NCBI RefSeq assembly: GCF_000417505.1
Contig: NZ_APHY01000015.1
Location: forward strand, 1 to 52,110
Source: Megasphaera sp. NM10
Lineage (GTDB): Bacteria > Bacillota > Negativicutes > Veillonellales > Megasphaeraceae
Length of the DNA: 52,110 bases
Direction of reading: 5' to 3'
The notes under the pieces were generated by a model. That model had not been told where the DNA came from, made no database searches, and saw only the letters and a program-made list of their open reading frames with translations. Positions 1 to 52,110 of the stretch are shown here, piece by piece (positions within the stretch are counted from its first letter, which is position 1; each line of letters opens with the position of its first letter). A program made the position numbers and the translations under genes.

Positions 1-180
1 TCAAGAAAGGCAGCTTTCCCCAACGAGGATGCAGTCTTCAAGATTTTCTACCTACGCATCCAAGAGCTCTATAAAAAATGGAAGGGTCGTCACGTCGCAA
101 ACTGGGCGATGGTCCGGAACCAGCTGCTCATGGACGACAGGATGTCTCAGCTTATGCAGCAATACGATGTTGCTTATTGA
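1..180 (+). CDS. IS256-family (Mutator) transposase, C-terminal end, partial
   Basis: Reading frame 1 is open from the first base to TGA at 178-180 and encodes about 59 residues containing AFPNEDAVFKIFYL and KKWKGRHVANWAMVRNQLL. This is the typical C-terminal pattern of Mutator/IS256 transposases: the 'AFP.E.AV.K..YL' block followed by 'KW....NW......QL'. Only the tail is visible; the catalytic DDE residues lie upstream of the window. It is not the same copy as the transposase at the right end of the window, which is on the other strand and ends in a different sequence (DEENPYI). Confidence 0.8.
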   Translation, partial: SRKAAFPNEDAVFKIFYLRIQELYKKWKGRHVANWAMVRNQLLMDDRMSQLMQQYDVAY

Positions 181-208
181 ATCGATTTACACAAAACTCT
201 TGACACAC
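1..208 (+). mobile_element. 3' end of an IS256-family insertion sequence
   Basis: The window opens inside an insertion sequence. It carries the last 59 codons of a Mutator/IS256-type transposase and then a terminal segment, TTTACACAAAACTCTTGACA at about 186-205, which resembles in inverted form the ends seen at 49946 and 51562. The helicase reading frame starts directly after it, so the element sits inside that gene. The left end and any target duplication lie outside the window. The right boundary is good to a few bases only. Confidence 0.75.
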
Positions 209-1614
209 CCGCTTTTAAACCGGTTATGCTGGAAGAACATTTTCGGTGTGTACCAGAAATCATTGGTTATAGCAATGAAAAAATGTATAATAATCGAATT
301 TTGCCATTGCGGGATTCTCATTCTTCAGAATTAATGCCACCTGTTATTAACTATCGAGTGGATGGTAGACGTAATGGTAAAGCAAAAATTAATGACAAAG
401 AGGCTGAGTGTATCGTTTCCTTGATGTTGGCTTGTTGGGAACAAACTGAATATGCTGATAAAACGTTTGGTATCATTTCGTTATTAGGTGATGAACAAGC
501 TTTTTATATTATGAATTTTGCATATAATCATGATATCAATATGCAAGAGTGGAATCAGCGACAAGTCGTGGTTGGAAATGCAGCATCCTTTCAGGGGGAT
601 GAACGCGATGTCATGTTTCTAAGTATGGTAGATGACGATGAATCGGCAAATCGTAGTCGTACTAAACTGGATTTGCGAAGAAGATATAATGTTGCGGCTA
701 GTCGGGCGAAGGATCAGTTATGGGTCGTAAATTCTCTAGACTATACTAAACTTAAACATGGGGAAAATCTTGAAGATGAAGATGTTCGTTTTGGACTTTT
801 AGAATATGCTGAAAATTATCAGGAACATAGAGCGCGTTTCTTGGAAGCGGAAGTTAAGGCTGAATCACCTTTTGAAGCTGAGGTAGCTAAATATCTATTG
901 GCGAAAGGCTACCATATCCAGCAACAGTATGAAGCAGGTCCATATCGCATCGATATCGTTGTATCTTATGAGAACAAACAAATTGCCATTGAATGTGATG
1001 GAGAAAGATTCCATAGTGGAGCTGCGAAAATTGAAGAAGACATGGAAAGACAATGTATATTACAACGTATTGGATGGAAGTTTATTCGTATTCGTGGTGG
1101 CATGTATTACCGGGATAAAGACGGTACCATGGAGGATGTTATTAAAAAGCTCACCACTTACGGGATTTATACTGAAAATTCTCAGAACAGCGCGGACGAT
1201 GATCAATATCATTCATGCGGTTTGTACCAGCGTGTTGTTAATCGAGCTCAACAAATTAGAGATGAATGGCATAAACAAGATAATGTGATAAAAACTGCTG
1301 CTAATAAAATTGTTCAATATCCAGAGTCAATAAGCGAAGTTCCATTAAAAGCTGTTATGTCGCCTGGAAATCAATATAAGGTTCATTATAAAAAAGAAAC
1401 AGTGGCCCCCAAAACACTGAATTTGAAGCAACAAAGAAAAATCAAGATGGGTGATAAAGTAACGGTTAGATTAAATGAAAGTACAAAGACATATATCATG
1501 ATGAAAAACTCTAGAGGTTCTCTTACTGAATTAACAAAAGCATGTTTAGGGCACTCTGTAGGAGACGAGATTATCTACCAAAATAATAAAGGAAAAATCT
1601 TAGGAATTAAGTAG
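208..1614 (+). pseudogene. SF1 (UvrD/Upf1-like) helicase with Vsr-type endonuclease and GreA-C-like domains, 5'-truncated by an IS
   Basis: The reading frame is open from the IS boundary; the in-frame ATG at 226 is internal, not a true start. Visible domains in order: the C-terminal half of a superfamily 1 helicase (LEEHFRCVPEIIGYSN, then FQGDERDVMFLSMV, then RRYNVAASRAKDQLWVV, the usual motif V/VI blocks); a Vsr/DUF559 (MTES_1575-like) endonuclease domain at about residues 205-320 of the fragment (FEAEVAKYL, IDIVV, IAIECDGERFH, RQCILQRIGWKFIRIRG); and a tail at about 410-462 (LGHSVGDEI) resembling the GreA/GreB C-terminal domain. The Walker A half is missing. Full-length relatives are large nucleases, some within anti-phage islands, so a lost defence gene is a fair inference. 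Base composition is AT-rich, unlike neighbours, which suggests transfer. Confidence 0.75.
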
Positions 1615-1645
1615 TCTAGCTGAACACGGCTGAAAAGGAGATTTT

Positions 1646-2367
1646 ATGGATAAAACAATATTTTCTATAGGCGGGAAAAACTGCCTTATTTATTCAGCAG
1701 GGCAGCCGGTGTATCTATTGATACAGCCTGTTGATGACCATGATTGGGAGGTATTGGACGAACAGGTAACAGCCATTGCGAAGGCTGTCCAAGTACCTTT
1801 CGTTTTTGTCGCTTTTCTGGTAAAAGATTGGAATCAGGAATTATCTCCCTGGGATAGTCCTGCTGTTTTTGGGTGTTCTGATTTTGGGCATGGTGCAGCC
1901 GAAACCCTACACTTCGTAGAAACAGTTCTCTTGCCAGCTGTCCGCCTGCGATACCATTTACCGGAAGGCATCCCCGTGGTGTTAGGCGGATATTCCCTGG
2001 CAGGGCTCTTTGCTTTGTGGTGCGCCTGGCAGACGCCAGCCTTCTCGCTATTGCTGCCGCGTCGCCGTCGGTCTGGTTTCCCCATTGGCTGGATTATGCC
2101 AGTCAGCGGCCGCCACAGACCCAGGCCGTATACTTGAGCCTGGGCGACAAAGAGGAAAGGACGCGCAATCCTGTCATGGCGGCGGTAGGGGACTGTATTC
2201 GTCAGCAGTATGCCTGTTTAGCAGAATTGTCCCGCATGCAGGTGCTGTTGGAATGGAATAAGGGAAACCATTTCCAACAGACTGGGCAGCGTTGTGCTAA
2301 GGCTTTTGCATGGTGTGTGTCATCATTGGCGCAGGGGCCAGGCGGCGCCAGCAGCACCAGAGGATAG
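1646..2367 (+). pseudogene. alpha/beta-hydrolase (esterase-like), single frameshift near 2041-2047
   Basis: Starts at ATG 1646 after AAAAGGAG. The first frame gives an alpha/beta hydrolase core with the nucleophile elbow GGYSLAG (Ser is the predicted nucleophile) at about residue 115. Homology then continues in the next frame: IAAASPSVWFPHWLDYA, YLSLGDKEERTRNPVM, and NKGNHF, which supplies a plausible catalytic His. One missing base near 2041-2047 restores a protein of about 240 residues. The 3' end overlaps the converging permease gene by about 70 bases. The substrate is unknown. Since many genes here carry one-base indels, sequence error is as likely as real decay. Confidence 0.6.
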
Positions 2368-3667
2368 CCAGCCAGACGGGCATGATGAGGACGGCTGTGA
2401 GTATGTCCGGCATTTGGGTCATCATGAGGACGATGAAGCAGAGGAAGGCCAGGCAGAAATAGTCCGCTGCCGGATACCAGAGGGACGGGAACTTCGTGGT
2501 CTTGCCTGTTTTCTGGCAGTAAGTCTTGAATTTCAAGTGCGTCACGATGATCGTGACCCAGTTGACGATGGTGGCGCCGACTGTAAGGGACAGGAAGTAC
2601 ATGAAGATTTTTCCCGGGAAGAAATAGGTCACGGCGACGACGAACAAGGTCAGGCCCGAGCAGAGACAGAGCGTGTGGACCGGTACGCCCCGAGACGACA
2701 GCTTCTTGAACCATTGCGGGGCGTTGCCTTCTTCTGCCAGGCCGAAGGCGATGCGGGAATTGCCGTAAATGGCCGAGTTATAGACGGAAATGGCTGCCGC
2801 CAGGACGACGAAGTTGAGGAGATTGGCCGCTGCCGGGAAGCCGACGTTAGTGAAAATCTGGACGAAGGGACTGTTCTGTGTGCCAATCTGGTTCCATGGC
2901 CACAAGGTCATGATGACGACCATGGTGCCGATGTAGAAGACGAGGATGCGCCAGATGATCTGGTTGATGGCCTTGGGCAGGGACCGTTCGGGATTTTCTG
3001 CTTCTCCCGCCGTGATGCCAATCAGTTCGACGCCGCCAAAGGAAAAGATGACCGTCACCATGGCCAGGCAGAAGCCCCAGATCCCGTTTGGCAGGATGCC
3101 GCCGTAATCCCAGAGATTGCTGAAATTCTGCGGGAAGGGCCGGCTGTCCTGGCAGATGAGCCAGGCGCCGAGGGCAATCATGCCCAGGATGGCCGCCACT
3201 TTGATGAAGGACATCCAGAATTCCGTTTCACCGTACGCCCGGACGTTGACCAGGTTGAGACAGGTGATGGCCATGAGACAGACCAGGGCCGTCACCCATT
3301 GCGGCAGGTCGGGCAGCCAGTAATGGACGTAGATGCCGACAGCCGTCAATTCGGCCATGCTGATGATGACATAAGAGAACCAGTAATTCCAGCCCAGCAT
3401 GAAACCCGGGAAAGGGCCCCAGTACTTGTCGGCGTAATAACTGAAGGACCCGGACACCGGTTCTTCGACGGCCATTTCCCCCAACATGCGCATGATGAGG
3501 AAAATGACGATGCCGCAGATGAGATAGGCTGCGATGACCGACGGCCCGCCCAGGGAAATGGTCGACGCCGACCCATAAAACAACCCCGTACCGATAGCGC
3601 CGCCCAGGGCGATCATCTGGAGATGACGATTCTTCAGGCCGCGCTGCATCTGTGATGCTTCTTTCAT
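2297..3667 (-). CDS. amino acid permease, AAT/APC family
   Basis: The protein has 456 residues, normal for the amino acid-polyamine-organocation superfamily, with about 12 hydrophobic segments. Near the N-terminus MIALGGAIGTGLFYGSA is the TM1 signature (the GAIGTGLF bend) of proton-coupled amino acid symporters of the AAT group; EEPVSGSFSYYADKYWGPF is the conserved loop of the same family. It acts in the cytoplasmic membrane to import one or a few amino acids; sequence alone does not say which. ATG 3667 is preceded by AGGAGG with 8-base spacing. Upstream lie a strong promoter and, between promoter and start, a terminator-like hairpin, so read-through may control expression. Confidence 0.9.
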   Translation of the reverse strand: MKEASQMQRGLKNRHLQMIALGGAIGTGLFYGSASTISLGGPSVIAAYLICGIVIFLIMRMLGEMAVEEPVSGSFSYYADKYWGPFPGFMLGWNYWFSYVIISMAELTAVGIYVHYWLPDLPQWVTALVCLMAITCLNLVNVRAYGETEFWMSFIKVAAILGMIALGAWLICQDSRPFPQNFSNLWDYGGILPNGIWGFCLAMVTVIFSFGGVELIGITAGEAENPERSLPKAINQIIWRILVFYIGTMVVIMTLWPWNQIGTQNSPFVQIFTNVGFPAAANLLNFVVLAAAISVYNSAIYGNSRIAFGLAEEGNAPQWFKKLSSRGVPVHTLCLCSGLTLFVVAVTYFFPGKIFMYFLSLTVGATIVNWVTIIVTHLKFKTYCQKTGKTTKFPSLWYPAADYFCLAFLCFIVLMMTQMPDILTAVLIMPVWLAILWCCWRRLAPAPMMTHTMQKP

Positions 3668-3684
3668 GAAAAAGACCTCCTAAC

Positions 3685-3741
3685 AAAAAAAAAGGCCGCA
3701 CGAAAGTTTACACCCAAGGTGGTGTACCCCTTCGTGCGGTC
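3685..3741 (-). terminator. leader terminator hairpin before the amino acid permease (putative attenuator)
   Basis: Read on the minus strand, the stem CCGCACGAA...TTCGTGCGG with an inner stem TACACC...GGGTGTA is followed by nine T's, then the AGGAGG and start codon of the permease. The hairpin lies between the promoter and the gene, so most transcripts should stop unless something prevents folding. No known riboswitch or T-box core was recognised on the transcribed strand. Confidence 0.65.
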
Positions 3742-3766
3742 GTTTGACGATTACACTCTGTCTATT

Positions 3767-3794
3767 AGTATAGAACAAAAATAGCGCTTGTCAA
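3767..3794 (-). promoter_or_regulatory. sigma-A-type promoter of the permease
   Basis: On the minus strand, TTGACA (3794-3789), a 16-base spacer and TATACT (3772-3767) match the vegetative consensus. Transcription would start about 20 bases before the leader hairpin. Confidence 0.75.
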
Positions 3795-4048
3795 TCCGGG
3801 AAAAACAAGTGAAGACAGATTACGACGCATCAGCCATATTATGACCGGGCCTGCACAGTTCTGTTACAGCTATCGTGGAATGCTATCTTTTTCTTTATTG
3901 AGAAGCTATAATGAAATAGAAATAGGCGGCTGCTATCTTTTGGCTTGCAAATAGCTGGCAGCGGCTCCTCAAGAAAGAAGGATGATTTTTGTTGCAATAT
4001 ATATGCAGGTCTCTCGATTGTGTTATAATGGCAGAGGAGGCGGGGAAA

Positions 4049-4207
4049 ATGGGCCAATTCGTCAATGCGGACGGAGAACGGTGCAGTGTCGATCAGATCG
4101 TCAGGAACTTATTGAAGGAAGACGTGACCTATGAATTCATTGCGCACGTTGCCCAATGCCCGTTGGAAACGGTGAAACGCATTGCCGCTAAACAAAAAAA
4201 GCAATAG
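4049..4207 (+). CDS. small conserved-looking protein of unknown function (52 aa)
   Basis: ATG 4049 has GAGGAGG 9 bases upstream, a better ribosome site than the TTG at 3989, which would also put the likely -10 box TATAAT (4024-4029, extended by TG) inside the gene. The product, with 52 residues, is soluble; its C-terminal half (IVRNLLKEDVTYEFIAHVAQ then LETVKRIAAKQKKQ) looks like two helices, perhaps a small HTH-like unit. Its stop overlaps the ribosome site of the dehydrogenase, so the two are probably translated together. Function not recognised. Confidence 0.6.
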   Translation: MGQFVNADGERCSVDQIVRNLLKEDVTYEFIAHVAQCPLETVKRIAAKQKKQ

Positions 4208-4219
4208 GGAGTGATTCGT

Positions 4220-5176
4220 TTGAAGATTTTAGTTGTCATGGATGTCGATGCAAAACAGAAACAGTGGCTGGAAACAGCTGCTCCGGAAGCGGATTTTTGC
4301 TATTGTCCCGGTGATGGGACCCAGGCCGGCAAGGCGCTGGATGAAGCGGACGTCATCATTGGCAATATCGCTCCTGACCTGGTGAAGAAAGCGTCACAGC
4401 TGCAGTGGCTCCAGCTCAACAGTGCCGGTGCCAACGAATACTGCCAGCCCGGTATCCTGCCGGCCGGCGTCACCTTGACCAATGCGACCGGTGCCTATGG
4501 CCTGGCCTTGTCGGAACACATGCTGGCCCAGACACTGGCTATGATGAAGAAACTCTATCTTTACTATGACAATCAGCATCAGGCCCTGTGGCGCGACGAA
4601 GGGCCGGTCACGTCCCTCTATGGCGCGACGGTCGTCGTCGTCGGTTTTGGCAATATCGGCCGTAACTTCGGCCAGCGCGTCAAGGCCATGGGGGCACACG
4701 TCATCGGCTTGCGCCGCCGTCAGGGTGCCGTACCGCCGGAAGCTGACGAAATGGGGGATATGGCCCATTTCAATGAATACCTGGCGAAAGCGGATATCGT
4801 CGCTTCGTGCCTGCCCGATACGCCGGAAACGTATCATATCTATGACGCCGCGCGCTTTGCGGCCATGAAGAAAGGCGCTTATTTCGTCAATGTCGGCCGC
4901 GGCACCAATGTCGACCAGGCCGCTTTGCAGGAAGCCGTCGCCCAGGGCCATCTGGCCGGCGCTGCCCTGGATGTTACCGACCCGGAACCGCTGCCGTCGT
5001 CGGCCCCCTTGTGGAAGACGCCGGGCATCTACATTACGCCGCACATCTCCGGCGGCTATCATCTCCGGGCGACGCACGACTACATCGTCCGCATCGCCGC
5101 AGATAATCTCAAACGCTACCGGGCCGGCGACCCTCTGGAAAACATCGTCGACCTCATGACCGGGTATAAAGCATGA
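4220..5176 (+). CDS. D-isomer-specific 2-hydroxyacid dehydrogenase
   Basis: The product of about 318 residues belongs to the NAD-dependent D-2-hydroxyacid dehydrogenase family, which interconverts 2-oxo acids and D-2-hydroxy acids. Visible signatures: VVVVGFGNIGRNFGQRVKAMG (the GxGxxG dinucleotide fold), FVNVGRGTNVD with the catalytic Arg region earlier, DVTDPEPLPSSAPLW with the Glu/Asp segment, and ITPHISGGY with the catalytic His. TTG 4220 is preferred: AGGGAGTG ends 6 bases before it, whereas GTG 4211 lies inside that site. The true substrate (phosphoglycerate, lactate, hydroxyisocaproate and others are possible) cannot be told. A terminator follows directly. Confidence 0.9.
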   Translation: MKILVVMDVDAKQKQWLETAAPEADFCYCPGDGTQAGKALDEADVIIGNIAPDLVKKASQLQWLQLNSAGANEYCQPGILPAGVTLTNATGAYGLALSEHMLAQTLAMMKKLYLYYDNQHQALWRDEGPVTSLYGATVVVVGFGNIGRNFGQRVKAMGAHVIGLRRRQGAVPPEADEMGDMAHFNEYLAKADIVASCLPDTPETYHIYDAARFAAMKKGAYFVNVGRGTNVDQAALQEAVAQGHLAGAALDVTDPEPLPSSAPLWKTPGIYITPHISGGYHLRATHDYIVRIAADNLKRYRAGDPLENIVDLMTGYKA

Positions 5177-5180
5177 GAAA

Positions 5181-5213
5181 ATGGCTTGTCACTAAGCGAC
5201 AAGCCATTTTTTT
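5181..5213 (+). terminator. intrinsic terminator, shared CTTGTC/GACAAG stem type
   Basis: ATGGCTTGTC-actaagc-GACAAGCCAT followed by T's ends the dehydrogenase gene. It is one of a series of terminators here with nearly the same stem. Confidence 0.85.
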
Positions 5214-5215
5214 AG

Positions 5216-5317
5216 GGGCTAGTGGTTAGCAGATGGTTTTGAATTTAAAGTCCTCTCTGCGAACTACAAACTCTCTGTACTACACTTATAGAGTAAAAGA
5301 AAGCTAGCCCCTAACCC
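5216..5317. repeat. family D AT-rich repeat
   Basis: Holds GAATTTAAAG, GCGAACTACAAACTCT, then TATAGAGTAAAAG, with CTAACCACTAACCAC at the right end. The same order of words recurs at 15715, 22405, 40030 and 46935. No gene is seen. Confidence 0.6.
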
Positions 5318-5953
5318 CTAACCACTAACCACGGGCTTGACGATGGTGCCGGTTTTCCGGCAGGTGACGCGGCCGCTGGTCGTGTCGGTCAGGCTGGCGG
5401 CAAAGGCGTCGCTGCCGCTTTGCGGGACTTCCATGGTGAAGGTCACGTCGGCGGCGAAATCCCTGCCGGTAATGGTGCCGCCGTGGTCGGGGACGAAGCG
5501 TTCCATCGTGCTGACCAGGGGATAGGCGACAGTCGCCGTCAGGATCGTGAAGGGCGTATAGACGGCGATATCCGCGGCTTCCAGGGCCAGGGCGGCAGCG
5601 TGGCTGTAAGCCCGGATGAGGCCGCTGGCGCCGAGCTTGATGCCGCCGAAATAACGGGTGACGACGATGGCCGTATTGGTCAGGCCCTGCTTCTTGAGGA
5701 CTTCCAGGATAGGACGGCCTGCCGTACCGGCTGGTTCGCCATCGTCGCTGGAACGCTGGAAACGGCCGTCCGGCCCGACCTGGTAGGCCGAGCAGTTGTG
5801 GCGGGCATCCCAGTATTTCTTTTTCATTTCCTCGATGAAGGCTGCTGCCTCGTCTTCGGATTTCACTTCGCAGACCGTCGCGATGAAGCGGGACTTCTTG
5901 ATGACATATTCAGCGTCGGCCCGGCCGTAGACCGAGCGGATGAGAGATTCCAT
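5318..5953 (-). CDS. YigZ/IMPACT family protein
   Basis: About 211 residues from the second ATG (MESLIRSVYG), which fits the usual family start; the ATG at 5962 adds three residues. Family blocks are clear: EYVIKKSRFIATV near the N-terminus, ARHNCSAYQVG, SSDDGEPAGTAGRPILEVL, and TRYFGGIKLGASGLIRAY. The N-terminal IMPACT domain has a ribosomal-protein-S5-like fold, and a C-terminal DUF1949-like ferredoxin domain follows. Relatives are linked to translation control or proteolysis, but a defined reaction is not established. Stand-alone gene, flanked by repeats on both sides; its last codons lie close to family D repeat sequence. Confidence 0.9.
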   Translation of the reverse strand: MESLIRSVYGRADAEYVIKKSRFIATVCEVKSEDEAAAFIEEMKKKYWDARHNCSAYQVGPDGRFQRSSDDGEPAGTAGRPILEVLKKQGLTNTAIVVTRYFGGIKLGASGLIRAYSHAAALALEAADIAVYTPFTILTATVAYPLVSTMERFVPDHGGTITGRDFAADVTFTMEVPQSGSDAFAASLTDTTSGRVTCRKTGTIVKPVVSG

Positions 5954-5962
5954 AACACACAT

Positions 5963-6312
5963 CGTCCTTTACATTTTTCTTCCATCATACCATGGTTTAG
6001 TGGCTCGTGGCTAGTGGTTCGTGGCTCGTAGGGGCTCGCACGTGGCGAGCCCCTACGAGCATATGTGAGAATTCCATGACCCGTTTACATGAACAGTCCA
6101 TGCTAGGGATTTTGATGATTCTCCCAGCAGTGGGAACGAGAAATCATACATATCCTGAAGCGGGCGCCCCACGCGGTCGCCCCTACAGAAAACAGCGCTA
6201 GCGTTTGTAGGGGCTCGCACGTGGCGAGCCCGCCAGGGGATATGTGAGATACTTGTGAATCGGATTTGCATGAACTTTAAATTTAAATCCATCCGCTAAC
6301 TGCTAACCACTC
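5963..6312. repeat. repeat cluster (families A and D), no gene
   Basis: Contains a perfect 37-base palindrome at 6024-6060 built on GTAGGGGCTCG-CACGTG, a second A-type half at 6161-6186 (GGGCGCCCC...GCCCCTAC), a third at 6207-6232, tandem GTGGCTCGTGGCTAGTGG words, and TTTAAATTTAAA near 6275. Short reading frames across it follow the palindromes and have no ribosome sites. Confidence 0.75.
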
Positions 6313-6348
6313 AAAAAGAGGCTGTCTTAATGCGACAGCCTCTTTTTG
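6313..6348 (-). terminator. bidirectional terminator, shared CTGTC/GACAG stem type
   Basis: AGAGGCTGTC-ttaatgc-GACAGCCTCT has an A-run on the left and a T-run on the right, so it can end the regulator gene on the minus strand and any rightward transcript. The same stem occurs at 22485-22520. Confidence 0.8.
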
Positions 6349-6355
6349 TAACACT

Positions 6356-6709
6356 TTATTTTTTGCCATTGATATTCAATAATGTTTTAATAGCCTCCTG
6401 TTTTTCCGGCGGCAAGGCGTGGATGGCCCGGATGATGTGGCTGTCGTCTTCGGTGATGGAAGCACAGAAGTCGCAGCTGTTGCCGTGCTCTTCACTGCCT
6501 TTGCAGTACATGCCCGGCCGGCCGACGAGGATACAGATGGGAATCTGGAAAAAATCAGCCATTTTCAGGAGTACTGAAATATCCGGTGAATAGAGGCCTG
6601 TTTCCCAAGAATAGACGGCTTGTTTGGACATGCCAAAGAGGGCACCGAAAGCCGTCTGGGTTAAGCCCTTTTTTTTGCGATAATATCTAATTTCTTGTCC
6701 TAAAGTCAT
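6356..6709 (-). CDS. XRE-family transcription regulator with a Cys/His cluster
   Basis: The product has 117 residues. The N-terminal helix-turn-helix (LGQEIRYYRKKKGLTQTAFG, MSKQAVYSWETG, LLKMADFFQIPI) is a classic Cro/CI DNA-binding domain over residues 2-60. The second half is unusual: YCKGSEEHGNSCDFC brings three Cys and one His together at about residues 69-83, followed by a helical tail. A bound metal or thiol switch is possible but only an inference. No targets can be named; the aminopeptidase gene upstream is on the same strand, but 257 AT-rich bases lie between them, so separate transcription is likely. Confidence 0.85.
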   Translation of the reverse strand: MTLGQEIRYYRKKKGLTQTAFGALFGMSKQAVYSWETGLYSPDISVLLKMADFFQIPICILVGRPGMYCKGSEEHGNSCDFCASITEDDSHIIRAIHALPPEKQEAIKTLLNINGKK

Positions 6710-6966
6710 GCGCGTTCACTCTTTCTGTACACAATAGTCTCTGTTGTACACATTCAATTTCGTATACTATACAACACAATGTAATATACACTGATCATTA
6801 TAATATGGAAATCATTATAATATGGATGATAAAAAGCGTCAACCGTATGATTCTAAGAACTTGCAAGTATTATGCTTAAATATAATATTGGGACGAAAAA
6901 TGATACTTAAATTAAGAAAAATATTGATAAAAACATAGAGATGTATACGGAGTATAGAATAAAAAG

Positions 6967-8253
6967 CTATTTATGGCTGAAAAAGGCACGAATCAGGCGG
7001 ACCAGGCTTTCCTGGTCGGCAGCGCCCATCAGTTCCCGGCACGAGTGCATGGCCGTAATGGGGATGCCGATATCCATGGCCCGCAGGGGGAGATTGGCTG
7101 AGAGCAGGGAGCCCAGGGTCGAGCCGCCGGGGATGTCCGACCGGTTCATGAATACCTGATAGGGGATATCATTTTCACGGCAGAGGGATTTGACGACAGC
7201 TACGGCAGCGGCGTCCCCGGCATAGCGCTGGCTGCTGGCGATCTTCAGGGCGACGCCGCACCCCATGACGGGCTGGTTGGTGACGTCGCATTTTTCCGGC
7301 ACGTTGGGATGGATGGCGTGGGCCACGTCGACAGAGAGCATGAAGGCCCGGGCCAGGTCGGCCGAGAAGTCATCGTCCGTCAGGCCGAAGGCGTGGTAGA
7401 TGCGGTGCAGGATGTCCGGCAGGACGTGGGAGTCCGCCCCTTGTTTCGTCTGGCTGCCGACTTCTTCGTTGTCGAAGAGGGCGACGACGTTGAGGCCGTC
7501 GGAAGCGGCTGTTTCGGCAAGGCCCGTCAGGCAGGCCAGGACCGACGTCAGATTGTCCAGGCGCGGCGACGATACGAATTCATCGTGCCAGCCCAGGCGG
7601 CAGCCTTCTTCATAGGGATAGACCGTCAGGTCCCAGGACAGGATGGCTTCGGGCAGGCAGCGGCATTTTTCCGACAGGAAATCGAGGAAGAAATGGTCCG
7701 TCAGCTCGCGCTGGTCCAGGCCCATGAGGGGCAGCAGGTCTTTCTGCGGGTTGAGTTCGACGCCTTCATTGGCCCGGCGGTTCATGTGGATGGCCAGGCG
7801 GGGAATGGTCAGAATCGGTCTCCCTGCGTCGACGAGGCGGATTTCCGGCTGGAAGGCATCGCTGCCCTGGAGGGCCACGGTCCCGGCCAGGGACAGGGGA
7901 CGGTCGAGCCACGATTCGCGCAGCAGGCCGCCGTAGACTTCGGCGTTCAGCTTGAGGTAGCCGTGCTGGCGGATTTCCGGCCGATATTTTATTCGCAGAC
8001 AGGGGAAATCCGTATGGGCCGCGCTCAGGCGCAGGTGGCGGCGCACATCGGAACCCGTGCGGAAGGCGATGAGGCCCGAATCATAGAGGGGGACGTAATA
8101 GGCACCGTTCGGCGCCAGTTGCCACGCTTCGGACAGGGACAGGGCCTGGAAGCCGGCCCGGTCGAGATAATCCCGGCTGGCCTGGACCGTATGGTACGGC
8201 GACGGGCTGTGATGGATAAAATTCAATAAGTCCTGGATATAATCATAAGTCAT
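6967..8253 (-). CDS. apeB: M18-family aminopeptidase
   Basis: About 428 residues, the normal size for M18 metallo-aminopeptidases, which remove N-terminal residues (often acidic or neutral) from peptides using two zinc ions and form large cytosolic shells. Metal and catalytic motifs are in place: SAAHTDFPCLRIK (first His/Asp), ALFDNEEVGSQT (catalytic Glu and ligand), MLSVDVAHAIHPN (Asp/His), and a C-terminal IPITAMHSCREL His. The ATG at 8253 is chosen because AAAGG lies 9 bases upstream; the ATG at 8262 overlaps that site. It probably supplies amino acids from peptides. Confidence 0.9.
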   Translation of the reverse strand: MTYDYIQDLLNFIHHSPSPYHTVQASRDYLDRAGFQALSLSEAWQLAPNGAYYVPLYDSGLIAFRTGSDVRRHLRLSAAHTDFPCLRIKYRPEIRQHGYLKLNAEVYGGLLRESWLDRPLSLAGTVALQGSDAFQPEIRLVDAGRPILTIPRLAIHMNRRANEGVELNPQKDLLPLMGLDQRELTDHFFLDFLSEKCRCLPEAILSWDLTVYPYEEGCRLGWHDEFVSSPRLDNLTSVLACLTGLAETAASDGLNVVALFDNEEVGSQTKQGADSHVLPDILHRIYHAFGLTDDDFSADLARAFMLSVDVAHAIHPNVPEKCDVTNQPVMGCGVALKIASSQRYAGDAAAVAVVKSLCRENDIPYQVFMNRSDIPGGSTLGSLLSANLPLRAMDIGIPITAMHSCRELMGAADQESLVRLIRAFFSHK

Positions 8254-8407
8254 GGAGGTCATCCTTTCTGACGAGATAGGTCGGTTATTTCAATAGTAGT
8301 TCTTATTATATCATATATATAAGATTCTATGGAATGATATGTTTTTTTGCGGCTTCCTCGCCAGCCATGGTATAATAAAAAGGATTTTATTTTTTGAAGG
8401 GACGCTT

Positions 8408-9857
8408 ATGGATTTACACGTAATCTGTCAATTTTTAGGAAGGATCGCCTGGGCCCAGGCCGGCGTCATGGGTCTGCCACTGCTCATGGCCCTGGCTTTC
8501 GCCGAAGACAGCTGGCCGGCCTTTATGGGCACCATGGCCGTCTGTGCCCTGGCTGGCTGGGCTTTCCTGCGCTATGGCCACGTGCGGACGAAGAAACTGA
8601 CCATGCGCGAAGGCATTGCTATCACCGGCCTGGGCTGGCTCCTGGCAACTTTTTTGGGGATGCTGCCTTATTGCCTCGGCGGCTACCTGAACTATTTCGA
8701 CGGCCTGTTCGAGAGCATTTCCGGCTTTACCGGGACCGGGGCGACGGTCATCCCCGACTTGGAGGTCCTGCCACAGAGCCTCCTCTTCTGGCGCAGCCTG
8801 ACCCACTGGCTCGGCGGCCTGGGCATTGTCGTCATCTTTATCGCCCTGCTGCCGGAAGCGGGCCAGTCGACGGTCTACATGTACAACGCCGAATCGACGG
8901 GGCCCACGCGGGAGCGGGTTCTGCCCAGGCTCCACGACATGACCCAGGTCCTGTTCCGCATGTACATGGCCTTCACGGCGGCGCCTTCGTCATCTTCCTG
9001 CTCTGCGGCATGGATTTCCTCGGCGCCTGAACCATGCCTTATCGACGGTCTCAGCCGGCGGCTTTTCCACGTACAACGCCAGTGCGGCTCACTTCGAGAG
9101 CCCGGCCGTCGAAGCCTGGATGACCTTCTTCATGATCCTCACGGGCGGCAACTACGGCCTGTACTACCAGGCCTGGCAGAAGGGCTGGCACGTCCTGCGG
9201 CGCAATACGGAATTCAAGGCCTACCTGCTGATCATCGCCGCGGCGACAGTCCTCATCGGCCTCAACCTCATGGACGGCTTCGACGTATCGGCGCCGACAG
9301 CCCTGCGCTATTCGTCGTTCCAGGCGGCGTCCATCGCGACGACGGGCTTCGTCTCGGCAGACTACGACCGCTGGCCGCCCTTTTCCAAAGGCATCCTGCT
9401 GGTGCTCATGATTTCCGGCGGCTGTGCCGGTTCGACGGCAGCGGGCCTCAAAGTCTCGCGCGTCGTCATCATGGTGCGCTACATCTGGCAGGCAGCCAAA
9501 GCCAAGCTCCATCCCCATCAGGTCTGGGGCCTGACCATCAACGGCCACCGCGTCGGCGACGATACGGTCATCCGGGCGGCCCAGTTCTGCTTCCTCTATA
9601 TCATGTTCATCGCCCTCTGGGCCCTGCTGCTGACCTTTGACGGCATCAACACCTTCGACGCCATCGGCATCAGCGTTTCCACCATGGGCTGCATCGGCCC
9701 GGCCTTCGGCATCACCGGCGCGACCTGTACCTATGCCGAACTCTCGGTCTTCTCCAAATCCATCCTCTGCCTGTCCATGCTCCTGGGACGACTGGAAATG
9801 TTCACCCTCCTGGTCATGCTGCGCAAGAGCTTCTGGAAATCCAGGAGCAGCTGGTAA
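8408..9857 (+). CDS. trkH: TrkH-type potassium uptake protein (two one-base gaps)
   Basis: Restoring one base near 8979-8982 and one near 9026-9028 gives a continuous protein of about 483 residues. In order: a first membrane segment, a filter-type loop ESISGFTGTGATV, HWLGGLGIVV, then after the gaps SAGGFSTYNAS, TTGFVSADYDRW, SGGCAGSTAAGLKVSRVV, and a last repeat ending in SMLLGRLEMFTLLVM. These are the repeated half-helix/filter units of the TrkH/KtrB potassium channel-like subunit. It would sit in the cytoplasmic membrane; its TrkA/KtrA partner is not in the window. Both gaps fall in short G or C runs (expected GGG, CCC), so sequence error is likely. ATG 8408 follows GAAGGGACG; a TATAAT lies at about 8370. 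Confidence 0.85.
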
Positions 9858-9980
9858 ATGAGAGAAAGATTAAATTTTGCTGAATTCAATTAAAGGACGA
9901 TTAAATTTTCGAAAAGGGGTTAAAAAATAGGGCATACTATACATATAGATTCTTACAGTATATGTATAGGAGGGATTGTC

Positions 9981-10505
9981 ATGAAGAAATTCGTAGCTTT
10001 GGCCCTGATTTTGGCAGGCGTGGTCCTGTTCCAATTCGCCTCTGACTTTGAAAACGCTTTTAGTGAGCCACCGCCGGCCGTAGAAGAGCCATTGCCGGAA
10101 AAAGCCTTTGTCTATGTCACGGGAGCCGTTAAGAATCCTGGCCTCTATGCGCTGGAAACGGGGAAAACGGCTGGCGAAGCCGTAGAAGCAGCTGGCGGCA
10201 TGATTGCCTATGCCGATACGGGAGCCGTCAATTTAGCAGACCGCGCAGAAGACGGTGCCCATATCCACGTGCCCTATGATTTCCAGGGGATTCCCGAAAA
10301 TCCGGCGGAAGCCGGCAAGGTATCTTTGAACCGAGCCGATGAGAAAGCCCTTACGGACCTGCCCGGCATCGGACCAGCTATGGCGGCTAATATCATCGCT
10401 TATCGCCAGGAACACGGCTCTTTTGGCAGTATCGAAGAACTACAGAAGGTCAAAGGCATCGGTCCGGCGAAGTTCGCCAAGCTGAAAGATTTGGTGTGCT
10501 TATGA
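9981..10505 (+). CDS. comEA: ComEA competence DNA receptor
   Basis: The product has 174 residues: a short cytosolic start, one membrane anchor at about residues 4-22, a Pro-rich linker, an SLBB domain at about 43-95 (VYVTGAVKNPGLYAL, AGGMIAYADTGAVNLADR), and a tandem helix-hairpin-helix DNA-binding domain from about 110 (VSLNRADEKALTDLPGIGPAMAANIIAYR, then LQKVKGIGPAKFAKL). This is the standard ComEA layout; the protein holds incoming double-stranded DNA outside the membrane. GGAGGG precedes ATG 9981. It overlaps comEC by ATGA, so the pair is probably translationally coupled. Confidence 0.95.
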   Translation: MKKFVALALILAGVVLFQFASDFENAFSEPPPAVEEPLPEKAFVYVTGAVKNPGLYALETGKTAGEAVEAAGGMIAYADTGAVNLADRAEDGAHIHVPYDFQGIPENPAEAGKVSLNRADEKALTDLPGIGPAMAANIIAYRQEHGSFGSIEELQKVKGIGPAKFAKLKDLVCL

Positions 10506-12610
10506 TGGGAAAGGTTAAACCGGAATGGGTCAGCCTGTCCCTGGTCCTGGCCCTGGCTGGGGGCATTACCCTGGCAGATGTGCTTTCTTTGGCTTTGAGC
10601 CTTTGGATTTCTTTGTTCCTGCTGTCTTTGCTGGGCCTATTCTTTTTCCGGTCCCGCAGCCGTATTGCCCTAGTTGTCTGTCTGGTCCTGGCGGCTCTTA
10701 GTCTGGGCGCCGGCCGTCTCCAGCTGGAGGCAGAGCGCTGCGAAGCCCTGCCGCATCAGGCAGCTGGTGCCAGGCTGACCGTGGAAGGGACGCTGCAAGA
10801 ACGGCGCAGTACCTATACGAATGAAAAGGGACAGGTCGGACGGTACATTATGCAGGTCCGGCGCTATTCCTATGACGGGGAAGCGGACGTACAGCCTGGA
10901 AACGGCTGTATCTATGTGACTTTGCTGGAACCGCAGGTCGTAGGCAGTACGGTTGTCGTCACTGGCGACAGCCGGCCTTTGACATACTATAAAAATGACG
11001 GCATGTACGACGCCCTCCATCGCGACCGGGAAAAAGCGATTTACTTGCGGCTGTTTGCCGATGATGGGGAAAAGGTGGTCGTGACGGCTCCGCCAGGTCG
11101 CTGGGAGGCCTTTTTGCAGGATTTGCGCCAGGCTTTGACCGGGCGTTATGAGGTCATCCTCGGCGAGACGTATGCACCGGTACTGGCTAGTCTGCTCTTT
11201 GGCGGCCATTACGAGGACTTGCCGCCAGGTCTGCTGGAATCATTCAGTACGACCGGGCTGATTCATATATTATCTGTTTCCGGGTCTCACGTGGCTTTGC
11301 TGCTGGCCGTCATCCAGCTCATAGGCCGCGTCCTGGGATTGCGGCCGCGCAGCTTGTGTTGTATTTCTGTGACTTTTCTCTTCTTATACGGCGCGTTGTC
11401 GGATTTTTCGTCGCCTGTCGTCCGGGCGTCCCTCATGGGGGCCGCCAGTGCCTTGAGCCTGACGGCGCGGCGCGAATACCTGGCCGGTCATGCTCTGGCC
11501 CTGGCTATGGCCGGGATGCTGCTTTACAGCCCATACCTTTGTTTTGACTTGAGTTTCCGCCTGTCCTGTGGCGCCTCGGCAGGCATCATTCTTTTTCAGC
11601 GGCCCGTAAGCTCCTGGTTTGCGGGTCTGCCTTTGTTTTTGCGGGATTGCCTGACTGTCTGTGTGGCGGCCCAGATTCTGGTCGTGCCCCTCTTGTTTTC
11701 GGCGTTCTTTTCTTTTCCCGTCTATTCGCTGGTGGCCAATGTCCTGGTCGCACCGGTCTTGGACCTGGTCATGGTCCTCGGCCTGTTGGCGTCGGTCCTG
11801 TCCCTCTTGTGGGGCAGCGCTGCCGATATGGTGTTGTGGCTCATCAAGCCCTTGCTGGTCCTGGCTCTGAAGGGCAATGCCTTCATCGCCGCCTTGCCGG
11901 GGAGCCGCTTCTGGGCCGGTCAGCCGTCGAAGTGGGCCTGTTTGGCCTGGTATCTGGCTGTAGTCTTTGTCTTTTGCCCCTCTTTTCGCAGGCGCATGGG
12001 TCCGCCCTTGCTGGCCTGTCTGGCGGCGGCCTGGTTCCTGCGGCCATCCGGGCCGGGCGTCCTGGTCCTCGATGCCGGACGGGACCAGGTGACGGCTGTC
12101 ATTCATGAGGATAAATCGGCCGATATATGGTATAATAAATCGAGATTCGCCAACCCCGACCAGGCAGCTGTCGTCGTGACGCCGGCTTTGCGGGCTCATG
12201 GCGTCTTCCGGCTCCGCCAGTGCCGTGTCGATGGCGACGGGGCGGATCATACGCTGGCCTTGCTGCGGCGGGATTTTACCCTCCTGTCCGGGACGGGGAG
12301 CGGCGATGTGCCTTTTCGCTGTCTGGCGTCGGTGGCCAGGCCTTTTCCGGCAGGACCGCTTTGTCTGGAATTCCGGTCCCTGACGGGCTGGAATGGCCGG
12401 GATTTCCCCGTATCGGCCATGGCGACCATTGTCTATGGCTCGCGCCGCAGCGATGAAACCCTGACAGAGTGGGGCGAGACGGCGGCCGGTTACGGTGTGC
12501 CTTGTTTTTCGCCATCCCGGGACGGCCAGGTCCGTCTGTACCGCTGGCGGGGGCAGTGGCGCATTTCTACGTTTAATGAGGAACAGTCATGGAATATAAG
12601 AAACATATAA
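10502..12610 (+). CDS. comEC: ComEC/Rec2 DNA-uptake channel with an atypical C-terminal domain
   Basis: About 702 residues. The N-terminal DUF4131-like domain (to about residue 190) is followed by the Competence domain with many membrane segments (FSTTGLIHILSVSGSHVALLL is the family signature). It forms the channel that admits single-stranded DNA. The part after about residue 530, where a metallo-beta-lactamase-like nuclease domain normally sits, begins VLVLDAGRDQVTAVI instead of the usual 'LDVGQGD' and shows no HxHxDH motif, so it appears degenerate or replaced. ATG 10502 overlaps the comEA stop; the 3' end overlaps holA by 22 bases, making comEA-comEC-holA one operon. Confidence 0.93.
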   Translation: MMGKVKPEWVSLSLVLALAGGITLADVLSLALSLWISLFLLSLLGLFFFRSRSRIALVVCLVLAALSLGAGRLQLEAERCEALPHQAAGARLTVEGTLQERRSTYTNEKGQVGRYIMQVRRYSYDGEADVQPGNGCIYVTLLEPQVVGSTVVVTGDSRPLTYYKNDGMYDALHRDREKAIYLRLFADDGEKVVVTAPPGRWEAFLQDLRQALTGRYEVILGETYAPVLASLLFGGHYEDLPPGLLESFSTTGLIHILSVSGSHVALLLAVIQLIGRVLGLRPRSLCCISVTFLFLYGALSDFSSPVVRASLMGAASALSLTARREYLAGHALALAMAGMLLYSPYLCFDLSFRLSCGASAGIILFQRPVSSWFAGLPLFLRDCLTVCVAAQILVVPLLFSAFFSFPVYSLVANVLVAPVLDLVMVLGLLASVLSLLWGSAADMVLWLIKPLLVLALKGNAFIAALPGSRFWAGQPSKWACLAWYLAVVFVFCPSFRRRMGPPLLACLAAAWFLRPSGPGVLVLDAGRDQVTAVIHEDKSADIWYNKSRFANPDQAAVVVTPALRAHGVFRLRQCRVDGDGADHTLALLRRDFTLLSGTGSGDVPFRCLASVARPFPAGPLCLEFRSLTGWNGRDFPVSAMATIVYGSRRSDETLTEWGETAAGYGVPCFSPSRDGQVRLYRWRGQWRISTFNEEQSWNIRNI

Positions 12611-13608
12611 TGATTATTTATGGGACAGAACCGTATGTCATGGAAGAGAGTCGGAAGCGGTTCCTGGCGGCGGCCCACGAGCGGGCCGGCGGGGAAGCCG
12701 AGATTCAGTCTTTCCAGAAGGATGCTGTGGCGGCGACGGTCGTCGAATCCTTCCAGGGGTCGAGTCTCTTTAGCAGTGGGACGGTCACGATTTGGTATGA
12801 CTGTCCCTTTCTGCCGCTCAAGCGCGGCGGCCGGTCGCGGAGCAAGCTCACCAAGGATGAGCAGTGGTTCCTGGACGAGGCCCGGCGGCTCAGCGACGAG
12901 AACAGTCTTTTGTTCTATAGCAAGGGCAAGATGGATACGGGCAGTGCTTTTTTCAAGGCCCTGAAGCCCATGGCCGACGTCGTGGCGGCCGAAGCGGTGA
13001 CGGAAAAGACGGTCATGCCTTATGTGACGGACTATTTGAAAGGGAAGGGCAAGCGCCTGACCAGCCGGGCCGTCGCCTATTTGCGGGCCCTGTTCCAGAC
13101 CTGGGGTGATATTTCGTTGCTCTATGTCTTTTCGGAGCTGGAGAAATTGTGCATCACCGTGCCCGACAGCAGGAAAACCGTCGATGTGGCCGATTTGCAG
13201 GACCTCTTTGCCGGGACGATGGAAAAGAATCTCTTCACCTTTATGGATGAATTTTTGCGGCGCAATGGGGAAAAGACCCTGCCTTTTTTGGAAGGCCTGT
13301 TCAGCCGGCAAGATGCTTTTTTGAAGAATACGGGCTATATGTTGTCGCGCCTGCGCCTGCTCCTGGCTTATAAGGAATTGCGCCGGGCCCATGCCGGCCA
13401 GCACCAGTGCGAACAGATCCTGCAGACCATCAATAAGGGCCGCAGCGTAAAATATGTCTTATACCACTTGCAAAAAGTGGCATCTTATTGGAAAATAGAA
13501 GAGTTGGAAAGTTGTATTTGCCAAATTTTTACGCTCCAGCTCCATATCCGCCGCGGCACGGCGTCGCCGGCCGATATGGGACCCCTTATTTGTTTGTATT
13601 GTAGGTAG
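12589..13608 (+). CDS. holA: DNA polymerase III delta subunit
   Basis: The product has 339 residues, normal for HolA, the clamp-loader subunit that opens the sliding clamp. The start IMIIYGTEPYVMEES matches the family's 'YG.e.yl.....' opening. FFKALK, an NLFTFMDEFLRRNG segment (family 'd.iG.r'-like region), and a C-terminal helical collar (LLLAYKELRRAHAGQ, SVKYVLYHLQKVASYWKIEEL) are consistent. It lies directly behind comEC, a common arrangement in Firmicutes. The last few codons run up to a repeat cluster, so the final residues (PLICLYCR) may be repeat-derived. Confidence 0.85.
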   Translation: MEYKKHIMIIYGTEPYVMEESRKRFLAAAHERAGGEAEIQSFQKDAVAATVVESFQGSSLFSSGTVTIWYDCPFLPLKRGGRSRSKLTKDEQWFLDEARRLSDENSLLFYSKGKMDTGSAFFKALKPMADVVAAEAVTEKTVMPYVTDYLKGKGKRLTSRAVAYLRALFQTWGDISLLYVFSELEKLCITVPDSRKTVDVADLQDLFAGTMEKNLFTFMDEFLRRNGEKTLPFLEGLFSRQDAFLKNTGYMLSRLRLLLAYKELRRAHAGQHQCEQILQTINKGRSVKYVLYHLQKVASYWKIEELESCICQIFTLQLHIRRGTASPADMGPLICLYCR

Positions 13609-13944
13609 GGGCCGCCTACGGCGGCCCGCAGGTCGCAGGTCGCAGTTCGCCTCCCCTCATAGGGAGGTGGCCTGAAAGGCCGGAGAGGTTGATTTGCCGT
13701 TTGCAGGAGCAGTTGAAATATAGAGAAAAGGTAGGTTAGCATGTGAGAGATGTAGGGGCGACCACGTGCCTTTTCAGCCCGTCAGGTCATGACTGTAAGG
13801 AATGGCAGGACGGTTGCTGGAACGGACAGCTGAGGCTGGCGGCCTGCAGATCGCAGGGGAGAACCTCTCAGTCAGCTTCGCTGACAGCTCCCCTATGAGG
13901 GGAGCCAGGGGCGATTGAAATATAGAGAAAAGGTAGGTTAGAAT
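13609..13944. repeat. repeat cluster (A, B, C) with a duplicated vanW leader
   Basis: Contains an A palindrome at the left edge (GTAGGGGCCGCC...GGCGGCCCGC), a B' unit at 13651-13692, a truncated A unit at 13752-13768 interrupted by a C unit at 13769-13834, and a B unit at 13862-13907. The 34-base vanW leader (TTGAAATATAGAGAAAAGGT and following) occurs twice, at 13713-13746 and 13915-13948, with one mismatch. No gene of its own. Confidence 0.75.
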
Positions 13945-15471
13945 GTGACTGACGAAGAACGAGCACGGAAAGAACGGATGAAGGAATATCGCCGGCGGTA
14001 CCGGGAAAAGCATGGATTGCCTCCGGAAAAGGACACGCCGTCCTGGAAGAAGCGGGCTGCTGTTGTCTTGGCCTTGTGTGTGATTGGTTTCGGCGGCTTT
14101 TTTGCGGCCCAGAGCAAGGCGGAACAGATGGTGACCCTCAATGGGCAATCTATTGCCGATATGACTGATGAAGAAATCACCAATTATCTCGACCTCCACG
14201 AGAAGGAAGCGGAAGACCGCAAGCTGCGCCTGGCCGCGGACGGCGTCGATGTGACGCTGGACCTGGACGAACTGGGAGCCAAGTTGGACCGCAGCTATAT
14301 CGATGATGAACTGCATCTCGTCGGCCGCCGGGGCCTGCCCTGGCAGCGCGTGGCCGATGTGGTGACGACGCTCACGCAGGGCAAGGATGTGCCCCTGGCC
14401 ATTGCCGTTGACGAGGATAAATTGGATAAGGCCCTGGCCGATGTCCACGACAAGTACGATAAGGATCCGCAGAATGCCTATGCCTATGTCAAGGACGACC
14501 AGAAGACTGTCGCCATTGAAGATGCCAAGGACCGCATCGTCATCAATACAGATAAGCTGAAAGATGCTGTGACGGCCAAACTGCATACGGGCAGGACGGA
14601 CACGCTGGACGTCCCCGTAGACAGCCGGGAAGGGGCGGACATCAAGGCCGACGACCTCAAGAATATCGACACGGTCTTGTCGTACTATACGACCCATTTC
14701 GATGATACCAACCCGGACCGCAACGTCAACATCCGCCTGGCACAGAAGCGCCTCAACCACGCCGTCGTCATGGCCCAGAAGGATTTCTCCTTTAACAAGT
14801 ATGTCGGCACGCGGACGCCGGACAAAGGCTATAAGCAGGCACCGTCGTATTTTGAAAACAAGCTCGAACAGTCGACAGGCGGCGGCGTCTGCCAGGTCAG
14901 TACGACCCTGTTCAATGCGGCTTTGCGGGCGGGCTTGTTCATTGCCAGCCGGGAACCGCATTTTGCCCCGGCCGCTTATGTGCCCGTCGGCATGGATGCG
15001 ACTGTCGCCGATGACGGCCTGGATTTTGCCTTTACCAATCCTTTCCAGCATCCGGTCTGCGTCTATACCGTCGCCGGTCAGAATACGGTGACGACGTATA
15101 TCCTGGGCAATCACGCCGATACGTGCAGTGTGTCCTTTGAAACGACGCATCTCCAGAACCTGCCTCATAAGGTCATCAAGAAGCACGACGACAGTGTGAC
15201 CGAAGATAAGCGCAAGCAGGAAGGCTACGACGGCCATGACGTGACTATCCGCCGGACCGTGGCTTACAGCGACGGCGACCGCCATGTCGATACCATCGAG
15301 TCCCATTATGAACCGAATGATGAAATCATCCTCACGCCCGGCGACGATAGCGAAGAAGTCGTCAGCACGGCGGACCTGGAACCGCAGGACCCGCTCCTCA
15401 ACGCACCGCACGACATGATGGACTTCAATGTCCCGGCGCCCGATGCGGTCAACACGGCCGATGAGGAATAA
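13945..15471 (+). CDS. VanW-family cell-envelope protein
   Basis: The product has 508 residues: a very basic cytosolic start (about 1-36), one membrane segment at about 38-56, a region resembling the peptidoglycan-binding-like domain often found ahead of VanW (LDLDELGAKLDRSYIDD, about 60-235), and the VanW domain (FSFNKYVGTRTPDKGYKQA, QSTGGGVCQVSTTLFNAAL, FTNPFQHPVCVYT) at about 265-400. A G5-like strand segment and an acidic tail follow. It is probably anchored in the membrane facing the envelope; VanW's biochemical role is not established. GTG 13945 follows AAGGTAGG; the ATG two bases earlier hits TGA at once. Confidence 0.88.
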   Translation: MTDEERARKERMKEYRRRYREKHGLPPEKDTPSWKKRAAVVLALCVIGFGGFFAAQSKAEQMVTLNGQSIADMTDEEITNYLDLHEKEAEDRKLRLAADGVDVTLDLDELGAKLDRSYIDDELHLVGRRGLPWQRVADVVTTLTQGKDVPLAIAVDEDKLDKALADVHDKYDKDPQNAYAYVKDDQKTVAIEDAKDRIVINTDKLKDAVTAKLHTGRTDTLDVPVDSREGADIKADDLKNIDTVLSYYTTHFDDTNPDRNVNIRLAQKRLNHAVVMAQKDFSFNKYVGTRTPDKGYKQAPSYFENKLEQSTGGGVCQVSTTLFNAALRAGLFIASREPHFAPAAYVPVGMDATVADDGLDFAFTNPFQHPVCVYTVAGQNTVTTYILGNHADTCSVSFETTHLQNLPHKVIKKHDDSVTEDKRKQEGYDGHDVTIRRTVAYSDGDRHVDTIESHYEPNDEIILTPGDDSEEVVSTADLEPQDPLLNAPHDMMDFNVPAPDAVNTADEE

Positions 15472-15818
15472 CTCATCGGTTCATGTAGTAGGGGCTCGCA
15501 CGTGGCGAGTCCGTCAGGTCATGACGGTAAGAAATGGCAGGATAGCTGCTGAAACGGACCGCTGTAGAGGGTGAGTCCGTTTGGATTTTGTAGGAATTTC
15601 ACCAACAGGTAGCGAATGTTCCCACACTGTGTGCGACGGGCGTCCCACGTGGACGCCCCTACCATGGATGGGAAGCAGGGGAGGCATGTAGGGGCCGTCC
15701 CAGTTCAGTGGTTAAAATTTAAAGCCATTGTCTGCAAACTCCAAACTATAACGTAAAAGGGACCGCGCATGGTGGTAAAAACTTTGTGCGACAGGCCCGC
15801 TTATAGAAAGGAAAATAT
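15472..15818. repeat. repeat cluster (A, C, D) upstream of polC
   Basis: A unit at 15488-15513 runs straight into a C unit (15509-15572), then an inverted A half at 15637-15662 (GGGCGTCCCACGTGGACGCC), a partial A start at 15686, and a D unit at 15715-15800 ending in GTGCGACAGGCCC. The D unit is a close copy of 46935-47040. No gene seen; AGAAAGGA at the right end is the polC ribosome site. Confidence 0.7.
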
Positions 15819-18800
15819 ATGAAAGTCTGGCATATTGTTCCTAAAAATGATATTTTGATCCCCGTCGACGGCGGGCGGTCGGTGACGGTCGCTTCGATTG
15901 CGGCCGATCTGGCCGGTCATGCCTGGCATGTCCGGACGGAATCGCCTTATGCCATCGGCGATATGGATCTTCTCCGCGACCGGGTCAGCCGGAAATTGGG
16001 CCTGGACGGGACGGTATCGGTCGAACACCGGGTGACGTCGGTCTTTCACGGCGGCGATATGTCTCTGGCCGTGCCCGACAATGACCCGCTGCGCCAGGTC
16101 GCCGATATTTCCACTGATGATATGGAAGGCTACGGGATTCCTCATGAAGACTGCTACGATTCCATTTACGATGTGGACGACGAATTGTACGCCGATGAAG
16201 ATTACAAGAAGGCCTGCCAGTCGGCGTTCCAGCCCGGTACGGGCAGTACCAGGACGGGCACCAAGACCGGCGGCGACAGCCGGGTCTGGATGGGCCGGGC
16301 CTTTGGCGGCGATGCCGTCGCCATCAACGACGTCCTCGGCGAGGAACAGAACGACGTTATCCTCAAGGGGAAGGTCGTCAAGGTCGAGTTCCGGGAACTC
16401 AAGTCGAAGCGCATCCTCCTGACCTTCCAGATGGCCGACAGCACCAACGGCATTTCAGCCAAGAAGTTCCTCGACGTCAGCAATCAGGGCGGAGGCGGCA
16501 AGTTCCGCCGCAAGAACACGCTGACGCCGGAAGAATACGACAACCTGGTCAAGAAGCTCAAGCCCGGCGTCTACGTCCGGGTCCACGGCAATATCCAGTA
16601 CGACAATTACCAGAACGACTACGTCCTCATGGCCTACGACATGATGGAAGCCGACGGCGGTACAGTGGAACGGGAAGACCATAATCCCACGCCGCGCGTC
16701 GAACTCCACCTGCATACGGTCATGAGCGACATGGACGCCCTGATCACGGTCAAACAGCTCATCAAGACCATCAAGAAGTGGGGCCATCCGGCCGTTGCCG
16801 TCACCGACCACGGCGTCGTCCAGTCCTTCCCGCTGCTCCAGGAAATCTCGACGGACAAGACCAACAACGTCAAGGTCATCTATGGCATGGAAGGCTACCT
16901 CTTCGATGATAAGATCGACCAGTCGTACCATATCATCATCCTGGCCAAGAACCAGATCGGCATCCGCAATCTCTATAAATTGGTCAGCATTTCCCATTTG
17001 AAATATATCTACCGCGGCCGGCCGCGCATCCCCCCGGGCGGTCCTGTCAGAATACCGCGAAGGCCTCATCCTGGGCTCGGCTTGCGAAGCCGGCGAGCTG
17101 GTCCGCTCGATGGTCCAGAAGAAGCTGCCTTATGAAGAATTGAAGAAAATCGCATCGTTCTACGACTATCTGGAAATCCAGCCGCTCACCAACAACGGCT
17201 TCCTCGTCCGCGAAGGCTTCGTCGCCGATGAAGAAGGCCTGCGCGACATCAACCGGACGATCCTCAAGCTCGGCGATGACCTGGGGAAATTGACCGTCGC
17301 CACCTGCGATGCTCATTTCATGAACCCCGAAGACAAGATTTACCGGGAAATCCTCATGACTGGCAAGGGCTTCAAGGATGCGGAATTCCAGCCCGACCTC
17401 TACCTGCGCACGACCGACGAGATGCTGGCTGAATTTGCCTACCTCGGCGAGGAACGGGCGCGGGAAGTGGTCATTACCAACCCCAATAAGATCAACGATA
17501 TGATCGACGACTGCCGGCCGGTGCCGAAGGAAACGCTCTATTTCCCGCAGATCGCCGGTTCGTCGGAAGCACTGAAGAACATGTGCTATAAAAAGGCCCA
17601 TGAAATCTACGGCGACCCGCTGCCGAAGATTGTCGAAGACCGATTGGAAGAAGAATTCACGTCCATCCTGGGCCACGGCTTCGGCGTCCTCTATTACATC
17701 GCCCACAAGCTGGTCAAGCACTCCAACGACGACGGCTACCTCGTCGGCTCCCGTGGGTCTGTCGGCTCGTCCTTCGTGGCGACTATGTCGGACATTACCG
17801 AAGTCAACCCCCTGCCGCCGCATTATGTCTGCCCCAAGTGCCAGTGGAGCGAGTTCTTTACGCACGGCGAAGTCGGCGGCGGCTTCGACCTGCCCGACAA
17901 GGTCTGCCCGAAGTGCGGCACGCCGCTCCACAAGAACGGCCACAACATCCCGTTCGCTATCTTCCTGGGCTTCGACGGCGACAAGGTCCCTGATATCGAC
18001 CTCAATTTCTCCGGCGAATACCATCCGAAAGCCCATAAGTACACGGAAGAACTCTTCGGCAAGGACAACGTCTTCCGCGCCGGGACCATCGGTGCCGTCA
18101 AGGACAAGACGGCTTATGGCTACGTCATGAAGTGGGCCGAAGCCAAGGGCATCAAGGTCAACGATGCCTATGTCAACAGCCTGGTCGCCGGCTGCACGGG
18201 CATCAAGAATACGACGGGCCAGCATCCGGGCGGCGTCATGGTCATTCCCCGCGATATGGACGTCCATCATTTCACGCCCGTCCAGTATCCGGCCAACAAG
18301 AAGGACAGCGGCATCATTACGACCCATTTCGATTATCACTCCATCGAAGGCCGTCTGGTCAAGCTCGATATCCTCGGCCATGATGATCCGACGGTCATCC
18401 GCATGCTCGAAGATATGACCGGCATCAAGGCGACGACTATTCCCTTTGATGACCCGGCGACGCTGAGCCTGTTCAGCTCGACCAAGGCCCTGGGCGTGAC
18501 GCCGGAAGAACTGGGCTCGAAAGTCGGCAGCCTGGGCATCCCGGAATTCGGCACGTCCTTCGTCCGCCAGATGCTCGTCGACACCAAGCCCAAGACCTTT
18601 TCCGAACTGGTCCGCATTTCCGGTTTCTCCCACGGCACCGACGTCTGGCTGAACAATGCCCAGAATCTGATCACGTCGGGGACGGTCCCCCTGAAGGAAG
18701 CCGTCTCGACGCGTGACGACATCATGAACTATCTCATCCAGCACGGCATCAAGCCCAAGACGAGTTTCAAGGTCATGGAAAATGTCCGTAAGGGCAAGGG

Positions 18801-19443
18801 CATCGACAAGCTCAATAAATTGGGCCAGAAGACGACGGACTACGAAGGCGAGCTCAAGGCCGGCCACATTCCGCAGTGGTTCATCGACTCGTGCCACAAG
18901 ATCGGCTACCTCTTCCCGAGGGCCCATGCCGTGGCCTACGTCATGATGGCTTTCCGCATCGCCTGGTACAAGATTAACCAGCCTCTGGCCTACTACTGCG
19001 CTTTCTTCACGATCCGTGCCAAGGCCTTCAAGCTGTCGGCCATGATCCACGGCCTGGAAGGGCAGGAACGGGCCATGAAGGAAATCGCCGCCAAGGGCAA
19101 GAGTGCGTCGAAAATCGAACAGGACCTCTATTCGGCCCTGGAACTGGCCAAGGAAATGAGCCTCCGCGGCTTTTCCTTTATGAATGTCGACATCAACCGC
19201 TCGGCAGCGACGAAGTTCACCATCTGCGACGGCAAGATCCTGCCGCCCTTTACGGCCATCGACGGCCTGGGCGCCAACGTAGCCGAACAGATCGTATCGG
19301 CCCGCGAACAGGCGCCGTTCAGCTCCAAGGCCGACCTCAAGATGCGCGGCAAAGTGTCCCAGTCCCTGGTCGACGTCATGAGCCAGGAAGGCTGTCTCGG
19401 CGATTTGCCCGAAGATGAACAGATCGACCTCTTCGCCATGTAG
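15819..19443 (+). CDS. polC: DNA polymerase III alpha subunit, PolC type, lacking the exonuclease insert (one extra base near 17030)
   Basis: Removing one C from the six-C run at 17030-17035 gives about 1207 residues; Bacillus PolC has about 1437. Order: an N-terminal domain, an OB-fold (VVKVEFRELKSKRILLTFQM), a PHP domain (RVELHLHTVMSDMDA, AVTDHGVVQSFP), then finger/palm/thumb sequence strongly matching PolC (YDYLEIQP, DDGYLVGSRGSVGSSFVATM, HYVCPKCQWSEFF, PDIDLNFSGEYHPKAHKYT, TTGQHPGGVMVIP, SHGTDVWLNNAQ), ending DEQIDLF. The DEDD exonuclease that is normally inserted after VIYGMEGYLFDD is absent: the PHP resumes within about 5 residues (SYHIIILAKNQIGIRNLYKL). It is the leading replicative polymerase. 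The extra base in an essential gene argues for sequence error. Confidence 0.93.
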
Positions 19444-19460
19444 GCGGAAAAAACATTTCC

Positions 19461-19489
19461 TCGACAGATTGACTTTCGTGCCGTATAAT
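19461..19489 (+). promoter_or_regulatory. promoter of yerC with a downstream inverted repeat
   Basis: TCGACA (19461-19466), a 17-base spacer and TATAAT (19484-19489) match the vegetative consensus. Just downstream, TTAGT-N9-ACTAA (19494-19512) straddles the expected transcription start and could be an operator, perhaps for the TrpR-like product itself. Confidence 0.65.
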
Positions 19490-19541
19490 GTTTTTAGTAT
19501 TTAACGAACTAAAGGAATCTGTCTTAGAAAGAGGGATTGTC

Positions 19542-19865
19542 ATGGCAGTGAATGAAAAATTGCGAGACCATTTGCACGATCAGTTATTTCGTGCTATTTT
19601 GGAATTGAAGAGTGTCGAAGAATGTTATGAATTTTTTGAAGACCTTTGCACCATTCAGGAAATGAAGGCCATTTCGGCCCGCCTGGAAGTGGCCCGTATG
19701 CTCAAGGCCGGCGATATCTATGAAGACATCGTCAAGAAGACCGGCGCCAGCACGGCGACTATCAGCCGCATCAAGCGCTGCCTGGTCTACGGCAGTGGCG
19801 GCTACGAGAAGATCCTCTCCCGCATGGCCGAAAAGGACCCGGATTTCCTGAAGTTATCCAAGTAG
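19542..19865 (+). CDS. yerC: TrpR-like protein YerC/YecD
   Basis: The product has 107 residues with the TrpR-like helix-turn-helix fold of the YerC/YecD family: LRDHLHDQLFRAILELKSVEECYEFFEDLCTI, then MKAISARLEVARMLKAG, and the recognition helix region TGASTATISRIKRCL. It is expected to be a dimeric DNA-binding repressor; the ligand and regulon of this family are not established. ATG 19542 follows GAGGGATTGTC; an upstream in-frame start would lie in the promoter. It is followed after 16 bases by a gene of unknown function, so the two are probably co-transcribed. Confidence 0.88.
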   Translation: MAVNEKLRDHLHDQLFRAILELKSVEECYEFFEDLCTIQEMKAISARLEVARMLKAGDIYEDIVKKTGASTATISRIKRCLVYGSGGYEKILSRMAEKDPDFLKLSK

Positions 19866-19881
19866 GAGGGTAGCCGATTTC

Positions 19882-20448
19882 ATGAAGGCTAAGATTGATG
19901 TCACCATTTTCCATAATGGTGATATGGATATATTGCATGCTTCCATTTACGAAGAGTTGTGGAAGGATTATTGTACATTTAAAAAACGGGCTGCCATGCA
20001 GCAGGACAAGGGGACCAAGAAGGGCACGTTCCTGGCCCGGCGCTATTACCGGGCGGCCCTCTTGTCCCTGTTCGCTTTCTTTGAAGGCGTCTTGAACAGC
20101 TGGGTCAAGACCGTCATCCAGGAACGGCAGGAATTTGCCGGCGTCGAACGGCAGGATACGCTCAAGAAGTGCGACGCCATGGTGGAATACTGCTTTTTCT
20201 GCTCCTATACCAAGCGGCCCGGTACGTTTTGTTCGCTTTACGGCTATATCAACCGCTATGAACAGCACGACCTGGCCCTCATCGAGCACATCGACGGCCA
20301 GACGCTGGGGCAGATCGAGACGGCCATGGAAGAGTTCTTCTGTTACGTCGAAGCCATGACCGCCCTGCGCCGCTTCCCGAAACCGAACGAGTCGACGACG
20401 GGCCTCGTGAGCCGCCTTGGCGGGATGGTAAAGGATTGCCGGGGCTGA
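19882..20448 (+). CDS. uncharacterised protein (188 aa)
   Basis: Not recognised. The product has 188 residues and appears soluble and mostly helical. Residues about 45-75 (FLARRYYRAALLSLFAFFEGVLNSWV) form an amphipathic to hydrophobic helix, and CDAMVEYCFFCSYTKRPGTFCS brings five Cys together at about residues 94-115, a possible metal or redox site. It starts at ATG 19882 with AGGAGG 11 bases upstream and lies between yerC and a sugar kinase on the same strand, in good codon use, so it looks like a real gene. The overall look (helical, aromatic-rich core) would suit a HEPN- or four-helix-like bundle, but I cannot support that. Confidence 0.75.
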   Translation: MKAKIDVTIFHNGDMDILHASIYEELWKDYCTFKKRAAMQQDKGTKKGTFLARRYYRAALLSLFAFFEGVLNSWVKTVIQERQEFAGVERQDTLKKCDAMVEYCFFCSYTKRPGTFCSLYGYINRYEQHDLALIEHIDGQTLGQIETAMEEFFCYVEAMTALRRFPKPNESTTGLVSRLGGMVKDCRG

Positions 20449-20468
20449 ACGGAAAGGATGTGTTACCT

Positions 20469-21985
20469 ATGAGTGACAAGTATTACCTCGGTTTCGATGC
20501 CGGGACGCAGAGCGTCAAAGTCGCCGTCTACGACGAAGACCAGCACTGCCTGGCTATGGACACGGCCAAGACCCATCTGGCCTACCCCCAGCCGGGCTGG
20601 GTCCAGATGGACGTCGATGAATATTACCGCCTCATCAAGCAGTGCATGGCTTCGTGCAGCCGCCAGATGGAAGAGAAGGGCTGGGACGTGAAGAACGTCC
20701 GGGCCATCATGGGCGACGGGATCATCTGCGGCATCGCCGGTATCGACGCCGACGGCAACGCCATCACGCCTTATGTCAACTATCTCGACAGCCGCACGGC
20801 CGACGACGTGGAAGCCTGAAGGCGCAGAAGCTGGCCATCTGGGGCAAAGAAACGGGCAATGCCGAACCGAACATCATGTTCCCGGCCATGTTCGCTCGCT
20901 GGTTCATGAAGAACGTCCCGGCCTGGCAGGAAAAGGGCGTCAAGTTCGTCCACAACTGCCCGTACGTCCTCATGCACCTGGCCGGCCTCAAAGGGGAAGA
21001 CGCCTTCATCGACTGGGGCGCCATGTCCGGCTGGGGCCTGGGCTATGACGTGGTCCAGAAGAAATGGTCGCCAGAACAGCTGGATATCCTGGGCATCCCT
21101 GAACGCTATATGCCGCGCATCGTCAAGCCCTGGGACATCATCGGCAGGCTCTGCGAAGAAGATGCCATGGAAACGGGCTTCCCTGCAGGTATCCCCATCT
21201 GCGCCGGCGCCGGCGACACGATGGAATCCATGATGGGCAGCGGCATCCTGGAAGCGGGCCGCGCCGTCGACGTCGCCGGGACGTGCGCCATGTTCTGCGC
21301 CGCCACGGACGGCATCATTCCGGAACTGTCCGTGCCGGGGAGCAACCTCATCTTCAATTCCGGCACCCTGCCGGGGACGTATTTCTACTGGGGCATGGTC
21401 CGCACAGGCGGCCTGGCCCTGCGCTGGTTCAAGGACAGCATTGCCCGCGAAGAAGGCGATGACTACTACGGGACCCTGGACGAACTGGCCCGGCGCCATC
21501 AGCCCGGCTGCGACGGGGCCATGTTCATTCCCTACCTGACCGGCGGCAACGGCGACTATCCCAACGTCCGCGGGACCTTCACGGGCCTGACCCTCGACTC
21601 CGACCAGGGGGCCATGTGGCGCTGCGTCCTCGAAGGCATCGGCTATGACTATATGGAAATCACCGACCGCTACCGCAAGGCCGGCATCGACCTGACCCAG
21701 CTGACCATCACCGAAGGCGGCAGCCGCGATGAACTGTGGAACCAGATCAAGGCCGACATGCTGGATACGAAAATCGTGACCCTCAAAGTCGCCGGCGGCG
21801 CCGTCCCGACCAACTGCATCGTCGCCGCCTATGCCGCAGGCGACATACCGGACCTCAAACAGGCCCTCCAGCGCCAGCTGGAAATCAAGGCCACCTACGT
21901 GCCCGACGAAAACCATACGGCTACCTACCGCAGGGCCTATGACAAACGCGAAAACCTGCTCAAAGCCCTGAACGGCACTTTGTGA
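20469..21985 (+). CDS. FGGY-family carbohydrate kinase (xylulokinase-like), one-base gap near 20815
   Basis: Restoring a C in the run at 20815 (GCC-TGA to GCC-CTG) joins two frames into about 505 residues. The N-terminal phosphate loop YYLGFDAGTQSVKVAVYD and the GWVQMDVDEYY segment are typical of FGGY kinases, as are INSGTLPGTYFYWG-like and TITEGGSRDELWNQIKADML (the C-terminal FGGY signature area) and VAGGAVPTNCIVAAY. These enzymes phosphorylate sugars or polyols with ATP; xylulose is the commonest match, but glycerol, ribulose or other substrates cannot be excluded and no isomerase or transporter lies nearby. ATG 20469 follows GGAAAGGATG. Confidence 0.85.
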
Positions 21986-22914
21986 GTCGTGGCTCGTGGC
22001 TCGTAGGGGCCGCCCAAAGGGCGGCCCGCCTGAATCCCATGAGCAACGCTATCCGTAATTCGCCGGCCGCTTCGGATTCCGATGCGGCGGCCCGCCGCGA
22101 CAGACTCAAAATGAGAACGACGCTTCGGGATACCCTCAGCGCGTAGCGGGCCGCCCTCTGGGACGCCCCTACGGATGCCGTTGCACGGCAGCGCCTCAAA
22201 GGGAAAGCATCGCCTTGGGTGATTTTCGACTCGTAAAAATGGCCCCGATTGGGGCTTTTCGTAGGGGCCGTCCTGATAAGGCGGCCCGCCTGAATCCCGT
22301 GAACAACGCTATCCGAAGGGCGGTCCGTTCGGCTCTCCTCATAGGAGAGCTGTCAGCGAAGCTGACTGAGAGGTTGTCCTTTCGTGATAGTTTATCGTAC
22401 GGAGTTTGTAGTTTATAGTTTGTAGAAGTTGGTTTTAAATTTTTTACCATTTGCTGCAAACTAAAAACTACAAACTTAAAACTCAAAAAGAGGCTGTCTT
22501 AATGCGACAGCCTCTTTTTTGCGGTATTCCCACAAGCGGGCCATCCGTAAACGGAATTCCCACAAGCGGGCCGCCCGCCACGGCTGTCCGTTCCAGCAGC
22601 TGTCCTGTGCCTCCCGTTGGTCAGCACCTGACGGGCTGGAAAGGCTTTGGGGCGGCCCCTACATGCGACATCTTTGATGTCGCGGCGACCTGCGGGTGGG
22701 GATTCCCAAAGGGAATCCCTACCCATGCACTTTGTGAAAAATAGAAGTATCTCCCATGACGTAAGTTCATAACGTCACATAGATCTATGAGATAATTCTA
22801 TCGAATGATGCAAAGAAGTAATTTGACTTCTTGATTATTGCATAAAACGCATGTCATAAATGTGAAAAATTGAAAAAAGTGCCGTTTTTTAGTGGATTTT
22901 TTTGGGAAGTGTGG
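21986..22914. repeat. 930-base repeat mosaic between the kinase and hbd, no gene
   Basis: Holds A palindromes at 22003-22030, about 22144-22174 and 22262-22291, a B unit in reverse at about 22331-22375, a D unit at 22405-22484 (GTTTGTAGTTTATAGTTTGT, AAACTACAAACTT), a terminator, a tandem pair of ATTCCCACAAGCGGGCC (from 22530 and 22556), a C unit in reverse at about 22582-22652, and the dyad GATTCCCAAAGGGAATC near 22701. The remainder (22740-22914) is AT-rich upstream sequence of hbd. Reading frames here lack ribosome sites. Confidence 0.7.
22485..22520 (+). terminator. terminator, shared CTGTC/GACAG stem type
   Basis: AGAGGCTGTC-ttaatgc-GACAGCCTCT plus T's. The stem and loop are identical to the terminator at 6313-6348, 16 kb away. 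Confidence 0.8.
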
Positions 22915-22993
22915 TATACTATCAGTGTAAGCAGTGAATCTTATTTAGAACGTGCGTGATTTTTTTAGAAGAATCTAGTGAAAAAAATCACGC
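22915..22993 (+). promoter_or_regulatory. hbd promoter -10 and a 13-bp perfect hairpin in the leader
   Basis: TATACT (22915-22920) with TGG just before it reads as an extended -10; no clear -35 was seen. In the leader, GCGTGATTTTTTT (22954-22966) pairs perfectly with AAAAAAATCACGC (22981-22993) across a 14-base loop, and the hbd ribosome site GAAGGAGGAG starts 3 bases later. Such a stem near the 5' end could stabilise the message or gate translation. Confidence 0.7.
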
Positions 22994-23012
22994 GACGAAG
23001 GAGGAGTTAAAC

Positions 23013-23867
23013 ATGAGTAAAGTAATGGTTATTGGTGCAGGTACAATGGGTTCTGGCATTGCACAGGTTTTCGCAACGCACGGCTGGGATGTCGTCTTGA
23101 ACGATATTAAAGACGAATTCATCGCTGGCGGCAAAGCTAAAATCGAAAAACAGCTGACCAAACAGGTCTCCAAAGGCAAAATGACCCAGGAAGACAAAGA
23201 CGCAACTATGGCTCGCGTTTCTGGCTTCGTAACCCGTACGGCTGATAACATGAAAGACATCGACCTCGTCGTTGAAGCAGCTATCGAAGACTTGAAGATC
23301 AAATCGGCTATCTTCAAAGAACTCGACGAACTCTGCCCGGAACACACGATCCTCGCATCCAACACTTCGTCCCTGGCTATCACCCAGATCGGCGCAGCTA
23401 CGAAACGCCCGGACAAAGTCATCGGCATGCACTTCTTCAACCCGGCACCGGTCATGAAATTGATCGAAGTCATCAACGGCATCGCTACTTCTGAAGAAAC
23501 GTATGAAAAGATCGACAAACTTTCGAAAGACCTCGGCAAAACACCGGTCAAAGTTAACGACTTCCCGGGCTTCGCTGGCAACCGTATCGTCATCCCGATG
23601 CTGAACGAAGCTATCCAGGCTTTGATGGAAGACGTTGCTTCCAAAGAAGACATCGATAACGTCTGCAAACTCGGCTTCAACCATCCGATGGGACCTCTGG
23701 CTCTCTGCGACCTTATTGGTAACGACGTCGTTCTCCACGTTATGGAAGTCCTCTACGAAGGCTTCGGCGATCCGAAATATCGTCCTTGCGCATTGCTCAA
23801 GAAATATGTCCAGGCAGGTTACCTCGGCCGTAAGACTGGCAAAGGCTTCTACGATTACACGAAATAA
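23013..23867 (+). CDS. hbd: 3-hydroxybutyryl-CoA dehydrogenase
   Basis: The product has 284 residues, the normal length of the short bacterial enzyme. It oxidises or reduces the 3-hydroxyl of 3-hydroxybutyryl-CoA, the second step of butyrate/hexanoate formation from acetyl-CoA. Signatures: [21 protein letters not shown] (NAD site), [31 protein letters not shown] (catalytic His and the following Glu region), [12 protein letters not shown], and [12 protein letters not shown] at the end. GGAGGAG stands 8 bases before ATG. Codon use (many GCT, AAA, GAA) differs from surrounding genes and suggests high expression. Its partner crt follows 206 bases on, beyond a terminator, so each has its own promoter. 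Confidence 0.96.
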
Positions 23868-23885
23868 GTTAGCGATCTGCTAATC

Positions 23886-23924
23886 GAATACGGGGCGTGA
23901 CTTTCACACCCCGTATTATTTTTA
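23886..23924 (+). terminator. intrinsic terminator after hbd
   Basis: AATACGGGGCGTG...CACACCCCGTATT followed by ATTTTT. This stem does not belong to the shared CTGTCG family. Confidence 0.85.
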
Positions 23925-24073
23925 GAATCTCATGCGCGTATTGACAGTGCGCCTATCCTGTCGGCAGGGGCGGTCTGACTGGCAGGAGTCCCTTTGGGGA
24001 GGGCAGCCTGTTGTACATACTATTTCTATACTATACTATTAACACTATTATATGTATTTAGGAGGTTTTTCTC

Positions 24074-24856
24074 ATGGATTACCAGAACATTCTTTTTGCT
24101 GTCGAAGACGGTATTGCAACGATCACCATCAATCGTCCGAAAGCTCTGAACGCCCTGAGCCAGGCTACGGTCAGCGAATTGAAGGACGTTGTCGAAAAAG
24201 TCGCAGTTGATAAAGCTATCAAAGTCGTCATCATCACCGGCGCAGGTGCTAAATCCTTCGTCGCTGGCGCTGACATCAAAGAAATGGCTTCCAAGAACGC
24301 TGCTGAAGGCCGCGAATGGGGCCAGTTCGGTCAGAACGTCTTCACGGAAATCGAAAACCTGCCGCAGCCTGTCATCGCAGCTATCAACGGCTTCGCTCTC
24401 GGCGGCGGCTGCGAACTCTCCTGCGCTTGCGATATCCGCTATGCAGCTGAAAACGCTAAATTCGGCCAGCCGGAAGTCGGTCTGGGCATCACTCCGGGCT
24501 TCGGCGGCACACAGCGCCTGACCCGTGTCGTCGGCCGCGGCCACGCTAAAGAACTCATCTACACGGGCGGCATGATCGACGCTGAAAAAGCAAAAGCTAT
24601 CGGCTTGGTCAACGAAGTCTTCCCGCAGGAAGAATTAATGCCGGCTGCTGTTAAACTGGCTAAGAAGATCGCTAAGAACGCTCCGATTGCTGTACAGCTC
24701 TCCAAAGCTGCCATCAACCGCGGCATCAACTGCGACGTCGTAACCGGTATCGCTTATGAAGCTGAAGTCTTCGGCCTCTGCTTCTCCACAGCCGACCAGA
24801 AGGAAGGCATGGCTGCTTTCTGCGAAAAACGCAAAGCAACTTTCGAAGGTAAATAA
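24074..24856 (+). CDS. crt: enoyl-CoA hydratase / crotonase
   Basis: The product has 260 residues. It hydrates crotonyl-CoA to 3-hydroxybutyryl-CoA (or the reverse), next to hbd in the C4 pathway. Crotonase signatures: INRPKALNALSQATV, FVAGADIKEM (first oxyanion-hole strand), INGFALGGGCELSCACDIRYA (second oxyanion hole with the first catalytic Glu in GGGCEL) and FGQPEVGLGITPGFGGTQRL (second catalytic Glu in QPEVGLG). AGGAGG precedes ATG 24074. Codon bias is like hbd, implying strong expression. No thiolase or butyryl-CoA dehydrogenase is in the window. Confidence 0.95.
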   Translation: MDYQNILFAVEDGIATITINRPKALNALSQATVSELKDVVEKVAVDKAIKVVIITGAGAKSFVAGADIKEMASKNAAEGREWGQFGQNVFTEIENLPQPVIAAINGFALGGGCELSCACDIRYAAENAKFGQPEVGLGITPGFGGTQRLTRVVGRGHAKELIYTGGMIDAEKAKAIGLVNEVFPQEELMPAAVKLAKKIAKNAPIAVQLSKAAINRGINCDVVTGIAYEAEVFGLCFSTADQKEGMAAFCEKRKATFEGK

Positions 24857-24879
24857 TTCCATTGTTTGACTCCTAATAG

Positions 24880-24912
24880 AAAAGGGCCTGTCGCTATGCG
24901 GCAGGCCTTTTT
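24880..24912 (+). terminator. terminator after crt, shared stem type
   Basis: AAAAGGGCCTGTCGC-tat-GCGGCAGGCC plus TTTTT. The core CTGTCG/CGGCAG is a variant of the shared family. Confidence 0.85.
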
Positions 24913-24916
24913 CTGT

Positions 24917-24965
24917 TGAGCAACCTCTCAGTCAGCTTCGCTGACAGCTCTCCTATAAGGAGAGC
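24917..24965. repeat. family B repeat
   Basis: CAACCTCTCAGTCAGCTTCG followed by CTGACAGCTCTCCTATAAGG and AGAGCC. Copies lie at 13862-13907 and, reversed, at about 22331-22375. A short GAGCCACGAATTACGAGCC run of direct words follows. Confidence 0.75.
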
Positions 24966-25087
24966 CACGAGCCACGAATTACGAGCCACTAGCCTTTTCA
25001 CAAAATTGTGTTACAACGGCCACAGGAAGGCGAACCAGGCGTGGTATAATGAATTGCAAAAAAATTTCAATTCGAGGTGACCTCTTC

Positions 25088-26878
25088 ATGAAAGGTAAAC
25101 ATATTCCCGCTCTGGCTGTGCTCTGCTGTGCCCTCAGCCTGACGGCTCCTGTCTGGGCCGCACCGGCAGTGGATGGCTTAGATCAGACGGCCGTGACGGC
25201 GACGGCAGCGGCGACAGCGGCTCCATCTTCTATCCGCGACGTGACGGCCTTGAGTACGGTCTATGATGACGGCGAAAGCGTATCGGCTGTAGCCCTTCAT
25301 TATCCCAAGACCATTGATGCCAGCCGCCTGAAGGCGTCGGATTTCACCGTCGCCGGCAAGACGATCGACAAGGTCTATACCAATGATGCGCCGGAAACGG
25401 CCCTGGCCGGCAAGAAGGGCAGTTACGTCATCGTCAGCCTAGTCCATCCGGCTACGCCCTTGCCGACGGCAGCTTCCCAGAAGAAGCCCAAAGATGACCA
25501 GGGCGATAAGGGCAAAGAAGGCTCCAACGCCTTGAACGGCGGCGATGCGCCCATGTATTCCGACCGCAAGGCACCGGACCTGAGCGTCGCTGTCAGCCAG
25601 ACCGGGACGATCTACGCGACGGATGGCACGGCTTATGGCCCGACGACGACGGCCCTGGCTGCCGACAAGACCGTCGATGCCGTCAAGGACGCCTTTAAAA
25701 CTTATATATATAAGGACCCGGCTACGGGCTATGAAATGCCGTATAATATTTACCTGCCCAAAGATTACGACGCCGACAAGGCCAAGACTTATCCCATGGT
25801 CGTCTTCATCGCCGATGCCAGCGCCAACATCAACGACCCCAAGGCCGTCCTCTATCAGGCAACGGGGCCATCGTCTGGGCAACGCCGGAAGAACAGGCCA
25901 AGCATCCGGCCATCGTCCTGGCGCCGCAGTATACGGAAGACCTCATCCGCTCTATCGGCATGATGACCACCGATACCCACCAGTGGACCCAGGGCCTGAC
26001 CCTGGTGACGGACCTCATCATGGATGTATCCAATAAGTACCGCGTCGACAAGGACCGCATCTACGGGACGGGCCAGTCCCAGGGCGGCATGGCCAACATC
26101 GCCATCAGCGACGCCTATCCGGAACTCTTTGCCGGCCAGTACCTCGTCGCCTGCCAGTGGGATACGCAGGAAATGGAAAAACTCAAGGGCAAGAACCTCT
26201 GGATCACCGTCTGCCAGGGCGACAGCAAGGCCTTTCCGGGCATGAACGAAGCGACGGCCCTGTGGGAAAAGGACGGCGCTGTCGTCGCCCGCAGCCGCAT
26301 GTGGGACAGCACGGGCGGTACGCCTGTCTTTGAACAGATGATGCGGGTCATGGAAGACCAGCAGGCACCCATCAACTATACGGTCTTCAAGGACGGCAGC
26401 CACATGTATACCTGGTCCTTTGCCTACAATATCGAAGGCATCCGGGACTGGCTCTTTGAACAGACCAAGGCCGAAGATGTCCTGAAGAAAAAGGCACCGG
26501 CCGGCATGGATGCCAAACAGCACGGCAAGGACGGCGCCCATAAGGGCAGCCCCCAGGGCAAAGCCCTGCTCAACACGGGTATTGCCTACTTGTACGGCCA
26601 GGACGGTGCGACGGACTACGACGTCGCCCGCGAATGTTTCCAGAAGGCCTGGAACGACGGCAACATGAAGGCCGGCCGCTACCTGGGCCTCATGGCCGCT
26701 AACGGCTTGGGCGAAAAACAGAGCGATGCCCAGGCTGCCCAGTGGTACGACAAGGCCTAGCAGAAAGGCGATACGACCAGTATGTATCTTTTGGGCAAGT
26801 GCTACGAACAGGGCAAGGGCGTCAAACAGGATTACGCCAAGGCCAGGAGCCTCTACGAAAAAGCGGCTCAGCGCATAA
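25088..26878 (+). pseudogene. secreted PHB-depolymerase-like esterase with Sel1 repeats, frameshift, in-frame stop, and 3' end lost to a repeat
   Basis: ATG 25088 follows GAGGTGA. A signal peptide (KHIPALAVLCCALSLTAPVWAAPA) is clear. Domains: an N-terminal beta-rich region (about 45-125), a low-complexity linker, then an alpha/beta hydrolase of the PHB depolymerase/Ig-esterase type (YEMPYNIYLPKDYD, YGTGQSQGGMANIA with the nucleophile Ser in GQSQGG, DGSHMYTW with the catalytic His). Three to four Sel1-like repeats follow. One G is missing in the G-run at 25864-25867, TAG at 26758 interrupts a Sel1 repeat (CAG expected), and the last repeat runs into a B' repeat at 26879. The multiple lesions suggest real decay, unlike genes with one gap only. 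Confidence 0.75.
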
Positions 26879-27024
26879 AGCCTCCCTTACTAGGGGAGGT
26901 GGCCCGAAAGGGCCGGAGAGGTTGAATTTCACTGTAGGGGCTCGCACGTGGCGAGCCCGCTGGGTATATGTGAGATACTTGTGACCGATGGGTGTGAGCG
27001 GGCGCCCAACGTGGCGCCCCTACA
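26879..27024. repeat. B' repeat plus a composite family A element
   Basis: B' unit at 26879-26924 (CCTCCCTTACTAGGGGAGGT, then GGCCCGAAAGGGCCGGAGAG). Then a roughly 90-base composite A element at about 26934-27022: a left half with CTCGCACGTGGCGAG, a spacer of about 40 bases, and a right half GGGCGCCCAACGTGGCGCCC, bounded by GTAGGGGC and GCCCCTAC. Confidence 0.75.
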
Positions 27025-27062
27025 GAAAAAAGAGCTGTCGCATGTGCGGCAGCTCTTTTTTT
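27025..27062 (+). terminator. terminator, shared stem type
   Basis: AAAAAAGAGCTGTCGCA-tg-TGCGGCAGCTC plus eight T's. It is a member of the CTGTCGCA/TGCGACAG stem family and isolates the heat-shock operon from upstream transcription. Confidence 0.85.
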
Positions 27063-27070
27063 ACAACTAA

Positions 27071-27171
27071 TTTGACTTTTTGACTTATATTCTCTTGACA
27101 AAACATATTCTCCATGCTATCTTATATATAGTCTTAGAAGTCAAATAGTCAGACCACTAAAAATGGTCAAA
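27071..27171 (+). promoter_or_regulatory. promoter of the hrcA operon with an AGTCAAA repeat array, no CIRCE
   Basis: TTGACA (27095-27100), 17 bases, TATCTT (27118-27123). Flanking it are two direct pairs of a heptamer with an 8-base period: TTTGACT-T-TTTGACT (27071-27085) upstream and, inverted, AGTCAAA-T-AGTCAGA (27139-27153) downstream, plus GGTCAAA at 27165-27171. The heptamer resembles the CtsR half-site (RGTCAAA), but CtsR sites have a 10-base period. No TTAGCACTC-N9-GAGTGCTAA element was found. Confidence 0.6.
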
Positions 27172-27190
27172 TGAGCAGAAGGTGAGTACG

Positions 27191-28225
27191 ATGGATTTGG
27201 ATGCACGAAAACAGAAAATACTGCAAGCCATTATTCAGGATTACATCTCCTCTGCCGAACCTGTCGGGTCGAGAACGATTGCCCGCAAGTATGACTTAGG
27301 CGTCAGCGCCGCGACGATCCGCAACGAAATGTTCGATTTGGAAATAATGGGCTACCTGGAACAGCCTCACACGTCGTCCGGCCGCATCCCGTCGCTGAAG
27401 GGATACCGCTTCTACGTCGACTGCCTGCTCAAGCCGACGAAGATCACGGACGCAGAAAAGCAATTCGTCCGCGCCTGGTTCCAGGACAAAGTGAGCAGCG
27501 TCGACCAGATTTTTCAGTCGACGGCCAAGTTACTGGCCAGGATCACTCACAACGTCACCCTGGTCATGGCGTCACAGCGGCTCAATTCCAAGCTGAAGTA
27601 CATCCGCTTCTTACCGCTCGATGACCGCCGGGCCATCATGATCGTCGTCACCGATACGGGACAGGTAGAGAACTGCATTTATCCCAAACCGGCCGGTGCC
27701 AGCCTGGACGATCTGAACATCATCGCCCAGCGGCTGACCAACTACCTGGCCGGCATGGCCATGGACCATATCGATGAAAAGGCCATCGAAGCCTTTCACG
27801 AGACCATCGTCGACGACGTCGAATTGTACCGCCTGGCCTTCCGGGCCATGGGACGGGCCTTCCACAAAGACCAGCAGTTCTACAAAGGCGGGACCATGGA
27901 GCTCCTGAACAAGCCGGAGTTCAAAGACGTCGACAAGGCCAAGAGCCTCTTTACCATGCTGGAAGAACAGGATGTCGTCGCCAATCTCCTTCACGACGAG
28001 GGCGAAGGCGGGGCCGTGACGGTCCGCATCGGCGAAGAAGCGAAATTGTCGTCTATCAATGATTGCAGCATCATTGAAGCGACCTTTACCGACCATGATG
28101 TAGTCCTCGGCAAGCTGGCCGTCTTGGGACCGGCTCGTATGGAGTATGCCAAGATCATCGGTCTTTTGGACTTTATGAAACAGCATGTGACACATATGCT
28201 GGCACATTACCACGACGATAAGTAG
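27191..28225 (+). CDS. hrcA: heat-inducible transcription repressor HrcA
   Basis: The product has 344 residues. The N-terminal winged helix (RKQKILQAIIQDYISSAEPVGSRTIARKYDLGVSAATIRNEMFDLE, followed by LEQPHTSSGRIPS) is the HrcA hallmark, and the GAF-like core and C-terminal strands (IGEEAKLSSINDCSIIEATF, ARMEYAKIIGLLDFM) complete the fold. HrcA normally binds CIRCE elements and is itself folded by GroEL, giving feedback on chaperone level. ATG 27191 with GGTGAG upstream is preferred over GTG 27182. First gene of hrcA-grpE-dnaK-dnaJ-prmA-rsmE-mtaB. The lack of a visible CIRCE in its own promoter is notable. Confidence 0.95.
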   Translation: MDLDARKQKILQAIIQDYISSAEPVGSRTIARKYDLGVSAATIRNEMFDLEIMGYLEQPHTSSGRIPSLKGYRFYVDCLLKPTKITDAEKQFVRAWFQDKVSSVDQIFQSTAKLLARITHNVTLVMASQRLNSKLKYIRFLPLDDRRAIMIVVTDTGQVENCIYPKPAGASLDDLNIIAQRLTNYLAGMAMDHIDEKAIEAFHETIVDDVELYRLAFRAMGRAFHKDQQFYKGGTMELLNKPEFKDVDKAKSLFTMLEEQDVVANLLHDEGEGGAVTVRIGEEAKLSSINDCSIIEATFTDHDVVLGKLAVLGPARMEYAKIIGLLDFMKQHVTHMLAHYHDDK

Positions 28226-28241
28226 GGAGGGGTACACAGAC

Positions 28242-28853
28242 ATGAGTAAGAAAGAAAATAAAGAAGAAAAAGATACCGTATTAGCAGAAGACGCGGAAAA
28301 AGTCGCCGAAGATGCTGCTAAGGAAAAGGTAGACGAAGCCAAGGGAACCGCGGCAGATGAAGGCGCCGATAAAAAGGCACCGGATGCCAAAGACGCTGCT
28401 GCCAAAGCGGAAGCCGACAAGGCCGCCAAGCTCCAGCAGCAGTTCGTCCGGCTCCAGGCAGATTTTGCTAACTATAAGAAACGCACAGCGGCTGAAAAGC
28501 TCCAGATTTCAGAAGTCGTCAAGATGGACGTCATCACTAACATCCTTCCGGTCATCGACAATTTCGAACGGGCCCTGCAGGTCCCGCAGGATAAGGTGGC
28601 CGATGATGTGAAATCCTTCATCGACGGCTATGAAATGATTTACAAACAGCTCCTGGGCGTCCTGGAAAAGGAAGGGGTCACTAAGATCGATGCTGTCGGC
28701 AAACCTTTCGACCCCAATTATCATCAGGCCGTCATGCGCGTGCCCAGCGACGAATACGATGACGACGTCGTCGTAGAAGTCCTCCAGGAAGGATATCTCC
28801 TGGGCGACAAGACGCTGCGTCCGGCCATGGTCAAAGTTGCATTCAACGGTTAA
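28242..28853 (+). CDS. grpE: GrpE nucleotide exchange factor
   Basis: The product has 203 residues. The first 60-65 are highly charged and Ala/Lys/Asp-rich, followed by a long coiled-coil (QQQFVRLQADFANYKKRTAAEK) and the beta-wing domain (VGKPFDPNYHQAVMRVPSDE, EVLQEGYLLGDKTLRPAMVKVA), the GrpE signature. It releases ADP from DnaK. ATG 28242 lies 16 bases after the hrcA stop with GGGAGGGG upstream, so it is co-transcribed with hrcA. Confidence 0.96.
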   Translation: MSKKENKEEKDTVLAEDAEKVAEDAAKEKVDEAKGTAADEGADKKAPDAKDAAAKAEADKAAKLQQQFVRLQADFANYKKRTAAEKLQISEVVKMDVITNILPVIDNFERALQVPQDKVADDVKSFIDGYEMIYKQLLGVLEKEGVTKIDAVGKPFDPNYHQAVMRVPSDEYDDDVVVEVLQEGYLLGDKTLRPAMVKVAFNG

Positions 28854-30748
<1,895 letters not shown>

Positions 30749-30771
30749 GATAGATAAGAGGGGCTGCCCAC

Positions 30772-32037
30772 ATGAGTAAAAGAGATTATTATGAAGTCCT
30801 CGGCGTTCCCAAAGACGCCAGCGACGCAGAAATCAAGAAAGCTTTTAAGAAATTAGCGCTCAAATACCATCCGGACCGCAACCCGGACAACCCGAAGGCA
30901 GCAGAAGAAAAATTCAAGGAAATCAACGAAGCGTACAGCGTCCTGTCGAATAAACAGAAACGCGCCCAGTACGACCAGTTCGGTCCGGCAGCATTCCAGA
31001 ACGGCAATGCTGCCGGTTCCGGTGCCGGTTTCGGTGCCGGTTTCGGCCAGGGCGGCTTCGGAGGTTTTGGCGGCTTTGGCGGATTCGGCCAGGGCGGCCA
31101 GGGCTTCGGCGGCTTTGAAGATATCTTTGATTCCTTCTTCGGCGGCCAGGGCAGCCGTCAGTCGGCCAATGGCCCGCAGCGCGGTGCCGATTTGCGCTTC
31201 GACGTAGACATTACCTTTAAACAGGCTGCCTTTGGTACGGAAATGGAAATCCAGGTCCCGAAAGAAGAAACGTGCGATCACTGCCACGGCAACGGTGCCG
31301 AACCGGGAAGCAAGGTAGATACCTGCCCGGACTGCCACGGCACAGGCCAGCAGCGCGTCGTCCAGAACACGCCTTTCGGCCAGATGGTCAATGTCCGCAC
31401 CTGTTCCCGCTGCGGCGGCACAGGCAAGATCATCCATGACAAGTGCAAGAAATGCCATGGCACGGGGACGGTCAAGGTCCGCAAGAAACTGAAGATCAAG
31501 ATCCCTGCCGGTGTCGACGACGGCGCACGCCTGCGCGTAGCCGGTGAAGGCGAACCGGGCGTCCGCGGCGGCGGTCACGGCGACTTGTACGTCTATATCT
31601 TCGTCCGCCGCGATCCCAAGTTCACCCGTGAAGGCAACGACATCTTGTCCCAGGAAACGATTTCCTTCGCCCAGGCCGCCCTGGGGTCGAAGATCCTCGT
31701 CGAAACCCTGGACGGCAAAATCGAGCTGACCATCCCGGCCGGCACCCAGACGGGGACGGTCTTCCGCATCCGCGGCAAAGGCGTACCGGTCCTGGGGTCC
31801 AAGAACCGCCGTGGCGACCACCACGTCCAGGTCACGGTCTCCGTACCGACGCACCTCAACGCCAAACAGAAGGAACTCCTGCGGGAATTCGCCTATGCTG
31901 GCGGCGAAACGTGGGTGGGGGAGCCAAAGCCGGCTGAACAACCGGCCGACGGTGACGCCACGAGCGCGAAGAGCGACAAGAAAGATACGAAGAAGACCAA
32001 GAAGAGTTTTTGGAGTAAGTTAAAAGAAGATCTGTAA
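30772..32037 (+). CDS. dnaJ: chaperone DnaJ (Hsp40)
   Basis: The product has 421 residues. J domain 1-70 with the HPD motif ([12 protein letters not shown]), a long Gly/Phe region (about 78-130), and the zinc-finger domain with four CxxCxGxG repeats ([32 protein letters not shown]) at about 165-235, then two substrate-binding beta domains. It delivers unfolded clients to DnaK and stimulates ATP hydrolysis. The Lys/Asp-rich tail after about 385 ([22 protein letters not shown] region) is longer than in most DnaJ proteins. It lies 23 bases after dnaK in the same operon. Confidence 0.97.
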
Positions 32038-32057
32038 AGATAAAGGGAGTATGAACG

Positions 32058-32933
32058 ATGCAATGGAATGAAGTAGATTTGCTCGTTTCCCCAACGGCCA
32101 CCGATTTGGTGGCCCTTCTTGTTTTTGAATGTGGAAGCAATGGCTCGGTCATCGACGACGAGCACCCGGACCACAAAGGGCGCATCCGCATTACGGCGTA
32201 TTTCCCGCTGGCACAGGAAGGTCTTGTGGAAACGATACGAGAAAAGATGGGCGCCCTGGAAAAACGGGGCGTCGACCTGGGCGACTGGAAGGTCGTCGAA
32301 AAGAAAGCTGACGATAAGGACTGGCTCTTTGCCTGGCAGGAACACTTCCATCCCAAGAAGATTTCCCGCCATTTCTGGGCGGCCCCGGCGTGGGAACCGG
32401 CCCGTCCGGCCGACGGAGAAGACGTCCTTTCCATCGATCCGGGCCTGGCCTTTGGCAGCGGCTTCCACGACACGACGTGCATGTGCGTCCAGTACCTGGA
32501 AGATACGGTGAAGGCCGGCGATACGGTCTTTGACATCGGCACGGGCACGGGCATCCTGGCCATTGCCGCCGCCAAACTGGGCGCATCCCACGTGACGGCT
32601 GTCGACTTCGACGGCGTCGCCGTCAAGCAGGCTGCGGTCAATGCCAAACTGAACGGCGTCGAAGACAAATTGACCATCGCCAACAGCGACCTCCTGGCGG
32701 CCATCCCGCAGGGGGAAAAGGCCGACGTCGTCGTCGCCAACTTGGTGACCAATGCCGTCCTGGCCCTGCTGCCGACGCTGCCGCCGTATCTCAAGGAAGG
32801 CGGTACGCTCATTGCTAGCGGCATCATCGACGAACGCATCGACGAAGTGCGCCGCGCTGCCGCTGCCGTCGGCTTCACCTGGGTCGATGAACAGTTCCGC
32901 AGCGGCTGGTATGCCGTCCAGATGAAGAGGTGA
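32058..32933 (+). CDS. prmA: ribosomal protein L11 methyltransferase
   Basis: The product has 291 residues, normal for PrmA, which trimethylates lysines and the N-terminus of L11 with S-adenosylmethionine. Seen: an N-terminal L11-recognition domain, then PGLAFGSGFHDTTCMCVQYLE, the SAM motif VFDIGTGTGILAIAAAKLGA, VTAVDFDGVAVKQA, and ADVVVANLVTNAVLAL (the NPP-like loop as NLVT). ATG 32058 is 20 bases after dnaJ; dnaJ-prmA-rsmE is a common Firmicutes order. Confidence 0.95.
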   Translation: MQWNEVDLLVSPTATDLVALLVFECGSNGSVIDDEHPDHKGRIRITAYFPLAQEGLVETIREKMGALEKRGVDLGDWKVVEKKADDKDWLFAWQEHFHPKKISRHFWAAPAWEPARPADGEDVLSIDPGLAFGSGFHDTTCMCVQYLEDTVKAGDTVFDIGTGTGILAIAAAKLGASHVTAVDFDGVAVKQAAVNAKLNGVEDKLTIANSDLLAAIPQGEKADVVVANLVTNAVLALLPTLPPYLKEGGTLIASGIIDERIDEVRRAAAAVGFTWVDEQFRSGWYAVQMKR

Positions 32934-32937
32934 GACT

Positions 32938-33666
32938 ATGCGTAAGATTTTCACGGATTTCCCCATTTGCGGGACCTTTGAATTGTCTGCCGACGATGCC
33001 CATCACGTCGTCGTCGTCCTGCGCCATACCGTCGGCGATACGCTGAACGTCACGGACTGCACCGGTGCGACCTATGAATGTTTCATCACCCGCATGGAAG
33101 GCCATTCGGCGTACCTCACGCCGGCGCGCAAGATTTCCGACGGGCCGTCGTCCAACGGCAGGGTCATCCTGGCGGCAGGGCTCCTCAAGGGCGACAAGTT
33201 CGACTGGGTCGTCCAGAAGGCGACGGAACTCGGTGCCGGGCGGATCGTTCCTGTACAAATGGAGCATTGTGTAGTAAAATTAGATGATAAACGGCGGCAG
33301 GCACGGCTCGAACGCTGGCAGCGCCTGGCCCTGGAAGCGGCCAAGCAATGCGGCCGCGACGACGTACCCGACGTGGCACCGGTCATGAGCTTCACGGAAC
33401 TCGTCGACGCCTATGCCGACACGCGCTTCGTCATCCCCTATGAACAGGAGACGGCGCCCTTGTCGGAAGCCTGCCACGACGTGCGTACCGGCGACGTCGT
33501 CATCGCCATCGGTCCCGAAGGGGGCTATGCCGAAAAAGAAATCGCCTATGCCACGCAGCGTCTGTCGTGGTGCCGCACGGTCTCTCTCGGGCCCCGCATC
33601 CTGCGCGCTGAAACGGCGTCGCTGGCGGCCCTGTCTATCATTATGTACGAAAGAGGATTCAAGTAA
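32938..33666 (+). CDS. rsmE: 16S rRNA (uracil-1498-N3)-methyltransferase
   Basis: The product has 242 residues of the SPOUT superfamily. It methylates U1498 in 16S rRNA. The PUA-like N-terminus (DDAHHVVVVLRHTVGDTLNV) is followed by VQKATELGAGRIVPVQ, LEAAKQCGRDDVPDVAP, and the knotted cofactor loop VIAIGPEGGYAEKEI with SLGPRILRAETASLAALSI, both diagnostic of RsmE. Four bases separate it from prmA and its stop overlaps the mtaB start (TAATG). Confidence 0.96.
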   Translation: MRKIFTDFPICGTFELSADDAHHVVVVLRHTVGDTLNVTDCTGATYECFITRMEGHSAYLTPARKISDGPSSNGRVILAAGLLKGDKFDWVVQKATELGAGRIVPVQMEHCVVKLDDKRRQARLERWQRLALEAAKQCGRDDVPDVAPVMSFTELVDAYADTRFVIPYEQETAPLSEACHDVRTGDVVIAIGPEGGYAEKEIAYATQRLSWCRTVSLGPRILRAETASLAALSIIMYERGFK

Positions 33667-34970
33667 TGCCAACTATCGCTTTTGCCACTCTTGGCTGCCG
33701 TGTCAACCAGTACGATACGGACAGTATGCGCGGCCTCTTCCTGGCTGCAGGCTTCACGGAAGCCGATTTCAATGGCCCGGCCGACGTCTATGTCATCAAT
33801 ACCTGTTCGGTCACTCAGGTCGGCGAAAAGAAATCGCGCCAGCTCATCCGGCGGACGAAGAAGCGCAACGATGCGGCCAAGGTCATCGTCACCGGCTGCT
33901 ATGCCCAGCTCGACCCGGAGCTTTTGACGTCCATGCCCGAAGTCGACGCCGTCGTCGGGACCAATGAACGCAAGCGCATCGTATCCATTGTCCGCGAACT
34001 CCTGCACGACGAAGACGACGAAGCCATCACAGCCGTCCACGACGTGCGCCGCCACGATGAATTCGAGGAAATCCCCCTCTATCCGTCGGCAGTGGAACAC
34101 ACACGGGCCGACCTGAAGATCCAGGAAGGATGCAACAATTTCTGTTCCTACTGCATCATTCCCTATACGCGGGGCGCTTTGAAATCGCGCCAGCCCGACG
34201 CCATCGTCGCCGAAGCCAACCGCCTGGTCGCAGCGGGCTTCAAGGAAATCGTCCTGACCGGCATCCACCTCGGCGCCTATGGCCGCGACCTCAACGACCA
34301 TCCGTCGCTGGCCCACATCCTGGACCGCCTGGTCAAGGAAACCGACGTGGCCCGCATCCGCCTGGGTTCCATCGAGTCCCTGGAAATCGGCGACGACATG
34401 ATCGACGTCATGAACAGCTCGGACCGCATCTGCCCGCATCTACACCTGCCCCTCCAGTCCGGTTCAGACCCGATCCTGAAGGCCATGAACCGCCATTACA
34501 CGGTGGCTGAATATGAGGACCTCATCGCCCGCCTGCGCAGCCGCATCGACGGCCTGACTGTCTCGACGGACCTCATCCTGGGCTTTCCCGGCGAAACGGA
34601 AGCCCTCTTCGAGGACACCATGGCGACGCTGGAACGCCTCTCTTTCTCGCATATCCACGCCTTCCCGTATTCCCAGCGCAAGGGGACGCCGGCAGCGGAT
34701 ATGAAGGACCAAGTCGAAACGGCGGAAAAGAAACGGCGCGTCGAACTCGTCAATGAACTGTCGGCCCGCCAGAAAGCGGCGCTCCTGACGGCCCTGGTCG
34801 GCAAGAAGGCCTCGGTCCTCATCGAAAAACAAGACGGCACGACAGGCGAAGGCTTTACGGAGAACTACGAACGGGCCGTCGTCGAAAATCTTCCGCCTCA
34901 TGCCGAAGGCACCGTCGTCGAAGTCACCCTCATCGGCACTGACGGGCAGAAGCTGGAAGCGCGTTGTTAG
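33666..34970 (+). CDS. mtaB: tRNA t6A37 methylthiotransferase MtaB
   Basis: The product has 434 residues. It is a radical SAM methylthiotransferase that converts t6A37 to ms2t6A37. The N-terminal MTTase domain has TLGCRVNQYDTD, NTCSVTQ and TGCYAQ (three cluster Cys). The radical SAM core has QEGCNNFCSYCIIPYTRG with CxxxCxxC, and ILTGIHLGAYG-type sequence; a C-terminal TRAM domain ends in EVTLIG. The 'GCRVNQYDTD' form and the length distinguish MtaB from MiaB. Last gene of the heat-shock run by spacing; a repeat-rich gap follows. Confidence 0.94.
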   Translation: MPTIAFATLGCRVNQYDTDSMRGLFLAAGFTEADFNGPADVYVINTCSVTQVGEKKSRQLIRRTKKRNDAAKVIVTGCYAQLDPELLTSMPEVDAVVGTNERKRIVSIVRELLHDEDDEAITAVHDVRRHDEFEEIPLYPSAVEHTRADLKIQEGCNNFCSYCIIPYTRGALKSRQPDAIVAEANRLVAAGFKEIVLTGIHLGAYGRDLNDHPSLAHILDRLVKETDVARIRLGSIESLEIGDDMIDVMNSSDRICPHLHLPLQSGSDPILKAMNRHYTVAEYEDLIARLRSRIDGLTVSTDLILGFPGETEALFEDTMATLERLSFSHIHAFPYSQRKGTPAADMKDQVETAEKKRRVELVNELSARQKAALLTALVGKKASVLIEKQDGTTGEGFTENYERAVVENLPPHAEGTVVEVTLIGTDGQKLEARC

Positions 34971-35182
34971 TGGCTCGTGGTTTCGGCCTGAGGCCTAGTG
35001 GCTCGTGGTTTCGACCTGTGAGCCCCTAACCCCTAACCACTAGCTGCTGACTGCTAACCCCTAACCCTTGTAGGGGCTCGCACGTGGCGAGCCCGTCCGG
35101 AATATGAACGCATTCTGCCTGCATGATTACGACGGTCTGGTGGGCCAGAAAGGCTTTCAGGCCGGCCCCTACGTACACCTAC
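34971..35182. repeat. D-type heptads and a family A unit before hinT
   Basis: Repeated TAGTGGCTCGTGGTTTCG words, then CCCCTAACCCCTAACCACTA runs, then an A unit at 35070-35097. GGCCAGAAAGGCTTTCAGGC plus GGCCCCTACG near 35148 looks like degraded repeat. No gene here; the frame running into hinT from 35104 has no ribosome site. Confidence 0.6.
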
Positions 35183-35199
35183 CTAAGGAGGAATTTATC

Positions 35200-35544
35200 A
35201 TGGAAGACTGCATTTTCTGCAAGATCATCGCCGGGGAAATCCCGAGCACGAAAGTTTGGGAAGACGATAATTTCTTCGCCTTCAAGGACATCAATCCGGT
35301 CGCTCCGGTCCATGTCCTGGTCATCCCCAAGAAACATATCCAGAGTATCGCCGACTTGACGCCGGACGATGTCGCTGTCGCTGGCAAGATGCTCTATGCC
35401 ATCCAGAAAGTCGCCCAGGTCATGGGCCTTGATAAAGACGGCTTCCGCGTCGTCTTCAACACCGGTGAAAAAGCAGGCCAGACGGTCCATCACATGCACG
35501 CCCACATCTTAGGCGGCAAAGAAATGGCTTGGCCCGGCGTATGA
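35200..35544 (+). CDS. hinT: HIT-family hydrolase HinT
   Basis: The product has 114 residues, the size of HinT, a purine nucleoside phosphoramidase. Start MEDCIFCKIIAGEIPSTKVWED and the histidine triad VHHMHAHILGG near the C-terminus are typical, as is FVFNTG-like VVFNTGEKAGQTV. CTAAGGAGG stands 9 bases before ATG 35200. The last codon overlaps the start of a small membrane protein gene (ATGA). Confidence 0.96.
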   Translation: MEDCIFCKIIAGEIPSTKVWEDDNFFAFKDINPVAPVHVLVIPKKHIQSIADLTPDDVAVAGKMLYAIQKVAQVMGLDKDGFRVVFNTGEKAGQTVHHMHAHILGGKEMAWPGV

Positions 35545-35669
35545 GTGAACGGCAGCGGAGACGGAAGCCCCAGCGCCAGGTGACGATTACAGCGGCGGCC
35601 CTTACCCGCATCATCGCCATCGTCCTGCTCGTCGGCGTCGTCGCTTTCCTGATGATCCACAAAATTTAA
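35541..35669 (+). CDS. small basic single-pass membrane protein (42 aa)
   Basis: ATG 35541 overlaps the hinT stop as ATGA, which suggests coupled translation. The product starts MSERQRRRKPQRQVTI, a strongly basic cytosolic tail, and continues with one membrane helix (LTRIIAIVLLVGVVAFLMI), ending HKI; inside-positive charge predicts N-in orientation. A terminator lies 12 bases after its stop, so hinT and this gene form one unit. Not recognised as a named family. It is real-looking because of the overlap, the coherent membrane helix and the terminator placement. Confidence 0.65.
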   Translation: MSERQRRRKPQRQVTITAAALTRIIAIVLLVGVVAFLMIHKI

Positions 35670-35680
35670 TCTTCTTCTCA

Positions 35681-35709
35681 TAAAAAAAGACCCGGAAGGG
35701 TCTTTTTTT
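35681..35709 (+). terminator. bidirectional terminator after the small membrane gene
   Basis: AAAAAAAGACCC-ggaa-GGGTCTTTTTTT, short stem with A and T flanks; not of the shared family. Confidence 0.85.
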
Positions 35710-35775
35710 CATGTAATTTTAATCTTTCTCGTCTACGATGGACGTAATCGGATACATTGAGAAAGGGGAATCGCC

Positions 35776-36147
35776 ATGGAGAAGAATCTATTAGGCTATT
35801 ATGGAGAACAAGCGGCGCTGGCCTTTGTGCGCCAGGAAAAGGGCTATCACGTGCGCTGCTGTAATTACCGCAACCGCCTGGGAGAAATCGACATCATCGC
35901 CGACGACGGCCATACGCTGGTCTTCATCGAAGTCAAGACGCGGACGACAGGTTCTTACGGCCTGCCCTGCGAAGCCGTCGAGAAACGCAAGCGCCGTCAG
36001 ATCACCCGCGTGGCCTCGGCCTATCTGGCCCAGTTCGATCTTTGGGAGCGGCCATGCCGGTTCGACGTCATCGAAGTCTGGCCAGGAGATAACGGACAGC
36101 CTGGCATCCGCCACATTGCTCATGCCTTCCTGGCCGAAAGGCGGTGA
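35776..36147 (+). CDS. YraN/UPF0102 family nuclease-like protein
   Basis: The product has 123 residues with a restriction-endonuclease-like fold: GYYGEQAALAFVRQ, NYRNRLGEIDIIADDG (the E..ID core), LVFIEVKTRT (ExK motif), and a FDVIEV strand. The D/ExK residues are kept, so metal binding is likely, though the cellular substrate of YraN proteins is not settled. GAAAGGGGAATCGCC precedes ATG 35776. It heads a cluster with comM and dprA, a frequent neighbourhood that suggests a role in DNA processing. Confidence 0.93.
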   Translation: MEKNLLGYYGEQAALAFVRQEKGYHVRCCNYRNRLGEIDIIADDGHTLVFIEVKTRTTGSYGLPCEAVEKRKRRQITRVASAYLAQFDLWERPCRFDVIEVWPGDNGQPGIRHIAHAFLAERR

Positions 36148-36151
36148 CGCC

Positions 36152-37666
36152 GTGTTCGCGCGTATCTATGGGGCGGCGACACTGGGCCTGAACGGGCACG
36201 TCATCGCCGTCGAAACGGATATTTCCAACGGCCTGCCGTCGTTCGACCTGGTCGGCCTGGCATCGACGTCGGTGAAAGAGGCCAAAGAGCGGGTCCGGGC
36301 TGCCGTCAAGAACAGCGGCTATGAATTTCCCATGCGCCGCCTGACGGTCAACCTGGCGCCGGCTGACCTGAAGAAGGACACGTCCGGCCTGGATTTGAGC
36401 CTGGCCGTGGCTATCCTGGTGTCGAGCGGCCAGATTCCCGAAGAGGCCTGCGAAAAATGTCTCTTCATGGGCGAACTGGCCCTGGATGGGCGCATCCGGC
36501 CGGTGAACGGTATCCTGCCCATGGTCCTGGAAGGGGCCGCCCAGGGGATGAAGACGGTCTTCGTCAGCCGCGACAATGCCGCCGAAGCCCTGCTCTGTCC
36601 GGACCTCACGGTCTACGGTGTCGATACGCTCTGCGACGTCGCCGCCTGCCTGACCGGTGAAAAGCCGCTGGACGCGGCCCGGCCGGAACCCTTGGCGCCG
36701 GACCAGCTGGACTATGACGTCGACTTCGCCGAAGTCCAGGGCCAGGCCGAAGCCAAGCGGGTCCTGGAAATCGCCGCAGCCGGCGGCCATAACGTCCTCA
36801 TGATCGGCCCGCCGGGAAGCGGCAAGACCATGCTGGCCAAGCGCATCCCGACTATCCTGCCGCCCATGAGCGAAGCCGAGGCCCTGGAAGTGACCAAGAT
36901 ATACAGCGTCGCCGGCCTTTTGGGCAAGGGGCGGCTCCTGCAGCAGCGGCCTTTCCGCAGCCCTCATCACACCATTTCCATGGCCGGCCTCGTCGGCGGC
37001 GGGTCCATCCCCAAGCCGGGCGAAGTGACCCTCAGCCATCACGGCGTCCTCTTCCTCGACGAACTGCCGGAGTTCCCCCGGTCGGTTCTGGAAGTCCTGC
37101 GCCAGCCCTTGGAAGACGGCGTCGTCCACATTGCCCGCGTCCAGGCGGCCCTGTCCTATCCGTCGCGCTTCATCCTGGTGGCGGCCATGAATCCCTGTCC
37201 CTGCGGCCGCTACGGCTTCGACGAAGGCTGTACCTGTTCGGACAGCGAGATACGCCGCTATACCCATAAGATTTCCGGCCCTCTCCTGGACCGCATCGAC
37301 CTCCACGTCCGCGTCGAACGGCCGGCCTACTGGGAACTGACGGCCCGGCGGCGGGCCGAACCGTCGTCGGCCATCCGCTCGCGGGTCCTGTCGGCGCGCC
37401 ATCGCCAGCAAGAGCGCCTGGCTCCTTATGGCTGTACCTGCAACGCCCATATGGGCCACCGGGAGATACGGGCCACGTGCCAGCTGACCGAGGCGGCCCA
37501 GCAGTTGTTGCGCGAGGCCTTCGACGCCCTGCGCCTCAGTGCCCGCAGTTACGACCGCATCATCAAAGTGTCCCAGACCATTGCCGACCTGGCCAAAGAA
37601 CCGGTCATCGCCAAGGATCACGTGGCCGAAGCCATCAGTTACCGCAATAAGATGCACCAGCCATGA
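36152..37666 (+). CDS. comM: ComM/YifB family AAA+ ATPase (Mg-chelatase-like)
   Basis: The product has 504 residues. N-terminal Lon-protease-like domain (MFARIYGAATLGLNGHVIAVE, DLVGLASTSVKEAKERVRAA), the AAA+ core with Walker A MIGPPGSGKTMLAKR, Walker B GVLFLDELPEF, SHHGVL, AAMNPCPCGRYG with a Cys pair, and a C-terminal Mg-chelatase-like helical domain (LRLSARSYDRIIKVSQTIADL). In transformable bacteria ComM is a helicase that promotes branch migration during integration of taken-up DNA. GTG 36152 follows AAGGCGGTGA, 4 bases after yraN. dprA follows. Confidence 0.93.
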   Translation: MFARIYGAATLGLNGHVIAVETDISNGLPSFDLVGLASTSVKEAKERVRAAVKNSGYEFPMRRLTVNLAPADLKKDTSGLDLSLAVAILVSSGQIPEEACEKCLFMGELALDGRIRPVNGILPMVLEGAAQGMKTVFVSRDNAAEALLCPDLTVYGVDTLCDVAACLTGEKPLDAARPEPLAPDQLDYDVDFAEVQGQAEAKRVLEIAAAGGHNVLMIGPPGSGKTMLAKRIPTILPPMSEAEALEVTKIYSVAGLLGKGRLLQQRPFRSPHHTISMAGLVGGGSIPKPGEVTLSHHGVLFLDELPEFPRSVLEVLRQPLEDGVVHIARVQAALSYPSRFILVAAMNPCPCGRYGFDEGCTCSDSEIRRYTHKISGPLLDRIDLHVRVERPAYWELTARRRAEPSSAIRSRVLSARHRQQERLAPYGCTCNAHMGHREIRATCQLTEAAQQLLREAFDALRLSARSYDRIIKVSQTIADLAKEPVIAKDHVAEAISYRNKMHQP

Positions 37667-37679
37667 AGGGGGGATGAAG

Positions 37680-38795
37680 GTGGAACAGGAAACGATGTAC
37701 GCAGCGGCCCTCCAGTCCCTCAAGGGCTGCGGCAGCCGCCGCCTGCAGGCCCTCCTCGACGTCTGCCGCTCGCCCAGCCAGGCCTGGGGTGCCGTCTGGG
37801 ATGAAGACCTGCGGCGCCGGACGGGGATTCCGGCCAAGATTTTTTCTCAGCTCAGGCAAGAACGAGATGTTTTTGATTGGGATACCTTCCAGCGCAGGCT
37901 GTCTTTTTATGGCGTTCGGCCCGTCGCCCTGTGGGACGACGATTACCCCAGCTGGCTGCCCTTCATCGCCCAGCCGCCGCTGGTCCTCTTTTGCCAGGGG
38001 ACGATGGAGCGCGACAGCAGCAGTATCGCCATCGTCGGCTCCCGCAAGGCCAGCCCCTATGGCCTGAATGCCGCCGAGACGCTGGCCGCTGAGCTGGCGG
38101 CCCAGGGCCTCACCATCGTCAGCGGCGGTGCCAGGGGCATCGATACGCGGGCCCATCGGGGCGCCCTGAAAAGGAAGGGGCGGACTGTCGTCGTCGCCGC
38201 CAACGGCCTGGACCGGACCTATCCCAGGGAGAACAAGGCCCTGTTCCGGCAGGTCGTCGATAGCGGCGGCGCAGTCATCTCGGAATATGCCTTCGGCGTC
38301 GAGCCGCTATCCCGGAATTTCCCGGCCCGCAACCGCATCATCGCCGGCATGGCAGCGGCGACGATCGTCGTCGAAGCGGCCCTGCGCAGCGGCTCCCTGA
38401 TTACGGCTGACCTGGCCCTCGACGAAGGGCGCGACGTCTTTGCCATGCCGGGCAGTGTCTTTTCCGAGACCAGCCGGGGGACGAACCATCTCCTCCGGCT
38501 CGGCGCCATTCCCCTGACCTGTGCTGACGATGTGGTCCGGGAATTCCGCCGCCGCGGCTGGCAGGGGCCGGAGACGGCCTGCCATGAGGAAGGACCCAGC
38601 CTGAGTCCGGCCGAACAGGCCGTCATCGACGCCATCCCCTTCGACCGGGCGGCGCCGGTGAGCGAGCTCCTGGAAAAGACGGGCCTCGCCGTCGCCGACC
38701 TGCTGCCCATCCTCCTGGCCCTGCAGATGAAGAAAGCCGCCGAGGAACTCCCCGGCGGCTATATCCGCTGTGCTGCGGCCTTTTCTGCCCTATAA
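37680..38795 (+). CDS. dprA: DprA/Smf DNA-processing protein
   Basis: About 371 residues. DprA loads RecA on incoming single-stranded DNA. An N-terminal SAM/helical domain (QSLKGCGSRRLQALL) precedes the Rossmann-like core: IAIVGSRKASPYG, IVSGGARGIDTRAHRGAL, FPARNRIIAGMAAATIVVEAALRSGSLITADLALDEGRDVFAMPG, TNHLLRLGA. A C-terminal winged-helix-like domain (LSPAEQAVIDAIPFDRAAPVSEL) is present. GTG 37680 is chosen because AAGGGGGG sits 6 bases upstream; ATG 37674 is too close to that site. Its end overlaps the convergent kinase-like gene by 6 bases. Confidence 0.93.
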   Translation: MEQETMYAAALQSLKGCGSRRLQALLDVCRSPSQAWGAVWDEDLRRRTGIPAKIFSQLRQERDVFDWDTFQRRLSFYGVRPVALWDDDYPSWLPFIAQPPLVLFCQGTMERDSSSIAIVGSRKASPYGLNAAETLAAELAAQGLTIVSGGARGIDTRAHRGALKRKGRTVVVAANGLDRTYPRENKALFRQVVDSGGAVISEYAFGVEPLSRNFPARNRIIAGMAAATIVVEAALRSGSLITADLALDEGRDVFAMPGSVFSETSRGTNHLLRLGAIPLTCADDVVREFRRRGWQGPETACHEEGPSLSPAEQAVIDAIPFDRAAPVSELLEKTGLAVADLLPILLALQMKKAAEELPGGYIRCAAAFSAL

Positions 38796-39509
38796 GGCGG
38801 TGATATACGCTTGGGCTTTGTCGACGGAGACGACGTCGATCCAGCCGAAGGGGACCAGGGCATGACAGCAGGCAAAGAGGGTATGATGGTCTGTGATGAA
38901 TTCTTTCAGGGCGGCCATGGTCTGGCTGCTGCCTTCGACGCGGCCATAGCCGGCGACGGCTGCGTCGATGAGGGCATTGTCCGGCCATTCCTCGCGGAAG
39001 CAGCTGTGCAGGAAGAGGAACAGGTCCAGGACGGGCGCCGGCGCGTCGACGAATTTCTTTTCATTTTCCCAGTCGAGGAAGGTAATCGTCCCGGTTTCCT
39101 TATCGTAGGCAATGTCCCGCAGGGCCGGCCGACCGTGGTGCAGGCCGGCGGCGTGGAGCTGAGCCAGTCCCTGGCCGGCTTTTTCAAAGGCATCGTGGCG
39201 GACGGCGGCGTATTCCGCTTCCTTGGCTACGCCCTGCAAGGTCTTGCCGGCAGCTTCCATGACGAAGAAGTCTTCATCCAGGAGGACGACCTTCGGCGCC
39301 AGGGGAAGGCGGGCGTTGACGGTCATGATCTTGTAGGCTTCGCACCAAAAGGCGGCCGACGGATTCTGTTTGGCAAAGGCATTGCGGCCATTGCCCATGC
39401 GGCGCTTGACGAAGTACGTTTTATTTTCAAAAGAAAGTGATAAAATCCGCTTGTCCGGCGCTTTTGTGATGGCAGATTGAACGGATTTTAAGAGAGACCT
39501 GTTGAACAA
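38790..39509 (-). CDS. protein-kinase-fold protein (LPS kinase/BUD32-like) with an unusual catalytic loop
   Basis: About 239 residues from TTG 39509, which has AAAGGTG 8 bases upstream; a frame extension to 39548 adds 13 residues. The eukaryotic-like kinase fold is suggested by KTYFVKRRMGN (ATP-site Lys), FFVMEAAGKTLQGV (hinge), LHAAGLHHGRPALRDIAYD (catalytic loop position) and ITFLDWENE (metal-Asp position, DFG equivalent). Compared with HGDxxxxN, the loop reads HGRPALRD, so the usual catalytic Asp is displaced. The best functional guess is a lipopolysaccharide-core or small-molecule kinase, fitting a diderm cell; substrate unknown. It converges on dprA. Confidence 0.7.
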   Translation of the reverse strand: MFNRSLLKSVQSAITKAPDKRILSLSFENKTYFVKRRMGNGRNAFAKQNPSAAFWCEAYKIMTVNARLPLAPKVVLLDEDFFVMEAAGKTLQGVAKEAEYAAVRHDAFEKAGQGLAQLHAAGLHHGRPALRDIAYDKETGTITFLDWENEKKFVDAPAPVLDLFLFLHSCFREEWPDNALIDAAVAGYGRVEGSSQTMAALKEFITDHHTLFACCHALVPFGWIDVVSVDKAQAYITAL

Positions 39510-39665
39510 GAAAGTCACACCTTTCAAAATTTTAAGATATAGTTTCAATATTTACAGTTTCTACACATAAGAACGTGCCTATATTATAACAAATTTTGTC
39601 AGTAAAATAAATGGCCTGGCCCTTGGAAATAAGGCATTTTCCTGCGAACTCCCCTCGAAATAGAC

Positions 39666-39736
39666 CATCTTGTAAACAAGATGTTATATTGAATTTGATA
39701 AACGCTATTGACACGTGAAAGAAGACACTTTATAAT
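39666..39736 (+). promoter_or_regulatory. promoter of the P1B-ATPase operon with an upstream palindrome
   Basis: TTGACA (39708-39713), a 17-base spacer, TATAAT (39731-39736): a consensus promoter. About 25 bases upstream of it, CATCTTGT-AA-ACAAGATG (39666-39683) is a perfect 8+8 palindrome, a plausible operator. Further downstream, AAATGAATATCAATT is AT-rich but too weak to call a Fur site. Confidence 0.7.
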
Positions 39737-39781
39737 AATAAACGTAAATGAATATCAATTTTTTCAAGGGAGATGTGTCGT

Positions 39782-40000
39782 ATGTTTCAGAATACAGATT
39801 TTTGGATTGGCTTAGGTATCGGTGTCGTCGCTGGTGTTTTCGGCTATAAACTCATGTCCGAACGGGAACAGCAGCTCCTGGCTATGCAGCAGCCCGCTGC
39901 CGGTGCGATGACCGCTTCGGTACCCCTGGCTGAATTGCAGCGTCAGAAAGAAGAATTGGAAGACATGATCGCAGCTCAGGAAACCGCACAGGCGAAATAA
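39782..40000 (+). CDS. small membrane protein (72 aa), head of the P1B-ATPase operon
   Basis: The product has 72 residues: one N-terminal membrane helix (FWIGLGIGVVAGVFGYKLM, about 7-25) and a short charged helix at the C-terminus (LAELQRQKEELEDMIAAQE), probably a coiled coil. AAGGGAG lies 10 bases before ATG 39782. It resembles YtxH-like anchors in layout, without clear homology. It is followed by a repeat and terminator, then two HMA-like genes and a P1B ATPase, so it probably belongs to the same metal module, expressed at a higher level because of the intervening terminator (inference). Confidence 0.75.
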   Translation: MFQNTDFWIGLGIGVVAGVFGYKLMSEREQQLLAMQQPAAGAMTASVPLAELQRQKEELEDMIAAQETAQAK

Positions 40001-40088
40001 GTTTGTAGGGAAGGCCTTTGCGGTTTCAGCGGAAGCCTTTAAATTTAAAGCCATCTGCTAACAACTAACCACTAGCCACTAACCACTT
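40001..40088. repeat. family D repeat
   Basis: CCTTTAAATTTAAAGCCATC, then CTAACAACTAACCACTAGCC and ACTAACCACTTAAAA, running into the terminator. The same word order precedes terminators at 6313 and 22485. Confidence 0.6.
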
Positions 40089-40123
40089 AAAAGGGCTTGT
40101 CGTCGTGCGACAAGCCCTTTTTA
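40089..40123 (+). terminator. terminator, shared stem type, inside the metal operon
   Basis: AAAAGGGCTTGTCG-tcgt-GCGACAAGCCC plus TTTTT. It stands between the small membrane gene and the HMA-like genes, so the downstream genes need read-through or their own promoter. Confidence 0.85.
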
Positions 40124-40153
40124 AGAGGCACAACACCAGGAAGGACTGCTTGT

Positions 40154-40438
40154 ATGATCATTCCGACGTCGAAATGGGACCTCATCATGAGAGCCGTTTC
40201 TATTTCGTCTTACTTACCAGGCCGTATCCGCCTGCACAGTAAAAAACTCATTGGCAATGCCGAATTGGGCCGCAAGGTCTACGCCTACATTGCCAGTTAT
40301 AAAGAAATCGACAAGGTCGATGTCAATGTCCTCACGGGTTCCGTCCTGATCACCTACCGGCCGCAGGTCCTGCGGGCCAATCGGGAACTCGTCCGGGTAG
40401 AGAACTATATCATGACCCATGTTGAAAGGAGAAGGTAA
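40154..40438 (+). CDS. HMA2-like domain protein without CxxC (94 aa)
   Basis: ATG 40154 follows AGGAAGGA at suitable spacing. The product, 94 residues, has a heavy-metal-associated (ferredoxin-like) fold pattern: a first strand VSISSYLPGRIRLHS, a helix AELGRKVYAYIASYKEI, a second strand DKVDVNVLTGSVLITYRP, and a final helix. The usual CxxC metal-binding pair between strand and helix is absent; the loop reads SSYLPGR. Possibly a regulatory or docking partner of the downstream ATPase rather than a metal carrier. Two bases separate it from the next gene, implying co-translation. Confidence 0.8.
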   Translation: MIIPTSKWDLIMRAVSISSYLPGRIRLHSKKLIGNAELGRKVYAYIASYKEIDKVDVNVLTGSVLITYRPQVLRANRELVRVENYIMTHVERRR

Positions 40439-40440
40439 TT

Positions 40441-41091
40441 ATGTCTTATGCCTCAGGTTTTATGGTGGGCACGTCGATCGGCAAAGCCGTATACGACTTG
40501 TTCCACAATAAGAAGGGCAAAGCGGCTGCCGCAGCTGCGCCCGCCGGTGCCTTCCGGCCTCAGGTCCAGGCGGCAAAGGGAGTCCCGGAAGTGCCCCGTT
40601 TCGCCTGCGTATCCGTCTTGAAAGGCCGTCGCCGCTATCGGGCAGCGGCCCTCGTCGGCAATGCGGAACTGGCCCGCTTGATCGAAGAAAAAGTCAGCAC
40701 CCTGCCCAATATCCAGTTCATCCAGGTCAGCGTCGTCACGGGCAGCATCCTGGTCTTCGCCCACAGCGAAGGGACCTTGGACCGGCTGGAAAACTTCTTC
40801 CGCTTCCGCCTCTTCCCGAATGTCGTCGAAGGCATCGTCAGTGCCGTCTGCGATGCAGAAAAACAGGAAGGCCAGAAAAAGGAAGAGACGACGTATCTCA
40901 AAGCGGTCCGCGATACGGGGGCTTTTTTCAGCAGTATCATCCGCAATGAATCCAGTCGTTTTTTTGACTTGCGCACAGTCGCTGCCTTGCTCCTGACCCT
41001 TCGCGGCTTGCGCAAAGTCGTATTCATGGGACAGCGCCCGTCAGGACCACAGATGCTGTGGTGGGCCCTGTCGTTGTTGAGGGGGCGTTAA
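40441..41091 (+). CDS. membrane-associated HMA2-like protein (216 aa)
   Basis: The start (SYASGFMVGTSIGKAVYDLF) is a weak amphipathic or membrane segment, followed by an Ala-rich linker and an HMA-like module at about 55-130 (FACVSVLKGRRRYRAAALVGNAELARLIEEKVSTLPNIQFIQVSVVTGSILVFA), again with no CxxC: the corresponding loop reads KGRRRYR. The C-terminal third (RFFDLRTVAALLLTLRGLRKVVFMG, then MLWWALSLLRGR) is hydrophobic and may pack against the ATPase. It lies 2 bases after the previous gene and 3 bases before the ATPase gene. Confidence 0.75.
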   Translation: MSYASGFMVGTSIGKAVYDLFHNKKGKAAAAAAPAGAFRPQVQAAKGVPEVPRFACVSVLKGRRRYRAAALVGNAELARLIEEKVSTLPNIQFIQVSVVTGSILVFAHSEGTLDRLENFFRFRLFPNVVEGIVSAVCDAEKQEGQKKEETTYLKAVRDTGAFFSSIIRNESSRFFDLRTVAALLLTLRGLRKVVFMGQRPSGPQMLWWALSLLRGR

Positions 41092-41094
41092 GTC

Positions 41095-43188
41095 ATGTAC
41101 ATGCGCAATACCATCTTCCTGCACAGCGAGATCCCCAGCCGCATGCGCCCTGTCCTGAGCGTCAAGCTCCGCCAGGTCCGCGGCATCGTCTCGGCTGTCG
41201 TCGAAGAAAAGAAGGTCACCGTCTACTATGTGGGACAGCTGGACCTGCGGGCACTGAACCTGTTCATCCGTGCCTTTGAAGAAAAATATGGCCGCAAGAA
41301 GGAACAGAAAGACGACGACATGGATGTTGCTACGTACCGCCGGGAAGCCATCATCTCCGTCGGCGGCTTCATCGCCATGAACATCCTGCGCAAGGTCAAC
41401 CCGGAATTCTACGGGTCGATCCTCTTGTTTCGCCGATTATTTACCTTATATATTGCACGCCGCTACATTAAGAACGGCATCATGGGGCTCGTAAAGGACC
41501 ATCAGGCCAATGCCGATACCCTGACGGCGACGGCAGTCGTTGCGTCCGTCCTGGCTGGCAAGCCAGAATCGAGCCTGACCCTCCTGGCCCTGTCGAATGG
41601 GGCCGAAATGATGACCGAATACGCTGCCGAAAAGGCACGCCGTCAGATTTCGGGCCTCCTCAAACTGGACCAGCGCGACGTCTGGCTCGTCGAAAACGGC
41701 CATGAACGCAAGGTCCCTGTCGAATCGCTGAAGCGGGGCGACCTCATCGCCGTCCACTTGGGCGAAAAGATTTGCGTCGACGGCAGCGTCGTCAGCGGCA
41801 ATGCCGCCGTCAACCAGGCCTCCATCACGGGCGAATCCAATCCGGCTATTAAGCAGGAAAAATTGCCGGTCTATGCGGGCAGTGTCATCGAAGCGGGCGA
41901 CTTGGTCATCCGCGTCGAAAAGGTCGGCGCCGACACGTCCCTGGCCCAGATCATCCACCTCGTCGAAGAAGCCCAGACCCGCCGGGCGCCGGTCCAGAAC
42001 TTTGCCGATAAGATGGCCAACCTCCTGGTTCCCATCTCCTTCATCGGCGCAGCCATCGTCTACGGGGCCACCAAAGACTGGCAGCGCGTCCTCAACCTCT
42101 TGTTCATCGACTTCTCGTGCGGCCTGAAATTGTCGACAGCGACGGCCATCTCGGCAGCTATCGGCGTGGCAGCCCGCAAGGGGATCCTCATCAAGGGCGG
42201 CAACTACATTGAAAACCTGGCCGACATCGACACGGTCGTCCTCGACAAGACCGGGACCATCACCATGGGCGTCCCCCAGATCGACCACATCGAAACCGTC
42301 GAAGGCGTAGACGATAAGGAAATGATCCTCCTCGCCGCTTCGGCTGAAATGCACTCCGTCCATCCTCTGGCCGTAGCCGTTCAGAAATACGTCAACGCCC
42401 AGGGCTGGCAGACGCCGCCTCATGCGTCGTCGGAAACCGTCGTCGCCCGCGGCATGAAAGCGACCGTTCCCGATTTTGAAGGCTACGAAGGCGGGGACAT
42501 CCTCGTCGGCAGCCGCCGTTTCATGACCGAAGAAGGCGTGGAAGGCATGCCGGCGACGGATAACAAGACCTGGGGCAAGAACCTCTTGTACATCGCCCGC
42601 AACGGCGAATATCTCGGCTTCTTGGTCATCCAGGACCCGGTCCGTCCGGGTATGAAGAAGACCCTGAACCGCATGCGCCGCCTGGGCATCGACGAAGTCG
42701 TCATGCTCACCGGCGACTCGAAGGACGTCGCCGCCGAAGTCGCCCGCGACATGGATATCGACTCGTATCATGCCGAAATCCTGCCGGAAGACAAAGCCAA
42801 CTACGTTATGAAGATGCAGAAGCGGGGCAACGTCATGATGGTCGGCGACGGCATCAACGACGCACCGGCCCTGGCCTTTGCCGACATCGGCGTCAGCCTC
42901 GGCGGCAACAAGACGGACATCGCCGCTGAATCGGCAGCCATCACCATCCGTTCGGAAGACCCGTCGAAACTGTACGATGCCCTGTACATCGGCAGGGAAA
43001 CGATGCGGGCCATCAACCAGAACTTCACGGCTACCATTGTAGTCAACTCGGCGGCCATGCTGCTCGGCGCCTTAGGGAAAATCAGCCCCCTCTGGGCTGC
43101 TGTCATCCACAACACAGCCACCCTGGCCGTCGTCCTCAACAGCGTCCGCATCCTGAAACCGGCCCGCCCGACCAGACGCCCGGCATAG
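41095..43188 (+). CDS. P1B-type (heavy-metal) ATPase with SCG in place of CPC
   Basis: The product has 697 residues. The N-terminal module (about 1-65) is HMA-like but without CxxC. The P-type core is complete: actuator loop NQASITGES, phosphorylation site VVLDKTGTITMG (catalytic Asp), nucleotide-binding sequence MHSVHPLA (the P1B HP motif), and hinge MVGDGINDAPALAFADIGVSLG. In the membrane segment that normally reads CPC, SPC or TPC, it reads FSCGLKLSTATA: the Pro is replaced. So it is a P1B-like pump whose metal cannot be assigned by the standard rule. It works in the cytoplasmic membrane together with the two small HMA-like proteins. Confidence 0.88.
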   Translation: MYMRNTIFLHSEIPSRMRPVLSVKLRQVRGIVSAVVEEKKVTVYYVGQLDLRALNLFIRAFEEKYGRKKEQKDDDMDVATYRREAIISVGGFIAMNILRKVNPEFYGSILLFRRLFTLYIARRYIKNGIMGLVKDHQANADTLTATAVVASVLAGKPESSLTLLALSNGAEMMTEYAAEKARRQISGLLKLDQRDVWLVENGHERKVPVESLKRGDLIAVHLGEKICVDGSVVSGNAAVNQASITGESNPAIKQEKLPVYAGSVIEAGDLVIRVEKVGADTSLAQIIHLVEEAQTRRAPVQNFADKMANLLVPISFIGAAIVYGATKDWQRVLNLLFIDFSCGLKLSTATAISAAIGVAARKGILIKGGNYIENLADIDTVVLDKTGTITMGVPQIDHIETVEGVDDKEMILLAASAEMHSVHPLAVAVQKYVNAQGWQTPPHASSETVVARGMKATVPDFEGYEGGDILVGSRRFMTEEGVEGMPATDNKTWGKNLLYIARNGEYLGFLVIQDPVRPGMKKTLNRMRRLGIDEVVMLTGDSKDVAAEVARDMDIDSYHAEILPEDKANYVMKMQKRGNVMMVGDGINDAPALAFADIGVSLGGNKTDIAAESAAITIRSEDPSKLYDALYIGRETMRAINQNFTATIVVNSAAMLLGALGKISPLWAAVIHNTATLAVVLNSVRILKPARPTRRPA

Positions 43189-43210
43189 GGAATCGCGCAT
43201 GCCAATGGTT

Positions 43211-43300
43211 TGTAGGGGCTCGCACGTGGCGAGCCCGTCCGGGAGATGAATACATTCCCATATCAAGCAGAAATGGGCGCCCCACGTGGCGCCCCTACAA
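43211..43300. repeat. composite family A element (90 bases)
   Basis: Left palindrome with CTCGCACGTGGCGAG, about 40 bases of spacer, right palindrome GGGCGCCCCACGTGGCGCCC; outer ends GTAGGGGC and GCCCCTAC are inverted. It has the same plan and almost the same length as 26934-27022. Confidence 0.8.
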
Positions 43301-43333
43301 AAGGACTTGTCGTTATGCGACAAGTCCTTTTTA
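43299..43333 (+). terminator. terminator after the P1B ATPase, shared stem type
   Basis: AAAAGGACTTGTCG-ttat-GCGACAAGTCC plus TTTTT, directly abutting the right end of the composite A element. Confidence 0.85.
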
Positions 43334-43356
43334 TAAATGAATTTCAATAGCAACTA

Positions 43357-43411
43357 TTGACAGGGTTTGTGAAAAAATATATAATGTTTATGGTAATGAA
43401 ATGTATTATCA
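43357..43411 (+). promoter_or_regulatory. promoter of the feo operon with a Fur-like box
   Basis: TTGACA (43357-43362), 17 bases, TATAAT (43380-43385): perfect vegetative boxes. At 43397-43411, TGAAATG-T-ATTATCA resembles the 7-1-7 Fur site TGATAAT-N-ATTATCA (right half perfect, left half 4 of 7) and TAATGA...TCATTA flank it. It overlaps the transcription start, a good place for iron repression. Confidence 0.7.
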
Positions 43412-43465
43412 TTAATTAGAAGGGATGTGTGAGTATTATTTACGGAGCTGAAAGGAGCGATGTAA

Positions 43466-43756
43466 ATGAGTGTCGTCATCGTAGGTGGAAATGATTGTAT
43501 GGTTTGTCGCTATAAGCGTATTTGCAAAGAGTACGATTATAAGGCAAAAGTCTTTACACAGGTACCAAGCGATTTCAAATCGAAAATCGGGTCGCCTGAT
43601 CTTGTAGTGTTGTTTACCAGTACCGTGAGCCACAGTATGGTCCGTTGCGCCATCAAAGAAGCGCAGCGCAAGAACGTCGAAGTCGTCCGTTCCCATACGA
43701 GCAGCTCGAACGCGCTGAAGAACATATTAGCCGCCCGGATGGAAGAGGCCGTCTGA
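43466..43756 (+). CDS. DUF2325 family protein
   Basis: The product has 96 residues. The family core is clear: MSVVIVGGNDCMVCRYKRIC at the start, DLVVLFTSTVSHSMVRCAIKEAQRKN in the middle and VRSHTSSSNALKNIL at the end. DUF2325 proteins have no established biochemical role; this one has three Cys near the N-terminus (DCMVCRYKRIC), which together with its place ahead of feoA and feoB under a Fur-like box suggests a link to iron. GAAAGGAG precedes ATG 43466. Confidence 0.88.
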   Translation: MSVVIVGGNDCMVCRYKRICKEYDYKAKVFTQVPSDFKSKIGSPDLVVLFTSTVSHSMVRCAIKEAQRKNVEVVRSHTSSSNALKNILAARMEEAV

Positions 43757-43778
43757 GGCAAGCAAAGGGGAGTTAGTC

Positions 43779-44015
43779 ATGAAAATTGTTTCATTAGCCG
43801 ATATGAAAGTCGGCCAGTCGGGCGTTGTCGATGCCTTGAAGGGACGGGGAAATATCCAGCACCGTCTCGTCGACATGGGCGTCGTCAAGGGCTCGCATAT
43901 TTCAGTCTTCAAAAAGGCCCCGCTCGGAGATCCCATTGAGGTAAAAGTCAAAGGGTGCGCACTGGCACTGCGCATGAATGAAGCGGCGATGATTTCCGTC
44001 GCCGTAGAACAATAA
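43779..44015 (+). CDS. feoA: FeoA ferrous iron transport accessory protein
   Basis: The product has 78 residues with the SH3-like FeoA fold: ADMKVGQSGVVDALKGRG, HRLVDMGVVKGSHISVFKKAPLGDPIEVKVKGCALALRMNEAAMI. The 'LGDP....V.G..LALR..EA' pattern is the family hallmark. It is cytosolic and assists FeoB. It lies 22 bases after the DUF2325 gene and 18 before feoB. Confidence 0.95.
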   Translation: MKIVSLADMKVGQSGVVDALKGRGNIQHRLVDMGVVKGSHISVFKKAPLGDPIEVKVKGCALALRMNEAAMISVAVEQ

Positions 44016-44033
44016 AGGGGGTACATAGTAGTC

Positions 44034-46467
44034 ATGGAAAATGCAGCGAAGATCAAGATTGCCCTGGCCGGCAATCCGAACTGCGGTAAAACGACGATTT
44101 TTAACAACATTACCGGCGCTAAACAGCACGTCGGCAACTATCCTGGCGTTACTGTCGAAAAGAAAGAAGGTCATCGTACCTTCAACGGCAAGGACCTGCT
44201 CTTCGTCGACCTGCCCGGCACATACAGCCTGACGGCACGGTCCCTCGATGAAGTCGTAGCCCGTAACGTCATCATCAATGAAAAACCGGACATCATCGTC
44301 AACGTCCTCGATGCGTCCAACCTGGAACGTAACTTATACCTGGCCGCACAGCTCGTCGAACTGGGCCGCCCCATGGTCATCGCCCTGAACATGATGGACA
44401 TTGCCGAACGCATGGGCATCCAGATCGACCTCAAGAAGCTGGGCAAACAGCTCGGCGCCGTCGTCGTGCCCCTCGTCGGCAGCAAGAACATCGGCACGAA
44501 AGAACTGCTCGACGCCATTTCCAGTACGCAGACCCAGAACCTGGTCAATGCCAAAGTCGATTACGGCGCTGACGTCGAATCGGCGATTGCCAACCTGACC
44601 GATGCCATCGAAAAAATGGGCATCATCAAATACCCAGTCCGCTGGCTGGCCGTCAAGCTCCTGGAAAACGACTCCGACGCCATCGCCAAAGTCCGCGCTA
44701 TGGAAGGGACCCAGTCCATCCTGGCCCTGGCTTCGACTCTGCGCGATTCCCTGGCCAACAAGATCGATTTGGACTTCTATTTCGCTCAATGCCGATATCA
44801 ATTCGCAACTGATGTATTTAATAAATCGATTATCAATGTCGGTTCGAGCGACTCCTTGTCCGACAAGATCGACAGCGTCCTGACCCACCGTTACTTAGGG
44901 ATCCCGATTTTCCTGGCCCTCATGTGGCTCATGTTCGTCGTCGTCATCAACGTTGGCGCCTACCCGCAGCTGGCTCGACACGGGCTTCTCGATGCTCGGT
45001 GACTGGTGCAGCGATGTCATCGAAGATGAACAGCTCCGCTCCCTCGTCGTCGACGGCGTCATCGGCGGTGTCGGTTCCGTCCTTTCTTTCGTTCCCCTTA
45101 TCGTCCTCTTGTACTTATTCATCAGCCTTCTCGAAGATACGGGTTATATGGCCCGTGCCGCCTTCCTCATCGACCGCGCTATGCGTGCCCTGGGGCTGCA
45201 CGGCAAGTCCTTCATTCCTATGATCCTCGGCTTTGGCTGCAACGTACCGGGCATCATGGCCGCTCGTACACTGGACAATGAAAAAGACCGTCTGGTCACG
45301 ATTCTGGCCTGCCCGTTCATGAGCTGCGGTGCCCGCCTGCCGGTATACACCTTGCTCATCGCCGCTTTCTTCGGCGCTTCCGGCCACGGTGGTACGGTCC
45401 TCTTCGGCGTATACCTTTTAGGTATCATCATTTCCGTCTGCGTCGCCCTGGTCCTCCGTCATACGACCTTTAAGGGCGAACAGGAACCGTTCGTCATGGA
45501 AATGCCGCCGTATCACATTCCGACCTTGAAAGGCGTCCTCATGCACATGTGGGAACGCACGGTCTTGTACCTCAAGAAAGCCGGTACTTTCATCCTCGGC
45601 GCATCCGTCCTCGTCTGGTTCCTCACGGCATACCCGATGGACGTCGAATATTCCCAGGACTTCGATGCCGCTAAAAATCAGGTCACGGCTGAAATGGAAC
45701 AGAAACAGTCTGACATCCTTCAGTCCTACGGCCTCAGCGCTATCGAAGACAATGCCGCTTTGAACGATATGTATGAATCCATGGTCGCTGCCGCTGATGA
45801 AGCCGCTGACGAAGCCGATGCTGACGAAGCCGATACGGGCAATGCCCTGAACCCGGCTGCCGCTTTGGGCTCCGTTGAAGACCAGGTCAAGAATTCCGAA
45901 GAAGAAGAAGACAACTTGTTCATGGGTAAATACCCCCAGAGCTTCGCCGACCTGCAGGAACAGAATCCGGCCGTCTTCGCCCAGGCTCTGCCGCTCTTCG
46001 ATGCCAAAGCCGATGCTGACGACGAAACGTCCAAACTCGACGACCAGCAGACGGCTGAAAAACTGGAACAGTCCTATGCTGCCCGCCTGGGGCACTTCGT
46101 AGAACCGGTCATCGCACCGCTTGGCTTTGACTGGAAGATCGGCGTAGGCCTCATCGCCTGCACGGCTGCTAAAGAAGTCATGGTTTCGACCTTGGGTACG
46201 ATTTACAGTGTCGGCGGTGACGACACCCACGAATCGGGCATCGTCGCTTACCTCCGTGATGACCCGGACTTCACCCCAGCCGTCGCCCTGTCGCTCATGG
46301 TCTTCGTACTGCTCTACATGCCGTGCGTCGCTGCCATGGCCGTCATCAAACGTGAAACAGGCTCGTGGAAAATGCTCCTTGCCAGCGATGCCATGTGCCT
46401 CGTACTCTCGTACGTCCTGGCCTTTGTCACCTATCACCTGGCCCTCATGGCCGGCCTCGGCGCTTAA
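44034..46467 (+). CDS. feoB: FeoB ferrous iron transporter with an acidic insert (frameshift near 44960-44980)
   Basis: Together the two frames give about 810 residues. The G domain has G1 LAGNPNCGKTTIFNNITGAKQHVGNYPGVTVEKKEG, G3 VDLPGTYSL, G4 ALNMMDIAERMG. The second part carries the membrane permease: LEDTGYMARAAFLIDRAM, PMILGFGCNVPGIMAARTL, PFMSCGARLPVYTLL (Gate motif with Cys), AAKEVMVSTLGTIYSVG. Between two membrane blocks lies an acidic insert of about 120 residues (AAADEAADEADADEADTG, NSEEEEDNLF). The frames change near 44960-44980, where the exact lost or gained base cannot be fixed; a neighbouring intact operon suggests sequence error. It imports ferrous iron across the cytoplasmic membrane. 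Confidence 0.92.
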
Positions 46468-46499
46468 GACTTGAAGCAGCCCCTTCCATAACGTATAAT

Positions 46500-46635
46500 A
46501 TTAGTGGCTCGTGGCTAGCCTCCCCTCATAGGCCCTTTTTGGCCCGTCAGGCGTTGACCGCAGGGAAAGGCAGGACGGCTGCCAAAACGGAGAGCCGGCT
46601 GGAGGTGGCCCAAAGGGCCGGAGAGGTTGATTTCA
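46500..46635. repeat. family C unit nested inside a B' unit
   Basis: GCCTCCCCTCATAGG (B' left part, 46515-46529) is separated from AGGTGGCCCAAAGGGCCGGA (B' right part, from about 46603) by about 70 bases with C-family sequence (GGCCCGTCAGGCGTTGACCG, GGCAGGACGGCTGCC). In the uninterrupted copy at 13651 these halves join directly, so the C unit was inserted. Confidence 0.7.
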
Positions 46636-46672
46636 CAACGAATAATTGCTAATCCCGAGAGGAGGTATATCT

Positions 46673-46858
46673 ATGAGTCCTGCAACCATTATCGTCGCTA
46701 TCGTCGTCATCATCGCCGTAGCGTACTTCATTCACCATATCCGCGGCCTGTTCAACGGAACGGCCAGCTGCTGCGGCAACTGCTCAGGCAGCTGCTCATC
46801 CAGTGGAAAAACAAAAACGGGGGACGATTCCAAATTGCCTCCGTGCTGCCGGAAATAG
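46673..46858 (+). CDS. FeoB-associated Cys-rich membrane protein (61 aa)
   Basis: GAGAGGAGG lies 8 bases before ATG 46673. The product has one N-terminal membrane helix (ATIIVAIVVIIAVAYFI, about 4-21) and a Cys-rich tail (CCGNCSGSC, then LPPCCRK), the layout of the small Cys-rich proteins commonly found next to feoB in Firmicutes; they may hold iron or assist FeoB. It follows feoB after a repeat gap and precedes a terminator, so it probably ends the feo operon. Confidence 0.85.
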   Translation: MSPATIIVAIVVIIAVAYFIHHIRGLFNGTASCCGNCSGSCSSSGKTKTGDDSKLPPCCRK

Positions 46859-46863
46859 CATAA

Positions 46864-46897
46864 GAAAAGGAGCTGTCGCATCGCGACAGCTCCTTTC
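46864..46897 (+). terminator. terminator, shared stem type
   Basis: AAAAGGAGCTGTCGC-atc-GCGACAGCTCC then TTTC. A short T-run, but the stem is the shared family type. Confidence 0.75.
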
Positions 46898-46904
46898 AAG
46901 TTGT

Positions 46905-47045
46905 TAGTGGCTAGTTGTTAGTTGTTAGCGGATGGGTTTAAATTTAAAGCTTTTTTCTGCAAACTACAAACTCTGTGCTACAAACTATAAAGTAAACGGG
47001 GCATCACATGATGGCAGAAACCTTCGTGCGACAGCCTCTTTTTGC
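46905..47045. repeat. family D repeat ahead of a small Cys-rich gene
   Basis: TAGTGGCTAGTTGTTAGTTG heptads, GGTTTAAATTTAAAGC, TGCAAACTACAAACTCTGTG, ACTATAAAGTAAAC, then GTGCGACAGCCTCTTTTT at 47028-47045. Matches 15715-15800 word for word in order, including the ending GTGCGACAG. That ending is one arm of the shared terminator stem without its partner. Confidence 0.65.
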
Positions 47046-47112
47046 TTTCCGCCTGCTGCGACGGCAGGAAACATGGTATAATGAAAGAAAAGTATCAGAA
47101 AGGATGAAGTCC

Positions 47113-47247
47113 ATGATTAAACGTTGTAACCATGACTGTGATTTTTCCTGCCAGCAGTCAAAAAAACAGAAGGTGCGAGTCATCGGCGGCACCGGCGTCT
47201 TTACGCTCCTCGTGTCGGCCCAGGTGCGCAGTGAGAACGGGAAGTAA
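47113..47247 (+). CDS. putative small Cys-rich peptide (44 aa)
   Basis: ATG 47113 has AGAAAGGATG upstream, and TATAAT at 47078-47083 could serve as -10. The product has four Cys/His-type positions in a short span (RCNHDCDFSCQQSKKQK, about 4-20) and a hydrophobic C-terminal stretch (GGTGVFTLLVSAQ). It stops 20 bases before the ATG of the transporter gene. No family recognised. The spacing and ribosome site support it, but it is short, so caution is needed; it could be a leader peptide of the transporter. Confidence 0.45.
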   Translation: MIKRCNHDCDFSCQQSKKQKVRVIGGTGVFTLLVSAQVRSENGK

Positions 47248-47266
47248 CTCGAATGAAGGACATAGC

Positions 47267-48403
47267 ATGAAATCTATTGGTTCAATAATCAAAGAGAATC
47301 TGGTACTTTTTCTGGCAGTGGCAGCGGCGCTGGCGTCGATGACGGCCGTACCGCCTTCGGCTGCTTATGCCGGGTATATCAATATGCCTGTACTGGCGAT
47401 TTTGTTCTGTCTCATGGTCGTCATCGGCGGCGTGCGGGAAAGCGGCGTCTTTTCTGCCGTGCTGGCCCGTCTCCTGCTCCGCCTGGGGACGATGCGCCAG
47501 CTGGCGGCGGTCCTGGTATTTGCCTGTTTTTTTGTCAGCATGTGGGTGACCAATGATGTGGCCCTCCTGACCTTTGTGCCTTTTTCCCTGATGGCCCTGC
47601 CCAAGGTGGCCAGTGAGGAACAGATGGCTCTTGTCATCGTCCTCCAGACGCTGGCGGCGAATCTGGGCAGTATGTGTACGCCCGTCGGCAATCCGCAGAA
47701 CTTGTATCTTTATTTTTATTACGCTATGGATTTGCCATCGTTTCTGACGCTGCTCCTGCCATATACCCTGGTGTCTTTCCTGCTGCTTACGCTGTCCCTG
47801 TTCCGCTTGCCGGGGACGCCGATTCCCATTTCCGTCCGGCTGGCTGCCCGGCGGACAAGGAACCTGCCTGTCTTGGCGCCATCGCGTCGGCTCTGGCTCT
47901 TGGGCGGGATGTTTTTCCTGTCCCTGCTCACTGTGGCCCATGTCCTCGATTACCGCCTTACCTTGGCCATCGTTATCGTCGTTACGTCATTGACCCGGCC
48001 ACGGTATTTCCGTTATGCCGATTACCGGCTTCTGGGAACCTTTGTGGCCTTTTTTATCCTCGTAGGCAATATGAGCCAGCTGCCTGGCTTCCGGGACCTG
48101 TTGACGGGATACCTGGAAGGCCATGAATTCCTCATCGCCCTTTTGGCAAGCCAGGTCATCAGTAATGTGCCGGCAGCCGTCCTCCTGTCGGGCTTTACCG
48201 ATGAGGCAGCGGCCTTGCTGCTGGGAACCGATATAGGTGGCCTGGGGACACTGATCGCCTCCATGGCAAGCCTCATTTCCTATGGCATGTACGTCCGGGC
48301 CTGTCCCCGGCAGCAGGGAAGGTATCTGAAACTATTTAGCCTGCTCAACCTGGCCTATCTGCTGGTGCTGGTCCTGTTTGCCTGGTTGTTGGTCAGGTGC
48401 TGA
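47267..48403 (+). CDS. ion transporter of the SLC13/ArsB-like (citrate-transporter) superfamily
   Basis: The product has 378 residues with about 10 membrane segments. MVVIGGVRESGVFSAVLARLLLRLG, MWVTNDVALLTFVPFSLMAL and LQTLAANLGSMCTPVGNPQNLYLYFYY are the typical ion-transporter (CitMHS/ArsB/NhaD-like) first repeat with the N-D and G.P.GNPQN signatures; the second repeat has LIALLASQVISNVPAAVLLSGF and LLLGTDIGGLGTLIASMASLISY. The substrate (dicarboxylate, arsenite, or sodium/proton) is not decidable. No good ribosome site stands before ATG 47267 (GAAGGACATAGC is weak). Its last codons (WLLVRC) run into a family C repeat. Confidence 0.85.
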   Translation: MKSIGSIIKENLVLFLAVAAALASMTAVPPSAAYAGYINMPVLAILFCLMVVIGGVRESGVFSAVLARLLLRLGTMRQLAAVLVFACFFVSMWVTNDVALLTFVPFSLMALPKVASEEQMALVIVLQTLAANLGSMCTPVGNPQNLYLYFYYAMDLPSFLTLLLPYTLVSFLLLTLSLFRLPGTPIPISVRLAARRTRNLPVLAPSRRLWLLGGMFFLSLLTVAHVLDYRLTLAIVIVVTSLTRPRYFRYADYRLLGTFVAFFILVGNMSQLPGFRDLLTGYLEGHEFLIALLASQVISNVPAAVLLSGFTDEAAALLLGTDIGGLGTLIASMASLISYGMYVRACPRQQGRYLKLFSLLNLAYLLVLVLFAWLLVRC

Positions 48404-48428
48404 AACGGACTGCCATAGAGGGCGCGAC
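48390..48428. repeat. partial family C repeat overlapping the 3' end of the transporter gene
   Basis: GGTCAGGTGCTGAAACGGAC then TGCCATAGAGGGCGCGAC match the right part of family C units at 15509-15572 and 49588-49662. The transporter stop codon (48401-48403) lies inside it. Confidence 0.55.
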
Positions 48429-48468
48429 CGCGCTGGCTATATGGAAATGAAGTGAAGCAGTATAATTG

Positions 48469-48511
48469 AACAGGGCCTGTCGCACGTCATCGTGCAGGAC
48501 CCTGTTTTTTA
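48469..48511 (+). terminator. terminator, variant of the shared stem
   Basis: AACAGGGCCTGTCGCACG-tcat-CGTGCAGGACCCTGTT plus T's. A longer form in which the CTGTCGCA word is still readable on the left arm. Confidence 0.8.
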
Positions 48512-48613
48512 TAGGCAGAAAACGTATTACTTTTTTAGATTAAAATAGATGAGAATCTGCTTCGGTCATTTGGCAGTCAAAATGGCAGAATGACAGAAAG
48601 CCGGAAAAGATGG

Positions 48614-48656
48614 TATAATGAAATAACTTGGTCGCTGACCGACTAAGAAAAGCGAC
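48614..48656 (+). repeat. 36-nt hairpin repeat, copy 1 (5' leader of the nuclease-like gene), with its -10 box
   Basis: TATAAT at 48614-48619 with ATGACA 18 bases upstream predicts a start at about 48626, inside the repeat at 48621-48656. CTTGGTCGCT pairs with AGCGACCGAG across GACCGACTAAGAAA (10 bp, one G-T pair), so the transcript begins with this hairpin. Confidence 0.7.
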
Positions 48657-48726
48657 CGAGATAGATGACAGCGGATTTGTATTTCTGCAAGGGAAAAGAC
48701 TGATTTAGGCAATGATAGGATATTAT

Positions 48727-49329
48727 ATGATTATGAACGCGAAAAAATTTCTTGATGAATTTCTAAAGAAAATAAAGAAGAAGAGCGTTTATGAAGGTCG
48801 GAAATTATTTGATATTTATAAATCTGATTCAGCGTATACACCTGTGATTACAAATATTATCAATGAAATCATTAAAGAAGCTGATTATACTCCTCAAAAT
48901 GAATATTTCAGAATTGATGTTGTAGGATGGACTTCACATTATGCGGATATGAAAAAAGATGCTGATGAGGAAGGTATTGATATAAAACCTCATCTGTGGG
49001 ATTTGAAAATTGCTGTTGAGCATGAGAATGATAAGTCTGACTGGTCAGATGAAGTGATGAAATTGATTCATGTTAAATGCCCACTAAAAGTTGTTATTGC
49101 TTACAGCTATTCTGATGAACGAGGCATAACAGAACTTAATAAGTTGAAATTTCTTGCTGGTCAGATGAAAAAGGTCGAGGCTTTTAATATCGGTAAAAAA
49201 CAGGAAGAATATTTGATTATTCTTGGAAATGGATGTAATCATAAAACGGGTATGCAAGATTATCAAGACTTTGGGTATATTGGTTATTTATATGATTGGG
49301 AGGCTGAAGCGTTCACAAAATTAAACTGA
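48727..49329 (+). CDS. PD-(D/E)XK-nuclease-like orphan protein (about 200 aa)
   Basis: ATG 48727 has TAGGAT 6 bases upstream; ATG 48712 has no useful site. Not a family I can name. The sequence YFRIDVVGWTSHY...WDLKIAVEHENDKSDWSDEVMKLIHVKCPLKVVIAYS follows the pattern of a restriction-endonuclease-like core: an Asp on one strand (RIDVVG), a Glu on the next (IAVEHEN), a helix (WSDEVMKLI), then a buried strand (LKVVIAYS). AT-rich composition and A/T-ending codons mark it as acquired. It stands alone between two copies of a 36-nt hairpin repeat. A defence or selfish role is a fair inference, not shown. Confidence 0.6.
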   Translation: MIMNAKKFLDEFLKKIKKKSVYEGRKLFDIYKSDSAYTPVITNIINEIIKEADYTPQNEYFRIDVVGWTSHYADMKKDADEEGIDIKPHLWDLKIAVEHENDKSDWSDEVMKLIHVKCPLKVVIAYSYSDERGITELNKLKFLAGQMKKVEAFNIGKKQEEYLIILGNGCNHKTGMQDYQDFGYIGYLYDWEAEAFTKLN

Positions 49330-49350
49330 CCAATGCGTTCGATTAGTCGA

Positions 49351-49399
49351 AAATAACTTGGTCGCTGACCGACTAAGAAAAGCGACTAAGTTAACGACT
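49351..49399 (+). repeat. 36-nt hairpin repeat, copy 2, with extended stem
   Basis: 49351-49386 is identical to 48621-48656. Here the right arm continues as AGCGACTAAGTTA, pairing with TAACTTGGTCGCT over 13 bp with one G-T pair. CGACTAAG words follow in tandem to 49402. The copy begins 21 bases after the stop of the nuclease-like gene. Confidence 0.75.
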
Positions 49400-49411
49400 A
49401 AGGTAGCGATA

Positions 49412-49485
49412 TGTTGAGAGGATGAGCCTAGTACATCCGTAAACCCGTTTTTCGTGGGTGCTCCGTTAGGCAGTTGGATGATTAC
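49412..49485 (+). other. possible structured RNA or leftover of a mobile element
   Basis: GGATG (49420) can pair with CATCC (49434), or CATCC can pair with GGATG (49476); GCCTA (49426) can pair with TAGGC (49467), enclosing AACCC/GGGT. The mutually exclusive pairings look like an RNA switch, but no known class was recognised and no gene follows closely. Confidence 0.3.
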
Positions 49486-49499
49486 CCTGGCAAATTGGA

Positions 49500-49700
49500 G
49501 GACTGGAAATCGTACATAGACTGGAGCGGGCGCCCCACGTGGCGCCCCTACGCACCAATGTCTTGTGTTGTAGGAACGTGACGGGCCCTTTTCAGTCCGT
49601 CAGGTCATGAATGCAAAGAATGGCAAGATGGTTGCTGAAACGGACCGCCGTAGAGGGTGTGCCAATAAATGGCCTTGGCAGACTTTTCACTCGTTGCGTC
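49500..49700. repeat. family A and C repeats in the 3' accessory zone
   Basis: A unit half at 49525-49552 (GGGCGCCCCACGTGGCGCCC), then a full C unit at about 49588-49662 (CCTTTTCAGTCCGTCAGGTC, GCTGAAACGGACCGC, GTAGAGGG). No gene in 49400-50221 apart from the listed elements. Confidence 0.7.
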
Positions 49701-49769
49701 TTGCCGGTTCTATGTGAAAACACGTGCCATAGCCATTCCTGAATACGCTGAACCAGTCTGAATATAAGG

Positions 49770-49822
49770 AAAAATCACCTGTTTCAAGGGTTGGGTTATG
49801 CCCTTTGAAACAGGTGATTTTT
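49770..49822. terminator. long perfect hairpin, bidirectional terminator
   Basis: AAAAATCACCTGTTTCAAGGG pairs, with one bulge, with CCCTTTGAAACAGGTGATTT and T's across a 10-base loop. A and T flanks make it active in both directions. It is by far the longest stem in the window. Confidence 0.75.
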
Positions 49823-49940
49823 ATATAGAGCTTTTTTTGCTTGCAATTAAGCCTAGCAGTTTGCGAGAAGGACCAGAAGGTTTAATGTCAATTTTTCCTT
49901 TATGTCTGGGAAGACGCTAGGATAAATACAAGTGCTTTTA

Positions 49941-50032
49941 TCCAGGTATGTCAAGAATTTTGTGTAAATTTCTTAGAAATCTTTGTCATATTTTTCCATC
50001 AGAGGGCCAAGCCGTTCCTTTGAAATATAGGA
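49941..50032 (-). mobile_element. relic 3' end of an IS256-family element
   Basis: On the minus strand, ISKERLGPLMEKYDKDF and a stop (50026-49973) match the extreme C-terminus of an IS256-type transposase, followed by AATTTACACAAAATTCTTGACA, the same kind of terminal sequence as the element at 1-208. Nothing else of the element remains to the right. Confidence 0.6.
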
Positions 50033-50221
50033 TTAGGATGATGTATGAATGTATTGTAGGGGGGAACATATATGGTATAATTTAGAAAAATGAAAAGGGG
50101 AAGACAAATAATAAAAAGCCAGCTTTTGTATGGTTTCCATTTGCTTTATACAAGAAAATACATAAAGTGTGGAAAAAAGAAAGTTTGCAGAATGAGTAAT
50201 CGTAATATTGGGAGAGCCATT

Positions 50222-50650
50222 ATGGATCAGAATTATTTTGAAAAATGGAAAGAATGTTCGGAAAAGTGGAATACATTATTTAATGAAGCGAACAATTTAG
50301 GATGTAAATTGTATGATGATAAAGATATGGATCTTAATCATTGGCATCAGATGGATTTAATTCAGATAAATTTACTATGGTTGAAGAGCTTACTCATCTA
50401 TGAACATGCATTAAGTTTCATTGAACAAGACATATCTGATGATGAGAGATTTGAGGTCGCCAAGATTCATTATCATGTTACGGAAATAGAAAAACTTAAT
50501 ATTGATTGTATATTGAATAATTGTAAGAATTTTGCTATCCGTGATGGATATGCAGGTTATTTTATGGAAAAAGTCCGACGCTTTGTGGAAGATGTAAAAG
50601 AAGATGTAAAAGATTCTTTCTTTTCTGACTCAGAAGAATCAGAAGACTAA
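50222..50650 (+). CDS. uncharacterised helical protein with acidic tail (142 aa)
   Basis: ATG 50222 has GGGAG 7 bases upstream and is preferred over ATG 50192. The product has about 142 residues, soluble and all-helical in appearance (WKECSEKWNTLFNEANN, LWLKSLLIYEHALSFIEQDI, FEVAKIHYHVTEIEKLNIDCIL), ending in a very acidic run DSFFSDSEESED. AT-rich. It stands 20 bases before the MORN-AAA gene, so the two probably form one operon, the small protein perhaps serving as client, partner or effector. Function not recognised. Confidence 0.65.
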   Translation: MDQNYFEKWKECSEKWNTLFNEANNLGCKLYDDKDMDLNHWHQMDLIQINLLWLKSLLIYEHALSFIEQDISDDERFEVAKIHYHVTEIEKLNIDCILNNCKNFAIRDGYAGYFMEKVRRFVEDVKEDVKDSFFSDSEESED

Positions 50651-50670
50651 TTAATATGTAAGGGGCTCCT

Positions 50671-51561
50671 ATGTTTTCAAAATACAAAGAAGTTTTGTAT
50701 CCTAATGGATATCCTAAGTATGAAGGTTTTTTTGCAGATGGAAAATTAAACGGCCGTGGCAAATCCTATTATGAAAATGGCAATTTACAGTACGATGGAT
50801 ACTGGGTGAATGGATTATACGACGGAGAAGGCGTTTTATACGATGAAGCTGGACGGGAAGTTTATAAAGGCCGATGGACTAATGGCAAACCGGAAAAGGC
50901 CGTTTTTAAAACTTCTTATACTACTGAATCAGAATCGCCTAAGCTGCGGCAATACATGGATGAATTGAATTCGTTAATCGGATTACTGGATGTCAAAAAA
51001 GAACTGAATAGTTTGATTAATTTTGTGAAAATTCAAGGCTTACGAAGCCGGCAAGGATTGGAAGTTCCTAATATTTCATTGCACATGGTATTTACAGGGA
51101 ATCCCGGAACAGGGAAAACGACGGTAGCCCGATTGATGGGAAAGATTTTGTTTGAACTTGGTTTTTTTGTCAAAAGGGCACCTTGTCGAAACCAATCGGG
51201 CGGGATTAGTAGCCGGATATGTCGGGCAAACGGCATTGAAAACAGAAAAAGTTGTCAAACAGGCTATTGGCGGCGTCCTTTTTGTCGATGAAGCTTATTC
51301 ATTGGCGACTGACGATAGTTATGGACAAGAAGCCATTGATACGTTGCTCAAATTAATGGAAGATAATCGCGGGAATTTAGTCGTCATCGTGGCAGGGTAT
51401 CCTGAATTGATGAAACAGTTCATTGATACGAATCCGGGATTGTCTTCGCGATTTAGTAAATATATCCCCTTTAAAGACTATTCTGTCGATGAACTCATTG
51501 AGATTTTTGAATTCATTTGCAAACAATATGCTTATCACATTACGGATAAAGGCAAAACCGG
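50671..51561 (+). pseudogene. MORN-repeat AAA+ ATPase (CbbX/SpoVK-like), frameshifted and cut by an IS
   Basis: ATG 50671 follows GTAAGGGGC. Residues about 8-72 contain three MORN-type repeats ([50 protein letters not shown]). A CbbX-like AAA+ domain follows: [17 protein letters not shown], Walker [19 protein letters not shown], then after a one-base frame change [18 protein letters not shown], Walker [13 protein letters not shown], and sensor NLVVIVAGYPELM. The T-run at 51162-51168 has seven T's where six restore the frame. The coding sequence ends at about 51560, where an IS256-family end begins; the C-terminal part is lost to the window. Confidence 0.8.
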
Positions 51562-52110
51562 TAGTGTCAAGATTCTTTCGCAAATTCATTTCATCCGCCA
51601 GTAAATATCGTAATCAGATATATGGATTTTCCTCGTCATTTGGCTGCTCAATTTCCATCTTGAATAGATGCTCCATGTCCATATAGCGTTTTGAGCCCCA
51701 TTCCGAGGCGGCAACATGACGAAGTCTGGCACAGACGAGCATCAAAGCACTGTTGCCGTCAGGAAAGGCACCAATGGCCCGTGTACGGCGGCGTATCTCG
51801 CGATTCACCCGTTCTGTTAGGTTATTCGTGCGGATCCGGCTCCAGTGTTCTGTTGGAAAATCCATATAGGTCAAGGTTTCGCCCACGCTGTCCTCGACTT
51901 TCTTGGCTGCGGATAAAAGCTTCATTTCACGGAGCTTGGCGGCAATGGAGACCGCCTTTTCCTGTGCAGCTTCCTTGCTCTCCTGCGCGTGGATTGCCTT
52001 GAGCATTAAGGTAACCTGCTTCATCTTAGTCTTTGGCGTCACTGTGAAGACGTTCCGGTAAAAATGGACCGTGCAGCGTTGGTATTTGGCTTCAGGAAAG
52101 ACTACAGGGA
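51559..52110 (-). mobile_element. IS256-family insertion sequence, runs off the window
   Basis: The element begins at about 51559 with GTAGTGTCAAGATTCTTTCG, related to the terminal sequences at 190 and 49946. It splits the AAA gene. Only its 3' part is visible. Confidence 0.75.
51614..52110 (-). CDS. IS256-family (Mutator) transposase, partial
   Basis: The minus-strand frame is open from the window edge to a stop at 51614 (about 165 residues). FPEAKYQRCTVHFYRNVF is the signature YQRCxVH.xRN block of Mutator transposases, preceded in full proteins by the second catalytic Asp. RTNNLTERVNREIRRRTRAIGAFPDGNSALMLVCARLRHV contains the third catalytic acid (NNLTERVNREIRRR) and the AFP block. The first catalytic Asp lies outside the window. 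It catalyses transposition of its own element. Confidence 0.9.
   Translation of the reverse strand, partial: PVVFPEAKYQRCTVHFYRNVFTVTPKTKMKQVTLMLKAIHAQESKEAAQEKAVSIAAKLREMKLLSAAKKVEDSVGETLTYMDFPTEHWSRIRTNNLTERVNREIRRRTRAIGAFPDGNSALMLVCARLRHVAASEWGSKRYMDMEHLFKMEIEQPNDEENPYI

Follow-up and report, generated by a model that had tools for sequence, protein, structure and literature searches.

An orphan gene between two copies of a short hairpin repeat in Megasphaera: a possible cassette-like unit in a repeat family that often adjoins defence genes

Why does a lone gene stand between two identical copies of a hairpin-forming repeat? The window analysed here is the whole 52,110-nt stretch of Megasphaera sp. 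NM10, and near its right end an exact direct repeat of 36 nt (48621-48656 and 49351-49386, 730 bases apart) encloses one gene. By our own arithmetic a repeat of this length is far beyond chance in 52 kb. Extension of the pair to 43 nt gave an identity of 93%. Search of the 2.61-Mb draft genome revealed these two copies only, even when up to 3 mismatches were allowed in the 27-nt core, and the controls gave 0. The bracketing described in the original prediction is thus exact, with no further copies in the genome. The features of the unit are as follows.

48590..48619, + strand: promoter-like site, ATGACA-18-TATAAT with TG, 11/12 match, top score in the region
48621..48663, + strand: repeat R1, the 36-mer 48621-48656 plus its own CGACCGAG unit
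48712..49329, + strand: AT-rich orphan gene, GC 0.317, possible PD-(D/E)XK-like product
49351..49409, + strand: repeat R2, the 36-mer 49351-49386 plus two further CGACTAAG units

R2 begins 21 bases past the stop of the gene, which ends at 49329, and R1 begins 2 bases after the best promoter-like match. Both placements agree with the original prediction, which had put the first copy at the transcript start. The promoter-like site would drive whatever comes after R1; the region holds 5 promoter-like matches against 3.4 (sd 1.8) in shuffles, which is not clearly above expectation. No terminal inverted repeats were found around the unit, and the sole inverted pair in 48400-49800 has one arm within the gene. 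A transposon or MITE with terminal inverted repeats was considered and rejected, the bracketing repeats being direct. Outside both copies lies a 23-nt direct repeat (48400-48422 and 49635-49657, 91% identity), its first copy at the stop codon of an SLC13-type transporter gene. The window holds other long exact repeats as well, a single one of 39 nt and several with lengths of 25-29 nt. Five copies of a palindromic 25-nt repeat (GTAGGGGCTCGCACGTGGCGAGCCC) lie at 6028, 6207, 26934, 35070 and 43212. Two places, 6309 and 22481, share the same 39-nt terminator-like hairpin with a run of T, a similar stretch being found in the congeneric genome G006 (L026 5466-5511).

The start codon of the bracketed gene is probably 48733 (198 aa) and not 48712, because the sole homologue found begins there. 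The GC content of 0.317 compares with a mean of 0.560 and a minimum of 0.362 over 76 tiles of the same length in 1-47000, and the gene looks foreign. The region 50090-51600 is also AT-rich (GC 0.362); therefore, low GC is not special to the orphan gene. A MORN-repeat and AAA ATPase gene (50671-51604) seems to be divided between two overlapping frames close to the end of the contig and is followed by a transposase-like ORF at the end of the window. The orphan gene was absent from the 59 other relatives searched, and no homologue was found among phages, plasmids and viral contigs. The genome contigs yielded one homologue, in a Lachnospiraceae MAG (L014), with 56% identity, and R is absent within the 3 kb examined on either side of it. 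The residues D69 ... E103-x-E105 (numbered from 48712) are invariant in both known sequences (n = 2) and fit what we take to be a PD-(D/E)XK-type site. The original prediction had asked whether relatives of the protein occur apart from the repeat and lack a nuclease core: the Lachnospiraceae homologue does stand apart from it, but it keeps the acidic motif. The protein gave no match in Pfam, PADLOC or PDB sequences. Hits to NCBIfam MDP-1 (14.4 bits against a cut-off of 53.75) and to PHROGs (E of 0.02 and above) were taken as chance. The structure model (pLDDT 42.7) was too poor to use; no fold match had an E below 0.001, and the Foldseek list obtained from such a model was taken as meaningless. 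Because the model was too poor to test the motif, the nuclease label is a lead that rests on a motif. Most likely, the cargo is a foreign nuclease-like gene, perhaps related to defence.

The window 36-mer is one form of a repeat family, R, which consists of a hairpin followed by CGACYAAG-type units spaced 12 or 13 nt. An intergenic R pattern allowing 3 mismatches was found in 11 of 252 genomes of the same class, presumably the Negativicutes (at least 90% completeness), the window genome included, at 13 places in five families with 0 control hits. In a phylum-wide sample it occurred in 3 of 398 genomes, all three of the same class and again including the window genome. A genome carries one or two copies, and no long arrays were seen. 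A 303-nt module that begins with R, derived from other loci, matched 12 of the 252 genomes, three of these matches covering tandem units only. It also matched one plasmid, pLPS-1 of Lacticaseibacillus paracasei, among 72,556 records, and no phage record. The window genome (G000) and two others, G006 and G001, are not among the module's 12: they contain R while the rest of the module is absent, and G001 has a module end besides R. The window copies cover only the first part of the roughly 300-nt module (model positions 2-42 and 2-71). The spread of R suggests transfer between distant hosts. This spread was taken from the intergenic pattern, as a looser one mixes coding and intergenic forms (34 places, 26 of 380 genomes, 7 control hits). 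No description of such a repeat was found in a search limited to the open-access literature.

The module profile was then run over the collected loci, 18 of which carry R. In this count L057 and G328:C33, both 23,231 nt long, are treated as one locus, L069 and L072 (97% identical over 539 nt) may be one lineage, and L085, a coding form with a weak module match, stands outside. Neighbourhoods together with profile searches of some neighbouring genes revealed that in 7 of the 18 loci the gene preceding R is of Fic, McrBC, GmrSD or Lamassu-like type; Fic remnants precede R in 3 more (L080, L081 and L084, by reading). Of the seven, pLPS-1 has a GmrSD restriction gene in front of R, L072 a McrBC gene and L070 a Lamassu-like/PDC-M46B gene; Fic genes occupy this place in L073, L075 and L076 and, judged by similarity to L075, in L077. 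Elsewhere the gene in front of R has an SfsA endonuclease-type domain (L071), belongs to no family (L069), or is DsbA-like, regulator-like or of another kind (L078, L083, L079 and L082, by reading); in G006 it is the glyoxalase-like gene and in the window the orphan gene. Type III restriction genes are also among the neighbours, and transposase genes lie near some copies (annotated in L074, by reading in the others). The distance from gene to R ranges from about 6 to about 780 nt. The nearest recognisable gene before R usually points towards it, the exception being copy 1 of G006, where the gene points the other way; orientation was read, not counted, from an ORF list that includes antisense ORFs.

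A second co-oriented copy of R or of the adjoining module was found within 2 kb in 7 of the 18 loci, and the two copies are co-oriented in all seven. Genes stand between the copies in six of them. Only three loci have a gene flanked by two copies of R that both bear the hairpin, and these enclose the orphan gene in the window, a glyoxalase-family gene (PF00903) in G006 and a DUF1016 fragment (PF17761) in G328. At the other four, one copy is incomplete: G198 encloses an intact Fic gene with the hairpin missing from one copy, whereas one copy lacks the R core in G060 (a reverse-oriented Fic gene, PF02661), in G068 (a reductase-like and a regulator-like gene, by reading) and in G001 (139 bp with no gene). 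For the remaining 11 loci, the stretch examined shows no further copy inside 2 kb; in G302 the second copy is about 20 kb away. The search for the 36-mer around other genes, proposed with the original prediction, therefore gave a divided answer: other genes do stand between co-oriented copies, but 11 of the 18 loci show a single copy within 2 kb of the examined sequence.

Comparison of the window with G006, which belongs to the same genus, revealed a common site with different cargo. On the left, window positions 48575-48664 match G006 L027 440-529 with 84% identity over 90 nt, about half of which is the repeat itself. On the right, two stretches are involved.

49440..49466, + strand: possible right border of the pre-insertion site, 27 nt, 93% identity, close behind R1 in G006
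49720..49884, + strand: right flank common to G006, 87% identity over 165 nt, the 3' end of a hemerythrin-type gene and its hairpin

The hemerythrin-type gene, presumably ric/ScdA, is intact at L026 5740-6471 and, by reading, in L066. Behind the matching promoter-R head, G006 carries the glyoxalase-like gene in place of the orphan gene, and the cargo genes of the two genomes have no match to each other. Different cargo thus stands between copies in a few loci, and a common promoter-R head with different cargo is present in G000 and G006. Left of the repeat it is window copy 1 that matches G006 copy 1, whereas right of the repeat it is window copy 2. The simplest account of this switch is that a 730-bp segment, made up of a gene and one R, went into an R that was already there. 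In G001 another gene, and no R, follows the transporter homologue; the R of this genome is found at another place, preceded by a Fic remnant and followed by a Cas1-like gene (names by reading). As 12 of 15 genomes of the genus gave no transporter match at the threshold used, the site is comparable in three genomes only. Two of these, G000 and G006, share it, and no single species yielded an empty-site pair. The 3' end of the hemerythrin-type gene with its hairpin occurs twice in G006, about 7 kb apart (L026 5740-6536 and L027 1130-1292), once with the intact gene, and could mark an island border. Recombinase-like ORFs, of the serine type by reading, lie upstream in G006 and G001.

Based on these comparisons, we tentatively propose that the two 36-mers are the borders of an inserted 730-bp unit of one gene and one R. 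The unit would have entered an existing R that stood behind a promoter. R itself is a family of short repeats frequently located on the 3' side of defence genes in this class, and cargo could be gained, lost or exchanged by recombination between co-oriented copies. A circular gene-plus-R molecule might integrate by a single crossover; the enzyme would most simply be RecA, although a site-specific recombinase yet to be recognised is possible. We hold this whole reading to be the best available, at somewhat less than an even chance. The direction of the event, the circular intermediate, the enzyme and recombination at R itself are all steps that we infer. The captured one-gene unit of the original prediction accordingly finds partial support, since other cargo occurs between copies and behind the G006 head; its movement would be one of these conjectural steps. 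Several observations count against the proposal. No recombinase could be linked to R; three of the seven second copies are without the R core and a fourth is without the hairpin; and the module DNA search misses G000, G006 and G001. The Lachnospiraceae homologue without R and the 11 loci with no second copy inside 2 kb weigh in the same direction, as do the partial module coverage of the window copies, the opposite orientation of the gene before copy 1 of G006, the presence of the site in two genomes only, the R-less transporter homologue of G001 and the low GC of 50090-51600. If cargo is really exchanged at R, the repeat would be a cheap handle for new defence genes in this class of bacteria, and genes between copies or just before R would be candidates. 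It would also be a cassette-like arrangement without a visible integrase. The locus may reflect either a cassette arrangement that lacks an integrase or ordinary recombination within defence islands in decay.

The latter possibility is the closest rival, which we consider somewhat doubtful. Here R would be the 3' tail of an old Fic lineage spread with defence islands, the window copies would be decayed or duplicated Fic ends, and the gene would have arrived by island rearrangement with the help of IS elements. R does lie directly behind the Fic C-terminal domain in G198, G302 and G328 (PF21247 by profile in G198 and G328). Fic remnants precede it in G001 and G028 by reading, and transposase genes occur near some copies, the transposase-like ORF at the window end among them. 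However, the sequence left of R1 gave no convincing alignment to four Fic tails, whose scores were equalled by 22 to 103 of 500 shuffles. In addition, R stands behind GmrSD, McrBC and further genes, and the second copies are co-oriented in seven of seven loci. Much of the same data can nevertheless be explained by defence islands in decay that homologous recombination and IS elements have rearranged.

It is unlikely, in our estimate, that R is the working site of a cassette system of its own that has escaped recognition. Such a system would comprise promoter-R landing sites and gene-plus-R cassettes with mainly defence cargo, moved by an unrecognised recombinase or by R-directed homologous recombination, and R would have been domesticated as an in-frame linker in Fic proteins. 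The looser pattern finds a very similar 12-nt unit in frame in Fic proteins, as a TDQD/TDQV linker from the Fic domain to the C-terminal PF21247 (domains checked by profile in one protein, L085). Among 12 distinct Fic C-termini, a sample biased towards loci found through the repeat, eight contain the linker repeat but no R within 330 nt, three contain R but no linker repeat, and one has neither. A search of viral contigs for three DQ-form units in tandem gave 58 hits against 7 for one scrambled control. Although 22 of the 58 DQ frames reach 120 codons, the pattern cannot contain a stop in that frame, so their openness is no evidence. Tandem 12-nt repeats able to code (T/N/S)DQ(V/A/D/G) occur in several unrelated phage proteins (L107-L164; e.g. 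L127 258-758 and L114 11381-12331). In a DNA primase and in a small glycosylase-like phage protein, annotated variously and in one record as pyrimidine dimer glycosylase, the repeat sits at a length-variable region of the alignment. For each of the two, one of two named homologues is shorter there and the other has unrelated or only partly similar residues. If cargo is exchanged at R, one may also ask why so similar a 12-nt unit should be found both between genes and in frame in Fic and phage proteins.

Slightly less probable still is a regulatory element, in which the transcript would carry one hairpin in its 5' leader (R1) and another at its 3' terminus (R2), and these would control expression or be bound by the gene product or by a Fic C-terminal winged helix. 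Folding of the window copies as single-stranded DNA yielded a stem of 10 pairs (z -5.7) and one of 13 pairs (z -3.6), and their differing right arms, noted in the original prediction, pair through G.T. The strong hairpin, the promoter-like site directly before R1 and the usual co-orientation of R with the preceding gene (by reading) are consistent with such a role. However, covariation gave no support for a conserved stem. Covariation was assessed over 18 aligned copies, leaving aside L052 (G047; 13-nt deletion), L071 (divergent repeat) and L072 (near-identical to L069). That of the long stem was reached by 233 of 500 shuffles, which is no better than shuffles, and that of the short stem, little better, by 72 to 104 of 500, depending on the measure. 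In 10 of the 18 copies one long-stem pair is broken, and in 9 of them one short-stem pair. The suggestion that structure is kept under selection is thus not borne out; as far as the aligned sequences indicate, the palindrome is a property of the repeat, without evidence of selection on an RNA. Rfam gave no match at the gathering score in the window or at five other loci, and a CRISPR-repeat match at 49589-49641, below that score, was taken as chance. Membership of a structured RNA class was rejected, there being neither compensatory stem changes nor a match to a known family. In addition, a simple scan found no terminator-like match, and the cargo genes are unrelated. The RNA-regulated nuclease of the original prediction lacks support on the same grounds, covariation and Rfam. 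A type III toxin-antitoxin system with the repeats as RNA antitoxin, also raised there, is very improbable: a repeat of about 36 nt beside one gene recalls it, but the copies are only two, lie 694 nt apart and flank the gene with no tandem array, and no matching toxin family (ToxN-type) was found.

Among known systems, integron gene cassettes are one of those closest to our proposed R-bordered unit. Similar to R loci, they show one gene and one palindromic repeat (attC) as the apparent unit, co-oriented copies and a promoter-repeat head with changing cargo. The attC sites carry the consensus boxes GTTRRRY and RYYYAAC, whereas the two occur together in none of 18 R copies and GTTRRRY alone in 4 of 18. 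R loci also differ in having no integrase so far tied to them and no long arrays, with one or two copies per genome. Rickettsia palindromic elements are repeats inserted in frame in proteins; the likeness is that a very similar 12-nt unit occurs both between genes and in frame in Fic linkers and phage proteins, and the difference is that here a tandem 12-nt unit gives a TDQV-type peptide. Defence-island hot spots with repeated borders likewise have counterparts at R, where Fic, McrBC, GmrSD and type III restriction genes are neighbours. R differs from them in being one particular short repeat, found behind unrelated genes across five families of a single class.
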